Assembly: GCA_003999685.1 (NCBI GenBank)
Contig: CP021230.1
Span: forward strand, 1,302,001 to 1,366,000
DNA: 64,000 nucleotides
Direction: 5' to 3'
Origin: Taiwanofungus camphoratus
Lineage: Eukaryota > Basidiomycota > Agaricomycetes > Polyporales > Taiwanofungaceae
Shown: in pieces, positions 1-64,000 of the stretch
How the letters are laid out: every line of letters starts with the position of its first letter
How positions within the stretch are numbered: the stretch's first letter is position 1
Position numbers and translations under genes: made by a program
The notes under the pieces: generated by a model
Databases searched by the model: none
The model's input: the letters and a program-made list of their open reading frames with translations, nothing else
What the model was told of the DNA's origin: nothing

Positions 1-88
1 GGTGCTGGTAGTCTTGCATGAATTGCACGACGGTCAAGTCATCCGGAATAGACGGAAGTGGCTCTCCAGGACCATATATTTCAGACAT
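1..88 (-). CDS. N-terminus of an AMP-dependent CoA ligase (4-coumarate-CoA ligase type), cut by the window edge
   Basis: Twenty-nine codons are visible on the minus strand, starting at the ATG at 86-88 and running off the left edge. They begin MSEIYGPGEPLPSIPDDLTV. The pattern 'P-L-P-x-I-P-D-D-L-T-x-x-Q-F' is how many basidiomycete acyl-CoA synthetase and 4-coumarate-CoA-ligase-like adenylating enzymes start. Such enzymes activate a carboxylic acid to an acyl-adenylate and then transfer it to CoA. None of the AMP-binding core motifs is inside the window, so substrate and subfamily cannot be judged. The call rests only on resemblance of a short N-terminal segment to the family and is therefore tentative. 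Confidence 0.5.
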   Translation of the reverse strand, partial: MSEIYGPGEPLPSIPDDLTVVQFMQDYQH

Positions 89-2389
89 TACAGTTGTAGC
101 TTCTCAGAGGAGACTGGGCTTCTGGACACGAATGAAATTAGGGAGAACGACGATTGCTTGTGCGCTGATAGCTATATAAACGATTTCATCACTTTGGGGG
201 TCGGCTATGGCTTCGGGCTAGGCTCGGGTGGAAGAAGGCTTTGATACACACTGTCGAACTCCGTGGGACTGTGTGACCTCTAGTCTGTTGTCAAGCGCCT
301 CTAGCTGCGATTAGTTATCAGGGTGAGAGAAATCTGAGTTCTTTTGAGTCGGCCTATCGGTCTGAAGCTGAGACACCAGTTGCGATATAACATGAAGCCA
401 ATCAGGTCCGTCATGCCAACTCTTGAAGTCAGTCATTCCTGCAACCACGAGACCTGATTTCGTGGGCGACCAGATAATCTATGAAGAAGCTCGGATACAG
501 CATGCTGCTTCAGGTCACAATAGCCTTTAAGTGAAGCTCGCCAGCCCTTTGAATTTGGAAGGTTCAGCCATACGTGCAATAGATTGAGTGACAAACAACC
601 ATCGAGTTGTCTAGACTCTGACCTCTAGAGGTAGTTCGTATACCGTGGTTGCCAAACGATCGGTTCAGCCGAGCTGTAGTGCATAGACTACATGTTATAT
701 TATCACACTGACTTATTGCAAGTACCATCATCACCTATGTACTACCACCGCTACTGCATCACAGTTTGTGCAACCCAGACGATGACATTTGCAGCTACTA
801 TCCCCTGACTTAGACCGAGTAAAGGCGATGGACAGAATGATAACGGGGTATTTTCGAAACACGATGCGTTTCTGACACGAAGCTGGCCAGCAACTCCAGC
901 GGATCGATCCTACGTTGAATACTCAAAGGCGCAGGTACTCGTTTCAAGGGTCGTTCGTATGAAACATTCCTGTGCACTGTGGTCTGGTGATCTTCGCTCT
1001 CTCAGTCGTTTCAGTCAACACTACACGTGGGACATTGCACTCCTGCACTCCTTGGTCTGTCTTCGCTCTCTGCAACAGAGCCGGAAATTACTCTGTGTCT
1101 GGTCGCGTCAGAGTCAAATCCAGCAATATCTGCTTCGAAGGCATCCCTAGTATGCCCGTCGCGGGCACTGTCTCATGCATGAGATTGCGCACTCATTCGC
1201 TTTCATAGATTGACCATTTGAACCTGAACATTGTCACGTGTTAGATGATGCAGGCCTGTGATTTACATACAGAGTTGCGGAAGGCTATGCGTCCTGCGCA
1301 TTATCCCTGGTATACGGCTGTCATGCGGATTGTACCTCTGCCGGAGGATTTTCACGCTGCTATCCAGTCCTAGCCGTCGCAGCTCTCCTGTCAACGCTTT
1401 CCGACTCGGTAGCCATCACTCGGTTGCCGATGTATCTGGATGTAGGAGGCTATCAAATTTATGTTCGTGAGCTGCTCTAGTCCAAACCCAGTGATCGTAT
1501 AGTCCAAGCATTCCACTGAAGCTGGTCTGAAGGGTTAGGAAGCATCGCGACAAGTAATTATAGAGCCTCAGTTTCTGTAGTCTCAGACTTGGCGACAGCC
1601 AAAATGCTTCAAGTACGCGTCTAAATCATCTTCTGTTCTCTCACACAATCTACTGACGTATAAAATGTGAAAGCTGAAAGCTCCCAGATGTCTATTTCAC
1701 TATTGTGAAAAAACAAATACCCCATCAACGAGGCCGCTAAGAGTCACTGCGTGCTTGGGTTCCAGGAAAAACCCTCGAATAGTATGTCTTACCTGTTGGA
1801 ATTTTGTGGTGATTACAGGTAAATTTGCCTATTGGGGATGTTCTACTGGAAGTCAGCCGCACAGGATGCGTTTCCGATACGTACTAGTCAGTGGGCCAAT
1901 GGCTGTCAACATTGCCGTCACTGTGCCTCACACTTATAGCCTATTATGATAACTGCGGAAATCGGTTATCTTCAAGTCGTTCCAAATTACACTCGCCCAG
2001 ACGCGAGTCAATTACACAATCTTAGGTCTACACGGCGCTTGAGGATGGCTCTTTCATCAAATGCTTTGAACGTTGGAGTTTTACGCAGATTATTAAATGA
2101 CACATTTTCCGGGAACAAGGGGGAAGCTCGAAACAAGGCATGAACCGCAGTGTGAATACTGCGCATGTTTTCGATCGCAACCTGAGATCAGCCTTTTCGA
2201 CTAATGTAAGCGCAGGCGCGGATGCTATGCTAATAATCTTAAAGGGCATTGATTATCGGACGGAAGTTCGTGGCATGTGAAAGTAACGCTAGGAGGCCCT
2301 GGTTTGACACTGATGAACCGCATTCTACAATACTGCGGAGAAGGGAGCCTCTCTCGCGCAGCTTCACACTTAACAGCACTTTTCACGCC
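89..2389. other. Gene-poor intergenic stretch
   Basis: I see no convincing gene here. The longest open frames are 60-80 codons, rich in Cys, Arg and Ser, with no recognisable domain. A weakly hydrophobic start (VIFALSVVSV) near 984-1013 is followed by a short open frame, but no splice continuation or family match is visible. The left end presumably contains the promoter of the CoA ligase reading leftwards, and the right end that of the membrane protein at 2438. Confidence 0.5.
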
Positions 2390-2397
2390 TTTAAAAG
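2390..2397 (+). promoter_or_regulatory. TATA-like box upstream of the seven-helix membrane protein
   Basis: The sequence TTTAAAAG lies about 45 bp before the ATG at 2438, followed by a pyrimidine-rich stretch (TCATCTCTCTTTCCATC) typical of fungal transcription start regions. Assignment is by pattern and position only. Confidence 0.4.
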
Positions 2398-2437
2398 CTC
2401 AATTCACCTTTGCGATCCAGTCATCTCTCTTTCCATC

Positions 2438-3582
2438 ATGGCCAGCAACAACGTGGACTACGCTCAACTCTATGAAATACATTCTGTGGCGGGCGCGGTA
2501 GTTTTTGCTATTGCCTATGCGCCTCTACTTGGATATTGCCTCTTCCAAGTTCTCCGTGAGCGATCCTCTGAGTATTTTTTCCTTGTGTTGTTTTGCCTTG
2601 GTACGTGTGTTGGTTTTCCTCTATATCACACGGAGTACCTGAGTCTTCGTCTGCTGCATAAGCTCGTATTCTGTCCTTCTCCTTTCGCGCTGCACTCGCA
2701 AGTTCCTCGACTGTGGCACACAACTCAAGTTTTCTTATCGCCTCGGAAGTTACTTATTATATCGGATTCTTTGGACTGATTTTCTCTGCATTCACGCTTG
2801 CCCTCGACCGGTATGTCTGTGCTACTTGTCAGGAAGTGCTGATGCTTATAGTTGCCTGCAACTTCAGTGAATCCCTGATGGGTCCGCTTCCTCTGATCAA
2901 GCGCTTGGAGAATATTATGCAAGGACCGCTGGGAATCTTTTGGCACATTTTGCGCAACCGTCATCTTATCCACATCATGCTTATTACAGCTGTTATCCTT
3001 GGCATCATTGGTGTCGTGCGTATCTCAGCTGCTAACCATAGCTATGACTGCCCTCTAATCATGTCATCTACCCTGCAGACAGATGCAACCAGCAGCGATC
3101 AGTCCAAGATGAATACAGGCCACACGTTACGTTCCGCGAACATCTACATCTACTTGGCAGTAGTGGTACTACTCAACATCAACGTGGTTATGTTCATTTG
3201 CGCAAAAGCCTTATATCCCCCTTCACTCGACTTATATCAGACGTGGTCGACTGACGGCGGTGCGCTGTCCTGGATAGGCCGTACATACGATGCTCCCATC
3301 CTTCTACTCATATCCATGTTACTCCTGGCGCATGAGGCGTTCTACGCCGCCACTGTCAATAATTTCATAAAGGTTAGCACAGCTTCGTCGTATCTTCAAT
3401 TCGTAACTCCACCTGACTGCGATGTCCGTGCCCTTCTCTAGCAAAACAACGAGAACTTCTGGTATCCTCTTTCAGCGCTCACGGAATTCATTGCCGCAAC
3501 GCTCTTTGTGGTCCCTGGGCTAATTCCTGCACGAAGTGAGCTCAAGAAGAGACATAACCAAGAGGAGATTGGCCTGGAATGA
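2438..3582 (+). CDS. Seven-helix integral membrane protein (fungal, function unknown)
   Basis: Four exons join in frame: 2438-2600, 2663-2810, 2868-3372 and 3442-3582. They give 318 residues, and all three introns are GT...AG of 57-69 nt. The joined protein has about seven hydrophobic segments, for example AVVFAIAYAPLLGYCLFQVL near residue 20, IHIMLITAVILGIIGVV near the middle and FIAATLFVVPGLIP near the end, followed by a short charged cytosolic tail rich in Lys and Glu. Length, topology and the 'ARILSF' and 'YIGFFGL' patterns resemble fungal multi-pass families such as DUF7702-type or RTA1-like proteins, but I cannot assign one with certainty. There is no signal peptide before the first helix. 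The start was chosen because the ATG follows a TATA-like box and pyrimidine tract and opens directly into the first helix. The gene stands alone on the plus strand. Confidence 0.75.
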
Positions 3583-4970
3583 GTTTCAGCCCTATCAGTC
3601 TCGTGCTCATAAATAATTTACACGAGAAGATACCAGGGCCTTTGTATACCCAGAAGTTATTATTTGCTATTTTCTGTCCCTGTTTCGAACGGTTTTCCAC
3701 AATTTACGCAAGAGAATGTATAGAAAAGTAAATAGCGGTCACTGATTGCAATGCTATTTCTCTATTACTCAAATTCAGGTTCAGGTATGCCTTGAAGAGT
3801 TACGGACACATTCACTGAAGATTGTGGTGAACGTCACGGCCTCGTTTGTCTTCTACCTTCGATATAGCTGCTTTTCATCGGGCATCCAAGTGATAGAATT
3901 GAGGATGGTCGAAACAACACGCCTCGCTTTGCAACCTCAAATAGATACATTGTGGTCAGCGACTCACGCTCTGCTTATAATCCAGCGTCTATAACGGCTT
4001 CAACGAGATGTTGCTGGTACACGTGCAACTACCAATGATGTCGAACAATCTCACTGTGTACATAACGTTGGTACCTGCTTAGCTATTAGCAACCCTCAAA
4101 CTGAAAATTTTTATACTTGCTATATCAGGTTCATTGCACCACAAACTTCAGACTTGTTAAGACACTTCGCAATGTCAATATTTTGACCACACAGACTAGC
4201 ACAATAGACTAGGGCTATGTGCTCATAGATACCAACTCTAGCATCCTAACACTCATCTCTGCATAACCTTGCCCCAACCTCCATCACGCGAATCAACCAA
4301 TGCAAGGAAAGTTGGTAGAAAGTACGATGAGTTGCCGAAAGACCATAGTGGCTTCATAATGACCTGGGTTATTTGATTTGAACAACAACGCCGCTGACGG
4401 TGCCCGCGACATGGCTCGTCAGGACAACGTAAACGGCGTCAAGCCTATATAGGCTGTAGTGGTAATTACCACTCTACCAAAAGGAAACAACATCATCAGT
4501 TTGATTATTATCATACACTGAATGGTGTGACATACATAAATGATTCCTGTGCAATAGACGCTTTTCGGTAATCCCAACCAGATGCAATGAGATGTCGTCC
4601 ATGAGCCTTCTCAATGTCATACATTGGCGGATGTACCGAATGCAGCTAGCTCGCTCAGCTGTGAGAGTAAACCAGATCAGTGGAAAAACAGTTAGCAACA
4701 AAGCACTGTGGGAGCTCATACATACAGATCATCTTGGGTTATCTCCCGATCGCACGACCACATCACCATGGATGGAGAGTCCAGAGGAGAGGCTAACGTG
4801 CAGGAAACGCAGGTTTATATGCAGTCGCCCGTAGCTTAGGGCAGGTGTGTATATAACCACCACGTGGGCAATCCTGTTTAGAACTACTTACAATGGGCTG
4901 TGACCGATGGACCCGTAGATGTTAATGTTTCTTGTAGAGAGATATGCACTTGTAACGTGTTTGTGATAAA
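3583..4970. other. Intergenic stretch without a recognised gene
   Basis: Only short open frames occur. One on the minus strand (4719 down to 4474) begins with a hydrophobic, signal-like segment (ALLLTVFPLIWFTLTAE), but it has no further supporting structure. I do not call it a gene. The region separates the membrane protein from the 3' end of the GGPP synthase gene. Confidence 0.45.
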
Positions 4971-6487
4971 CTACTCGACATGCAGTGCATCGATGATCTT
5001 CTCTAAACCTTGATTTCCACCCAGCCTGGTGATCTCGTCTCGTATCTGCTTCTCTAGTGAGCGCAGCACGCCGATGGTGTAGTCGAACGACTTAGTGTGC
5101 TGCCGCAGGTACAGCACTGTGTGCAATTTCAGTGTTGGCGTAGACGGTCGCTTCTGTAAGACATCTGAGTAAAATTAACCAGTCCATGAATATCAACATG
5201 GTTCAAGCCGTAACAAGAACTGCGGATGTAGCTACGTACTCAACACTTGTCTGTTCGAAGTATCTGCGCGCACAGCATGCACAATCGGAAACGAGAACTT
5301 GCCCTCAGTGAGATCTTCCGCAAAGCCTTTATTCTCGGCGTACTGGTATTTTGTTGGTGACTAAGTCAGCCTTGTACCGTAAGAATGAGCCTACCTCTGT
5401 GCTTTGTAGGTTCATGTAGTCATCTCTAATTTGATAATATATGCCAAAGAGGTTCACAAGTGTAACATAGTCTCTGTGAACTAAGGTCAATACCCAAATC
5501 CTTGGCCGGCCCGGGTAAAATCGAAGAAAGGGATTACCCCGTGCGCACACGTGAATGTTTGCAGTCGAACACGCCATCATAAGCTTCACTGCCACCCGAA
5601 AGAGCCCTCCAGTCTCTATGAGAGCGTGGATATAGGCAGTAAGTCCTCGCCTGTATGATCACTTACTATTATTTACCATGGCTACGTATTCTTCTTCCGT
5701 TGGACATTGTAAAGAGTCGCGCCACAGTAACTCAAGCCCTTGGCCGCGGTGCAGGGAAAGCAATTCCGCTGAAGTACAAATAAAAAGCCAGTCAAACATG
5801 CTGACAATTTCAGTAATAATACGGCGAATGGCTCGCGACCGAACTGCTGGACGCTCCTCTGCTCACCTGTTACAATGCGATCAAGCTCTCTGAATGGGAT
5901 TAAGCGCTTCTTGCCGTCTTGACCTTCCGCTTGTTCATGCACATCAATGCCAGAGCGCAAGGTAAACAGTTCTTGGTACGCGAGGAAATAAGCGTAATTA
6001 GCCGAATTGATGGTTTGCGGTATCCCATATATCTTGTGTGATGCTGTAAGCAGTCGAGTGTTGATGAGAGCATCCAAATGTTTGAAAGGTCAAGTAAGAG
6101 ACAGACCAGGCACGCCTCGCCTTAGCTGTGCATCGTCTTCGATGTCATCGATTCTGTACCTCAGTCGCAAGAAGCTTTCCGTGGAGGCATGCAGTAAGAC
6201 TCACAATAAACTCGCGGTATGAAGCATACTGACGACCCTGGAAATGACGGCAAGTTTGTCCTTGGGTACTTGCAACCACTTGTTGAATGCCTCAAGCATT
6301 TGACCACGGATATCCTTTCCCGGGACTGAGTAGATGTGTTTGTACGGCTCCAGTAGCGCCTATGAGCCATATGAGCACGTAGGCCTTCGGGACGTTGTTC
6401 AAATATGCTAACGGATTCGTTCCGTTCGGACCATGCTGTAGCCTCGGACAAGATGCGAAGCGCATCAAACTGTAGAGGTGGCTCCAT
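4971..6487 (-). CDS. BTS1: Geranylgeranyl diphosphate synthase
   Basis: This enzyme condenses farnesyl diphosphate with isopentenyl diphosphate to the C20 diphosphate used for protein prenylation, carotenoids and diterpenes. Reading the minus strand and removing short GT...AG introns gives a continuous prenyltransferase. It starts [15 protein letters not shown], passes '[20 protein letters not shown]', the first Asp-rich motif DDIEDD (6149-6132) followed by 'AQLRRGVP', then '[18 protein letters not shown]', and the second Asp-rich motif RDDYMN (5427-5410). It ends '[12 protein letters not shown]' with the stop at 4971-4973. The second motif is DDxxN-like, usual in fungal GGPP synthases. The first intron (about 57 nt) falls directly before 'ALLEPY'. 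An extra 5' exon ahead of the chosen ATG cannot be excluded, because an acceptor-like CACAG lies just upstream. The gene is divergent from GCN1 with about 350 bp between the starts. Confidence 0.92.
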
Positions 6488-6833
6488 ATTTAGAGACGAA
6501 TCCTGTGGAATACAAAGTTGATACTGTTATACTGTTAGGATAGGTCAAGAAGGTTGGCAGATAATAGAGTTCCTCAGGTCGGTACATAAATCCAAGTCAG
6601 GCTAGATGGTCGAGTCAGATTGAAAGCAAACTTACTGTACTGTAGTCAAATAAAAGCAGATCTAGAGTTGTAGCCGGTGCCGCACGCGTCGTGATCACAC
6701 TGAAGGTTTTTTCTGCTGAAAGCAAGTTGGACGGCTTTCACCAATATCGAAGTTACATCCCTTTTTCGCACTCATTCATTCACTGTGCCACCAGCAGCAA
6801 GCTTTCCTTGCCTCAGGGAAAGTCTCCGGCACT
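6488..6833. promoter_or_regulatory. Shared divergent promoter region of BTS1-like and GCN1-like genes
   Basis: The 346 bp between the two opposing start codons must hold both promoters. On the GCN1 side a pyrimidine-rich segment (CACTCATTCATTCACTG) lies near 6770-6790. No clear TATA box was seen on either side, as is common for housekeeping genes. Confidence 0.45.
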
Positions 6834-9800
6834 ATGGGCAAATCAGACATACAATCTTGGATAGCTTCTACTTCGACCGATCCCGACGACGTAGAACCTC
6901 TGCATGATAGCGAGGCTGGTGGTCTGCAATGGCGTAGAGGCTATGTTTCCACAAACTGGCCTCTAGCAATGCAGATTGGGCGCAATCACCTTTTGACAAG
7001 TAGCACAAAAGTACGGACACGGTTTTTACGAGAAGAGCTTCTGGTACTGGCGAAGCATGGAGGTCAGTTTTGTTCAAAGCATTGCATTGTCGCGTATTAA
7101 TATTTTCGCCTTCTATTAGATCTTAGTCTCTCGCAGATTCTCGACGTGTTCAAGCTCCTCACGCAAACGTACTCTCGTTATGTCGACACTGCATCTCGGG
7201 AGGCTGTCGAGGCTGTGGGTATAGAACTAGTACGGCGCGATGAATTGCGCGGTACACCTGAGGGCGAACCTCACGAAAACAAACTTGGAGTGACAGAGCA
7301 GATTCTGGGGTGGCTTGCCAACGAAGTAGGTCAGATCTATAAAAGAGCCAGGTAAGCTTTCTACTTGAGACGCATTCCACCTAAACTAATCTATTTTACT
7401 GTCTTTCCTGCAGCTCCTATGCCTCGGCAGACATGTTTGTACTTCTGAGCTGGTGCTGTGGACTGTACTCCGCATGTTTGAAGGCTAACCCTGATTTTAC
7501 CTCTGAACGTTCATGGGGGGTACTGATCGGTGTAATGGCCATGTTGTTTGACCTGCTTCTCGACGAAGCTACACGGGCTAAACCGTCGCTACAAAAGAGT
7601 GCAATAGTGCGCACGCGACGAGCTTTGCGATCGGTATGTCATTGCCATGCGTTATGCCAAACGCCGTACATAGTTCCTTGTTAGAGCCCAGAGTACTTGC
7701 CAATCGTCATGAAGACTCTGTTATCGAAAGCTCAGAATGGACAAACTCCTATCTCGGTGGTCCCTCTACTTGGGACTTGCATAGATGTAACGCTCAGACT
7801 TAAGAACGTCAAGGATGAAAACCTGAAGAAATTGGATACAAGTCTGAAGGTATGATAACCTTATACATTGCAGTTATAAAGTAACCACGTTTCGTAGGAA
7901 TCCATCGTGGATTTATTTGCAAACTCCGTGCTTATGTCAAGGACGCAGGTTTCGTCTCATACTGTAGTACGTTTTGCGACCGTCTCCATAAGATGACCTA
8001 GTATTCATGAGTGCCTCATCAGTCTGCATTGCATAATTTCATCCGTACATCGGTGTCCGAGGATGACTTCAGGACCATACTTCTTCCGACTATGGAGAAG
8101 GCACTATTACGATCGCCCGAAATATCTTTGAGCAGTGAGTAATCTCTGTATGGTCGTTTGATTCGCAATTGTTCACCTTATCGTGATTAGTCATAGCAAA
8201 GTTCTTGGAGGCGTACTCTCATGCGATCGAAGCTGATCTTTTTCGCCGACTTCTGACTCCGGTGCTTAACAGCGCGAAATCAACCAACCATATCATCCGA
8301 GCAAATTCCCCGGTTCTGTTCAGAGTGATTGTTGGCAAGACACATGTGCTCAGTGACATTGAGAATGCCGCAAGTGAAGTCTTAGCCCTTCCGATAGCAG
8401 GTAAAACGGCAGGACCTGATCACCGAGTCACGTTGTACACCATGCTCGGGTATCTCGCGCCGGCGCCATCTGTTTCTGCGTCCGTAGTCCAAGCTGGTCT
8501 ACTTCTCTTGGCCAAAGAGACTCATGATACTTCTGTGTCAACCCTGACTTCTGCCTTGGTTCCTCATCTGGTTTTCTGCTTGCGTGAGGATGTCCATCTT
8601 CCCCCCGATTCAGTATCGTTAGTAGCAAGAGAAATGAATAGCTCGAAGCCCATGATTCGAAGAGCGTTTTGTTATCTAGTTGGTAACACGTTTTGGCTCC
8701 TGAAAGATCCGCAATCAGAAACTTCTCTGGATTTCGCTAAAGCACTTTTATCGGCATTTGAGACAAATCTCAAGACCGTTGCAAGCAATCCTCTCAACTC
8801 CGTAGCAGGGCCTCTTGAAGGCTACACATCCTTGGCAATAATCCTAGGTCCCCTCTCTCGAAGTGGCAAATTTGGTAGATTAATTGTGCTCTGTCATTCT
8901 TCATGTCCGTCTTTTCCTAATTGTGTTCTACATTGTACCGTTTTTCAGACGAATTCATTTCTCGCAATGCGACACTGCAGTCCTTGGTTTCTACTGGAAC
9001 CAAGCCATCCTTTCTGTTGTGGGATAAAGTTTATCAGAAACTAAGCGGAATCGAGGATGAGACATGGTTACTCCGAGCAGTCGAGACCGCGTTTTTATAT
9101 TTCAAGAGTGAGCTGATGCGCAATGAACAAGCCCGGTCTGTCATTTGCATTATTCAGAATAGGTCGTAGTATTCATATCTCTTCCTTCGTACAGTGTCAT
9201 GATAGGCATGACCTTCTTACATCTAGCGGTGGATGGCCACTCTTCGCAAGTTCGTCGCTCGGCCATCAGCTCGTTGGAAGCGGTGACTGCAGACGAACCT
9301 GAGCTTGTCAATCTCGTCGTGGTTTCAGCATTGGCAGCGTACCTTACAAAGGAGAACAGGCCATCGTTAAGATCGATGAGTGGTGCAAGCGAAGAACCTG
9401 AATCTTTTGTTAACAAAGAAAGTCGTCTCCCCGCGTTTGCTCTTGCGTCCGCGGCGTTCCGCGATGATTGTGATCAAGCAATTCGTGAAAGTTCTATGGT
9501 AAATCTTATTGTCTTAGTGCATCACGTTGCTCTCTGTAAGTCTCATATTCATCTTTGGTTCTATGTGATCCTGATTTTGACGTAGGTGGCGATTCACGGC
9601 AGACTTGGATCGAGTTGTGTCAAAGAGCACATGTGGATCCACACGACCTTGTCTGTCAACATCTAGATAGCATACTGCAGAAGGTCCTGGATGCGTTAAA
9701 TGCCCAATCGAAGGTCTTGCCGAATCCCCCCTGTGAAGCATGTTCGTTATTGACCGGCATGTTTATCTAGTCTTATCACGGTGCTCTTCAGCAGGCTAGT

Positions 9801-12800
9801 TACCGTGCTGTGACTACCTTAACATTTGTTGCTCCGGAAGCCGTGTTACCAAAATTCATTGAGCAAATACGCGCTGACATTGATCCTCGTGAGATTGAAT
9901 CGTTGAACGATACAGATCTCGGTATCTGGGAGACACCTGAAGGGAAAACGTATATTGATGGTATTGTCTATCGCTGAAGTTACGCAATTTCCGAAGAAAT
10001 AACGCTGACCCTTGTAGTGCTCTCTTCAAAGAAAGTTAACGAACCAGAGAAGAAGGGCAAAGGCTATAAAGATGCTCAATGGGAGGCGGAGGTGCGCAGG
10101 TCGATAGCCAACAAAAAGGGTCAGACTTCCACCACTCTTTCGAAGCAAGATCTAGTCATGGTTCGGGCCCAGCTAGAAAAGGAGTCACTCATTCGACAGC
10201 GAGTCTCGGTCGTGAAATCCAAACTGGATCGTGGTCTCAATCTCGTGCATAGTCTGGTGTCTGCACAAGTGGAAGAGTTTCATTCATGCCTCTCTTCAAT
10301 CGTTGATTTATTTTTGCGAGGCGCCTTTGGCAAAGGAATCACTCTATCGGGGCATGCTGTCTTTGAAAGGTATCTGGTACGAAATTTGTCTTTTGGAACG
10401 GAGCGGACGATATGACATTTGAATAGGAATTAGCGAATGCCTGCACTGGTCGCCTGGAAGCTTTCAGGATGTGGATAGGCGTTGCGACGTTGCGTAGTCT
10501 TGGAGTTGATGGAGTACCTGAAGACTTCCAACTGGAGCCGCTAAATTGTACGCTATTCCTTCGCAATTCGCCAGTGTAGTATTCTCTTGTCTCAACTTCT
10601 CTTTTAGCTCTTGTCCTTCGTGTCCTATACAGACTACGTTCTCTATCAGAACAGACACCTTTCGATGCTGCGACATTCAACTACGCATCTCCACTGCTCA
10701 ACCAAGTCCTTCTGAAAGGTGGTATTGCTCCTGCCGAAGAAGACGAGCCGCTCGAACAGATTGCTCTCGCTGTGGATATAATCAAATTTCATGGCGCCGA
10801 ATGTGCGTTTTCGAGCTAGGGTCGCTATGGTATTTGAATTGATAATCGTTCTTGAAATTCAGTCGTAGATCCGATGTTTCCCAGAGTGAAAACGATTGAA
10901 GGCCTTCTTCACGTTATCAAGAACCAACCCAAGTTAACGAAAGATGCGTCATCAACTCTGATCGATCTCGGACAGGCGATGCAATCTACCGCAAAACGTG
11001 ATGAAATTGCTGTTGTGTTGCGCGGCACTTTGCAACAGGAAGCTCATGTTCGGAATTCGTGCCTACAGTGCCTCCAGGTACGTCGAAGTAGGTTGTTGAC
11101 TAGATGTTTCCAAAGTAACATCACTGGTAGCCGTTCGACCTGACGGACCTTGATTGGTCCCCAGAATTATGGATAGCGAATCACGACGATGACGAGCAGA
11201 ATGCCAGACTGGCGCGTCATTTATGGGAAGATAATGGACTAGATGTTCCAGAGAATTTTGTTCAAGATATGATTGTGTATCTCGGTGAGATTACCGTAGG
11301 TGCTGAGGTTCCATAAGTCCTAACAGTCGATATCAGAACATGACACTACTTATGTTCGAGCAAGCACAGCTGCTGCGCTCGCCGAGGCAGTGGTTGGTCA
11401 CTGGCCTCAAAGTATAAGCGCCGTGTTGACCGTTTTGAAAGGCTCATATCGCGAAAAGGTAAAGTGTATGATATCAAGGTAGAACGAGTGTTCATTCTTT
11501 GCACAGGCAAAGATCTTGGCTCCTGAATTCGATCAATATGTGAGCAGGAGCTTATTTGGTCTCATTCAATGAATTCTAATACACTTACGCCCTAGGGCAT
11601 GGTGATTACTCAAAGCGTTGATCGCGCTGACCCCTGGCCTGCACGAGTAGCGGTGGCCCGAACATTCGAATTATTGGCGCCTGCTTTTTCAGAGGACGAT
11701 ATTGATTTATTCTTCAAGTTCTTGATCAAGGATGAAGCCTTGGGTGATCGTAACGCAGATGTCCGTCGAGGGATGCTCAATGCGGGTACTGCTGTCATTG
11801 ACCTCCATGGTAATCTGCGCCTTGCCAGTCTCATAGCAATGTTTGAAGACCAACTATCGGGGAGTAGCCGTGGAACAGAAACTGCAGACTATATCAAGGA
11901 GGCTGTGGTCATTCTTTTTGGGCGCGTTGCTAGACATTTAGACCCCTCTGACCTCCGCGTCCCCGAAATTGTCGAACGGCTGGTGGATGCATTGAAGACT
12001 CCCGCAGAGCAGGTTCAGATGGCAGTATCTGATTGTCTGGCGCCTTTGGTCAAGGTGATGCAATCTCCGGTCGCTCAGCTTGTCGATCGCTTGCTGGATG
12101 AACTCTTCAATTCACCAAAATACGCTTCTCGACGTGGTGCTGCTTACGGACTGGCCGGCGTTATCAAAGGCGTAGGAATCTCGGCTATGAAGGAGTTCAA
12201 TATCACAGAACGATTGAAAACAGCTGCAGAAGATAAGAAGCGTTATGAACCCCGTCAAGGAGTCATGTTCGCCTTCGAAACATTTTCAAATACGCTTGGA
12301 CGACTATTCGAACCATATGTCATTCATATTCTGCCTGTACTCTTGGCGTTATTCGGGGACGCTACTCCCGACGTCCGAGAGGCCACTCATGACGCCGCAC
12401 GCGTCATTATGGCCAACATGTCAGGATATGGTGTGAAGACCATCCTGCCATCTCTATTATCAGGCCTCGACGAAAAGCAATGGCGGACCAAGAAAGGATC
12501 GATAGAATTGTTGGGAATGATGGCTTATTGTGCACCAAAGCAACTCTCACAGTCTCTTCCCATTATCATCCCACGCCTGACTAGCGTTCTGACGGACTCT
12601 CACGCTCAAGTACGGGTAGCAGCGAACAAGAGTTTGAAACAATTTGGCGAGGTCATCAGCAATCCTGAGATTCAGTCATTGGTCCCCATCTTCCTCAAAG
12701 CCATGGTGGACCCTGGCAAAACACCCAACGCCTTGTCCGCACTCCTGAAGACATCATTCACGCATTATATTGATCATTCGTCCCTGGCCTTAGTAAGTCG

Positions 12801-15800
12801 ATCTTGGAGTCTCTGCTCATTTGATGATCATGCATGTTACGCTTAGGTTGTCCCAATTATCGAGCGAGGACTACGAGAGCGAGGCGCTGACACAAAGCGG
12901 AAAGCGGCGCAGATTGTCGGCAACATGGCATCGCTGACGGATTCTAAGGATTTTGTTCCTTATCTATCTCAGCTACTCCCCTTGGTACATGTGGTGTTGG
13001 TTGACCCCGTTCCCGAAGCTCGGGCGACTGCGGCCAAAGCACTGGGTACACTAGTAGAACGCCTCGGCGAAATACACTTCCCTGACCTTGTGCCTGGCCT
13101 TCTGCGGACGCTCAAGACAGATACATCGGGCGTTGATCGACAAGGCGCGGCTCAAGGTTTGAGTGAAGTCTTGGCCGGGCTGGGAATGGACAGAATGGAG
13201 GGCCTGTTGCCCGATATCATTGCGAATGCTCAATCCCCACGAAGTACTGTAAGAGAAGGATTCATGTCTTTACTTGTCTTCCTTCCGGCAACTTTTGGTA
13301 CTCGCTTCCAACCACACTTACCCAAGATAATACCGCCTATCCTTGGAGGATTGTCAGATTCCGAAGATTATGTCAGGGAGGCTGCCATGCGCGCTGGGCG
13401 CATGATCGTGGCTAACTATTCGAGCAAAGCCATTGACTTACTTCTTCCCGAGCTAGAACGTGGAATGTTTGATTCAGGTTGGCGCATCAGGGTGAGTGCC
13501 TTTTCTTTTAGTTCTTCTGTCGCATTAGCCCAGAATTTTTTTCGCAGCAATCTTCGATCACTCTTGTAGGAGAACTGCTATTCAAAGTATCCGGTATCAG
13601 TGGTAAGGCTGAGATTGAAGAAGACGAAGAAATCACAGATACTGCAATGGTTGAATCATCACGTCGGGCGCTTGTTGAAGTGCTTGGTACTGAGCGAAGG
13701 GACAGGATTTTGTCTGCTCTTTATCTTGCCCGTCAGGATGCTGTCAATGTCGTTCGACAATCATCTATTCATATTTGGAAAGCGTTGGTGCATAACACTC
13801 CTAGAACCGGTACGTCCTTCCATGAAGATTGAATGTGATTCAAGTCCAACTGATTGCTTTACAGTGAGAGAAATTCTTCCGGAGCTCATCAGCCAAGCTG
13901 TTCTATTACTCTCCAGCACTGAAGCAGATCAGCAAGAGGTAGGTGGCCATCATAGATACGTATAGTCTCATGCCGAACATTCGTTACAGACTGCAGCACG
14001 CACTGTTGCGGAACTTTGTCGCAAATCAGGCGAAAAAATCTTGGGAGAGATTGTTTCGATTCTCAAATCAAAGTCTACATCGGCCGACCCTCGAACACGA
14101 GAAGGTGTCTGTTTGGCTCTATGTGAAATGATGTGAGTATGCTGACTCGGCATAACTATGTTTCTTATGAATAATTATGATCTGCAGGGAGAGTACTACA
14201 GACAATCAGCGCGAAGGCCATGAAGATGAGATCATTGTCATGGTACGGACATTCCTGGTTGACGACGAAGCAAACGTACGAGCAGCGGCAGCAAAGTCAT
14301 TCGATATTCTTCAAGAACATATCGGTGCGAAGGCTATCGATCAAACTATACCTACGCTACTGGAAGCCTTGCGTCAGCCAGGTCAGAGTTCTGGCACCGC
14401 TTTGCAAGCTCTGAAGGAAGTGATGACTGTGAGTGTTATATTTGATGGTGGTGACTTATGTTGAAGGCTGTCTGACAGGTCCGTGCCGCTACCGTTTTCC
14501 CGGTCTTGATACCTACTTTGACATCAATACCAATGTCTGTCTTCAATGCACGAGCCCTGGCATCACTTGTTACTGTCGCAGGAAATGCTTTGAGCAAGCG
14601 TCTGATAGTCATTCTGACAGCACTTATCAAAGTGAAGGAGAGCCCTGACATTGAAGACGATGACCTCAGAACTGCCGTGGACGAAGCTGTTCGCGCGTTA
14701 CTCGCATCCATCTGCGATCCGGAGGGCTTGAACACTTTAATGCTCCTCCTTCTCGGGTGGTAAGTACTGCACCTAACAGCAACCATTTATATCTCATGAT
14801 CATGTCAATAGGGCTAAGCATGACGCGGTAGAGCGGCGCGTAAGTGCCTGTGACCTCTTCGCCGTGTTCTGCGAAGAAACAGAGCTAGATTTCTCTTTAT
14901 ACCGTGTGGACTGGATCCGCCAGCTGGTCTCGCTATTGGATGATGATCAAGTCTCAGTCCATACCGCCTCATGGCGTTCCCTCGACGTCTTTGTGAAGTC
15001 GATCCCCAAGGACGAGCTAGAGCCGCTGGTTGTGCCCCTCCGCCGTACCATGGAGAGCACAGGTGCCCCTGGTAGACATGTTCCAGGCTTCAGCCTTCCA
15101 AAGGGCCCAGCCCCAACCGTACCTATCATCATCGCTGGTCTCACAACAGGCAGCAATGAGCAGCGCGAGCAGGCTGCGTACGCAATCGGTGACCTGGTCG
15201 AACGCACGGAAGAGAACGTGATGAAGCCGTTCGTGGTTCCGTTCACCGGGCCACTCATCCGAGTGGCGACGCAGGCGACGACGTACCCCCCCGCGGTCAA
15301 GACGGCCATCCTTACCGCGTTGTCTACGATGCTGGAGCGTATCCCTGCCTTTGTGAAGCCGTTCTTCCCGCAGCTGCAGCGTACATTCGTCAAGAGCGCT
15401 AGTGACCCCGCGAGCCTCGTCGTGCGCACCAAGGCCGCACACGCGCTGGGCCTCCTGATGCGAAGCCAGACCCGCGTGGACCCTGTTGTCGCGGAGCTGA
15501 TCACTGGGACGAGGGGCAACGAAGACGGCATCGCAGGCAGTCTCATACTTGCACTGGCGCACGTAGTGAAGAGTGCTGGTCCAAATGTTGGCGAGAAAGC
15601 ACGGGAAAGCTGCATAGACCTTGTTGCGCAGTCGTTCAAGGAGCCACATGATGGTGAGCACGCGTTTGACGGTGTTCGGATTCTTCTGATAGCTTCCGAA
15701 CAGAATACTACATTCAGTCGGTAGCGGCTCTGTTCGCAGCATTGGCTTCAGACCCACAACTAGTCAAGCCCATTGTTGAGTGAGTGGTGCTCCTCACGTA

Positions 15801-16095
15801 TCAGTACCGACCTGAGACTGAGACTGCCCGCAGGATGTACCTATCGGCAGGGACACCTCCCTCTGTGTTGTCCTCTCAATGCATTCTCGCCGTGCTTTCG
15901 CCCGACGAAGACTTCCTTCCTGGCAACGCAGAGACACCCGATGTATTTACGGCATTGGGAGTGCTGCGGACGGTGGCACAGAAGGTGCAAGAAAGCATCG
16001 CAAGCGACAAACCCTCGATTTCCCGACCTGCGCGCGAAGCAAGGGATATCCTAAAAGCCCTGGAAGATGATGCCTTGCAGGGGCTCTTTTTCTGA
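6834..16095 (+). CDS. GCN1: GCN1, HEAT-repeat ribosome-bound activator of the eIF2-alpha kinase GCN2
   Basis: GCN1 sits on stalled or colliding ribosomes and, with GCN20, passes the uncharged-tRNA signal to GCN2, which phosphorylates eIF2-alpha. The window holds the whole gene: start ATG at 6834 (MGKSDIQSW), stop at 16093-16095 after 'LEDDALQGLFF'. After many short introns are removed it encodes roughly 2,500 residues, near the family's usual 2,600-2,700. The protein is almost all alpha-helical HEAT repeats. A lysine-rich linker ('EPEKKGKGYKDAQWE') lies near 10,040. The most conserved block is the eEF3-like region (11.6-13.5 kb), which binds GCN20 in yeast; it contains 'SGYGVKTILPSLLSGLD', 'QWRTKKGSIELLGMMAYC' and 'DRQGAAQGLSEVLAGLG'. 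The C-terminal third (14.8-15.7 kb; 'YPPAVKTAILTALSTMLER') corresponds to the GCN2 RWD-binding part and is GC-richer than the 5' half. No frame break was found. Several opposite-strand open frames across 14.4-15.8 kb are shadows. Confidence 0.95.
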
Positions 16096-17599
16096 GCTGC
16101 TGACTGCATGCATGATGAAAGGCATTTGTCTGATCGTTAGTACTACGAAGGGCCATGTCTGCACGACTACACTGTGTACATATCTATTCTCGCATTCATA
16201 GCTTGCGTATCCGAAGCATAATTTTATTGGCAGCGAGATCTTCCGCCCGTCGATGCATCATGCACGGGGTGTTGGTGTCTCGCATCGCAATCGTACACAA
16301 GTCGCTTTGTCTCTTGCGGTACCGCGAGTGTCTCACTGGCAACATCCAAGACATCTCAACACCCCCGTTCCTCTCGCGAACTGCGCTCCCCCCGTCTTCG
16401 TCGCTCTTGACCTGTCCGTCGCACGGCCGCACGGCCGCGCGAAGCTTCTCGTCGCCGCGAGTAAGCTCCTTGTGGCGGATCACACGCTCGCGGGTTCGCT
16501 GGCGCGGACGGGGAGGAGCGCGGGGATAGCGACGACCGCGGGGATGGCGGGGGAGGGCAACCCGGGGACGCCGCAGCGTGGCGGAAGGAGTCGTTACTGC
16601 GCCAGAAGCCAAACGCGATAGATCACGCCAGCGCGCCTCCGAGCCCTCGCGCGAACTGCGTGCTGGGTGGGATTTGCTGTGGTATGTCCCTCCCCGACAC
16701 GCTCGCCTGCGCAGCGACCGTCACCGTCTGCAACGTCCAACCCCATGGAAGAAGGAAGAAGGAGCAAAGCCAGAACACACCAGCCCCGGCCGCTCCGCTG
16801 CTAAGCACGTACGTACGTACGTACGTATACGAAAAGGGCCGACAAGAAGCACGAAGCATGAAACACGAAACACGACGCCGCGGCGTTTTGCAGACCAGTC
16901 TGCAAAGCGCCGCCGGTCCCAGCCCGGATGCGATTCGGACCGCACGTACCTGTCCCGCGCCAAGCCCGGAAAGCAGCATAGAGACGACGAGCAGGCCCTT
17001 CGGCGTGGTGCCTTGTCCGCTACGGTCGACAGCCACCCGCACCCCATCGCCCACACCTCGAAGCCCGAATGGATGACGTTCGGCATGTCAGGGCCAAGTT
17101 AAAACACCAGCGAGCGCCGCATCGGGGCAGGAGGCGCGCACACCGTGGACGAAAGCGGGAGTGTACGCGGGGCATCGACCGGTGTCCCTGCAGGCCAGGG
17201 AAACACACGCACGTGAGCGACATGGCGTGCGGTGGGCCGCTAGCGGGGAAAGGGGGAGCAACGCAGCGGGGCGGGGGAGACGCGCACGGAGACAAAACTG
17301 GCGGGAGTCTGACTGATGAGGACAGGAAGGACCACGCCCGGGTGGATGGGCGAGCACACGCACGCGACCAGAATATCAGCCCGCTGCGGGCACGTGGAGA
17401 GTGTCAACAACCTCATGATGCCGTGCGTGCTGTCCAGCCACTAGGGCGAAAACTGCGTGTCCACGCTCAGGACACTTCGAGGACGTAGCAACTCTCTTGA
17501 GTAGTTTTCCAGACAAGCTCAATCGGAGCCAGACGTTGGTATCCTGGTCAATCAGGACATGTTCCTTATTATGGATGAATCCTATCAGGGAATAGGATG
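16096..17599. other. Start of GC-rich gene-free island
   Basis: Base composition rises sharply downstream of GCN1. Open frames on both strands are long only because stop codons are rare in GC-rich DNA; their translations are Arg, Pro, Ala and Ser rich, mutually overlapping and without domains. An (ACGT)n microsatellite lies at 16807-16826. No gene is supported before the transporter remnant that begins (on the minus strand) further right. Confidence 0.5.
16807..16826. repeat. (ACGT)n microsatellite
   Basis: Five uninterrupted copies of ACGT, self-complementary, lie in the GC-rich gene-free island. Confidence 0.9.
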
Positions 17600-18905
17600 T
17601 CATAGGAGTACGCCTTGCGTAAGAAGCACGGTGATATACATGCCTGTCACGGTCACGTGCTTGAAGATATACACTGCGGCCCGCGTCAGCGACACGAAAC
17701 GCATATTGGCACCAGTGTTCGTGTTAGCATAGCGGGATGGCGAGCGCACGCGGCACTACCGGCAGGCTTGCGCCCGTCCACTCCCAGACGCACAGCAGCG
17801 AGACGGCCAGGGCGCACGAGCGGAGCGGCGCGAGGACGGCGGCGGAGGTCCGCGGGGACGGCACGCCGCCCTGCGCGCGGGTCCGACACGCAGCGTCGTG
17901 CATTGTGCGTTGATTCGCGCACCAAGGTTCGCCGGCGGGCGGGCCTGCGAACGGCTGTCTAGGAGGCCGGACGCGGGCACGCACCCAGCCCAGGTGGGCG
18001 GCAGCCTGAGGATGACGAGCGTGCAGCCTGCGAGGGTGAGTATCACGCCGGGGTAGTCCACCGCAGCAGGTTCCTCACAGAATATTGTGGTATCAACGGA
18101 CTCCGGGAGCACGGGCGGCCTCGAGACGGAACAAGGACAAGCGTACCGACGGAAGTCGCCCTCGAAGGAGTTGAGCGGGAGCAAGAGGAGCACGGCGCAC
18201 GGCGCGGCGAGCGACACGGGCAGCGTCTCCAGAAGCACCGCTGGAGCGCGCGTGAGAGGGGGCGCACGCAAGCACGCGCTACATACCCACCAGCCGGCTT
18301 TCTCAGAGCGCACACCACTGACGAACGGCCCGATCTCGATGACGACGCCGATGATGCCCTGATACCTCCCCCTAGCGGTGCACGGAACCCGCCGCGCCGC
18401 GTGTCAGCACTGGCACCCCGCGGGATACCCACCGCTCGCAGAGGGACACCACTTCCGGTATGGCGATCTGCGCGATGCTCACGATGGCGCCGCGGCGGAA
18501 GACGATGAGCTGCACGATAGTGAAGCCCGCGCAGACGCTGCCGAGCATGAAGATGCACATGGTGAGGCGCAAGCCGGCCTCGCGCCCGAATAAGTGTGTC
18601 GCTGTAGCGGCTGTCTGGAGGTATGAACACAGTCGCGTCGGGTTAGAACGCGCCGCGGGCGATGTGGGAGCAGAAAAGGGGAGCACAGAGCGGCTGGAAG
18701 GGGGTAGAGGTGAGCAGGGCACCCACGACGCGACGACGGCGGCGTCCGAGATGGTCAGGACTCGGGAGCGCGGTGGCGGCGACGGTAGAGTCGAGCGTGG
18801 GTACGAGGGTGCACAGCGAAAGGCCGCAGAAGGCGGCGACGACGTTCTTCAAGGGAGGCTGCTCGTCTGGTCCGGACGTCCGCCGCGCGGCTCGGGCCAT
18901 CCGGT
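17600..18905 (-). pseudogene. Degenerate major facilitator superfamily transporter (DHA14 drug-efflux type)
   Basis: Pieces of one transporter occur in correct order on the minus strand but in different frames. They are 'TLDSTVAATALP' and 'LLTSTPFQPL' (about 18.85-18.68 kb), 'FGREAGLRLTMCIFMLGSV' (about 18.59-18.53 kb), 'IVSIAQIAI' and 'RYQGIIGVVIEIGPFVSG' (about 18.48-18.31 kb), 'VDYPGVILTLAGCTLVIL' (about 18.05 kb), 'ALAVSLLCVWEW' (about 17.80 kb) and 'VYIFKHVTVTGMYIT' (about 17.67 kb). These match the N-terminal half of fungal 14-helix drug:proton antiporters. One GT...AG intron, between 'SLCERG' and 'RYQGII', still splices in frame. However, the stretch around 'TISDAAVVASWV' needs two compensating frameshifts, conserved Gly-rich residues before 'IVSIAQIA' are deleted, stops interrupt the segment after 'GMYIT', and the C-terminal half is missing. 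The remnant cannot make a working transporter. Confidence 0.75.
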
Positions 18906-19987
18906 GCGCGTGTCGGGAGGCCGCCGCGGGCTACGTTTTCTGACGCGGACCAAGGGTCGGGCAAGGCGCAGTGGGTCTCGTGCTGGCCGCGGGCGGTCGA
19001 CATGTCCGCAGGCTTGGAATGCGAAATCCGTCCTGCTCGTGTCGAACGATCGATCGGTCCCACGTGCCGATATCGCCGCGACATGACGTCACGCGCGGTC
19101 GTTTCGCTGGTAACAGAAGACCGGCCAGCTTCTGGGCCTGCGCATCGCCGTCAAGCTTGACGGAACACGAGCGCGGAAAGCACACAGAGGATGGCCGCAC
19201 TGAGCGCCTCAGCACGTCCTCCGAGGCCAGACGACCGTTTGAGTTGTTGCAGACACCGACAAGGCCCGAACGGCGGTGAACGAGGAATCTTGAGAACAGG
19301 TGATCGCGCAGAGCACGAGCTCGACCGTTCTCGTATTCTGGGGACGAACCTCACGTTGCACGGGCATGCCGGAGCCAACGAGCGCACAGCAGCTGCTGCA
19401 TCCTGCGAACTCGGAGAAAAGACCACAGCAGCTAGTCTCCCAAAGGATCTGTCTGAACGAGGCTTTCACGACTCACGAGACAGAACAGCGCCGGTCGAAC
19501 GGCACGACTAAACTCAGAAGCAGCACCGCCCCGGGCCGACGTCCAGGATACGCTGCTGAGACGGAACAGCGAGAGGGAGCATCGCGCGCCTCTCGGCGCC
19601 GCCACGCAACGCACAGCCTACAAGAACTGCCGATCCAACGCGCGATCGACGTGCAAATACGCACGCCCCCTGCAGCTCCGGATCGTGGATCCGCGTGTTC
19701 ACACGCCGCATACAGGTACGCACGCACCGACCGCCCGCCGCTCGCTCTTCGAGGCTCTGGTCCCGCTTCGCAGAGATTGGATTCCAAGTTTGCCTTTACG
19801 AGTAATAAATCACGTGCACGCGTACTTACGCGGCAGGCATGGGCAGTCGACGAGGGTTATACTGCACTGACTCACGGACACCCAGGCAACCTGCTCGGAA
19901 AAGCTTCAAGGACGGCCATGATCATCGAGTCGTCGATTCATCCTGCAAGGGACTTCACTAGACCGCGTCGAAAAAATATAAACTGTC

Positions 19988-20433
19988 CCACCTGCCCCAT
20001 TTCGGAAAGACGCCGCCTACGATTACTCCGTTCAAGTTCACAGTGGTTTCGTATGTCGGAAATTCCAGTCTCTATGCTCGGTACATACAGATCACATGAC
20101 CTAGCGTAGTACTACACCTATTCGTGCGTGCCCGATTCGGTACACGGTGTTTACTGGCTTAGACCAGGACAGACACGATTCGTTCGTCCTCTGTCTGTAG
20201 TTCCCAGCTAAATCCCAACATCGCACTGAGCTACGGTACATCCGCACAGCCTGACTCCTCGTGGGCCTCGCGATCAACATAGGTCCGAGAACGACAGCGC
20301 ACTGCTGCTAGTATGGCCCAGCTCCGTTGCTCACCTGCCTGCGCCTCCGCGTTCGGGGCACGTTGTTCGAGCCGAGTCCACGCGGTTGGCCCGCCGCTAG
20401 CTGGCGAAGGCGGCGCACCGAGATGGACGTTCC
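19988..20433. repeat. Direct repeat, copy A (interrupted, C-to-T diverged)
   Basis: This copy starts with a 31-bp block (CCACCTGCCCCATTTCGG..., 19988-20018) that is identical at 20853-20883. After about 200 bp not present in the other copy, homology resumes near 20232 ('GGTACATCCGCACAGCCTGA') and continues to about 20433. Many differences from copy B are C-to-T or G-to-A, several at CpG. Function unknown; it is probably a remnant of a duplicated or mobile segment. Confidence 0.75.
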
Positions 20434-20490
20434 GGCCGCTGCCGCCAGACCACCGCCTCACCATGTAGGGCTTCGAGCAGGACCAGGCAT

Positions 20491-20515
20491 CCACGCCACG
20501 CCACGCCACGCCACG
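20491..20515. repeat. (CCACG)n tandem repeat
   Basis: Five perfect copies of the pentamer CCACG lie between the two direct-repeat copies. Confidence 0.9.
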
Positions 20516-20660
20516 GCAGCCGCTCTCCGTGCAGTCTCGATCACAGCCGTCCCCCGCACACCGTACGCCTCCTCGACTCGGGGGAAGACAGTGTGCGAGG
20601 CTGTCGGTCCGGCGAGCCATACGTCGGGTCGGCGACAGCGCGCGGGACCGGTTGCCCCCA

Positions 20661-20704
20661 TGCGTGCGTGCGTGCGTGCCGACTGGAGAGGAGAGGAGAG
20701 GAGA
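20661..20704. repeat. Paired microsatellites (TGCG)n and (GGAGA)n
   Basis: A TGCG run at about 20661-20679 is followed by a GGAGA run at about 20685-20704. They lie in the same GC-rich island and have no coding context. Confidence 0.8.
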
Positions 20705-20852
20705 TACGCCGCGCACAGCCCGGGCGGCGTTCAAGGGAGAGGGCGGCCTGCAGTGAATGGTCCGCTTTGTAGTTCGATTTTGATGGGAGCAGCTGATGGG
20801 ACGGTGTGGTGTGGGGATACACAGGCTGGCGGCGGGCGGTGGACAAAATGTT

Positions 20853-21118
20853 CCACCTGCCCCATTTCGGAAAGACGCCGCCTGTGATATGATTACTCCC
20901 CTCACAGCGGTTCCGCACCGAGCCACGCACGGTACGTCCGCACAGCCCGACTCCCCGCGGGCCTCGCGATCGACGACGCACGGCTGCTAGCAGGGCCCAG
21001 CGCCGTCGCTCACCTGCCCCTTCGCCGGCGGCCGTGTTCGGGACCCGTCGTTCGAGCCGAGCCCATGTGGCTAGCCCGCCGCTAGCCGGCGGAGGCGGCG
21101 CATCGACGCGGACGTCCC
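20853..21118. repeat. Direct repeat, copy B (more compact)
   Basis: It is the second copy of the repeat at 19988-20433, in the same orientation about 865 bp downstream at the shared 31-bp block. It lacks the extra 200 bp of copy A and keeps more CpG, for example 'CCCGACTCCCCGCGGG' where copy A reads 'CCTGACTCCTCGTGGG'. Confidence 0.75.
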
Positions 21119-21621
21119 GAGGCGCAGCGGCACACGGGCCCAGTAGCATACATGCCATGAGCGCTCGGGGGCCAATGGCGGCGCGGTGCGTCCGGGTCCG
21201 CCTTGAGATCATCGCTGCTACCGGCGGGTCCGCTGAGGGCTGCAACGGGCGCGCGACGAGGGCGGGGGCGGAGCGCTCTCGCGTGTGCAGTTGGGTGAGG
21301 CGCGTGGGCGCGTTGTCGCCCCCCGGTGCGTGCACGCTCGGGCGACGCGCCTGTGTGCGCCCGGGTATCACCTGTCTCACGAGTCTATGAGGGATGCAAC
21401 GCGTGGAGGGCGTGGGTGGGAGGATGCAGCCCGAACGGGGGGGGCTTTCTCAGTCGCCAGTGCTTACATTGTCAACGGGAACGAGCACATACGCAGAGCA
21501 CTGAATCCAAGATGCAAAAAAAAAAATACTGTCACAAAGTAGATAGTTATACAGCTAACACGCGCACGCGTCCAGTCCTCCAATCCTCCGAGTTCTGGTC
21601 GTCCCCTCCCCCCCCCGCGCT

Positions 21622-22363
21622 CTACTTGCCATACACCTTGACGCGGTCGTCGATCGGGTTGAACTGCTTGTCTCCCGCGGGCGCGCCGGGCGTGCCGAAC
21701 GGCATCTCCGCGATGAGCTTCCACGTCGCGGGGATATTCCACTCGGCCTTGACCTTCTGGTCGATCAGCGGGTTGTAGTGCTGCCCGTGCGGAGTGAGCG
21801 GCGCACGGTCAGCATACGGGAGGGCAGACAGGCGAGGAGGCAGACGTACCTGGAGCGACGCACCGAGGCCCTCGAGCTCAAAGGCGGTCCAGATGGCGAA
21901 CTGGATCATGCCATTGGTGTGCTGCGGGCGTCAATGCGCGCGGTGAGCATCGCGCGGCAGCCACGCCGCACAGGGGAGGAGAGCGCACCTCGGCCCAGAT
22001 GGGGAACGAGTCCTGGTACAGCGGGAACTGCTTCTGGAGCCCGCGCACCGCGTCCTCGTCCTCAAAGTACAGGATCGTCCCGTACGCCGCCTTGAACGAC
22101 TCGAGCTTCTTGACCGTGGTGGGCCACTGCGCCGCGGGCGCGACGGGCTTGAGCGACTCCGCGGTGATGTCCCAGAGTCGCGCGTGGTCTGTGCGGAGCA
22201 GGACGACGACGCGGCTAGTCTGTGAGTTGAAGGAGGACGGCACGTGCAGCACGGCGTCCTTGACGATCTCTTCGATCCGCGCGTCGGGGACGGGTGAGGC
22301 GTTCGTGAGCACGTAGTACGTGCGGCGCTTCTTGATCGCCTCGAAGAACTGAGCGGATGCCAT
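21622..22363 (-). CDS. Nitroreductase-like flavoprotein, HBN1 type
   Basis: Three exons on the minus strand (22363-21989, 21921-21850, 21780-21622), separated by introns of 67 and 69 nt, give 201 residues. The protein begins MASAQFFEAIKKRRTYYVL, contains 'VPSSFNSQTSRVVVLL' (the Ser/Asn-rich FMN-binding turn of this family), 'HTNGMIQFAIWTAFELEGLG' and ends 'FNPIDDRVKVYGK'. This matches the small fungal nitroreductases related to yeast Hbn1 and Frm2, which use FMN and NAD(P)H and are linked to oxidative stress and lipid signalling. The open frame continues upstream to an ATG at 22504, adding 47 residues rich in Arg, Ala and Thr with no acidic residue, which looks like a mitochondrial presequence. 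A TATA-like motif (minus strand, about 22532-22524) lies so close to 22504 that the shorter start is favoured. The gene is followed upstream, within about 220 bp of 22504, by an inverted-repeat element. Confidence 0.88.
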
Positions 22364-22723
22364 AGTACGTTTGTGTATGTGCGCGGGCGTGCGAGCAGGG
22401 AGCGGGGCGGGGCGGAGGCGAGCGGCGAGAGAGGCGCTGGCGGTGGTGCGCTGCGTTCGGCAGACGAGGGCGGTGGCGTTGCGCAGGTACTGAACGGACG
22501 ACATGGCGCAGGACTGGATGCGGCCTTTATATCGATGATCTGGATCTGTGACCCGGTCTGTGATGGAAAGCGAGCGAACGCAGCAGAGCGATGGGTTGCG
22601 ATGGCACCAGATGCTAGCCAGAGAACGGGCGGCGCATCCGGCAGGCGAGCGCGATAAATATTCCCTCTCGCTCTGGGATCCGCGTGGGAATCGTGGTAAT
22701 AATACCTCGACAGGGCGTGCATT

Positions 22724-24671
22724 AGGACCCCTGAATATAGGTGGGGAGGCGACGTCCCAATCTGCCCAATTTTGACCAAAAATAATCGGACAGTACATAT
22801 TTCTTTTGCCCCAAAACACTCGGATTTTTCATAGCCTCATGCTTATTTTCTAAAATTTGTACAGATGCTGCCTCAGGCCTTCATTTTGCACCAATTCATC
22901 CGGATATCCAGAACAAGCCTATTTGGGCTCAATTTTTCATATGGACTGTCTGTCCTAGCATCTCCTTTACGCGACAGACATAGGGCAATCGATGAAGGTT
23001 GCATAGCCTTAACATACTTATTTAAGAATGGTCAATGCGTAGATCAATTTGGTGGGTTAACAAATCCATTCAAAGATTGGTTTCTAGACCAATCAGAGCA
23101 CAAGATTGAGATATGTGAGGCAAATTTGATAACCTTTACAAATTCTTCAATATACTGACCATATTTCAATCAATATTTTATGGCTCTTTTACCCTCACTG
23201 ATTGGGCCATGTCTGTCATGTCACCTAGATACAAAATAAGGTCATTCTAGCCTTCTGTGTTGCTTTCAGGCTTCACAGTCCTACATCTCTATTGCAGTAG
23301 CAGCAGAAACAATGAATGTAGCCTGTCTTTGGCTGAGTAGGCCTTTTCATGGCTAATCTGTCCAGAAAATTTCATATTTGCTGGAATTTCATGTTATTAG
23401 TTAGATTCATATTGACAGAAGTCTGGAGACTAATTTACAAACAGAAAATATTCAAATGATGTCTACTTTTGCTGCAGTGCTACTGAAAGCAATCCTGTAT
23501 TGTTGACCACATTTATACTGCTTTCACACTCAGTTATCCAATGTGGATGACTTAATGGCTGAAGCACTGATGACATTAGTTTTGAAACCACATCAGAAAA
23601 ACTCAAATTTACCTTGACACACTTGATGATTTTAGATGTCTTAAATAAGACATCTAAGATGAAGTAAGATCAAAAATAAGGTCTTTTTAAATAAACACTT
23701 TGCATTAACTATCTTATTTGCACTTATTTTACTTAATTAAGACAATCAAGACAATGAAGTTAAATTTGAGTTTTGCTGATACAGCCATTTGAGGCTGAAT
23801 TTTCTGACATACAGATGCTTTTGAATGTCTGATGACTTTGCCTCTATGATGTCTGGGTTGATGATATAGGTGACATCTCACCACAGAATGCAGCAGAGGA
23901 TTGGATGCTCATCACACACTCAATTACAGTACACAACATTCTTAGATAGATTTTGAACACATGTATCTTCCTCCTCAGATTTAAGGATGTCTTAGTAGAC
24001 AATCAACAAGTTTTTTGTCAGGATTGAGCACATGCTAAGCACCCAATCCTCTCTGCATTCTGCAGTGAGGTGTCACCCATGTCACTGACCCAGAAGACAT
24101 CATGGGGGAAAAGCCACCAGATGTTCAGGAGCATGTGTATACCAGAAAATTCAGCTTTAAATGGCTGGTTCTAAGACTATGATGGCATACACTGGACAGA
24201 CTTTGAGATAAGTGGAGATCCAATTAAAAGACTTCCATCTCTCAGGTACAGAAGACATGCTGAGTCCACACTGTTAGACATCCAGATGTGGACCAAGTCT
24301 TTGTCACACTCTGTAAAAAACAAAAGTTGACCTTGATCACCTTTTTGATATCAAAATTGCATAAGTTAACTAATTAGTCAAATTTCTTGCCTTTTGGTGA
24401 CTGAAGCAGTCAGCCACAAAAAAGCTGCACATCAGTCAACCTGTAGTCAGCTTGTGTGACTAATGCATGACTGTTCTGCTGAATTTGCGCAAACATTGAC
24501 TACACTTTTTTACAGAGCATCACAGATCTAACATTGCACCCAAATCTGGAATCAGGCTTCCGAGACCTTTTAGGCCAAAAACACTCGGACTACCCCTAGC
24601 CTAGGGGTCTCAAAATTCCAAAATTCATCCGGATGAGGGGCGTCGCTTCCCAACCTATAATCGGGGGTCCT
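22724..24671. mobile_element. Non-autonomous DNA transposon-like element with 35-bp terminal inverted repeats
   Basis: The left end (22724-22758) and the reverse complement of the right end (24637-24671) agree at 30 of 35 positions and share AGGACCCC at the tip and TATAGGT inside. Immediately outside are CGTGCATT (22716-22723) and GGTGCATT (24672-24679), an 8-bp target-site duplication with one mismatch. Near both ends the strings 'AACACTCGGA' and 'ATTCATCCGGAT' recur in direct orientation. The 1.95-kb body is AT-rich and has no open frame above about 100 codons, so it encodes no transposase. From 23041 to 24487 it contains no CpG dinucleotide at all. An 8-bp duplication is typical of hAT and of KDZ-type elements known in basidiomycetes; which one cannot be told from termini alone. 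It lies about 220 bp upstream of the longer start of the nitroreductase gene. Confidence 0.72.
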
Positions 24672-24679
24672 GGTGCATT

Positions 24680-26942
24680 GGTAAGGGCATGACAGATGCC
24701 CACCACGCCTTACCCCGGAAGCGGTAGCGGACGATCGCAGGAGGGCACCCCGGCGGCCGTCGTCCGCGCACGCTGGCCCATCTGCCCCGGACACCGCTGG
24801 ACATGTCGACGCGAGTCTCCCGAAAGCGTCGAGAGGACCAGCGCGGAAAATGCCAACCCGAAGGGAAAATATTCGACGTGTGCGGTATGGAAATGGCGGG
24901 ACATCCGACGGGCGCTAGGACGCGGCGGCACGGATGGCTTATCTCGTCCCTGGAGGCCAAAATGACGTGATCGAGGTGCGTCTTACAAAGATGCACTCCG
25001 CGAATGTCATCTCCAGCGATCGACGTAAGCCGCGATGACAGAAAGAGTACTAAGCATTACCGCAGCCTCACACCACCAGCATTTCACCTGGCGAGTTGTC
25101 CTCGAACGATGCCCTGTGCTGACTCACCCCTGCAGCCACATCCCTCAGCACACCGGAACCTTGCGCGACTTGCGCCATATATTGCAAACAGGCCCATCAA
25201 TTTCGAATCTCCTCAATCTTCTTTGACCATCCCTGCACATGCTGATTCGTTCGGCTCCATCGTGCCCCGCAGCGTCCCAGCGCCGCCTTGTGCTTGCTCC
25301 TTGCAGCCACGGCGTTAGGATCCGGACGCCTGAGTAAGAACAGCAAGCACGACAGGCGCCACATGAATAATGCGTACTTTGGCTGGGAGCGTACTCCCCG
25401 AAAGAGGCAAAATCTTCGGACTTTCGATGCTAGCTAGTCATGTGCTTGACCCCGGAGCCCAAATTCCGGCAGGCCAATGAGTGTTAAAGGTCCAAGCACC
25501 TCAACTCCCTGTACTTTCAGAGTGATCGTACTTCTGGATTTTTACGGTACTACAATGCCTGGTGTACATCAGAGAACATAAGCTTGTATACAGCGAGTCC
25601 ACCGCCTTGAAAGCTTGACCCTCCGCCGGCATCAGTCCACCACGAGTCTCCCCAGCACTACAGTATCGTGCATGAACTCAGGCTACCCTGCAGAGCGTTG
25701 AATCGCTGCGGCGCCATAGTAGGTTGTCAGCTTGCGTACTGACCCGCTGTCAAAAAGGATTTAGTTACCCAAGTCACAATCCTAGGCCCGAGATCGCGCC
25801 AATTGACTAGTCATATTTCTCGAGTCCGTAGTCGACTTGCGCTCGATAAAACGCTTTCCATTCCACCTCAAGCTCCGCCGCTCAGCCATGTAACAGTTGG
25901 TCCGGGCATCATGAAGAGCAACCGGCCGAACTGGGTCTCTGGCCGCCCAAAGTGCAGGAGACCTCGTCCACTTACCCCATCCGGACCTGCTAGGTACATG
26001 GTACGTATCCGGCAGGAACAAGGACAGAGCGAACGTCTCGGCGGAATATGCGTCGATACAAGGAAGGACTTGAGCAAGGTGGGCTCGTTGCGTTCCGGTT
26101 ACTACTGCAGCTTGTGTGGTGCGGAGGGCGTTGACGTACATCTGCCATCACGGTGCCGCGTGCAGGTCGAGGTTGCCCAAGACGGTGCGCAGTGGCCATG
26201 TGTGCCATCGACTGCAGGGAACGACACAATAAAGTAAGAAGCTTAATCCACAAGCTGGGTTCTGGGGCGCAGTTGTACGTGACTGACACCTGGCTGCATC
26301 TGGTCATGTGCACTGTTGACCCTCTATTCGGACGCTGGGCTGTGCTGAGACTTGCCAGAGAAATCCTTCGCTTGGCGCCCGCAGCGTCATCTTTGAGATA
26401 TATGGTTTGCTAATTTGGCGACCTTTGTAACTCGATGGTAACACTGGACGTACAACTCCCCAGAGTACGCCCATGTGGAACGAGGTATCAGACCACATCG
26501 TGAAGCGGCACGACAGTTGCCCGCTGCACCTTCATACCTAACGTTGTATTACCGCCTTGGCTTTCGGGAGCGCCACACCCGTGTATCCCTCATCTTCGAG
26601 AAGTACTCTTTGTATTATTGTTGCGGAAAATGAGGCAGTGTTATTCAGGACGTCGACCTTCCCCAAGTCAAGCTAACGTCTACTGGTATGTTCGATTCCC
26701 GCTTCTTCAACGTCCACACCTGTACCCATGTGCACACCTTAGGCTCAGGTGGCAAAATCAGTCCTCTAGGCCGGTGTCGGCGTACAGCCTGAAGGCTGTA
26801 TTGCGGATCTAATCATGAAGCTCAGACATGTCCCTTGCGAGCGTCTCGTGATGACTAGTGGTAAGGTCATAGTCGGATGACAGGCTTCTGAAGCTCGAAT
26901 ATAAAGATGCGTCCAAGGGGCGTACACTCCAGACATTCCAAA
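24680..26942. other. Gene-poor intergenic stretch
   Basis: Ordinary base composition with short, overlapping open frames on both strands, the longest about 145 codons near 25803-26237. None shows a domain, a plausible exon chain or a hydrophobic pattern. I see nothing to annotate. Confidence 0.45.
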
Positions 26943-28802
26943 ATGACGTCTCAGCCCTCTTATCGAGAGTCGGATGCAGGTGTGAAGTTTCGGATTCCAC
27001 TGGACTGGTTTGCAGTAATTACTGCTGTGCGTATCTTGTCCTTGCCGCCTGGCTCGATTTTTCTTGACTGATGCTTTATGTTCAGGTTTTCCGCAAAGAC
27101 AACAATCAAGCGATGGTGATCAGTTCCGACGTCGTAGACGCATCCGTGATATTTAAGAGCAGTAGGGTCCAGGCGGGCAGCATCCTGGAGCATCAATTAG
27201 AAGCTGCGGCCACATTTCATATAGCTCCCAAGGATAAGGCTGTGGAATTTGATCTCAAATTTTGCAACCATGACTCAGAGGAGGTGTCATTGAGAGCCCA
27301 AAAGGCTGCTTGCTGCAAATTGATAGAACCCGTTCGCATCGCCTCTAAGATCCGTGTTGTAAAAGTGAGTTTGCCGCGTTTTCAGTGCCACTTATGGATC
27401 CTGAACGTGTTTGTAAAAACAGTCACCGGCTCTAAACCATTTTCCGCCTGGTATGCCAGAATACATCACCTATTTCGTGAGTGTACTATTCGTTGGTCCA
27501 GTGATCCTTCAGATATGTATTGACGAACATATAGCTCTTCGTTGCAGACATGGGCTCAAAGTACGATGCTCTATTAGCGGAGGGGTTCCAACTCAACTCT
27601 GCGTCCGTATCGAGATCACTCATTATTCTAGAAGATCAGTCTGGCTGATGGCGATGCGTAGGATTGCCATCGTTCATGTTGTCAAGGACAAGTCGAAGGC
27701 GAGCTTATCACCGCTCCCAACGCAGGATCCGGCCGTCAACCATCCGGCTCCTCCTCCGCCCACCAACGTCGCAACAGGATACGACCCGACTCTTGATGAG
27801 CCCCGGCCGTCCGATATTCAGACTTATCTCAAGTCAGTATTTTCTTGCATCGAAGCTGCTGCATGATACCAACGCTTTCTTCAACCGTCAAGGCGGATTG
27901 ACACGATTCTTCTGGTTGATGATTCTGGCTCAGTAGGTCTAGGCCTCTACTGCTGCTGGCTAGCTCTTCTCACTGCAGTGCGTTCAGATGCAGGGCGGAA
28001 AGTGGGCAGACCTTACCGCAGCTCTCTACAGCATAGCTGGGAAAGCCATAGACAATAATGCAGGTGGCATTACAATATGTTACCTCAATGCTGAGGGCAA
28101 GATTAAGGTTGAAGGCATGCGAGTATGTTGTGTCACGCTCATATACGTATGACAAGACTAAGTCTTGGTAGAAAGAAGTCGTGCGCCAGACGCTCAAAGG
28201 GATAAAGCCTTCAGGTGAAATACACTGATACGAAACTTATGGCGAGCTGATTTTGCTTTTGCATGTTGGATTCAGGAGGTACCCCGACTGGTGAAAAAAT
28301 GCACTCGTTATTGTTTGAACGGATCGAACAGCTAGATAAAACTAAGGGCACTATCGAGTATAGTCAAATCAAGCCTCTCGACTTGATAGTTCTCACTGAT
28401 GGTGCTGCGAGTAAGCTTCAGTTCGCTTTTCATATCTCGCCACAAACTTACAGACTTATGTGGTTTTCACGTGCTATAGATGAGCATCCGCCTGAGTATA
28501 AAGTCGAGAAGGTGCTCCAGAAGGCTGCGAGCTGTATGCGCGAACGGAGACACCACCCGAACCTTATCAACGTCCGCTTTGTTCAAATTGGGACCGATCC
28601 TGGCATGAGAGAGGCTTTGGAGAGACTTGCGCGGCTCGATGTAAGTCGTCACTCAGCTGAGCTTACATCCGCTTCACGTCATCATATTCAGAATATGGTT
28701 GACACAATACCATACGAGGGTAGCGGATGCTTGACTCCAGAAATGCTGGATAGGATCCTCGTTGGTAGTGAACATCCCAACGTACGTGGTATGGGAGTGT
28801 AG
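26943..28802 (+). CDS. von Willebrand factor A (VWA) domain protein
   Basis: The C-terminal part is clear. A Pro-rich linker ('NHPAPPPPTNVATGYDPT') leads to 'RIDTILLVDDSGS', the first MIDAS motif (DxSGS). Then come 'MQGGKWADLTAALYSIAGKA', 'GGTPTGEKM' (the MIDAS threonine loop), 'LDLIVLTDGAA' (the MIDAS aspartate strand), 'NVRFVQIGTDPGMREALERL' and 'VDTIPYEGSGCLTPEMLDRIL'. Such cytosolic fungal VWA proteins bind a metal and probably mediate protein contacts. Introns are short and GT...AG. Upstream parts are less certain: 'MTSQPSYRESDAGVKFRIPL' (26943) joins 'VFRKDNNQAMVISSDVVDAS' across an intron. Alternatively the gene starts at 27550 ('MGSKYDALLAEGFQLNSASV') and the first part is another gene. 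Linking that segment to 'IAIVHVVKDKSK' requires a 23-nt intron (27639-27661). The exact C-terminus after 'GSEHPN' is also uncertain. Confidence 0.72.
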
Positions 28803-30243
28803 CTTTCTTTCCAGACCACTATGCCCACTGTAAGCCAGTCCCTCGGAGTTTCAGTCGTATACCATCTGTACATGTATTGTTTGCATCAATAACGAAGTGA
28901 ATGCAGGAAGTTGAATTGTGTCTGGACGCCGCAAAGACCCCTGTTGTCGACATTGAAAGCCATACTGACACCTATTGACGCGAAGAAAGCCACCTAGACC
29001 TCTCTTTGACCACTTCTAGCGTTCAGTCGGTTGATCGCGAATATGATCCACTGTAGCCTGAGTGTGACCATACAAATACTCACCGGTGAGGATAATAAGA
29101 TTACTTGAGAATGAGAGACGAACAGAGGTAGGGTATTGGAAAAGGTACACACGGGGCATGAAATCAAGCAGTTCGCATGCGGATGCTACTTTCCATGTCG
29201 CTGTACAGTACTAGTAGATGTATACTTTACTCCGGAGGCCTTCAGAACATTCAATTTTCAATGCCGAGAAAACTACATAATGACTTGAAGGTAAGCGACT
29301 GGCGGAAGCTAGTGGTTGAATTACCACCGACGTCACCGGAAAAATCGATCCCCTTCGATAGCCGCTAGATTCTGTCCGTAAGAAACATTCAGTTCTTACC
29401 CCACCCAACCATTTATATTCCCCCTCTTAATTTATTCTTTAAAACCGATTGTGTAACCCCATCTGAACCTGGCCAAGCTAACAACCCACCTTTGATGCTG
29501 TTGTGTTTGAAGATTCAACTTGCTGGGCCTCAGCAGCCCTAATCTGGGTATTGCAGAGTGATCTTCAAGCAGCATGGGCTGAGGGTAGCAACTGTTTGGG
29601 CAAACATTAGAAGGAGTTGGGGTGAAAAGTGGCATCACATGATTCAAATTAGTGAAAATCTGGTTGTTTGTATGGGTTTGGCTAGACTCCACCATAAGCA
29701 TGTAGTTGCTTGAAGGAGGATAATTGAATACACACACACACACAGTAGTTACAGGTCATAAAATGGTAAAACAGCTCAATATCATTGCCTCTTTCCTTTT
29801 TCTCGGGTGCTGTCACGGGTTGGAATCACGCCAGCGGAGTATGCTGTTGACAACACGGTCCGACTATCTCTGTCCGCTTGCGAAATGTGTGCTCACATGA
29901 TCTGTGACCGTCTTGTTACGACCGGGCCTGCCGAATACGTGGTTAGAGGACCGCTAATCTCTATGCGAGGTTTGATCCCAAAATCACCGAAAATGGGGTT
30001 CTGGGAGCCAAAATACTTTATGCCAATAACCAAATTTCTTTCTGGTCCGCCGGTGGGTATTGTGAGGTGCCAAAAATCACGGAAAATGGATCCCAAACCA
30101 CCAAAGTAAGAGGTTTCCGGCCATGGAGAACCTGACCGGAGCAAGCGCCCGTTTCGACGGCCGATCATAGCTTTCTTACGTATAGGAAGGTGGCAGACAG
30201 TTTCTTGTCAACTCCTATCCCACTGGAACATTGTCCGCCAAGC
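28803..30243. other. Intergenic stretch with AT-rich insert-like segment
   Basis: No gene is seen. From 29448 to 29802 there is no CpG, and an (AC)n tract (about 29729-29744) lies near its right end, so this part looks like old mobile DNA. Between about 29975 and 30110 a motif resembling 'AAAATCACCGAAAATGG' occurs twice with small changes, suggesting another small decayed repeat. Confidence 0.45.
29729..29744. repeat. (AC)n dinucleotide microsatellite
   Basis: About eight AC units lie near the right end of a CpG-free segment. Such tails are common at the ends of retroposed fragments, but no other hallmark is visible. Confidence 0.8.
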
Positions 30244-32859
30244 ATGCCCTTCACCTACTGCACCCGACCTGTGAATCTGAATCGAGGTTATATTTTCCTT
30301 GGAGCCATCCGTCATGCCACGCGAAAGGTTACTTGTCGAGGTGCAGCATTCAGCACTTCCACCGCTGCTTCCAGTAGGCCATCGTCTCTATAGGGTATGA
30401 AGACGTCTTGTACTAATTTCTACTCTAAAGAATCTGCCTCTTTTAATTGGGAGGTATGTAGCATGCGATCTCACTCTCAGAATCCTAAAGATTGGCTTGA
30501 CAGAAGAATATCAGGATCCGTTGAGCTTGGATAGCTTACTCACAGAAGAAGAGCTCGCTGTGCGGTAACTTCACTTTCCACGTTGTTCATTGTCGTGCTC
30601 CCTGATGACATTACATTGTCCAGTGATACTGCACGCGCATTCTGTCAGGCGAGTTTGTCGGCTTGTAGGTATCCATTACTCCTCGGCCTGATCAAGAGAC
30701 ACCCAGTAGGAACGTCTCCTACCACGCGTTCTCGAGGCACAACGTACTGAAGGTTCGTCTCACTCACTCTTCGTTCTGGTACCAGACTGTTGTCTACATG
30801 TTATATCTGCATTCATGCATACCGCCGTTTGCCGTGATTGTCTTCTTGATATCCCCTCCCAACGTGCTTTATCCCTTTGGACTTATTTGGCGCAATGGAA
30901 AGTTTTCAACTTATACAGTCCCCTAAAGCCTTTTCAAAAGAGATTTAACCTGTAACGCGCGGTGTTACGATGCCACTTTCCCAACAGATTGCTAATCTAT
31001 TTCTAATTTTTTTTTACTCTTCTCGTAGAATTTAATCGCGATATTTTGCCCTCAATGGGTGCTCTGGGTTTCTTGGGGCCTACCATTCAAGGGTACGGCT
31101 GCGCGGGTGTAAGTAGTGTCGCTTATGGGCTCATCGCTCGTGAAGTAGAACGGTAAGCTGCGTTTGATCAATGTTTGTGTTACATCCCGAAGTTCACGCT
31201 AATGTTGTTTCAGCGTCGATTCAGGGTATCGCTCTACTTCTTCAGTACAATCCTCGCTCGTCATGCACCCCATTAACGAATACGGAAGCGACGAGCAGAA
31301 GGAGAAGTATCTGCCTAGATTAGGTGAGCCACCGTTTTCAAAACGCTCCCCGATTCCCGTGCTTCCTGGATTCGATCATGGACGAAGCGTGATGTCCATG
31401 CGCTTGGCATAATCGCTCCTTACCACGTGCTGGTTCCTTGTGGCAGCATTTGTATCTGAGCATGCAAACCGATGGTTGACAATTGGACATTTCAGCGAAG
31501 GGCGAACTCGTTGGATGCTTCGTGAGTCTCCCTTCGCCAACCTTAATCGTAGCTACCGACTGTGCGATAAATAGGGCCTCACCGAACCAAACCATGGCTC
31601 CGATCCTGCGGGAATGGAGACTACCGCAGAGGAGGTCGATGGCGGATTTATTCTGAAGGGTGCTAAGACTTGGATTACAAATGCTCCTGTCGCGTAAGTG
31701 CCGGTGTCCCAGTCTCTCACCAGGTTACCTCCTCACGTCCTGTACGACCGTTGGAGACCTGCCATCATTCAGGACTGACATATCCGCTTACAGAGATCTG
31801 TTTGTCATCTGGGCACGTTGTAGATGGGACGACAAAGTCCGCGGGTTTCTGATAGAAAAAGTCCGTAGCTGGTTTCCCGAATGCCTGTAGCTTTGAAGAT
31901 CAACGATCTCCTTCTCCCCTTTAATATAGGGAACAAAAGGTTTGTCTGCACCCGCCATCAAGCACAAGCTCGCTCTGCGGTGCTCCGCGACAGGCTCCAT
32001 CTTTTTGGATAACGTCCAAGTGGGACACGACGCACTGTTGCCCAAGGCGAAGGGGCTTAGTGCACCTTTTGGATGCTTGAACAGCGCAAGGTGGGCGTTT
32101 GACCTGGTCCATTGCCCCATTCTCTTCGGATAGCGCTGATTCTTCCCTCGCATCACTGATTTGTGGCGTGTCTACCCCATGACTTTCAGGTACGGAATAT
32201 CCTGGGGCGCTATGGGCGCACTTGAAGACTGCATCAACCGCACACGCGCCTATGCGCTCGAGCGTCATCAGTTCAAGCGACCACTGGCGTCGTTCCAGCT
32301 GGTGCAGAAGAAATTAGTAGACGCGCAGACCGAGGTGGTGTTGGGTCTTCACGCCAGCTTGCAGGTATACTGCATTCGATGCTCTGCGGTCTCGCCCGAA
32401 ACTGATCCACTGACTTGTGTATCCGCAGGTCGGTAGGCTTAAGGACGAAGGCAAGGTAGCCCCTGAGATGATCAGTCTCGTGAAGCGGAACAATTGCGGC
32501 AAAGCGCTCGAGCACTCGCGGCGGGTGTTGGACATACTCGGAGGCAATGCATGTGCAGACGAGTACGTTAATCTGCGTTGTCTTGATAGTTTTTTGCTGA
32601 TTGAAAGCTGTGATAGGTACCACGTCGGCCGGCATGTTGCGAACTTACAAGTTGTCAACACTTACGAAGGTATGACTCAAAGCACCCCTTGTATTATTTC
32701 TATATATTCATTGACGATGTGTATTCGTTACCAGGAACTTATGTGAGCATTCCGTTTACCCGTGAGACGCCAATGACGACGCTGATTGTTATTTGCCAGG
32801 ACATCCATACACTTATATTAGGGAAGGCCATGACCGGCATTCAAGCATTTGCGAACTGA
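30244..32859 (+). CDS. GCDH: Glutaryl-CoA dehydrogenase, mitochondrial
   Basis: This FAD enzyme of the acyl-CoA dehydrogenase family oxidises and decarboxylates glutaryl-CoA to crotonyl-CoA in lysine and tryptophan breakdown. Spliced exons give '[20 protein letters not shown]', '[20 protein letters not shown]', '[19 protein letters not shown]' with minor variation, '[20 protein letters not shown]', '[17 protein letters not shown]', '[17 protein letters not shown]' and '[20 protein letters not shown]'. These follow human GCDH closely, including the catalytic glutamate in YEG (codon 32666-32668). The N-terminus from 30244 ([20 protein letters not shown], then '[20 protein letters not shown]') has basic and no acidic residues, a good mitochondrial presequence; an in-frame ATG at 30190 is an alternative start. 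Odd points are a GC...AG intron at 30649-30709, a 276-nt intron at 30753-31028 and an 8-nt micro-exon at 32735-32742. Convergent with the DNA polymerase gene. Confidence 0.95.
32735..32742 (+). other. Eight-nucleotide micro-exon of the glutaryl-CoA dehydrogenase gene
   Basis: The exon GAACTTAT is flanked by TTACCAG on the left and GTGAGC on the right. It supplies two bases of the Gly codon plus Thr and Tyr, completing YEG-TY-DIH, the family's catalytic-loop sequence. Without it the reading frame and the conserved motif are lost. Confidence 0.8.
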
Positions 32860-33206
32860 GGCTTGTCGCAAGAGTATCATTGTTGTATGATAAGCTCAAT
32901 CACTCGAACTACCGCATCGACCTAATGGAAGCCAATTTCCCTGTGGCACTGTGATTCGACTAAGATTGTATTGATGCATACACATTCTCTACCGTATCGA
33001 AACTTGTTGACCCGTGTCAGTCGGTTGTAGTGAGTCCAGATCATTGAGAGTGTGCGAGAAGTACAGTGAACATCTTTAACAAGCTACAGTGGAAGAAAGG
33101 CCTGATACATTTGTGGATTTATGATAAGGATAGGTGATAAAAACATAATTCATTTGGCCGCCTTCATGATGACGTTCATCCAATACGCCGACCTCCATCA
33201 CTCGCT

Positions 33207-36200
33207 TTAAGCATCTGCATTTCTCATTGTCGGATCAACCCACTCCAGCCCGAATAAGTCGAATACTTCCTTTTCCGTCTTTGGGAAAAATTGTTTAGAG
33301 TCATACCGCCGTGTTCTGGACGGTGAATTGTGACGTCAAGTCAGCGATTTCTCGTGACAATACGTGAACTTAATTAGGACATACATTCCGGAACTGTCAA
33401 ATTTCATGGCGCTGGAAGACAAGGTGAGTGACATATAGCAGGGAATTTGAGGGTGAGGCAGCCTACCACTTGTCCTTCGCCCACTGCCTCAAATCCCTTT
33501 GGAACATGATTGAGCCACTCCTATTCAATAAAGCATGAGTTGAGATACTTGTGAGTTACGGTTCATGACTGACCAGCCAATCACAGCCGTCCAGTATACC
33601 TCCGGTGGCGCAAAAATTAGGTCAAGTCGCCGACGGATCCCACGAGCGAAGGGCGAAGACTGAGGGAGAACAAATATGGTCAGTGCTTTTTCGAGAGAGT
33701 CCCAATGCGTAGTGCGGAGTGGATTATGACCGTGAAATCCGGACAGGTCTTAAGTAGCACGTCAGACTGGAAGACGGACGAGTGAGGAGGCGTACGCATA
33801 ACGTGCGTAACCATTCCTAATAAAGTCGCAATTAGTCTGGCTGCCCTCACGATAGACAAGATGCTCACCGCGTTCATGCAGCCTGCGCACGAACCGCTTG
33901 CACAAGCCTTTGACACGTCCCGCGTTGGGGTGGGTGAATACGATGTCGACGTCATTGCTCTCCGGCTTTCCCCGTCTATATCTATCATCCCAATTTCAAT
34001 GAAACCGTAGCTTGGAAATGTTCAAAAAACGGTTCAATTTGAAGTGAAAAGGGAATGTGCAACAAAGGTAGACTTGTAGAATATGCTTACCCTCCAACGA
34101 TCGTGCTGACACAACCCGGCTCGAGCGCATTCAGTTCTGCCATCACCACTCGGTTCATCTCTTCCACTTCGTCTCTCGGAACCCTGACCATTTTCATATC
34201 CATAGAATCATGTAAAAAATGGGGTTGATTTGGAAGGGTAAGAGGGGTCAGCTTTCAGGCTATACTATGGAATCGCGGACGGATCGTACGCACTTGACAC
34301 TCAGGTCCTCCCTGATCTCAAGCGCAATGCGAATCCAACTGTCACCCAACCCCTCGTCGCCCTCCCCTTTCTCTCCAAATCCCCGCGCTCGTCCGCCTCC
34401 CCGGGCTTGTCGCCCGTGCCATCTGGGGGTTTGCGCCTCCAGCTCGACCATTTCTTGTTCCTCGATCTTGACCGTCCCGCCAGAAGGCATGGGCCTCCGC
34501 TCGACTCCATAGTATATCTCCAGATCCTGGAGCGAGCGTAGGCCGAGGTTGTACAGGCGGCGTGCAGTCGTTGGGCCGATGCCGTAAATGGACGAGAAAA
34601 GGGAGAGCGTCCGGAACCGCGGGGAGGCGAGGAGCGTTTCTGTAATTGCGGAGACGATCAGAGAAGTTGATGAAGGCGCAAAGGAGGGGAATGAAGGACG
34701 TACGTGCCTCGCCAATCTTCCCTGTCTCAAGGAACTCCTCGACCTGCAGACGAGGGGTGGCAGTGTCAGGAGAGCCGTCCCACTGTCTGGCCGGAAAGCT
34801 CACCATCCCGCTGATCTTTGTCCCTATGTACGGCAACGTTTCCACCTGGCTCAGCGACCTAATCCTGCCGGGATACGCTGTTCGCAGTCTCAACCAGTGT
34901 TCTCCCACATAAGGCACTGACCAGACGCCCTGCACACTCACCTTTGATGGCGGCCACAGCCCGCGCGTAACTCAGCGCGCTGCGCTCCTCGCCCTCCATC
35001 GCCCGCGCGCGGCGCATGATGTCGAGCTCTCCCACCAGACCAGAGTTCGGGCACTCGAGCGGCGACGCGCGCTGGCAGGTGTAGCGCGAGCGGAAGTCCA
35101 GCTTCGCAGCGTTGGTCGGGATCGGCGGGGAGGGCGGGAGGAGGTGCACGGGCACCTCGGCGGCGGGCCGGGTGCTCGGCCCTGGCGCAGGTTTCGATGC
35201 GGGCTTCGACGTGGGCTTCGATCGTGACCTCGCTTTGGGCGCTATGGCGGAGGCAGATGTCGGCGAGGTGGGGGGAGGCTCCTGCCCAATAGTTTGGGAT
35301 CCGCCCGGGGTCGGCGGGCGTGAGCCCATCGTCGGTCCGGGAGAAAGGGACGGCGAGGACACGTCGGAGCACGCGCACGGCGCGAGGTTGCAGTCTGGGC
35401 AGTGTGCCGCGGTCTCTGCGCGCAAGTCCTGGAGCGCGGCATAGTCCTCGCAAGGGAGCGGCGCGCCGTGTTCGACGGAGTCCCTCAGCCATTGCGGGGT
35501 TACGACGGCTTTCTGTTTCTGTGAGGAAGAAGGTCGTGAGACAGTAGGACGCACAGACACCTCGGCGCAAGCAGGGCTTGTGGAAGTGCGTACTGACACT
35601 GTCAGCATCGAGTAATTTGGACATACTACGATTGTAGGAGAATAAATACCCAATACAAGTCTGATCGACGGATCACAATGGATAGATATCCTTACCCAGC
35701 TCAACCACCTTGCTTCAGTCTCTTCTCGCACTCGCCGCGAGGCTTTCCACGTCATAATTACACACCTTCAACCATGAAATCGAGGTTGTTAAACTCACTA
35801 ACCCCAATAACATGGCTCTACTCACAGTCAACCAACACACACATAGAACGGAACACATTGATAAGGGATGACCATCATTCACGTAACAAAAGTTGAGTAA
35901 ATGCCTCGGAGGGGACAACATACCCACCCGCCGGATAAGAAGGTCGATTTCAATGCACTTCTATTATTAGGGAAGTAGCGTTGAGAGGACCTTGAGTCAA
36001 ACGAGTCGCAAGCTCCGTTCGGCTCAAGGTCTCATAGTCTGCAAGGTACCGCTGCCGAGCAGCACACATAGCCAATGTTGTGCGAATAACGCCATCCAAG
36101 CGTTTTCATCTCCCGCACTCATGTTTGAAGGTATGCAGATGTATGAATAGCAATGTAATGTAATATACCGTCAGGGGGGAATACTCACAGCAAGTTCCCA

Positions 36201-36571
36201 TGGGATGTGCCTCTCGAGGCGTCTTCGCATGCTGATACCAGTGACGACAACATTGGCGTCTTTTACGTCTTTGCAGATGCATTCGACGGTGCCCTCTGCG
36301 AGGACAAAGAGCTCTGCAAGCGCAGGTGCGTCGAGCTTGGCCTGGATGATGTAGAGCTTGACCGTCGGGAGAGCCTTCGCGGCATTTGAGACGCGGGGGC
36401 GCTTGGAAGACGGTATGAGCAAGGACGAAGATTCCGATTGCGAATGAGAGGAGTCATGTGGGAGCGGTGCGGGTCGTTTGAATGGCATCGGAGGGGTTTC
36501 GTACTGCAGGGAACATAGTCATGGTAAGCGGAACATACCAACATACGAGAATTTGGATCTACCTCGGACAT
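33207..36571 (-). CDS. POL4: Family X DNA polymerase with BRCT domain (DNA polymerase IV/lambda type)
   Basis: Nuclear gap-filling polymerase of base-excision repair and non-homologous end joining. The minus-strand model starts at 36571 (MSE, then a short intron, then YETPPMPFKRPAP) with a basic NLS-like 'SSKRPRVSN'. It continues into a BRCT domain ('LYIIQAKLDAPALAELFVLA', 'DANVVVTGISMRRRLERHIP') that resumes after a 670-nt intron with 'KQKAVVTPQWLRDSVEHGAP'. A Ser/Pro/Lys linker follows, then the polymerase: 'SPLECPNSGLVGELDIM', helix-hairpin-helix 'LFSSIYGIGPTTARRLYNLG', the palm motif 'YRRGKPESNDVDIVFTHP' with the first two metal-binding aspartates, 'RRLDLIFAPPEVYW' with the third, and the C-terminus 'FDLFGLEWVDPTMRNADA' with its stop at 33207-33209. 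All catalytic aspartates are present. Other introns are short. A 298-codon open frame across 34859-35755 is partly this gene and partly intron. Confidence 0.9.
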
Positions 36572-37110
36572 ACCTATTTACAATGGCTTATCAGAAGGTA
36601 GGTGGGTGACTGATAGAACCCCAAAGTTCAAATTGTTCTACGCTGCTATGAGGGACGACTATTGGTACCAGTGTATGGTCCCGAGCCTGAGGTAGTGTCG
36701 AGGTTTGCGAGTTAGTGGTGTGCCAGTCGTCCAGCCGTAGTTTCGAGGGAAGGTGTACGCTAGCAGAGTAACACAGACTATTGAACTTTCCAAGTAGGTT
36801 ACTCCTGGCTCTTGGGGTGCTGTAATAGGCTGAAACTTAACGCGCTCGACTGGTTACAACTTACTGAAGCACGAAGTAAGTACACGCCGTTTCATCTCAA
36901 GTTGTGTATGCATTACGTCATCGCACCTTAACTGCAAAGTAAATAACCCGCTTCAGTTTCAACGTTCAACGTTCAACCCTTGCAGGCCATATTTCATTCT
37001 CTTTCTTAAGTGCAGACAGTTACTCTTCGACTTCAAATCTTATCCTTGCCTTGTAAAGTATAAGCAACACAATGAAAACATGTCGTGGAAGGATAACGTG
37101 CCTCTATGTC
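36572..37110. other. Intergenic stretch, nothing recognised
   Basis: It presumably contains the POL4 promoter at its left end. A short tandem 'TTCAACG' occurs near 36957-36975. No open frame of note. Confidence 0.4.
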
Positions 37111-37236
37111 CATCAGGAAAAATGCAGGTAACTATGTAGCTGTATTTGCTACATCCCCAATCTGTAGCACTATATAGTGCTACGGATTTGGTTGTAGCTG
37201 CCGTAGCATCAGGAGCTATCCTGATTTTTCCTGATG
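37111..37236. repeat. 126-bp imperfect palindrome, MITE-like
   Basis: The sequence begins CATCAGGAAAAAT and ends with its complement ATTTTTCCTGATG, and is symmetric about 37173/37174. The inner stem GTAGCACTAT/ATAGTGCTAC is perfect, and the arms pair partly in between. It could fold into one long hairpin as RNA or cruciform DNA. It is flanked by TC on both sides, a possible 2-bp duplication. Size and structure fit a miniature inverted-repeat element; no second copy is visible in this window. Confidence 0.7.
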
Positions 37237-37937
37237 TCCTCGTCCTTGATGCGCACTTCCAACATGCAATAGCTGTGACTCTTCCTCTGACTGCTTTCAA
37301 TACTTGAGAATATCAATCTGTAATAAAGAACACATGAAAACTTCACCGAGAGATGTGCATTTACAATAGGTTTGAGGCCTTCCTCATCAGCAGCTGGACG
37401 GATTGCGGCCTGAGAAATGCGTACAATTCCATTTGCCTCCAGTCAAAATAAAAATAAAAACAATGAACAGACCAGGACAGAACAACAGTATAGTTCATCT
37501 ACTCTACCTGCTCAGCTAACGCAAGCTTCTCGCGAGTTTCTTTCAACTCTCTGTCGAGCAACTTCACGATCTCGGCGGCTACGCTAGGATCTGCGGCGAC
37601 TAACACATCCATGGGAAACCAGGACAAAGCAAACGAAACAACCGATACAGGTCTCAGAGCTGCTCTGAGTTAGAGCTAGCGGTAGCATTGGACTCAGAAT
37701 TTGAACGCCAAGAAAGACGGAGAGGACTTGCTGTAAAAGGAAGTTCAATTGCCAAAAGGAGATAAGGCTACAGGCACACGCGGTGACTCCAAATTTCGAA
37801 GATTCGTCTCTACTAAATATGTGGTATTGAACTGCTGCTAAGCCCTCCTCATTGTGAATATACTCTTTGGCCTTGAGTGTGCATGCGGTAGATGGTATCA
37901 GTTCTCGAATGGCCGCCTTCACTCTGGCAAGCTGCAT
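37237..37937 (-). CDS. Possible small spliced gene, not recognised
   Basis: Three minus-strand segments look coding and are separated by intron-like sequence: 'MQLARVKAAIRELIPSTACT' (from 37937), then 'AADPSVAAEIVKLLDRELKE' followed by 'TREKLALAEQ' (about 37600-37510), then 'ANGIVRISQAAIRPAADEEG' (about 37438-37380). The middle piece is charged and heptad-like, consistent with a coiled coil. The last junction has GT at 37508-37507 and a plausible AG at 37439-37440. A 3' exon carrying 'LEVRIKDEDIRK' would run into the palindrome at 37111-37236. I do not recognise the family, and the model may be a decayed or incomplete gene. Confidence 0.35.
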
Positions 37938-38158
37938 TTACGGGCTTCAGCTCAAGAGGCTGATGACCGTATTCCACGTAACTCATCACCAAACTCTCGA
38001 CTACTTCTCAGAACCAATCTCTTGACCATCCGACCGGCGAAGTGCATGCACGGTATACTGGGCATTGCTGGCTGGATTTCACTGTTTGAGCGCATCATCG
38101 CGGCCTTCTTTCACCGTAACAGTCGTCTGGACACACCTTCACTAAGGGACTCCCTCTG

Positions 38159-38165
38159 TATATAA
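38159..38165 (+). promoter_or_regulatory. TATA box of the sedolisin pseudogene
   Basis: TATATAA lies about 70 bp before the ATG at 38233, the expected distance for a secreted-protease promoter in fungi. Confidence 0.5.
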
Positions 38166-38232
38166 TGCCTCGCTTTCTGACTCTGCATCACTCGGCCTGT
38201 TTGTTCTGCACGGTATTGTGAAGCAGAGAGCG

Positions 38233-40015
38233 ATGGTTTCTGCTACAATATTCTTCACTTTCCTCTCCGCTTTTGCACTGAGCAAGCCCTTGCCCTGCAG
38301 GTGCATGAGGCTCGAGATGGTGTCCCTAGTGGTTATATACTCAGTGGGCCTGCTCCACCCGACAAGGTTCTTCCGTTACGGATCGTACTGGTGCAGAGTG
38401 ATACGACTGGGCTTGTGGACGCGCTGTACGACGTCAGCACCCCCTCCAGTGCCAAGTATGGTCTACATCTTACCAAGGGCGAGGTATGTCCTACAACGGC
38501 TAATAAATGCCTTCCACGATGCCATTTCTCATTATCTCCAGGTAGAGACGTTCGTGGCACCCAGGCCTGGGAGTGTTACGGCCGTCAATAATTGGCACTG
38601 GCCTGCAGACTGTCCGGACTCTGTCATATTCCATCCTCGCAGAGTTGAAGGGACACCTTGACCTTGTGCATCCGACTATTACGTACGCGAGGCTTCTTTG
38701 CGGACAGTTATGTATGCTCAAAGAAATACTCTTCGCCTCCGGTTCCCCAGTCCAACCAGCAAGTTTCCTCTAGCAAATATATTCACAGCGCGCTCGGAAG
38801 CTCTCATCAATTGAGCCTCTGATGCAGGGTCCTCGCCTTGTGGGGCGAACGGCACAACGCCAGCAGTTGGTCCTGTGTACATCCAATACTTGTATGGTGT
38901 ACCCACAACTCCGGCAACTAACACCTCGAACCGTCTCGCCGTCACTGGCTATGACATTCAGTACGCGAATATAGCAGATCCTGAGGTGCGCGGTGTCTTG
39001 ACTAACACTCTATTGTTATGCTCACCTGGAGTCCAGCTCTTCCTGAAGCAATACCGTCCAGACATGAATTTGTCCACGACATTCACTGTTGAAACGTTAG
39101 ATGGTGGTGCGAACTTTCAGAACGGCTCGCAAGCCGGTTTTGAGGCTGTGGGTAGAGTCCTATGCAATGTCTCTGTCTCCTCATTATTCTGTGCCACAGA
39201 ATCTTGACACTCAGTACACGGTGGGCCTCGCTACGAATGTTCCGGTCACGTTCCTTTCTGTTGGAGACGGACTATCACGACGGTATCTATGGCTTCATCG
39301 ACACAATTAACTACATCCTCGGGCAGGATTCTCCTCCCCAGGTGCCATCCACCAGCTATGGATCCAACGAAGAACTGATGTCCCGGAATCTGGCATAGTA
39401 TGTGTATCTTATGCTTGTCCTTCGGTGGTGCCCTTTGAACCAGTATTCATCGTAGCAACCTGTGTAACGCGTACGCTCAATTGGGAGCCCGTGGTGTGTC
39501 TATCCTGTTTTCTTCTGGAGACGGTGGTGTGTCAGGGACCGCCTTTGGAGAGTACACAGCTTTCGTACCATCCTTCCCCTCTGGTTGCCCTTAGTAAGTT
39601 CGAACCCATATTGCTTTTATGAACGTAATATATCAACCCGCTTCCCAGCATTACATCAGTCGGCGGTACCACCATTATTGGCACCGAGGTCGCTGCGCCG
39701 TTGTACTCGGGCGGTTTCTCTAACTACTAGACAATACCAAGCTACTAAACATCTGCAGTGCCAGGGTACCTGTCGCGCCTCGGCAGCAACAACTCTGGCC
39801 TGAACGATACCTCCGGGCGCGGCTTCCCCGACATACCTGCGTACAGCGTAGACTTCCAGACCGTCCTCAACGGCACAGCGACCTCGGACGTCGGCACGAG
39901 CTGCTCGACCCCGACTTGGGCAAGCGCCGTCGCACTGCTCAACGACAAGCTCGTCACGGCGAGCATGCCACTATATTCTCATATCTTTACGTTGCTTACG
40001 AACACTGTCGAATGA
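38233..40015 (+). pseudogene. Broken sedolisin-family tripeptidyl peptidase
   Basis: Secreted acid serine peptidase remnant. A signal peptide (MVSATIFFTFLSAFALSKPL) is followed by a pro-kumamolisin prodomain ('LQVHEARDGVPSGYILSGPA', 'DVSTPSSAKYGLHLTKGE') and the catalytic domain: 'EANLDTQYTVGLA' with catalytic Glu and Asp, '[13 protein letters not shown]' with the oxyanion Asp, and 'GTSCSTPTWASAVALLND' with the nucleophile Ser. Damage: a one-base loss shifts the frame between 'LSKPL' and 'LQVHEAR' (38285-38298); one extra base shifts it between 'FLSVGD' and 'DYHDGIYGFIDT' (about 39268); two stops, TAG at 39728 and TAA at 39746, lie where relatives read an uninterrupted 'GGFSNY...PSY...SAV'; and the last hundred or so residues, which carry the calcium site in sedolisins, are missing after 'TASMPL'. 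All catalytic residues survive, so inactivation looks recent. Sequencing error could explain single shifts but not the truncation. Confidence 0.85.
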
Positions 40016-40591
40016 ATAGCGAATCAATCTCATCTGCGAAACATGATCGGACCTCATAGCGTATATCGAGTAGTTACATCCATCTGCCCTATAGAAGATG
40101 AATTGTATACTTAGCTGTCAACAGAACCTTCGGGCTTCATGTTACACACCCGAGAGCTGCATTCGCCCTGGAGGGACTATGGTACGTGGATACACTCAAG
40201 AGTCGATACCACATTGAATATCTGAGGTTTCTATACTTGCATATCTCACAGACACTGTGGAGACTAGGGATGATAAAGCCGGTGGGACCAGCGTGAGTTC
40301 GCCGATCCCCTTATCGACACTAAAGCCACGGAACACTTGGTGTGCTCCATTACCGTATACGCATGTACCTAATCTTCTATTTCCTCATGTTTCAGGGCCA
40401 TTTAGCGACGCTCAACACCTCAAGTTCGAATAAAACTGAATTTTTGCAGGCGAGCATTGATCATGGCCAATCAGTCAGTCGGCTTCAAAATTGATACTGC
40501 GATTCTGGGCTCAATGCGACCTCAGGCTCTTATTGCGTATGGCATCTTGTTGTAGAAAGTCTTTGCGCCTTCGACGTGCGGTAATTGCACC
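40016..40591. other. Intergenic stretch, nothing recognised
   Basis: No open frame or homology to the missing C-terminus of the sedolisin gene is visible here. Confidence 0.4.
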
Positions 40592-42049
40592 TCACCCCGC
40601 TTGCGTCCCCGCCCGGCAAAATGGTGAATAGGCACCCACTATTATGGTGGCTGCACCCCCGTTTATGATGGTTCCGAAGGCCGCTATGTGAAGATCCAGC
40701 CGTACGTGGCTTTTGGACTCCTTCTCGACGGCGATGGGTCTAGTGGATAGTAAAGGATAGCCTGCAATACGTGGGTACTTTAACCAAGGCACGGCCGCTA
40801 GCATAGCTTGTTCCGATGACATGGCGAAGGACATCAGGTCGTCCGTGTTGTGGACGTATTCGGCTGTGTGTTGCAGGATCTCGGAAGGAAAGCGCGGAAC
40901 CAAGTTGCTCGGGGGCGAAAGTTGCAAGCTGCCAACCTGTGCAGTCAGGTCTTTATTGCGTAGATATTCGAGTTTGAGGTCCTGCACGCTGAACTTTGGT
41001 GTTTAGACTAAGCAAAGCAAGAGCGACTGTTCCAGGAGTGGACGGTGATGAGGCATAATACGATGGGACGAACTGGAGCGCCGGAGTGTATCTGACAGAC
41101 GGCTCAGCGCCTCTATCAACACGGACTACCACGCAATGGAACATAAAGAATGCAACACCATACACAGTTCCTTTCGTGTCTGTGTTTCACAGTACGTGTC
41201 CCACAAGTTCCGTCACAGCTGCTTGCATGCTATCTTCGTGATCAAGGTGAGTGCGTAGTTGCACGCAAACGTCGCTTTTGGGCCACCAAAACTCAGCTTC
41301 CGGCATATCAACAGCAGGGCTCGATTCGCTATACGGCAACGTTGAAAGACTGATGAGGACTAAGGTGACCGCCAGTTCCGCGATCTCATCGGGTATGCTA
41401 TTGTGATCCGGAATACTCTCCATCTGTCGTAGCAGCCTAGTCCCACGCTGAGTGATGACGGTGCCAATACAGGCCTCAAGGAAGCGGAAGCGAACTGCGT
41501 CCCTGTTAGATAGCTCTTGTCTGACCGATAGCAGTTCGTGGATCGACACGATTGCTGGATGATAGTGTTCATATGTTGCGAGTATAGTATCATCCACACT
41601 CGGTGGTGAGACTTGCCAATTGTACCTATACTCGTCCGGAGTATCGAGGCCCGATCGCCGTAATTATCAATTGAGATGGACTTGAGGAAGATATCCTCGG
41701 AAGGCATGTGATCGAGTGGGAAAAGTGGACAGCCGTCGATATGAAATACAAGATTGTCCAGGTCCATTTCATAGGCCCATTCAATGCTCACGTCGTTCAC
41801 GGGTTGCTCCAAGGCGATGAAATCGTCGAAGCAATGCTCTCTTTCTTCGTCTGTCATGGCTTCCCATTCTTTGGCTCGTGTCTCCACCATGCCGCGCGCG
41901 TCAATTAACCAGGCCTGAAATTCGTCCGGATCTGTCGGAATGTCTAAAAGAACCGAGACACCAAGACACCCAGGATACGAATTCCAGTGGTTATAGACAA
42001 CGAGCCATCGTCGCTTGTATCTATGGACAATATATCCACGGGTGCCCAT
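40592..42049 (-). CDS. Basidiomycete 'TRGY' protein with C-terminal F-box-like segment (function unknown)
   Basis: From the ATG at 42049 the protein starts MGTRGYIVHRYKRRWLVVYN, then 'HWNSYPGCLG', a start shared by a family of uncharacterised Agaricomycete proteins. It continues with 'MTDEEREHCFDDFIALEQPV', 'DDTILATYEHYHPAIVSIHE', 'EAEFWWPKSDVCVQLRTHLD' and, in another frame after splicing, 'GTVYGVAFFMFHCVVVRVDR' with 'GAEPSVRYTPALQFVPSYYA'. A final exon holds 'LVPRFPSEILQHTAEYVHNT' and 'DDLMSFAMSSEQAMLAAVPW', which fits an F-box (P-x-E-I-L ... L). Several exon joins were not resolved base by base, and the last exon could belong to a separate small gene. An F-box would recruit a substrate to an SCF ubiquitin ligase; the substrate is unknown. 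Confidence 0.55.
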
Positions 42050-42885
42050 GACTGGTGAGGCGATCACAATCTAGCTTTGAAGGATGCCATCGGATTGTCA
42101 GTCTAACCTTCCGGGAAGGAACAAGATCTGTGTTTCTAACACTCACATTCGTACGAACACAGGAAGTGAGTGGGAGTAATTGCACGAGTGCCCCATCCTC
42201 ATGCGTTTATATGGCAGCACCAAGGACTCATGCATCGTTGGCTCCATGTGGTCACTTACGTACTTGAGTAGGCATGCAAGCGGTCCTGTACTTTTGCAGA
42301 CAGTGCAGAGCTTCCTGAACAGAGAGGAACGAGTCACTTTCCCCAATCGCACAACCCAAAGTATAGACGTCAATTCTCACTGCCTAAAAGGAAACCTATA
42401 CGGGAAAAGGAAGGAACGGAAGTATGACTCACCCCCACTCACCTTCCCATTTGCCAACGATGTTAGAGGATCTAGGCCTGCATCACATACTTTGAGAAGG
42501 GAGATGGTGGTATTCTTCCTTGAAGCTGAGTTCATCAGTGTGTGATCTGAGGCCTCGAAAGACATGGCCAAGAACCAATGGAGGAGAGTACGGACTCTGA
42601 GACGTCCAGCCGATTCAGGATCGATCGCGGGGTTCAATTGAAACATACCGCCGTTCCAGCAGGGGACCCTGTTCGAAATTTAGGCAACCTACCTACCTAC
42701 CTTTATCTTATTTGTCTCAACTCTTCCAGCTCACGAGATCCCCAAAGTTTCGTCTACATAAGGAGCGCAATGCAACGCACTTGAGAAGCCACTGACCCAC
42801 AACTTACTTAGTCTCTGACGGTTTACTACTCCGGATCTGATAGCAGTCGGTCCACATGATCCACGCCAACTTGAGCTGCACCTGG
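42050..42885. other. Divergent intergenic stretch
   Basis: It contains the promoter of the TRGY-type gene at its left end and, near 42689-42702, a short (CTAC)n tract. Open frames present are short and unconvincing. Confidence 0.4.
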
Positions 42886-42893
42886 TTTATAAG
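42886..42893 (+). promoter_or_regulatory. TATA box of the YCII-domain gene
   Basis: TTTATAAG lies about 100 bp upstream of the ATG at 42994 and is followed by a pyrimidine-rich tract (CACCTCCCTCTCTCGC), the usual layout of a fungal core promoter. Confidence 0.55.
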
Positions 42894-42993
42894 CACCTCC
42901 CTCTCTCGCAATGTGCTGCGTTCAAACTTGCAGAGATATCTCCCGCACCCTTCACACCGCCTTGTCTTAAACACTACACTACGCTCGCACACG

Positions 42994-43471
42994 ATGTCTA
43001 CTGCCGCACAGGGTCCCGCTCTACACAAATTCATCGTCTTCGCTCCAGATGTGTCTGATGCAGACGGATTCCAGCGTCGTCTCGCTGTGCGTCCCAAGCA
43101 CCTCGCGAATGCGGCGGAGTTGCACAAGTCGGGTGTCATCAGTGCGTACGGTTCGCTGTTCATTGGGTCATGCTCCATTTTGACGAGCGAGACATGGTCA
43201 GAGGTTGGCGGGGCGATGTTATCCCCAGAATCAATATCCTCGCCATCAGCTGAGAAGAAAATGGTCGGATCAGCGCTCATTCTCGAGGCTGATAGTCTCG
43301 AGACTGCGAAGAAGTTCATAGAGACTGATCCTTACTACGTTGAGGGTGTGGTAAGCGTCAATGATCGGAACAAAGCTGATTCATCGCTGCTGATGTTGTA
43401 AACCATTGCTTCAGTGGGACAAGGAGAAGTTAGTCATTCTGCCCTTCATGCAGGCGGCGTTCCCGGCGTGA
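42994..43471 (+). CDS. YCII-related domain protein
   Basis: Three exons (42994-43141, 43202-43350, 43415-43471) join in frame to 117 residues. Both introns are GT...AG of 60 and 64 nt. The sequence 'ALHKFIVFAPDVSDADGFQR', 'HLANAAELHKSGVIKVGGAM', 'KKMVGSALILEADSLETAKK' and 'DPYYVEGVWDKEKLVILPF' is a ferredoxin-like YCII domain over its whole length. The conserved His sits in 'HLANAAELHKSG' and an aspartate in 'TDPYY'. YCII proteins are small, usually dimeric and cytosolic, and are thought to be enzymes or dehalogenase-like factors; the specific reaction is unknown. A TATA box and pyrimidine tract support the start. Confidence 0.88.
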
Positions 43472-43700
43472 ACATGAGATTAGCAAGAATCAGACGTACT
43501 GTTCACAGGTATCGAGTATTCTGCGACACATAACAACTTAAGCAATCATAGTCTTGGCTGATGAGACCTCGCGCACAGGATGCGCCATGGAAGATGAAAG
43601 CCGAGCCATGCCAGACTAATTGAGGAACTGGTGCCTCCTCAATTCCGACCATGATCATATCTCTTCGGCAACTTGTTACGAAGAGCGCGTTCTGAGGGCT

Positions 43701-43714
43701 ATATATATATATAT
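43701..43714. repeat. (AT)n microsatellite
   Basis: Seven AT units in the gap between the YCII gene and the LRR-like gene. The rest of the gap (43472-44172) shows nothing coding. Confidence 0.85.
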
Positions 43715-44172
43715 GCTCCCTATTTCACGTTGGGTGCGATACGTTCTGTCATGTGGATGTTTCGTTGTCAGCGCCTTGCAACAGATGATCATTGGGATTC
43801 TCCGAAGACTTAGGGATGCGATGCTTTACTTCGGCGAGGGCAATCCCAATGTTGAGCTCTCGAGATATTTTATGGCTTTGATTCTTCTAATAGATAGCTC
43901 TTCCTAGTAGCTCTCAGACTGTCTTTCTCCGATTGAGCTGCCTGCCTTCGTCCATTACTTGCCACATATCTCGAAAACAGAAATGGCTGATTGCCGGCTT
44001 ATGGTATATACAATATTCGATATCTATGGCAGTGACTCTATCTGTACGCACGCTCCGCAGTTTTACCTTCTCATGAGAGCACCACGTTCTCCGACGCTGA
44101 CAAGTATTACTTTGACGGTCCTCTGTACAGATTCAATGCGAGGTACAATCTTGTAACGCATTTCTCATGCAG

Positions 44173-45292
44173 TTATAGTCCCATAATACTAGATGTTTCC
44201 GAAGACCTTGAACCTCGGCCATTCGTGCGCGTCGTAACAACTATTTCCTCACGTCTAAGCCCGCGATGCAACGCCATATTCCAACTCATTCCGGGGGCGA
44301 TAATGCATATCAAATCTCTGCCTTCAACTATGTGACCACTGGAAGCATCGTTCACAGGCTTTCTGTCGAGTTGAATGGTGCCATCCGAGTCAGTAAGTTT
44401 GATGACCAGAGACTGAACGCATTCTAGCATTTTTCTCGAAACTTGAGCTAGCACCTCGTTTGGGTCCTCGTAAGTGTCTAAGCCAAGAACAGTGAGTCCG
44501 AAGAGTGGTCCATCTGTGGAACTGGCTATTCCCTTTCCATTCTCTGTACGAGCAGGTGTTGCATGAAAACCAAATGTACAATGTTTGATATCAAATCGAC
44601 CTACCTGCGGCATGCACTCGTTGTTTAGATTGAACGAAGTTGTGCAAAGCTTCGATGTCTTCGATGTCTTTCACGTATGTCATTATACCTTGGATAGATC
44701 TCACGAAGGGCGTCACCGCCATGCGGTTGATTAAGATAGAACTTATGTCTGACTCTATGGTGAGTATCCTCAAACATGTGCCACGTCCATCGATGGTTTC
44801 ATTGACGTCTGTTGAGGGAGGTTGTTTCACAGTCAGACCCAGGACAGTAAGCTCGAGGAGATTTGGAGGCGCGCGAAGGAGGTCTGTGACATTTCCGAAC
44901 GTCTCGAAGGTACAGCCAGACAATTCCAGTGAGGTAATTCCCTTTAGTTTTGTTAAGGTGTTGCAGAAGTCCGAGACGATGCTTTCACAGAACGTGACGT
45001 CATGGATACAGAGACTTTTAATACAACCTGGGACTTCCGATTGGGACTGGGGTGGCTTGCCGAGTTGAGCATCCAAAATTCCCATGGCCCACTTGTGTTG
45101 CTGTTCGGCTGTAACATGCTCGAGGGTTACTGTCTCTTTTTTGCCTTCGAACGGGATGTGTAAGTTCAAGCTGAACGCAGCAGGAAACCTTTCCTCACAG
45201 TCGATAATGAAACAGGATCCATTCTGCTCGAAGACTTCGTAGTTGAGAGACCCAGGGCCCCCTTCGCCACGAGGAGTGACACAATCTGACAT
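44173..45292 (-). CDS. LRR-like (F-box associated type) protein, function unknown
   Basis: The minus-strand protein starts MSDCVTPRGEGGPGSLNYEV at 45292 and contains leucine-rich-repeat-like segments: 'CIKSLCIHDVTF', 'LKGITSLELSGCTFETF', 'LLRAPPNLLELTVLGLTV' and 'LRILTIESDIS'. After a short intron near 44600 it ends 'SSIMGL' at 44173. This layout, with a leucine-rich solenoid and irregular repeats, is typical of the large Agaricomycete family of F-box/LRR-like proteins, though no F-box is visible at the N-terminus. Such proteins usually present surfaces for protein binding. The start at 45292 is preferred over one at 45373 because a TATA box (45400-45391) lies about 100 bp upstream of the former but only about 18 bp from the latter. 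Confidence 0.6.
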
Positions 45293-45390
45293 GGTGCTAG
45301 AGCTAGACAAAAGAGTAAACACGTATTCAATGGTATGCCATGAGGCAAGGTCGGTACGGGGTGTTGCAGCCAAGAGCGTCTCACTTACCG

Positions 45391-45400
45391 CCTTTTATAC
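45391..45400 (-). promoter_or_regulatory. TATA box of the LRR-like gene
   Basis: On the minus strand the sequence reads GTATAAAAGG, a near-consensus TATA box, about 100 bp before the ATG at 45292. Confidence 0.6.
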
Positions 45401-45545
45401 ATCATTCCGACGTTCCCCCTTGGTGGCCCACTGGGCCACCTTCGTGGCTGTGGCTCATCAGACGACTGACGACGCAAGGGATAGACATCGTTCCCTGTCT
45501 GGTGTTGCTGGTGTACCGTTGCTTATTGTTCCACATTCCCATGTT

Positions 45546-47237
45546 TTAATTCTTCAGCTTATTGACAGAGTTGACTGAGTTACTATACGGCCACATGGGT
45601 AACACTGAAAAGAATAATTGTGCTTTCATTGAACAGATACAGAAACAAGTGGAACAAAAACCTTTACATGTAAATGTTTCTCCTGAGACAAGACTGAAGT
45701 CAGCGACTGCTAGGGGTACGTGATTACTTGCGTAGGCTATCCGAACCGTCATGTTCCACATTCGAACACCCGGAGCCGTATCGGACGCCCTAGAGTACAG
45801 AGCCACTCTACATCGCCTGGCAATATGCTCGCCACTCGGACCAAAGAGCACTTCGCCAAAGCCAGCGGGAGCATTATACAGCTGTAAACTTTCTTGTCTC
45901 CTTGTCCGGGTCGAAGCCCATTCGAATTCTTTGGGCAAATCGGATTCCCAGCTAACATGGCCCCAGTACTGTAACTTGTCTTGCGCTGCTGGCCCTTTGC
46001 CACTACGTTTCTTGGTGATGAAGGACCAGATAGAATCCCGGACCCGGCGACGGTTCTGGAGATATTTCCGATAAATCCCCGCTGATACGGTCTCCATGCC
46101 TGGGTAATAGCTGTCGTAAACTTGAGTGACACCATGTGCGACTGCATCCTTAGCAAGGTTTGACCAGTCATATTTCATTGCTATCGAAAACGTTTCGAAC
46201 GTTGATTCATGGACATTTGTCTTCCACCACTTCTTCACATAGTCTGTTGCCCTCGCCATTTTGTATTTGACTGCAGCGTCAGACAATGTGGTCATCGCAC
46301 ATGGGTCGACGATTTCCGGATCTTCCATGGGGTATGACAGCTGCAGCAGGTACGATATTGTCTGACTGTCTTCAGGAAGAGGGTACCCATAAGGGGGACT
46401 GATTGAAATGCCTGAGCTAGGAGGCTCCTTGAGTATATCAGCGAATACCGAAGAAGCCAGGATAAGTATGGTTTTGTTGGCATAGAAGAGCATGCCATCC
46501 GAAGACCTGAGGACTACGTCAGATCCTCCGTCGGAGGGCTTCGCAAACGGATGTGAAACGGCGGAAATTTCAGGTTCAGGCGTCACATCGTCAATGCTAT
46601 CCCGCACAATCTGGGTGGTTGATTGAAGACGAGAGAACATAAATCCCTTAGGAAGAGCCAATCCATTGCGACGTATGTGACGGAACCGCAAGAGTCGGTA
46701 GTAGGATCCAGCAGACATGTTATCCATTTCCGGTATATAGCTGTCGAGCGGTATCTCGGGATCCTTCCGGATATATGCTCGCGCAGCGGCGGCAGCTTCC
46801 GGCTCCAGCTGGAGAGAGCAAGCGATGGTGTACACTAGGAGCGGGTCCTTCGACGTGAAAGCGGACAGCAGCCCTCTCGAGCGCGCAATCACATCTTCCA
46901 GCTGATACTTCGTCGCCGCCTTCAGCACGTCTCCTACTGTGCTCGCATCCTCCAGAATGGGATCTTTGACCGGATAGCACAATCGCATGAGACGATCAAG
47001 CGTCCGGCTGTCCTCTGTGACGTGAACGAGAGGGAGTCCCGTCTCCGGATGGACATCATGCCCCTTTTCCGAAAGAGGATGTGGCAGAGAAAACATATCC
47101 TCGAAGAAATCAGAGGCTAAGCCTAGTACGACCCGGTGTAGATGAAAATCGACGTTGTCTGAGGAGCGTAGTATAACATCAGCATTCGGCTTGTCGAAGG
47201 GGGCAGATGCTGTAGTCGTCGAAGGAGAGGACTCCAT
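45546..47237 (-). CDS. Double BTB/POZ domain protein
   Basis: An uninterrupted frame of 563 codons runs from MESSPSTTTASAPFDKPNAD at 47237. Two BTB domains follow one another. The first spans about residues 18-160 ('ADVILRSSDNVDFHLHRVVL', 'DRLMRLCYPVKDP', 'DVLKAATKYQLEDVIARSRG'). The second spans about residues 238-370 ('SDVVLRSSDGMLFYANKTIL', 'LLQLSYPMEDPEIVD', 'DAAVKYKMARATDYVKKWW'). Each shows the core 'D-V-x-L-R-S-S-D' strand and the 'L-Y-P' helix. BTB domains mediate dimerisation and, in fungi, often act as adaptors for cullin-3 ligases. The C-terminal part is polar, then becomes Cys- and Phe-rich in the last 50 residues, which may be a missed intron read through. The gene is divergent from ISA2 with only 166 bp between starts. 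Confidence 0.85.
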   Translation of the reverse strand: MESSPSTTTASAPFDKPNADVILRSSDNVDFHLHRVVLGLASDFFEDMFSLPHPLSEKGHDVHPETGLPLVHVTEDSRTLDRLMRLCYPVKDPILEDASTVGDVLKAATKYQLEDVIARSRGLLSAFTSKDPLLVYTIACSLQLEPEAAAAARAYIRKDPEIPLDSYIPEMDNMSAGSYYRLLRFRHIRRNGLALPKGFMFSRLQSTTQIVRDSIDDVTPEPEISAVSHPFAKPSDGGSDVVLRSSDGMLFYANKTILILASSVFADILKEPPSSGISISPPYGYPLPEDSQTISYLLQLSYPMEDPEIVDPCAMTTLSDAAVKYKMARATDYVKKWWKTNVHESTFETFSIAMKYDWSNLAKDAVAHGVTQVYDSYYPGMETVSAGIYRKYLQNRRRVRDSIWSFITKKRSGKGPAAQDKLQYWGHVSWESDLPKEFEWASTRTRRQESLQLYNAPAGFGEVLFGPSGEHIARRCRVALYSRASDTAPGVRMWNMTVRIAYASNHVPLAVADFSLVSGETFTCKGFCSTCFCICSMKAQLFFSVLPMWPYSNSVNSVNKLKN

Positions 47238-47403
47238 CAGACTGTGAAAGTATTATCTCAATATACGGGTGCAAACCGACTGAAGATAAATAGGACGAAT
47301 AGCTAGTCAGTCGTTGGCAGATGTCATTGATCACGTGCTAGTGGTAAATAAGCGCCGATTGGTATCGTCTCACAAGCAAGTAATACAGAGTTACTTACTG
47401 GCC
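47238..47403. promoter_or_regulatory. Compact divergent promoter between the double-BTB gene and ISA2
   Basis: Only 166 bp separate the two start codons, so regulatory elements are necessarily shared or overlapping. No strong TATA box is evident. Confidence 0.4.
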
Positions 47404-48460
47404 ATGTCCGCTTCTACGTCGTCTGCTCGCCTGTGTCGACCCCTTCTCTCCTCTTCAGCGAACCTTACGGCCCGTTGTCCACGCTCGTTGCGACCGTACC
47501 ATGTACCTGCTTCTCCGTCATCGTTACCTCCGTCTGCACGGCGAAGCCAAGCTCGAGTAGCGTTGCCCCAAGCCAGACGGACGTTCACAATCTCGCATGC
47601 GCGCCAAGCGGCGCTGGCGACCCACCCGCCCGCACAAGCAACGGTCCTGCTCGCGTACCCGTCCCCCTCTGCTGTACACAAGGCGGATGAAGACGCGGAC
47701 GAGGACGAGCCGGAGGTCGACTTCGTGCCGCCAGAGGAGGCGAAAATCGAGATTACCAAGCGGGCGGCCGAGGTTCGCCCTGCCTCCTCGTGCGCTGATG
47801 TATGCTCATACTGATAACCTGCTCTGCGCCGTGTTTAGCAACTGCGGTCGATAGCAGCCCGGGAGAAGAACCCGGATGCTGCGCTCAGGATTGCGGTGGA
47901 GAGCGGAGGATGCCATGGTTATCAGTACAAAATGGAGCTTGCGAAGAGTCGAGAGCCCGACGACTAGTGGGTCCACGTCTGCCTCTATCCCGTTGATACT
48001 TATTCATTCACACTTCCTGCGGATCTTCTCCCACTTCGACCTTCGTGAATTCGTCTTCTACACTTACCATATGCCTCGCGCTCAAAGCCACTTCTCACAT
48101 CCAACCGTCAAGCCCTCGAATATTCTCGTCGACGCGGTCTCGATGGCGCTGCTGAAGGACTCCACGATTGACTTTGCAACGGAGCTTATCGGAAGTAGTT
48201 TCCGCGTAGTGGATAACCCACAGGTAAACTCTCGTTCCCTTCGTCTCCCGTTGCGGACAGAGATGTGTACGCTTCTCAGCGAAGACAAGCACGTCTCGAC
48301 ACTCCTGGCCTTCATCTATCTATTCCTGGCTCGTCTGACTTATCCTGCCAATGCTCAATCGTGTTATAATCATGTTATAACCAGTTAACTTACGATCTTT
48401 TACTCACAGGCGCAAGGCAGCGGATGCGGCTGCGGTGTCAGCTGGGAGCTGAAGATTTAG
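47404..48460 (+). CDS. ISA2: Mitochondrial iron-sulfur cluster assembly protein ISA2 (A-type scaffold)
   Basis: Four exons (47404-47772, 47839-47966, 48088-48223, 48410-48460) give 227 residues. The first exon encodes a long Ser/Arg/Ala-rich mitochondrial presequence (MSASTSSARLCRPLLSSSAN) and an acidic spacer ('DEDADEDEPEVDFVPPEEAK'). The A-type domain follows: 'ALRIAVESGGCHGYQYKMEL', 'HPTVKPSNILVDAVSMALLK', 'TIDFATELIGSSFRVVDNPQ' and 'GSGCGCGVSWELKI'. All three cluster-binding cysteines of the family (GGCHG and GCGCG) are present. ISA2 works with ISA1 and IBA57 to make [4Fe-4S] clusters for aconitase, lipoate synthase and related enzymes in the matrix. All introns are GT...AG and preserve frame. 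An internal minus-strand open frame is a shadow. Confidence 0.94.
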
Positions 48461-51400
48461 TTTCATTGCACAGAAACGAACAAGACTCTACAGACGGACG
48501 GTATTAAGCAGTGGATCTCAGCAGCTTTGTATGATTTATGATACATTAACATTTGCACTCGGTGTATTTCATAGTAATAAGTGTCAAACACACAGTCACC
48601 CCTCAGAGTCATGCTTATGGCTCATGCACAACCGGAACAGCGTTGCAATACTGGTGTGCTCCTTCGATATTTGGTTTCCAGGAAAAACGCACGAGATCGT
48701 GGTTCCTTCTTTCCCAGCACGATGCACATAATAAGCCCCCATCCGACCGTCTCTGTGAGCTTCCGACTGAGGTCCGTGTCAGTGCGTGTCATTACCGTGC
48801 CGTGTCCCTCAACGGCACAAAACGCGCATTGTGTGCGTTTTCTCCGCGCTGTTGTCGGAAATGGGAGCAGCCATAGTGATTTCTCTGCTTGTGCGAACCC
48901 ACGGCACATTAACAGCAAGCGAGGCCTCTGTCCGGGGCTTGCGCATGAAGTGCCTACCTCTCTCGTATGAATCCGCGTCGGTCCCACGAGTTATTGATAT
49001 CCGCACAGTGATCTTTCCATGATGCATGAAAAAGTTTCTGAGAGGGTAGAGCACTCAAAGTTCGACACCAGCGGTGGCCCAGTGCCAATGAATGGTGGCG
49101 GTAATTTCGATTGGATCGGTGATTTCCTGCATTAAAGTGGTGGACCCCCCCTGGATAAGACGTACTGGGTCGTCCAACAACTCCATCTGGAAGTTCTAGC
49201 AATGGAGACAGTCTCCAACGGATGAAGCCGGAGGTTTAGAGCACGAACGGGCCTTCCGCCAATCCGGACGAATGGGAGCTCCTGGATCGCGCATAGATCT
49301 GTACCAGCGTTGTTCGACAATGTCGAGGTGCATAGGTACAGTCATTGGTCGACGAAACAACACGATGTCGCATCGCTCGCTCGCTGCGTAGAGGACGTAC
49401 CAGAGTCTGCGTCAGCGTGTCGACGCGGCTGCCTGTTGTCCAGCCCACTCTGCAGAAACAGACCGCACACAAGCGCTGGTGTTGTCGGGTGCTAGAGTCC
49501 TTGAGATGTGCCGTGAGTGCGAGCATCCGCCTATGCTTCATACAGGGCAATACTAAGTACCGGCCGAGTCTGAGTGCATGCCAAACGGGTCCTGAGGTCG
49601 AAAGGAGAGGAATAGAGGAACAGGCAGTGGCTGGTGCACGTCCGAGCCATGATGCGATGCAGGCAGCACGATGTGCAGTACGGTCGCACTCCCAACGCGA
49701 CACGGGCTGACAACATACGACCAGTGCGCACATTGTGCGCCGTTCCCGGCCAATGGCCATGGGCCACCAGCGAGGTAGGCTCGGAGGACGCAGACGCCAG
49801 GCGTTCACTCCATCATATACAACTGACCGGAGCTGGTAGGGGACAGGCGTTTGGGGTGGAGGTATGTATGGGGAGGAAGTGTGTGTGCGTGAAGGATTGA
49901 GCGAGTACACACGCGCGTGTCATAGGCCTGCATGCTGCTTGGGAGAATGACTGCACCCCGAGTCTGTGATCAGTGCTTGACAGTCCAGCCGGCAACGCAG
50001 GCGGAGTGCAAGTGCGACCATCGCGCTCAATCGCATCCACGGCCAGTAGTAAGTCGAGAGTGAAGCGAGCATTGGACGTTAAGGACGTATGTGAGGCTGC
50101 TTATATGCGCTCTGGGACACCCGCGCGCACACTCGCTTCATCAAGACCGTGACTGGCACGAGCGCGAACACACATCCGCATCTGCGCTGGCGAGAACGCC
50201 GACATCGTCCACACCGACATCCTCAGTCCAGCTGAGCCCACGGCTGCCAGCGACCGATTGATGTCGGGCCAGGGACGCACTAGCAACGGGGGAGCATACT
50301 AGTACTCCTCGGCCCCAAATGGCTCATACAGCAGTTTCAGGTGCAGATGCGAGTGTGCCACAATCAGCATCACGTCCGCTCAGCGTCACCTCACGGGCGC
50401 TCCCCCTCTCCGAACTCGCGAACTCGCAGCGTCGTCTGGACATCCCGTGCCCATTTCCAGCCCGAGTGATCAAGCATCAGACACCTGCTCTGCACCGCGT
50501 TCGCAGGATGATTTCGAAGAAGATGGGGTAAGAGAATTGTCTCCCGAGGCGGCTCGGAACCGCTACACTCTCTACCGCTGCGGGTGCGATAGCAGCGATG
50601 GGGCGGAAGCAAAGAGAACATAAAGACAAAAAACAAAGGAGAGAGCATGCAATGGGAGGAAAGGCAGCTAGTGCCAGTGGCATAGCCATCGATCGGACTT
50701 CCGATCGGGGGAATCGCCTGTCAATACTTGCTTTGCTTGGATTCGGTTTGGCTCTCCTACTGCTTTTGCACTCCTCGCATGTGCTCCTTGTAGCAAGAGT
50801 AGCGCGCGCTTGCAGCTGTGGGACGGGATAAGTATAGACGGAGGCTAATTGGGGCTGAGGAAGGCTCAAGCTGGAAGCAGATAGACTGCGAGATGAGTGG
50901 GATGACGCCAGCCCGGTGCGCGCGGAGGCTTTGCGGACGTGGGAATAGGAGTCGGATAGTACATACGCGCACGAGCTGTACACTCGCTAGCTGATTACAG
51001 TTGGCGACCGTATAGCAGGCCACCACCCGCGGCTGCCTGAGGGGATAGAGCGGCGCAGGTAGCGATTGCATATCGTAGCTCGGACCAAGTTCCCCACCCA
51101 AGTTCCAAGTTGGCTCCGAAGCTCCATTCGCACATAGTAAGACGTAAATGCGAACGGGGGTGCCACAGATAGGCACTCGATACCCCTTGGTAGATGCCTT
51201 CCTGGATCCAGTTGACCAGGACGCCGGCGCGGATCCCTGTATTCAAAGACTGGTGCTGAGACGGCAGGAAATAGCTGGGCCCGTGTCAGTCAGTGGCACT
51301 TATAGGACAGGGCCTCCGGGCCAGCTCGCCGCGTGCAGTCGATCCCGCACGAGTGTGAAAGACAAATGAACATGCGCACGGGTGCTGGCGCTATAGGGAG

Positions 51401-52295
51401 CGGGCGTCCGCCTGCGAGTTTCCTAGACAAACTTTATGCACACGGATGGACGTGCGATGGTTCGGAGAGGTAGGTCGCGGATACAGACTGGTTTTGGGAT
51501 CGTAGGTAAGGAGGACTGTATAATTTCCGGTGCAGTCATGCGGGATGACACTCGTGCGCACTCGCCGGGGCGAAGCCGGCGCTGTGACTTTCTGCGGATT
51601 GTGTGCATGGTTTATTTCATTACTTATTCAAATTTCGCAGCAGGAGCGTCATTCCGGCGCAGAAAACAAGAACATGAGCCGGAAAAGGCTACGCTTGGAA
51701 CCTCTACGGCCCTCGCAGAACATCGTCTAGTCGGTTCGGGGCCTGCTCGGCCAGCAAAGTAAAGGCAGGCGCGGGCGGATGATCAGGAGACGCGGTGGGC
51801 CAAGGCACCGCGATCGCTATTACGGGGTGCAATACTAAAGGACAGATGGTGATTAACAATTTTGGATGTTCCTATCTCTGCCAGTGCGATACGAGAGCTC
51901 CAAGTCTGAGCAACGATATCACGACCTGAGTGATGGGCGCTGGGGTACGACAGGTAGAGGTCGTGCAGGAACGGTGTGGCTGGGGCTTCGACCCGGGGCT
52001 GCGGGGACGCTCACAAAGTCTGAAGTGCGTTAGAGTGGGCTCGCATGGGCGAGGAGAAGCTAGTAAGACATTCTCCTCGCAAACGGTAGACTACTATCCT
52101 CTGGCCGTGAAGCCCCTGAGTTGGGTGGGCTGTGCATGTGAGATAAGTATGGGGACATGATGGATCAGCCGTGTGGGAGATCGGGCGCACTGGGAATTTT
52201 GAAGCTGGAACGCAGTGGAACATCAGCTTGATTTGGCCGGCTACGCGCACGGGACAGTGGCTGAGAACGCGTTAGCCTTTGGCGGTTCGACTAGC
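48461..52295. other. Long stretch without a recognisable gene upstream of the bZIP gene
   Basis: About 3.8 kb with frequent CpG, ordinary GC content and many short overlapping open frames on both strands. Their translations are rich in Arg, Cys, Ser and His and have no domain or exon chain. The longest (minus, 49910-49236, 224 codons) is among these. It may hold long upstream regulatory DNA, a non-coding transcript or decayed genes. I cannot distinguish these. Confidence 0.4.
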
Positions 52296-52303
52296 GATAT
52301 AAG
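52296..52303 (+). promoter_or_regulatory. TATA-like box of the bZIP gene
   Basis: GATATAAG lies about 103 bp before the ATG at 52406 and is followed by pyrimidine-rich DNA (CCTCCCTCTCCCC), a typical fungal core promoter arrangement. Confidence 0.55.
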
Positions 52304-52405
52304 TCCGGTTCCTCCCTCTCCCCGAACATTTTTTTGCTCTCCCTCCCGACGACCCAACAACCATCGTCCTCGCCGTCCACCACGCCCTGCTCCCCCCAAA
52401 AATCA

Positions 52406-54283
52406 ATGTCAAGACACGTCCCCGCCCTTCACATGTCCCACATCATCGCCAGCGACGCTCCGCTCTCGTCCCCGCTCTCCGACGCCACCCCCTGGGACCA
52501 CCCCGCACTCTACTCGCCCACCCTCGACGCCTTCGCCCAGCTCAACTACCACTACTCCCTCCCCCCGTCTCCACCGCACTCCGTTGGCTCCGCTAGCACC
52601 GACTCCCCCGTCCCCGCTCACCGCGTCCTCAAGAGTAGCCGGCTATCCCCGGAGGGCTCTGAGCCCGAGCAGACGCTCTGCCTACCCACCCACCAGGTCT
52701 TCGACCTCCCCCCTGCGCCCTCGCCCTCGCCTGCACCCTCGCTCTCTGAGCAGCAGCAGCTGCACGAGCCGCAGCCGCGCCTGAGCATCAGCATCAACGC
52801 GGGCGCCGTCCCGGCGAAGCGACCGTCTAGCAGCGCCCCCGCGGCGGTGAAGAAGGCGCGCGCCGGCGAGCGCATCACGACGAAGGATTTTGTCCCCCCC
52901 GATGTCTCCGGGCTCAGCAAGCGCGAGGCGCGGCTCGTCAAGAACCGCGCGGCTGCGTTCCTCAGCCGGCAGCGCAAGCGGGAGGAGTTCGAGAATATGG
53001 AAATGTGCGTGTCGCCGTGCGCCTCTTTCTCTGCCCCGTCTCCCCCTCTGTTGTTCTGTTGTGAGTGACGGTATGCTCATGTGTTGCATGCGTGTTCGCC
53101 GTGGTGCTGCCTGCAGCCGCGTCCAGGAGCTCGAGCAGGAGAACGCGAGGCTGCTTGCGCTCACGCAGCAGGGCGGCGCCCCGCAGCAGGACGAGGGGCA
53201 CGACGAGCTGCAGTCGCAGGTGGAGCAGCTGCGCGCGCAGCTGGCCGCCGTGCAGGCACGCGAGCGCGAGCTCGCGGAACAGCTCCAGCACAAATCCTCG
53301 GCCCGCACCCCGTCCTCGCCGGTGAAGACGGAGGCGCCAGAACCGCAGCTGCCCGCCGTGCGCTCTGTGAACGCACAGTCCGTGCACCGGGAAAAGTCTG
53401 CCGCGAGTCTAGGGCTGATGGTGAGCCCGCGTGGTCCCTCGTGAAACTATTGCGTTCTGACTAGCGCTGGCACCGGCTCTACCACGGCTGTACTCCGCGC
53501 CGCACTCAGGTCCTGCTCTGCGCGCTCCCCACACTGCTCTCGATGCCCGCGCACGCCGTGCTCCCCACGACGTTCTCGCTCCCGCTCTCCGACGCACCCG
53601 CGTCCGCGCTGCCCTCCGCGCTCGACATGCACGCGTTCCTCCCGGGTGAGTACGGCTGGGCGCCGCACGCGGGGCTCATGGACCTCGACACGGACCTGCC
53701 CATGCACCTCGGCGACCGCCCGGCACTCGCGCCCTCACACCCGAGCAAGCTCGAGTTCGTCGACGCGGACGGCGCCGCGCCGCTCGGCCTCGGTGAGCTC
53801 GACATCTCCTTCGACGCGCTCCCCGCGGAGAACGGCAAGATCCGCGTGCGCATACACCCCCCGTCCTCGGCCGCGCCGTCCGCAGCCAGTTCCGTTGGCT
53901 CGCCCGCGGCGTCGTCGCAGGGCGACGAGGACCACGCGATGTGGGGCGGGAGCGAGAGCGGGTCCGGCCCGGGAACGAGCGCTCCGTCGCCGATGTCCCT
54001 GCCTCCGCTGAGCTCGGCGGACGAGGACGCGCTCGGCCCGTTCCTCGGCGCCGGCGCTGGCGGGGAGCTGCTCGCGTCGCCGAGCGGAGTGCCGCTGATG
54101 CTGCCGTCGCAGTCCGGGTTCGACTTCGACTTCGACGCGGGGTACGGCAGCAGCTTCGGGAGTGGCAGTGCGTTCTCGAGGGCGAGCTCACCTGCGTGCG
54201 GGCGGCGGCGGGTGCGGATCGCGCTGAGGAGTATGCCGGGGCGGGGGCACGAAGGCGGGGAGTGGGAGGTGGAGGTGTGCTGA
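52406..54283 (+). CDS. bZIP transcription factor with a hydrophobic segment after the zipper
   Basis: Three exons (52406-53004, 53117-53420, 53510-54283) join in frame to 558 residues. The N-terminal 170 residues are Pro/Ser-rich activation-type sequence. The basic region 'KREARLVKNRAAAFLSRQRK' (about residue 175) carries the invariant Asn and Arg of bZIP DNA binding. It is followed by a leucine zipper/coiled coil ('FENMEIRVQELEQENARLLA', then a Gln-rich helix). Near residue 298 comes a hydrophobic run, 'GLMVLLCALPTLLSM', spanning the last exon junction. The rest is Pro/Ser/Asp-rich and ends 'RRRVRIALRSMPGRG...EWEVEVC'. GC content is much higher than in neighbouring genes. By pattern it is a CREB/ATF-like fungal regulator; whether the hydrophobic run anchors it in the ER, as in ATF6, is unproven. 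Target genes are unknown. Confidence 0.9.
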
Positions 54284-57200
54284 TGGCTTGCTCGCTCGCT
54301 GGCGGGCCGTCGGTGTGGTTTTATTATCTTAGGTTTTGTTTATTCGTTTCTTTTTTTTTCCCTTTCGCTGGTCGTTTGGACCTCGTTGTTTTTTGCTGCT
54401 TCCAGCTTCATTCCGTTCTATCTCTGCATCGCATCGCATACATCGCCGTCCCTCACACCCCCTCAAAAATAGACTCCGGACATTGGGGCGGCGGCGGTAG
54501 GTATAGTTATTATGCCTTATGTCTCTAAGCTATGGTCTGCTCTCGCATCGTATGATATTCGCGCACTCAACTCATCTCACCTCTCACGTTCTCATTCTCA
54601 TTCTCATTCTGAACCTCACTGTCCTTTCGTCTCGCTCATGACTTACACATACCCTCCCTTCGTTGCTTATTGGCTTCGGCTTTGTATCGTCGATTATACC
54701 TCTGTTAATAGCGCTGCAAAAGTACATAATACAGTTGCCATTGGTGCCCTTGGTTATTCGGAGCATTTTGTGTGTGCGTGTGTGTTGGCCCGGGGTGGAT
54801 GGCTCGATTCAAGTGCAAGGTCTTCGCGCCCACGGCTGCGTCTCAGCAGCGATACAGTTGACGCTTCAGCTGGCAAACCACAGCTACAGTAAGCTGCTTG
54901 CCGTCAAGGTCACCATTATCTCGATCCTCTGGTCCACATCAGCCTTCACTGTGCTTGATCAAACGTTCCTTGTAGGATGATCAGGAATTACAGAAGGGCA
55001 TGGTCAAGAAAGACTACGGAAGGTCTATGTAGTCTCCCCAAGCAGACTAGATACTTCCTTCCTCCTTCGTGCCTCAGATCTTCCATACCTCTTCCGCCCC
55101 GTAGCCTTGGTCTGAATATGACACTCTCGATTGGCTGTACACCAACAACACTTCATCGGCAAGGACAGCAGTTTCGGCCTGTCAGTGCGGGTACACTCAC
55201 CGACACTGGCACATATCCTCCAACCTTACTTTTACACGGCTTGCAAGCTCAAATGCGATAGCGCTTAGGCCTTGGAGATTCTTGCGATAGGACCGGTGAG
55301 ACACGCCTGCACTCGGAGCCTCTATTCTCGTCACAGTACAATCTATGTGGCAGTTGGGCACATGCTTCCAATTCTATCCTGCGATATCCAAGTCAAGAGT
55401 CTTGTTTTTCTGTAGACGGGCAACGTGCTGTGCATGATGATCTGGGACCGTTGATTTCGCAGCGTTTGTGTATCAAAACGTTCCGTGAGACTGAACGGGC
55501 AGTCTCATTCGCAGCAAAAGCAAAGTGTTAACCGTTGACTCGGCCATATGTGCACAGATTGGCGCTCACTGCATGGCGGATGGTCCTGACAGCTTTGGGC
55601 GGCCTTCTGCTTGCGATAATGGGTCGCTGGCCTATTGGGCACCACACAAATCCAGTCTCAGAAGATCGAATTTGTCTACATGCTTGCTGGTTTTTTCTCA
55701 TGCTCGTGTCCTCCGGACTATAGGGGTGGCAGGTTCTCTCATACACTGCGATCAGGAACATGTCTCCTCGACGGGCGATATGACAGTCATGGTACACAGC
55801 TGCGGCTATCTCCAAAAGTAGTTGAAGCGCATCGGTCGGTCTCCCTCAGCTCAAATAGGTCGCGGTCCATCATGTCAGTGGATCTAAAGCTCTGAAAGGT
55901 TACAACGACGTCCACCTCCGCCTGCGAACAGCGTCTTTCGCAGTAGTCCTCTATCTATATGCTCAATGTAGCTTACCCTGAGATACTAAAACGTTATGTT
56001 GCCTTTCTCAGGGCTCATCTGGAGAGCGAATAAATCCGTAAGTGTCTGACGAACCATGCTTTAGAGTCACACATTCACGGTGTCCCTCAGGATATGGATT
56101 TAGGTTGCTTACACCTGACTCCATCTCTTGTAGTACAGAATAAACAACTGTTGGATCCATGCTGATTTGAAAGGGCTATTATGAAGGTGATCAAGCAAGA
56201 TTTTTACTCCTTATCCAACATGGTAGGTATGCAATTGAATTATGTGTCATGCATGACCACGCTGAGGCTCCTGCTCTCGCATGATCTTTGCCATTTTCCC
56301 GTTCCTACCCAGCACTGCCGTTGTTCCCTTCCATCCTTGGGCGTCAGTTGTGAGCCTCGATTTATTGCTATTAGACGAGGAACCTGATTTTGAGGAACAT
56401 TATATCATAATTCGTGGAATGTTATTCGGAAGTACAGTTTCATTTCTCAAGGACATGGGTCTAACGACTTATAACGACACTGCCAGAGTGATTCGACCAC
56501 TTCCTTGAATATTTCATTCGTGATTCAGCTACAACCCGTTCTTCAAGTCTTAGGAAAGACGACCAAGAAAGGATAGTGCTACGCGCAGAAGTTGGGGCAC
56601 GAACTATGTAACCACGCACAGTCCTGGCTCGCTCATGATTCTTGGGGATAGATTGTTGAGGCTGGTATGAATGTTGTCGAAGGCGATGTCTATTACACGT
56701 CAGGTACGCCTGGAAAGCGTCACCGTCTGGCTGTTTGACGTATCTGAACACGTCTTATCAGAGAACTTGCACGGCAGACTCATGCACATCCTGTGCTTTC
56801 TGCTTGCTCTTATTTGGCCTGTATGCATAAGTTTATTTCATATGTCTCAAGGTATTTCCTGGAAGTGTGCTGGTTAGAATTTCCAGACAATGACCATCTG
56901 GATCCATGAGGTCCACTTCTGGACCAGATGCCTTCAAGGGAAGTCAGATAATTTCAGACCTTGTCAGACGTGTGTGACGTTATACTGATGTACGGCAGTA
57001 CGTATACCTATCAATGCTTTCGAAGTACGCTATAGCTATCGTATTCGTGACGCTGGTGCTTTTATATCTTTTCAGATACCGAGAAGTTGGTAATCTTCCC
57101 TTCCAGGAGTGCGACCGCCGGCTAGTAACCCTCAGCTCTCGTCGAAAACATGGCGGCATAACAAGTATAGCAGTAGGTTCTGCACCTTCATTGTTCGAGA

Positions 57201-57388
57201 AAAGTACAATGTAGACATGGGCTATTTCTGATTTCAGAACGAGTACTGGGATCGAATAAACCTTCCTTTTGATGGGGATTCTTTCTTCTGTCATGGTAAG
57301 TTCGTAAATCACGTCGTTCAATGATATTAGTGTTTCCGAAGGCACCAAATTGTCGACACATAGTTAATCACGCTTATCAGTAAATGTC
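54284..57388. other. Gene-poor stretch
   Basis: No gene is supported. A (TTCTCA)n run lies at 54589-54610. Short hydrophobic open frames near 55559-55720 ('RMVLTALGGLLLAIMG') and 57014-57080 ('AIAIVFVTLVLLYLF') might be exons or remnants of membrane proteins related to the copies at 57.4 and 59.4 kb, but I could not join them into a model. Confidence 0.4.
54589..54610. repeat. (TTCTCA)n hexamer repeat
   Basis: Nearly four perfect units of TTCTCA lie downstream of the bZIP gene. Confidence 0.85.
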
Positions 57389-57829
57389 ATGTCATCAAAG
57401 GTCATGGAAGGTTATTCTGCTGTACCGAGTGCTCAAAATACGTGTGCGATGGCTAAGGGACTCTTAAACGCCGCTGATGAGATAGAGAGCGAGACAAAAG
57501 CTATCACCGTCGTAAGCATCAATCTTCGCGGGCTTCCTCACAGGAGTGGTATCACTTGCCACTGTAACTCCATCATGTGCGGCCACTCAAGTCGCCTTCC
57601 TTCTGTTCTCCTGTGGGTTACTGGTCAGTTTGCCGCTGATAAATCTCGCAGTGGAAGCTCTACTGTGTGCTGGCTCTTCTGCATTGCATTTGCAACGCAG
57701 TCATTAGTCATTACTGCGGCCCTTGCAGGATTTATCACCATCCGCCTGCTGCATAATGTGCTAGTGAGATATCAGGACATGTGGGAGAATTGGAAAGAAA
57801 GCCTGCGAAGACTGGGTCCTAAGGCATGA
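57389..57829 (+). pseudogene. Small membrane protein, frameshifted copy 1
   Basis: The start 'MSSKVMEGYSAVPSAQNTCA' opens a 146-codon frame, but the best membrane-protein reading switches frames. 'ASIFAGFLTGVVSLATVTPS', 'TQVAFLLFSCGLLVSLPL' and 'VEALLCAGSSA' lie in one frame (from about 57515), then 'IAFATQSLVITAALAGFITI' and 'RYQDMWENWKESLRRLG' in another. Comparison with the copy at 59.4 kb ('AAIFAGLLATVIPF', 'FSCGLVLS', 'LTLCAGLLSMAFAMQPL') places a one-base loss at about 57690-57700. The protein would have three or four hydrophobic helices and a basic C-terminus. Its role is unknown; the shape resembles short membrane proteins common in Agaricomycetes. It is either a recent pseudogene or a sequencing slip. 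Confidence 0.5.
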
Positions 57830-59413
57830 TTGTACGTTCCATTCAAGTTCGTACACCCAACTTTGCGGAAAATTCACTATAGTAAGGCAGGAATGATTTG
57901 TGTTCACCAGCCTAGGCTGAACTTTTATCGGAGGGACAGGCATGTACTGACATGCACTGATGATGAGGACTCAGCTGATGCAGTCGAGTGACCCTTGCGA
58001 AACAGCGAAACGTCTGCTAGTGCCCAATTGCTTATTGCTAGGTTGACTTCGATGATGTTCTTATGTTGCGACCCGAATGTACTAGTAACCCGAGTCGAAC
58101 GAAAGTGCCGAGAGCGTCGTCGATAGTATTTCTGCAAGTAGGTTTTGAAATGAAATATTTGGCGTAGCCCAATATCAATTAGAGGTTCTGAATTGAATTT
58201 GTGACGTGAGTGAAGGTCTTATAATAATGCTTGTGGCAGCGATGCCACGGTGCATGCGCATACCACTGGCATAAAAACGACCCACCGATCCTGGAACCAA
58301 AAAATGCGAATGTAGATGCTGTCCAGAGTACCTTCCGGAAGCTGAGTCCAGAGTAATATAATTTAGCTCTTCTACAGTGGTACGCTGTCAGTAGGCACGG
58401 AGGAGTTTTGCTAGTCTGCGATTGGCACCATGGGATTTTGGTTGCACCAAAACCTATGCATCATGCGTGACCTTACGGAACACTACCTAATGGCCTCTAC
58501 CAACCAAAGAGGGGCCCATGGTGTTACTTGTGCAGAAAATCAAAGGTTCTACCGAGCCTACTCTGGACAAAGGCACGCAGTATTTTGCCTTTAATAAGAG
58601 TCATATCTGCCTTGTCGACATGCTGAATATTCTATAGGATAGTGGCACATGGAAGAGATCAATCATTGACAATGCCAGTTAAAAACAAACTTACTTGAGG
58701 AAGTGGTTATTCGGCTAGCAATATCGTGTTCTGTTTTCTCTATTCAAGACGGCCTCTCCGCTGTTAAGATCTGCAAGTGATTCGACTGGGCATTCGCAGC
58801 AATGCTTCCCCCCCTACTGTGTCATCCAGCTCGAATGTGGGTATGGAAGTAATTGACATCTTTCTCGAAAGACCGCACGAGCGCTCACTTCTAGTCTTTC
58901 AGGATACAAAAGTCCAATCCATTAGCGCGCAGTTACTTGTGAACTGCTTGTACTTGTCACCTAATCTTGAACGTCCTCCGCCAAGAACCGGGTCATAAAG
59001 AATTTCCTATTCTTGATGCGCGATGTCGTTAGGCCGTGCATACTGTGGATCCATGACAGAAGTTGACCACGTATATGCGGGTTCACGGTAGCAAGCTTGA
59101 GAACACACATTCAGACATCGAAGATTGCAAGTCTGTAAGGAACTTCCACCGTAAAAATGGTGTCCACATTCTCTTTTCGGGGCAGTATATCAAGCACCTG
59201 CTCCATTAATAACAGAAATGCCAGAGAGTATTAAAGCACGAACCTGGGTATTGATAGTCAATCGTTGACTCGTCCATGAGAATAACGTTTGAGACCATGT
59301 CATGTGCGTCTCCGCGTTAGGCGCATTCACAAAAACTGACAGCAGCATCGATAGCGGAGGGCCAGCCACAAGTACCTCTTCATAGTGGCGATAATACAAT
59401 CCCAGCCAGTAGC
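57830..59413. other. Intergenic stretch between the two related membrane-protein copies
   Basis: Short open frames only, for example 58777-58998. An upstream exon of the second copy may lie here but I could not identify it. Confidence 0.35.
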
Positions 59414-59842
59414 ATGGTAAGTGAACATCTGCGAATGAAGGGATTGCTTTTACATGTTAACTCACAGGCTGCAATATTTGCGGGCCTCCTGGCGACCGTG
59501 ATCCCGTTCAACACGGGAGGACCACCTTCGACACCTACCCATCTCGCGTTCTTTCCTTTCTCTTGTGGTTTGGTACTCAGTACGCAAAAGGCGGATTTCA
59601 CCGCGGAGCTCACACTATGCGCCGGGCTTCTTAGCATGGCCTTTGCAATGCAGCCATTGTCCGCCTTCAGCGTTCTTTGTGCCGTCGTAACTGCATCCGT
59701 GATGCCCAGGATCGCATCGGGACTGTCGGAAGTTATTGCCAGAGCCTACGTCACCTACCGCTCCTTTGCATACCGGGATGCGCAACCGTCGACTGAAACA
59801 CAACGTGAGGATCCGCAGCTATTTCACTCATGCATAATATGA
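59414..59842 (+). CDS. Small membrane protein, copy 2 (N-terminus unresolved)
   Basis: From 59469 the frame reads 'AAIFAGLLATVIPFNTGGPP', 'LAFFPFSCGLVLS', 'LTLCAGLLSMAFAMQPLSAF' and 'SVLCAVVTASVMPRIASGLS', and ends with a polar tail 'PSTETQREDPQLFHSCII'. There are three hydrophobic helices and no interrupting stop. A donor-like GTAAGT at about 59417 and an acceptor CTCACAG just before 59469 suggest that the segment is a downstream exon and that the true start lies further left. It is clearly related to the frameshifted copy at 57.4 kb. Function is not recognised. Confidence 0.45.
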   Translation: MVSEHLRMKGLLLHVNSQAAIFAGLLATVIPFNTGGPPSTPTHLAFFPFSCGLVLSTQKADFTAELTLCAGLLSMAFAMQPLSAFSVLCAVVTASVMPRIASGLSEVIARAYVTYRSFAYRDAQPSTETQREDPQLFHSCII

Positions 59843-61875
59843 ACTGAATAATGCAGATGCGTGATAAGGAAATGCTTACTCTGGAAATCAGTAGCATTAC
59901 CCATGCAGGAGCCTTGGCGTGGAATAATCGTTTCTGGGAAATCAGGGACCTGGAGAAATCATGAGATATTAGCTTCAAATCCATATGCAATACAAGTTTG
60001 TCGCGTTGATCGTGGAGTGATGGCAATGTAACATCTAGAACACTTCAACCATTCCACGTTGGAAGAAATCAATAGTAACCGTAATACAATCCGTACATAC
60101 GCCCTTACGTTTGACTGTTTGGAAAGAAATAACTAGATATTCATCAGGTCAGATAGGGAAAATTACGTATAGTTGCGGACATGAGACCCAACGTACATCG
60201 AGTTCCGTTGAATGATACAGGGTGGGCGGTACCGCTAACGTATATCAATCACATCACAAGACGATATTCGTAGAACAACAGGAGACCCCTAAGTGGCCCC
60301 GGATTAGAATTTAGATTAGTACATCGTAGAGACGCCGTTATGCCTCGCAATTAGGATGTCCATGCCGTAAATTCCGGGCGTTCTGGGTACAGACAGTGAC
60401 AAGTACAAATTCTTGAGAACAGCTGGATTTCTTGGCATCAAAGTTTAGGTGTGACGCCACCGCGGATCCTGTTGAGAAGACTGACAATTATATCCAGCCG
60501 ATCTCTATCGTGTATGTAACCGCCGCATAAATACGAATTATGAACGCACCAGAAAGAGTTCGGAAATCACAGGTTTTAAATTCAACAACGACATTGTGGA
60601 TCGTATAGAGAAGCTTGACATGCAAATGAGTCATATTCATGAAGGTATAAGCATCTGCCATTCTCACCTAGCATACCGACCGGCGAGTGAGCGAACATCG
60701 GCGATCGCACAATAGAAACATACCTGCATCTGGTATCTACATATATACTGCATTCACTCAGAAAGCTCACGACCATTCGCAATTAGCTTCTGCGGAACGA
60801 GAAGCTGAACATTACAGATGGTCAAGGCGGGCACTTGTGGGAGAAAACTTTATCTTTAAGGAGCCTGAAATCTTGTGGCTAGTAATGACACAGCGACCAT
60901 TTGTCTTGCTAAACTCGTCCCCACCTGGTTCGCCTGCAGCACGCATGACATGTCTATGTGACAAGTGCATTTCGTGGACAGGATTGAGGCTCTGTACCTA
61001 TTTCTTAGGGTCGCATTCGGAAGGCAGCCATACGTGTCTTCTCTACTGTCTGCGGCGTTGCTGCTCTGATAACGCTCGGGGACATGAGTGCAAACTAGAT
61101 GGGAAAGCCAAGGTACGAATACGCCCACGTAATATGAGTGCTTCGTGCTTCATGTAACAAGGGACGAACTACTTTTTCACAGAGGTGTGACAGACAAGCG
61201 AACTCACCTCCGGACATGTCTTGACACAGAAAATCCTGGCAGTATTAGAAGATATTCGCAAGCGTTTATGAGAAGTAGAACAGAGACTTTACTCGTGACT
61301 GACTCAAGAGCCTTGATAAGTCCAGGAGCTGGCCCTGATCACATCTGAGAGATGAAGAACTCTTGGAAAACTCCTATTCACCTTGGTACAGGAAGGATCA
61401 CGACTGAAACTGAAACTTAAAGGGAGAGTTTATTTATTCACTATCGCCTGAGGCTGGGATAGCTTCGGTAGAACAAAATCTCCTCTCAGGACCCTTCAAT
61501 CACGACATTGACCGTGTCGATTCTGTTATAGACTCAACACTCGCATTACGGTCAAGCAACGCATGAGTCTACATACCTTTTACACTGCCATGCTTTACGT
61601 TGACCTCGGAAGGGTTGAAGAATGATCGCAATCTGACAGACTCGAACCTCGTCACTGCAGTAGATCTAGATTTAAAACAAATACTGTGCAACAACGTTCT
61701 TCAGTATCATTGGACGGCTCGATAAAGGCGATCTAATCCATATGCTTTCTGTACACGGTCCACAATGGTCCGCAAGGGTCCATATGCCCCTCGGAGGCTC
61801 TGGAGCACGTAGAACGAATGAGTATTTTGCCAATTTTTCGAGCTTTTACCACCAACTACCACCACCATCACTGCC
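59843..61875. other. Gene-poor stretch upstream of the deacetylase gene
   Basis: Only short open frames without domains; one of 156 codons (60687-61157) has no recognisable feature. The right end, with 'CCACCACCATCACTGCC' before the ATG at 61876, must hold the promoter of the next gene. Confidence 0.4.
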
Positions 61876-64000
61876 ATGACCTCTTCTAACGGCCTGATCT
61901 GCTTCACCAACTGCCTGCTGCCGCTCGAGGACGGTAATCTCGTAGAAAGGGACTTGTGGGTCGATGAGCGCCGGGGCGTCATCCTGGATGCGCAGGTGTG
62001 TTCGGTGGTTTCTATTGCGTGCGCTCCTGACGGGAATGTGGTATGACAGCGTACATTCTTCCTCAGGAAGGAGAGGCCTGATCGAGTCATTGATCTAGGT
62101 GGGAACATCCTGAGGTACGTAGAAGTAGGATCATGTTGCAAACTCCTACCGGGAGAGTCATACATTAGTAGGACTATTCAGCTGGGTTTGTGACCAAGCG
62201 GTGCGAGTTACATGGGGCACAGAAAGATGAAGCTCAGTGGTCGATGGGTTCAAGAGCCCAGGTTTGAAAAGTACGCCAGAATTCTTCGGCCCATTACGAG
62301 GGCTGAAGCAACAGGTCCACTGTTATATACCCGTCTCATTTGAATGTTGCGTTGACTCCTTTGAGCCTTGTGAACTGCTCACAACCATAGTTGATGGGAC
62401 CTAATGTCCTCTCCATGTCGTGAAAGATCCATTATCAGAACAAATTATACTGGCTGGTCTTTTCCAGGCTATCATCCCTGCTTTCAACTGGCGTCTACTC
62501 CATGTAACACTAAATTGATATGTAATCTGTACTCTCTTGCAGCCCAGGATTCATGGATATCCAGATCAACGGAGCTTACGGGTTTGACTTTTCCGTATAC
62601 GATGGAGATGACGAGGCGTACAGACAAGGAATGAAGACTGTTGCCGAGAAGATTGTCGAGACCGGCGTGACTTCGTGCGTCCCCTAGTTTCTGTCGCGAC
62701 CATTGAGCTCACTTCTTGCACAGCCTAGTGCCTACTATCATTGTGCGTATACGATTTGTATCTCGCCTCAAGGCTAGGTCCTCAGACTCCTGCATCATCA
62801 AAACTGACCCCTTTCCCAGACACAAGAGAGATCTCTCTACCCCAAGATCCTGCATCTGCTTCGCCCCTTCTCACTTCCTAACTCCGCGACTCTCCTCGGA
62901 TGGCACGCCGAGGGCCCCTTCATCCAGCTAGCGAAGCGCGGCGCCCACGCACCGCAGTTTCTTGTACCAGCATCCGGACAGTTCGCATCGTTCGAGGCCG
63001 TTTATGGCGCGGAGAACCTTGTGGACCAGGAAGACTGGCTCATGGCTGGTGCAGGCGGCGACGACAGTGTCGGCGTGCGTATCATCACTGCTGCACCTGA
63101 GATTGAGGGCGTGATGCCTACCGTGGAGGAGGTCACCAAGCGCGGCCTTGTCTTCTCCATCGGGCACAGGTGAGTGCAGCCTCAAAACGTCCAACAGACC
63201 GGTGGTAATCAAGATCATGTAGTATTGCCACGACGGACATCGCGACGGCTGCGGTGGAGCGCGGTGCGCGGCTCATCACCCACCTCTTCAACGCGATGCC
63301 GCAGCTCCACCACCGCGATCCCTCTATCATTGGGCTCCTCGGCGCCTCGCCGCACCTCTCCGCGCCGCAGACGCTCCCCTCGGGCGCCTCGCTGCTCTCC
63401 CGCGCCGCCTCGCTGAACAAGCGCATCCGCGCCACGCAGACGAGCAGCCCGGGTCCGAAGCCGACTTCGGAGGCGTTCGACGACCTCGAGACGCCCCCGC
63501 AGACGCCGATCCTCCGTGCGGCGGACTCGGAACTGCTCCTCGAGAAGGGCAAGGTGGCGCAGATGGCATTCGAACGCCCGTTCTACGAACTGATCGTGGA
63601 CGGCATCCACTCGCATCCCAACTCCGTCAGAGTAAGTGCACGTATGACAGAGGGCATGGCAGTCGTTCTTACCCTCATGGATCGATCGAATTAGCTGGCG
63701 TATTCTGCTTACCCGGACCGTTGCGTCCTCATCACCGATGGTGAGCACTTCAGGTCTGATGTACGATCGAGACACTATCTCATACATTTGCATAGCTATG
63801 AAGATCCTGGACCCGCACCTGCAGGACGGTGTGCACGAATGGCGTGATGGAAAGCGCTTTGTCAAGCAGGGTGACAAGCTATACTTGGAAGGCACTGACA
63901 CGCTCGCGGGAAGGTGAGGTTCCGCAGCGACATTGGTTCATTGGCGCAATCTGGCTGACGCATAACTATAGCGTGGTCACGCTCGACAAGTGTGTTCGGA
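61876..64000 (+). CDS. N-acetylglucosamine-6-phosphate deacetylase, 3' end beyond the window
   Basis: This metal-dependent amidohydrolase removes acetate from GlcNAc-6-phosphate in amino-sugar (chitin-derived) catabolism. From the ATG at 61876 the exons read '[20 protein letters not shown]', '[10 protein letters not shown]', '[20 protein letters not shown]', '[20 protein letters not shown]' (metal-binding Glu, codon 62910-62912), 'VFSIGHS' (His), '[20 protein letters not shown]' (His plus substrate loop), '[17 protein letters not shown]' and 'CVLITDAM' (catalytic Asp). It continues to 'VVTLDKCVR' at the edge. All expected active-site residues seen so far are intact. The second intron (62115-62542) is long, 428 nt. 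Between 'IIGLLGASP' and 'FYELIVDG' there is an insertion of roughly 75 residues, Ser/Thr/Pro-rich, absent from the human enzyme. About 60-100 residues at the C-terminus are missing because of the window edge. Confidence 0.95.

Follow-up and report, generated by a model that had tools for sequence, protein, structure and literature searches.

How does a stretch of well over a kilobase come to hold no CpG dinucleotide at all? Across the whole stretch of DNA that we analysed, a 64-kb window of a fungal genome (G000:C11:1302001-1366000, hereafter the window), CpG was as frequent as expected (4273 CpG; observed/expected ratio, o/e, 1.00), and within it CG was absent from 23040 to 24487. The bordering CpGs, read directly from the window, start at 23038 and 24488. 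This CpG-free tract, to which no strand is assigned, comprises 1447 bp with 278 C and 261 G (37% GC). With such a composition, 50.1 CpGs would be expected under independence (Poisson probability of finding none, ~2e-22), and the lowest count among 2000 shuffles of the tract was 33. The second-longest CpG-free gap in the window measured 358 bp. A two-state model placed the CpG-poor segment at 23061-24561, with 1 residual CpG, and both TG and CA were in excess in the tract (o/e 1.53 and 1.56). A first-pass annotation of this DNA had noted that CG was missing from 23041 to 24487, that around fifty would be expected by chance and that TG/CA steps were many, and on all three points our counts bear it out. 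It had also described CpG as normal at the ends of the surrounding element and in the flanking DNA. This holds for the flanks, where the 500 bp outside either side of the element contained 64 CpGs vs. 46.3 expected and 53 vs. 46.4 expected, but not quite for the ends, with 9 CpGs vs. 14.0 expected on the left (22724-23040) and 7 vs. 10.1 on the right (24488-24671).

The tract and the nest of elements around it

The 1948-bp “element” that contains the tract is, judged from its sequence, a nest in which small transposons have inserted into an outer inverted-repeat element (family A). The outer element (22724-24671, + strand) was delimited by its terminal repeats, AGGACCCC... at both ends, and by alignment to an uninterrupted copy elsewhere in the genome (L003; C4:2837952-2838591). 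That copy is 640 bp long and aligns to the window in five collinear blocks at 79–91% identity (22723-22967, 23222-23315, 23516-23570, 24207-24289, and 24530-24672), with the window element interrupted at four places. By eye, L003 is flanked on both sides by GCGAATCT (8/8), and the window element is flanked by the 8-bp repeats CGTGCATT and GGTGCATT, which are identical at 7 of 8 positions. From the terminal inverted repeats and the 8-bp target duplication, the outer element is probably a non-autonomous, hAT-like DNA transposon. The longest open reading frame wholly within it reaches at most 97 aa, and none of the 9 hAT dimerisation-domain matches in the genome was linked to outer-element ends. 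By eye, the outer element starts ~360 bp upstream of the first ATG of a nitroreductase-family gene, the 5′ part of which lies at 21878-22360 on the minus strand (open reading frame and profile match to PF00881, E 1.2e-09).

We searched for the inserted families with the window against the genome (33.19 Mb in 15 contigs), listing the best candidates, and found that inserts B, C, D, and E recur across contigs. Insert B (22973-23217, + strand; genome matches, boundaries by eye) is a small inverted-repeat element running from GACAGACAT... to ...ATGTCTGTC; its query (22968-23222) gave 48 listed match rows, a count that includes the query's own locus and, for some loci, a second fragment. An insert of ~200 bp (23316-23515, no strand assigned) was recognised from genome matches and from the alignment to L003, where it has no counterpart; among the matches listed, its 3′ part alone matches another place (C13:1233655). 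Insert C (23588-23781, + strand), an AT-rich small element defined by genome matches and copy alignment, adjoins insert D (23782-24180, no strand assigned), a long foldback with copies on other contigs and with inverted repeats that include 73 nt at 81% and 42 nt at 81%. The joint C and D query gave 49 listed match rows, again with the query's own locus and some second fragments included. Insert E (24309-24517, + strand; genome matches, boundaries by eye) is a small element with 12-bp terminal repeats CTCTGTAAAAAA, and its query (24290-24530) gave 42 listed match rows, own place included. Target duplications of the inner inserts were sought by eye in the window, and none was convincing. As a separate observation, the foldback of insert D could give a hairpin RNA and so a possible trigger of silencing.

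The tract begins on the left within insert B (CpGs at 22990 and 23038, then none) and ends on the right within insert E (first CpG at 24488), and the CpG-poor domain between these edges spans the core of the outer element and its inserts together. Because the edges fall within two different inserts, the CpG-free domain coincides with no single element, and it was a domain rather than one element that was hit. Of the 7 L003 CpGs that fall in the outer element's left arm, 2 persist in the window, with 4 now TG or CA and 1 changed otherwise; conversely, 2 of 5 window CpGs in this arm are TG in L003. In the right arm, all 6 CpGs are common to the window and L003. Therefore, partial erosion on the left makes the edge less abrupt than the first-pass annotation had described.

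CpG retention among copies of the same families

We aligned copies of at least 150 bp (at least 90 bp for family C) from fetched loci after removal of duplicates, which gave 21 copies of B and 31 of E, and took the consensus CpG sites of these two families from copies lying outside CpG-poor tracts. Copies within tracts had kept few of these sites (6/41 in nine copies of B and 5/49 in six copies of E), whereas copies outside had kept most of them (39/49 in 12 copies of B and 137/195 in 23 copies of E). Two further E copies, in short tracts, kept 3/18. Summed over both families, 11/90 CpGs (12%) survived inside tracts vs. 176/244 (72%) outside, a comparison that is partly circular because tract status depends in part on the elements' own CpG loss. 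Substitution at A/T sites, which serves as a rough clock, was 3.6% in tracts vs. 4.5% outside for B and 5.2% vs. 6.0% for E, and the two sets of copies thus amount to a natural experiment at similar A/T-site divergence. In a repeat of the comparison that is free of the circularity, copies were classed by the 300 bp of flanking DNA beyond a 25-bp guard, with flanks of o/e <0.2 counted as CpG-poor. Copies with CpG-poor flanks kept 5/36 sites in B and 5/41 in E, compared to 40/54 and 140/221 in all other copies. Retention increased with flank CpG clearly in B (Spearman 0.79) and weakly in E (0.35, P 0.05).

Still, some copies had lost most of their CpGs though both flanks had an o/e of at least 0.5, namely, four E copies (L067, 0/8 kept; L057, 1/9; L065, 2/9; L053, 2/8) and one B copy (L038, 1/5). 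A CpG-poor neighbourhood is therefore not required, and single elements can be hit too. In two of these E copies, the extent of the loss could be followed against CpG-normal flanks: in L067, the CpG-poor segment (1492-1788) begins at the element (match 1501-1693), and in L057, the segment (1503-1687) begins and nearly ends with it (match 1501-1712). Both segments suggest targeting confined to the element.

Lost CpGs had nearly always become TG or CA, and both outcomes occurred among copies at 14 of the 14 consensus sites scored in B and E, indicating that the losses were independent and followed insertion. The same change was seen in the core of the outer element, where all 5 aligned L003 CpGs are TG or CA in the window. 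L003 is not itself an uneroded standard, as its core carries 6 CpGs vs. 12.3 expected, while the window core is CpG-free. For families A, B, and E, the alignments thus show that the elements carried CpGs and lost them in place, by C-to-T change on either strand and independently at each locus. For each of these three families, copies elsewhere bear CpGs at positions that read TG or CA in the window, and we reject an origin without CpGs for them. The first-pass annotation had called for such an alignment of copies, and it turned out that the copies are not all CpG-free and that their CpG differences are C-to-T or G-to-A. By contrast, its suggestion that one CpG-free unit had been inserted into another element finds no support, since the tract comprises the outer element's core and several inserts, and three of the families (A, B, and E) are found elsewhere with CpGs. 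Families C and D give no ancestry test, because all 5 C copies examined (at least 90 bp) were CpG-free and the single other D copy examined (in L002) was CpG-poor, with 4 CpGs vs. 20.7 expected.

C-to-T change outside CpG was also about twofold higher in tract copies (B, 0.067 vs. 0.039; E, 0.078 vs. 0.037), and more than half of this excess came from the window copies. The window copies of B (22973-23217) and E (24309-24517) showed non-CpG C-to-T at 14/85 and 14/76 sites, above other copies and across CpC, CpT, and CpA. This excess possibly marks an older subfamily or weak non-CpG methylation.

CpG-poor tracts and methyltransferases in the genome

We extended the two-state segmentation to 265.6 kb, consisting of the window and 63 element-matching loci, a biased sample in which tract frequency is inflated. 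From 71 element-matching loci, 7 duplicates (L014, L026, L031, L032, L033, L035, and L051) were left out, as was L001, which lies within the window; L014, 54 kb from L013 and with the same match, was treated as a segmental duplicate. Loci L047 and L050, with matches ~0.6 kb apart, overlap and were both kept, so that ~2.5 kb is double-counted, and neither appears in the tract list. L072 and L073, which cover a methyltransferase gene, were left out of the segmentation. CpG-poor tracts of 150 bp or more numbered 41 in the sample and totalled 27.6 kb, with 59 CpGs vs. 1056 expected; the 21 tracts of at least 400 bp covered 23.4 kb and held 39 CpGs vs. 884 expected. In these 21 tracts, CG o/e was 0.04 vs. 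0.97 outside and TG/CA o/e was 1.43 vs. 1.14, while the drop for every dinucleotide other than CG was at most 0.07, and GC and CC showed no depletion equal to that of CG. TA was unchanged (o/e 0.78 in tracts vs. 0.77 outside), CA was raised, and tracts of at least 250 bp had a GC content of 33–44%. In addition, AG/CT was raised in the 21 longer tracts (o/e 1.20 vs. 1.01 outside), which CpG-to-TpG change does not predict.

The longest CpG-free tract, in L009, runs for 2242 bp. Among the matches listed, repeats cover ~490 of these 2242 bp (75-156, 663-879, and 991-1180), and part of the depleted DNA there may be single-copy or may have decayed too far for a match. The window itself holds a second CpG-poor tract at 29395-29796 (no strand assigned), with 1 CpG in 402 bp; it belongs to a repeat family, with 33 match rows listed including its own place. 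Retention differed by sequence context without a consistent direction, at 89/142 for TCG and 56/112 for ACG in E and at 5/20 for TCG, 29/52 for ACG, and 11/17 for CCG in B. Residual CpGs in the 21 tracts of at least 400 bp, counted on both strands, comprised 33 TCG, 18 ACG, 13 GCG, and 14 CCG. These counts speak against RIP-like mutation at TpCpG, as in Pucciniomycotina, under which TCG would be lost most; no consistent TCG preference was found, on few sites.

CGA-to-TGA is the sole change by which a CpG transition yields a stop codon, whereas Neurospora-type mutation of CpA would yield TAA and TAG. Among the best 150 of 419 RVT_1 matches, tallied by hand from a list biased to intact copies, 28 contained stops, of which 31 were TGA, 2 TAG, and none TAA, a predominance of TGA as CGA-to-TGA predicts. 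The remaining 122 were stop-free, many with one open length (1403 or 1336 aa). Two small sets showed no bias to TGA: Tet_JBP matches carried 2 TGA and 3 TAG, in 3 of 11 matches, and hAT matches carried 1 TAG, in 1 of 9.

Five matches to PF00145 (C5-methylase) were found in the genome, namely, two of DNMT1 type, one of DNMT5, one of DNMT2, and one unclassified (C3:1507100). At C3:3.12 Mb, a DNMT1-RFD domain (22.8 bits), a BAH domain (36.8 bits), a second BAH domain below the cut-off (20.5 bits), and a C5-methylase look like one DNMT1-type gene by their order and position, and the best solved relatives of this gene are DNMT1. The C5-methylase-bearing gene at C5:0.19 Mb matches chain 7r76_A (E 7e-90 and 4.5e-40), labelled “DNA repair protein Rad8” in the PDB, which we take to be the Cryptococcus DNMT5 structure, and by this match the gene is DNMT5-like. 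The match at C1:0.488 Mb is DNMT2-like. No RID-type gene was recognised among the five, C3:1507100 being unclassified. Predicted enzymes of the CpG type, that is, DNMT1 with RFD and BAH domains and DNMT5, are thus present in the genome, and DNMT1 and DNMT5 are described as the main pair in Basidiomycota (PMC7862722). Judged from this pair, the fungus is most likely a basidiomycete.

Explanations for the CpG loss and their precedents

In our view, the tract is most probably the mutational scar of CpG methylation over a nested transposon cluster, followed by deamination. The cluster would be held as heterochromatin, with CpG methylation laid down and copied there by the genome's DNMT1- and DNMT5-type enzymes. 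Methylation would spread over the cluster and stop near its flanks, and each methylated CpG would deaminate to TpG or CpA until essentially none remained. Such a course would explain the CpG specificity, the loss on both strands, the independence of copies, the domain-like edges, and the enzyme set. C-to-T change was concentrated at CpG and affected both strands, with the weaker non-CpG rise alongside. Relative to A/T-site substitution (minus ln retention/substitution), CpG decay was ~50-fold in tracts and ~6-fold outside, figures that are rough because the consensus was built from copies outside tracts and the tracts themselves had been picked for their low CpG. Methylation of CpG alone leaves the excess of non-CpG C-to-T change in tract copies unaccounted for. 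Heterobasidion parviporum carries some non-CpG methylation too (PMC7074731), and methylation of this kind would fit the rise if our organism is related. The first-pass annotation had offered CpG methylation and deamination or a CpG-restricted RIP-like process, and this pair gains support from the CpG-bearing copies and their C-to-T/G-to-A differences.

More tentatively, CpG erasure might act on chromatin domains, such that a nest of short elements, each below the presumed length for classical RIP, forms a mutational domain in which CpG loss runs at tens of times background, with borders inside elements and similar-age copies elsewhere losing CpGs several times more slowly. We regard this broader proposal as possible but doubtful. 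If it is true, CpG loss is a record of past heterochromatin borders.

The alternative that comes nearest to methylation and deamination is a CpG-restricted RIP-like process, by which sexual cycles would bring bursts of mutation to duplicated elements in place of slow deamination. The almost total CpG loss would suit it, and CpG-biased C-to-T change has been termed RIP or RIP-like in other basidiomycetes (PMC4457147, PMC4014442), but we consider it improbable here. The 122 stop-free sequences among the best 150 of 419 RVT_1 matches, many sharing one open length, argue that young duplicates are not generally destroyed. B (~245 bp) and E (~209 bp), with copies mostly 70–85% identical, fall below the length and identity limits for Neurospora RIP. 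Moreover, copies in normal flanks, though duplicated, mostly retain the greater part of their CpGs (L067, L057, L065, L053, and L038 excepted), and a RID-type gene was not recognised among the five PF00145 matches, with C3:1507100 unclassified. Two observations speak against Neurospora-type RIP itself. Its CpA preference is contradicted by raised CA, unchanged TA, and 0 TAA with 2 TAG among 33 stops, and recent duplicates are not generally mutated, given the same 122 stop-free matches from a list biased to intact copies.

There is very little chance, in our assessment, that the tract is a simple pile-up of inserted families which lacked CpGs from the outset or derive from a CpG-poor source. 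The CpG-free C copies (5/5 examined) and the CpG-poor D copy (4 vs. 20.7 expected) would agree with such an origin, but the CpG-bearing copies of A, B, and E, whose CpG sites read TG or CA in the window, do not, and the outer element's core is CpG-free in the window but holds 6 CpGs in L003. Slimmer still is the chance that selection or local composition bias (AT drift or CpG avoidance) removed the CpGs. Tracts of at least 250 bp are indeed AT-rich (33–44% GC), but CG o/e falls from 0.97 to 0.04 with no other dinucleotide down by more than 0.07 and with TG/CA up. These loci would allow the two foremost processes, slow deamination of methyl-cytosine and CpG-directed RIP, to be tested against each other.

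CpG depletion through methylation and deamination is familiar from methylated vertebrate repeats. Compared to these, the depletion here is deeper (tract o/e 0.04), patchy, and adjoins CpG-normal DNA. CpG-biased decay of basidiomycete transposons is already published, and this locus offers a further, clean case of it. In basidiomycetes with a Masc2/DNMT1-class enzyme, Amselem et al. (2015; PMC4352252) reported a CpG C-to-T signature in transposons, and our genome resembles those they describe in its CpG-only transition signature in transposons and its RFD-BAH type DNMT1 gene. Where their account scores copies genome-wide in three basidiomycetes, ours resolves the loss to a nested cluster whose edges fall within elements and sets it against copies of the same families. 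In Ganoderma sinense, transposons are described as showing CpG-biased “RIP” with CpA as second target, in a genome with CpG methylation (PMC4457147); the transposons and the CpG target are alike here, but there is neither a deficit of CA nor an excess of TA. Heterobasidion parviporum shows a CpG-to-TpG polymorphism bias, with CG methylated more than other contexts (PMC5870257, PMC7862722, PMC7074731); that bias was described between isolates and genome-wide, with repeats left by the authors for further analysis. CpG hypermutation has also been reported in Rhizoctonia (PMC4014442) and repeats with high CpG methylation in Marasmius (PMC9674265). A literature search for CpG-free nested elements did not find this exact layout described. 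What the locus adds is resolution, in that the elements are nested, copies of similar age serve as internal controls, and the edges fall within elements. CpG content can serve as a fossil record of where a fungus kept methylated heterochromatin.

Finally, the 11 Tet_JBP matches in the genome represent dioxygenases (e.g., C11:845168), and fungal Tet_JBP genes are described as often lying near DNA-transposon genes and as acting on methylcytosine (PMC12730594).
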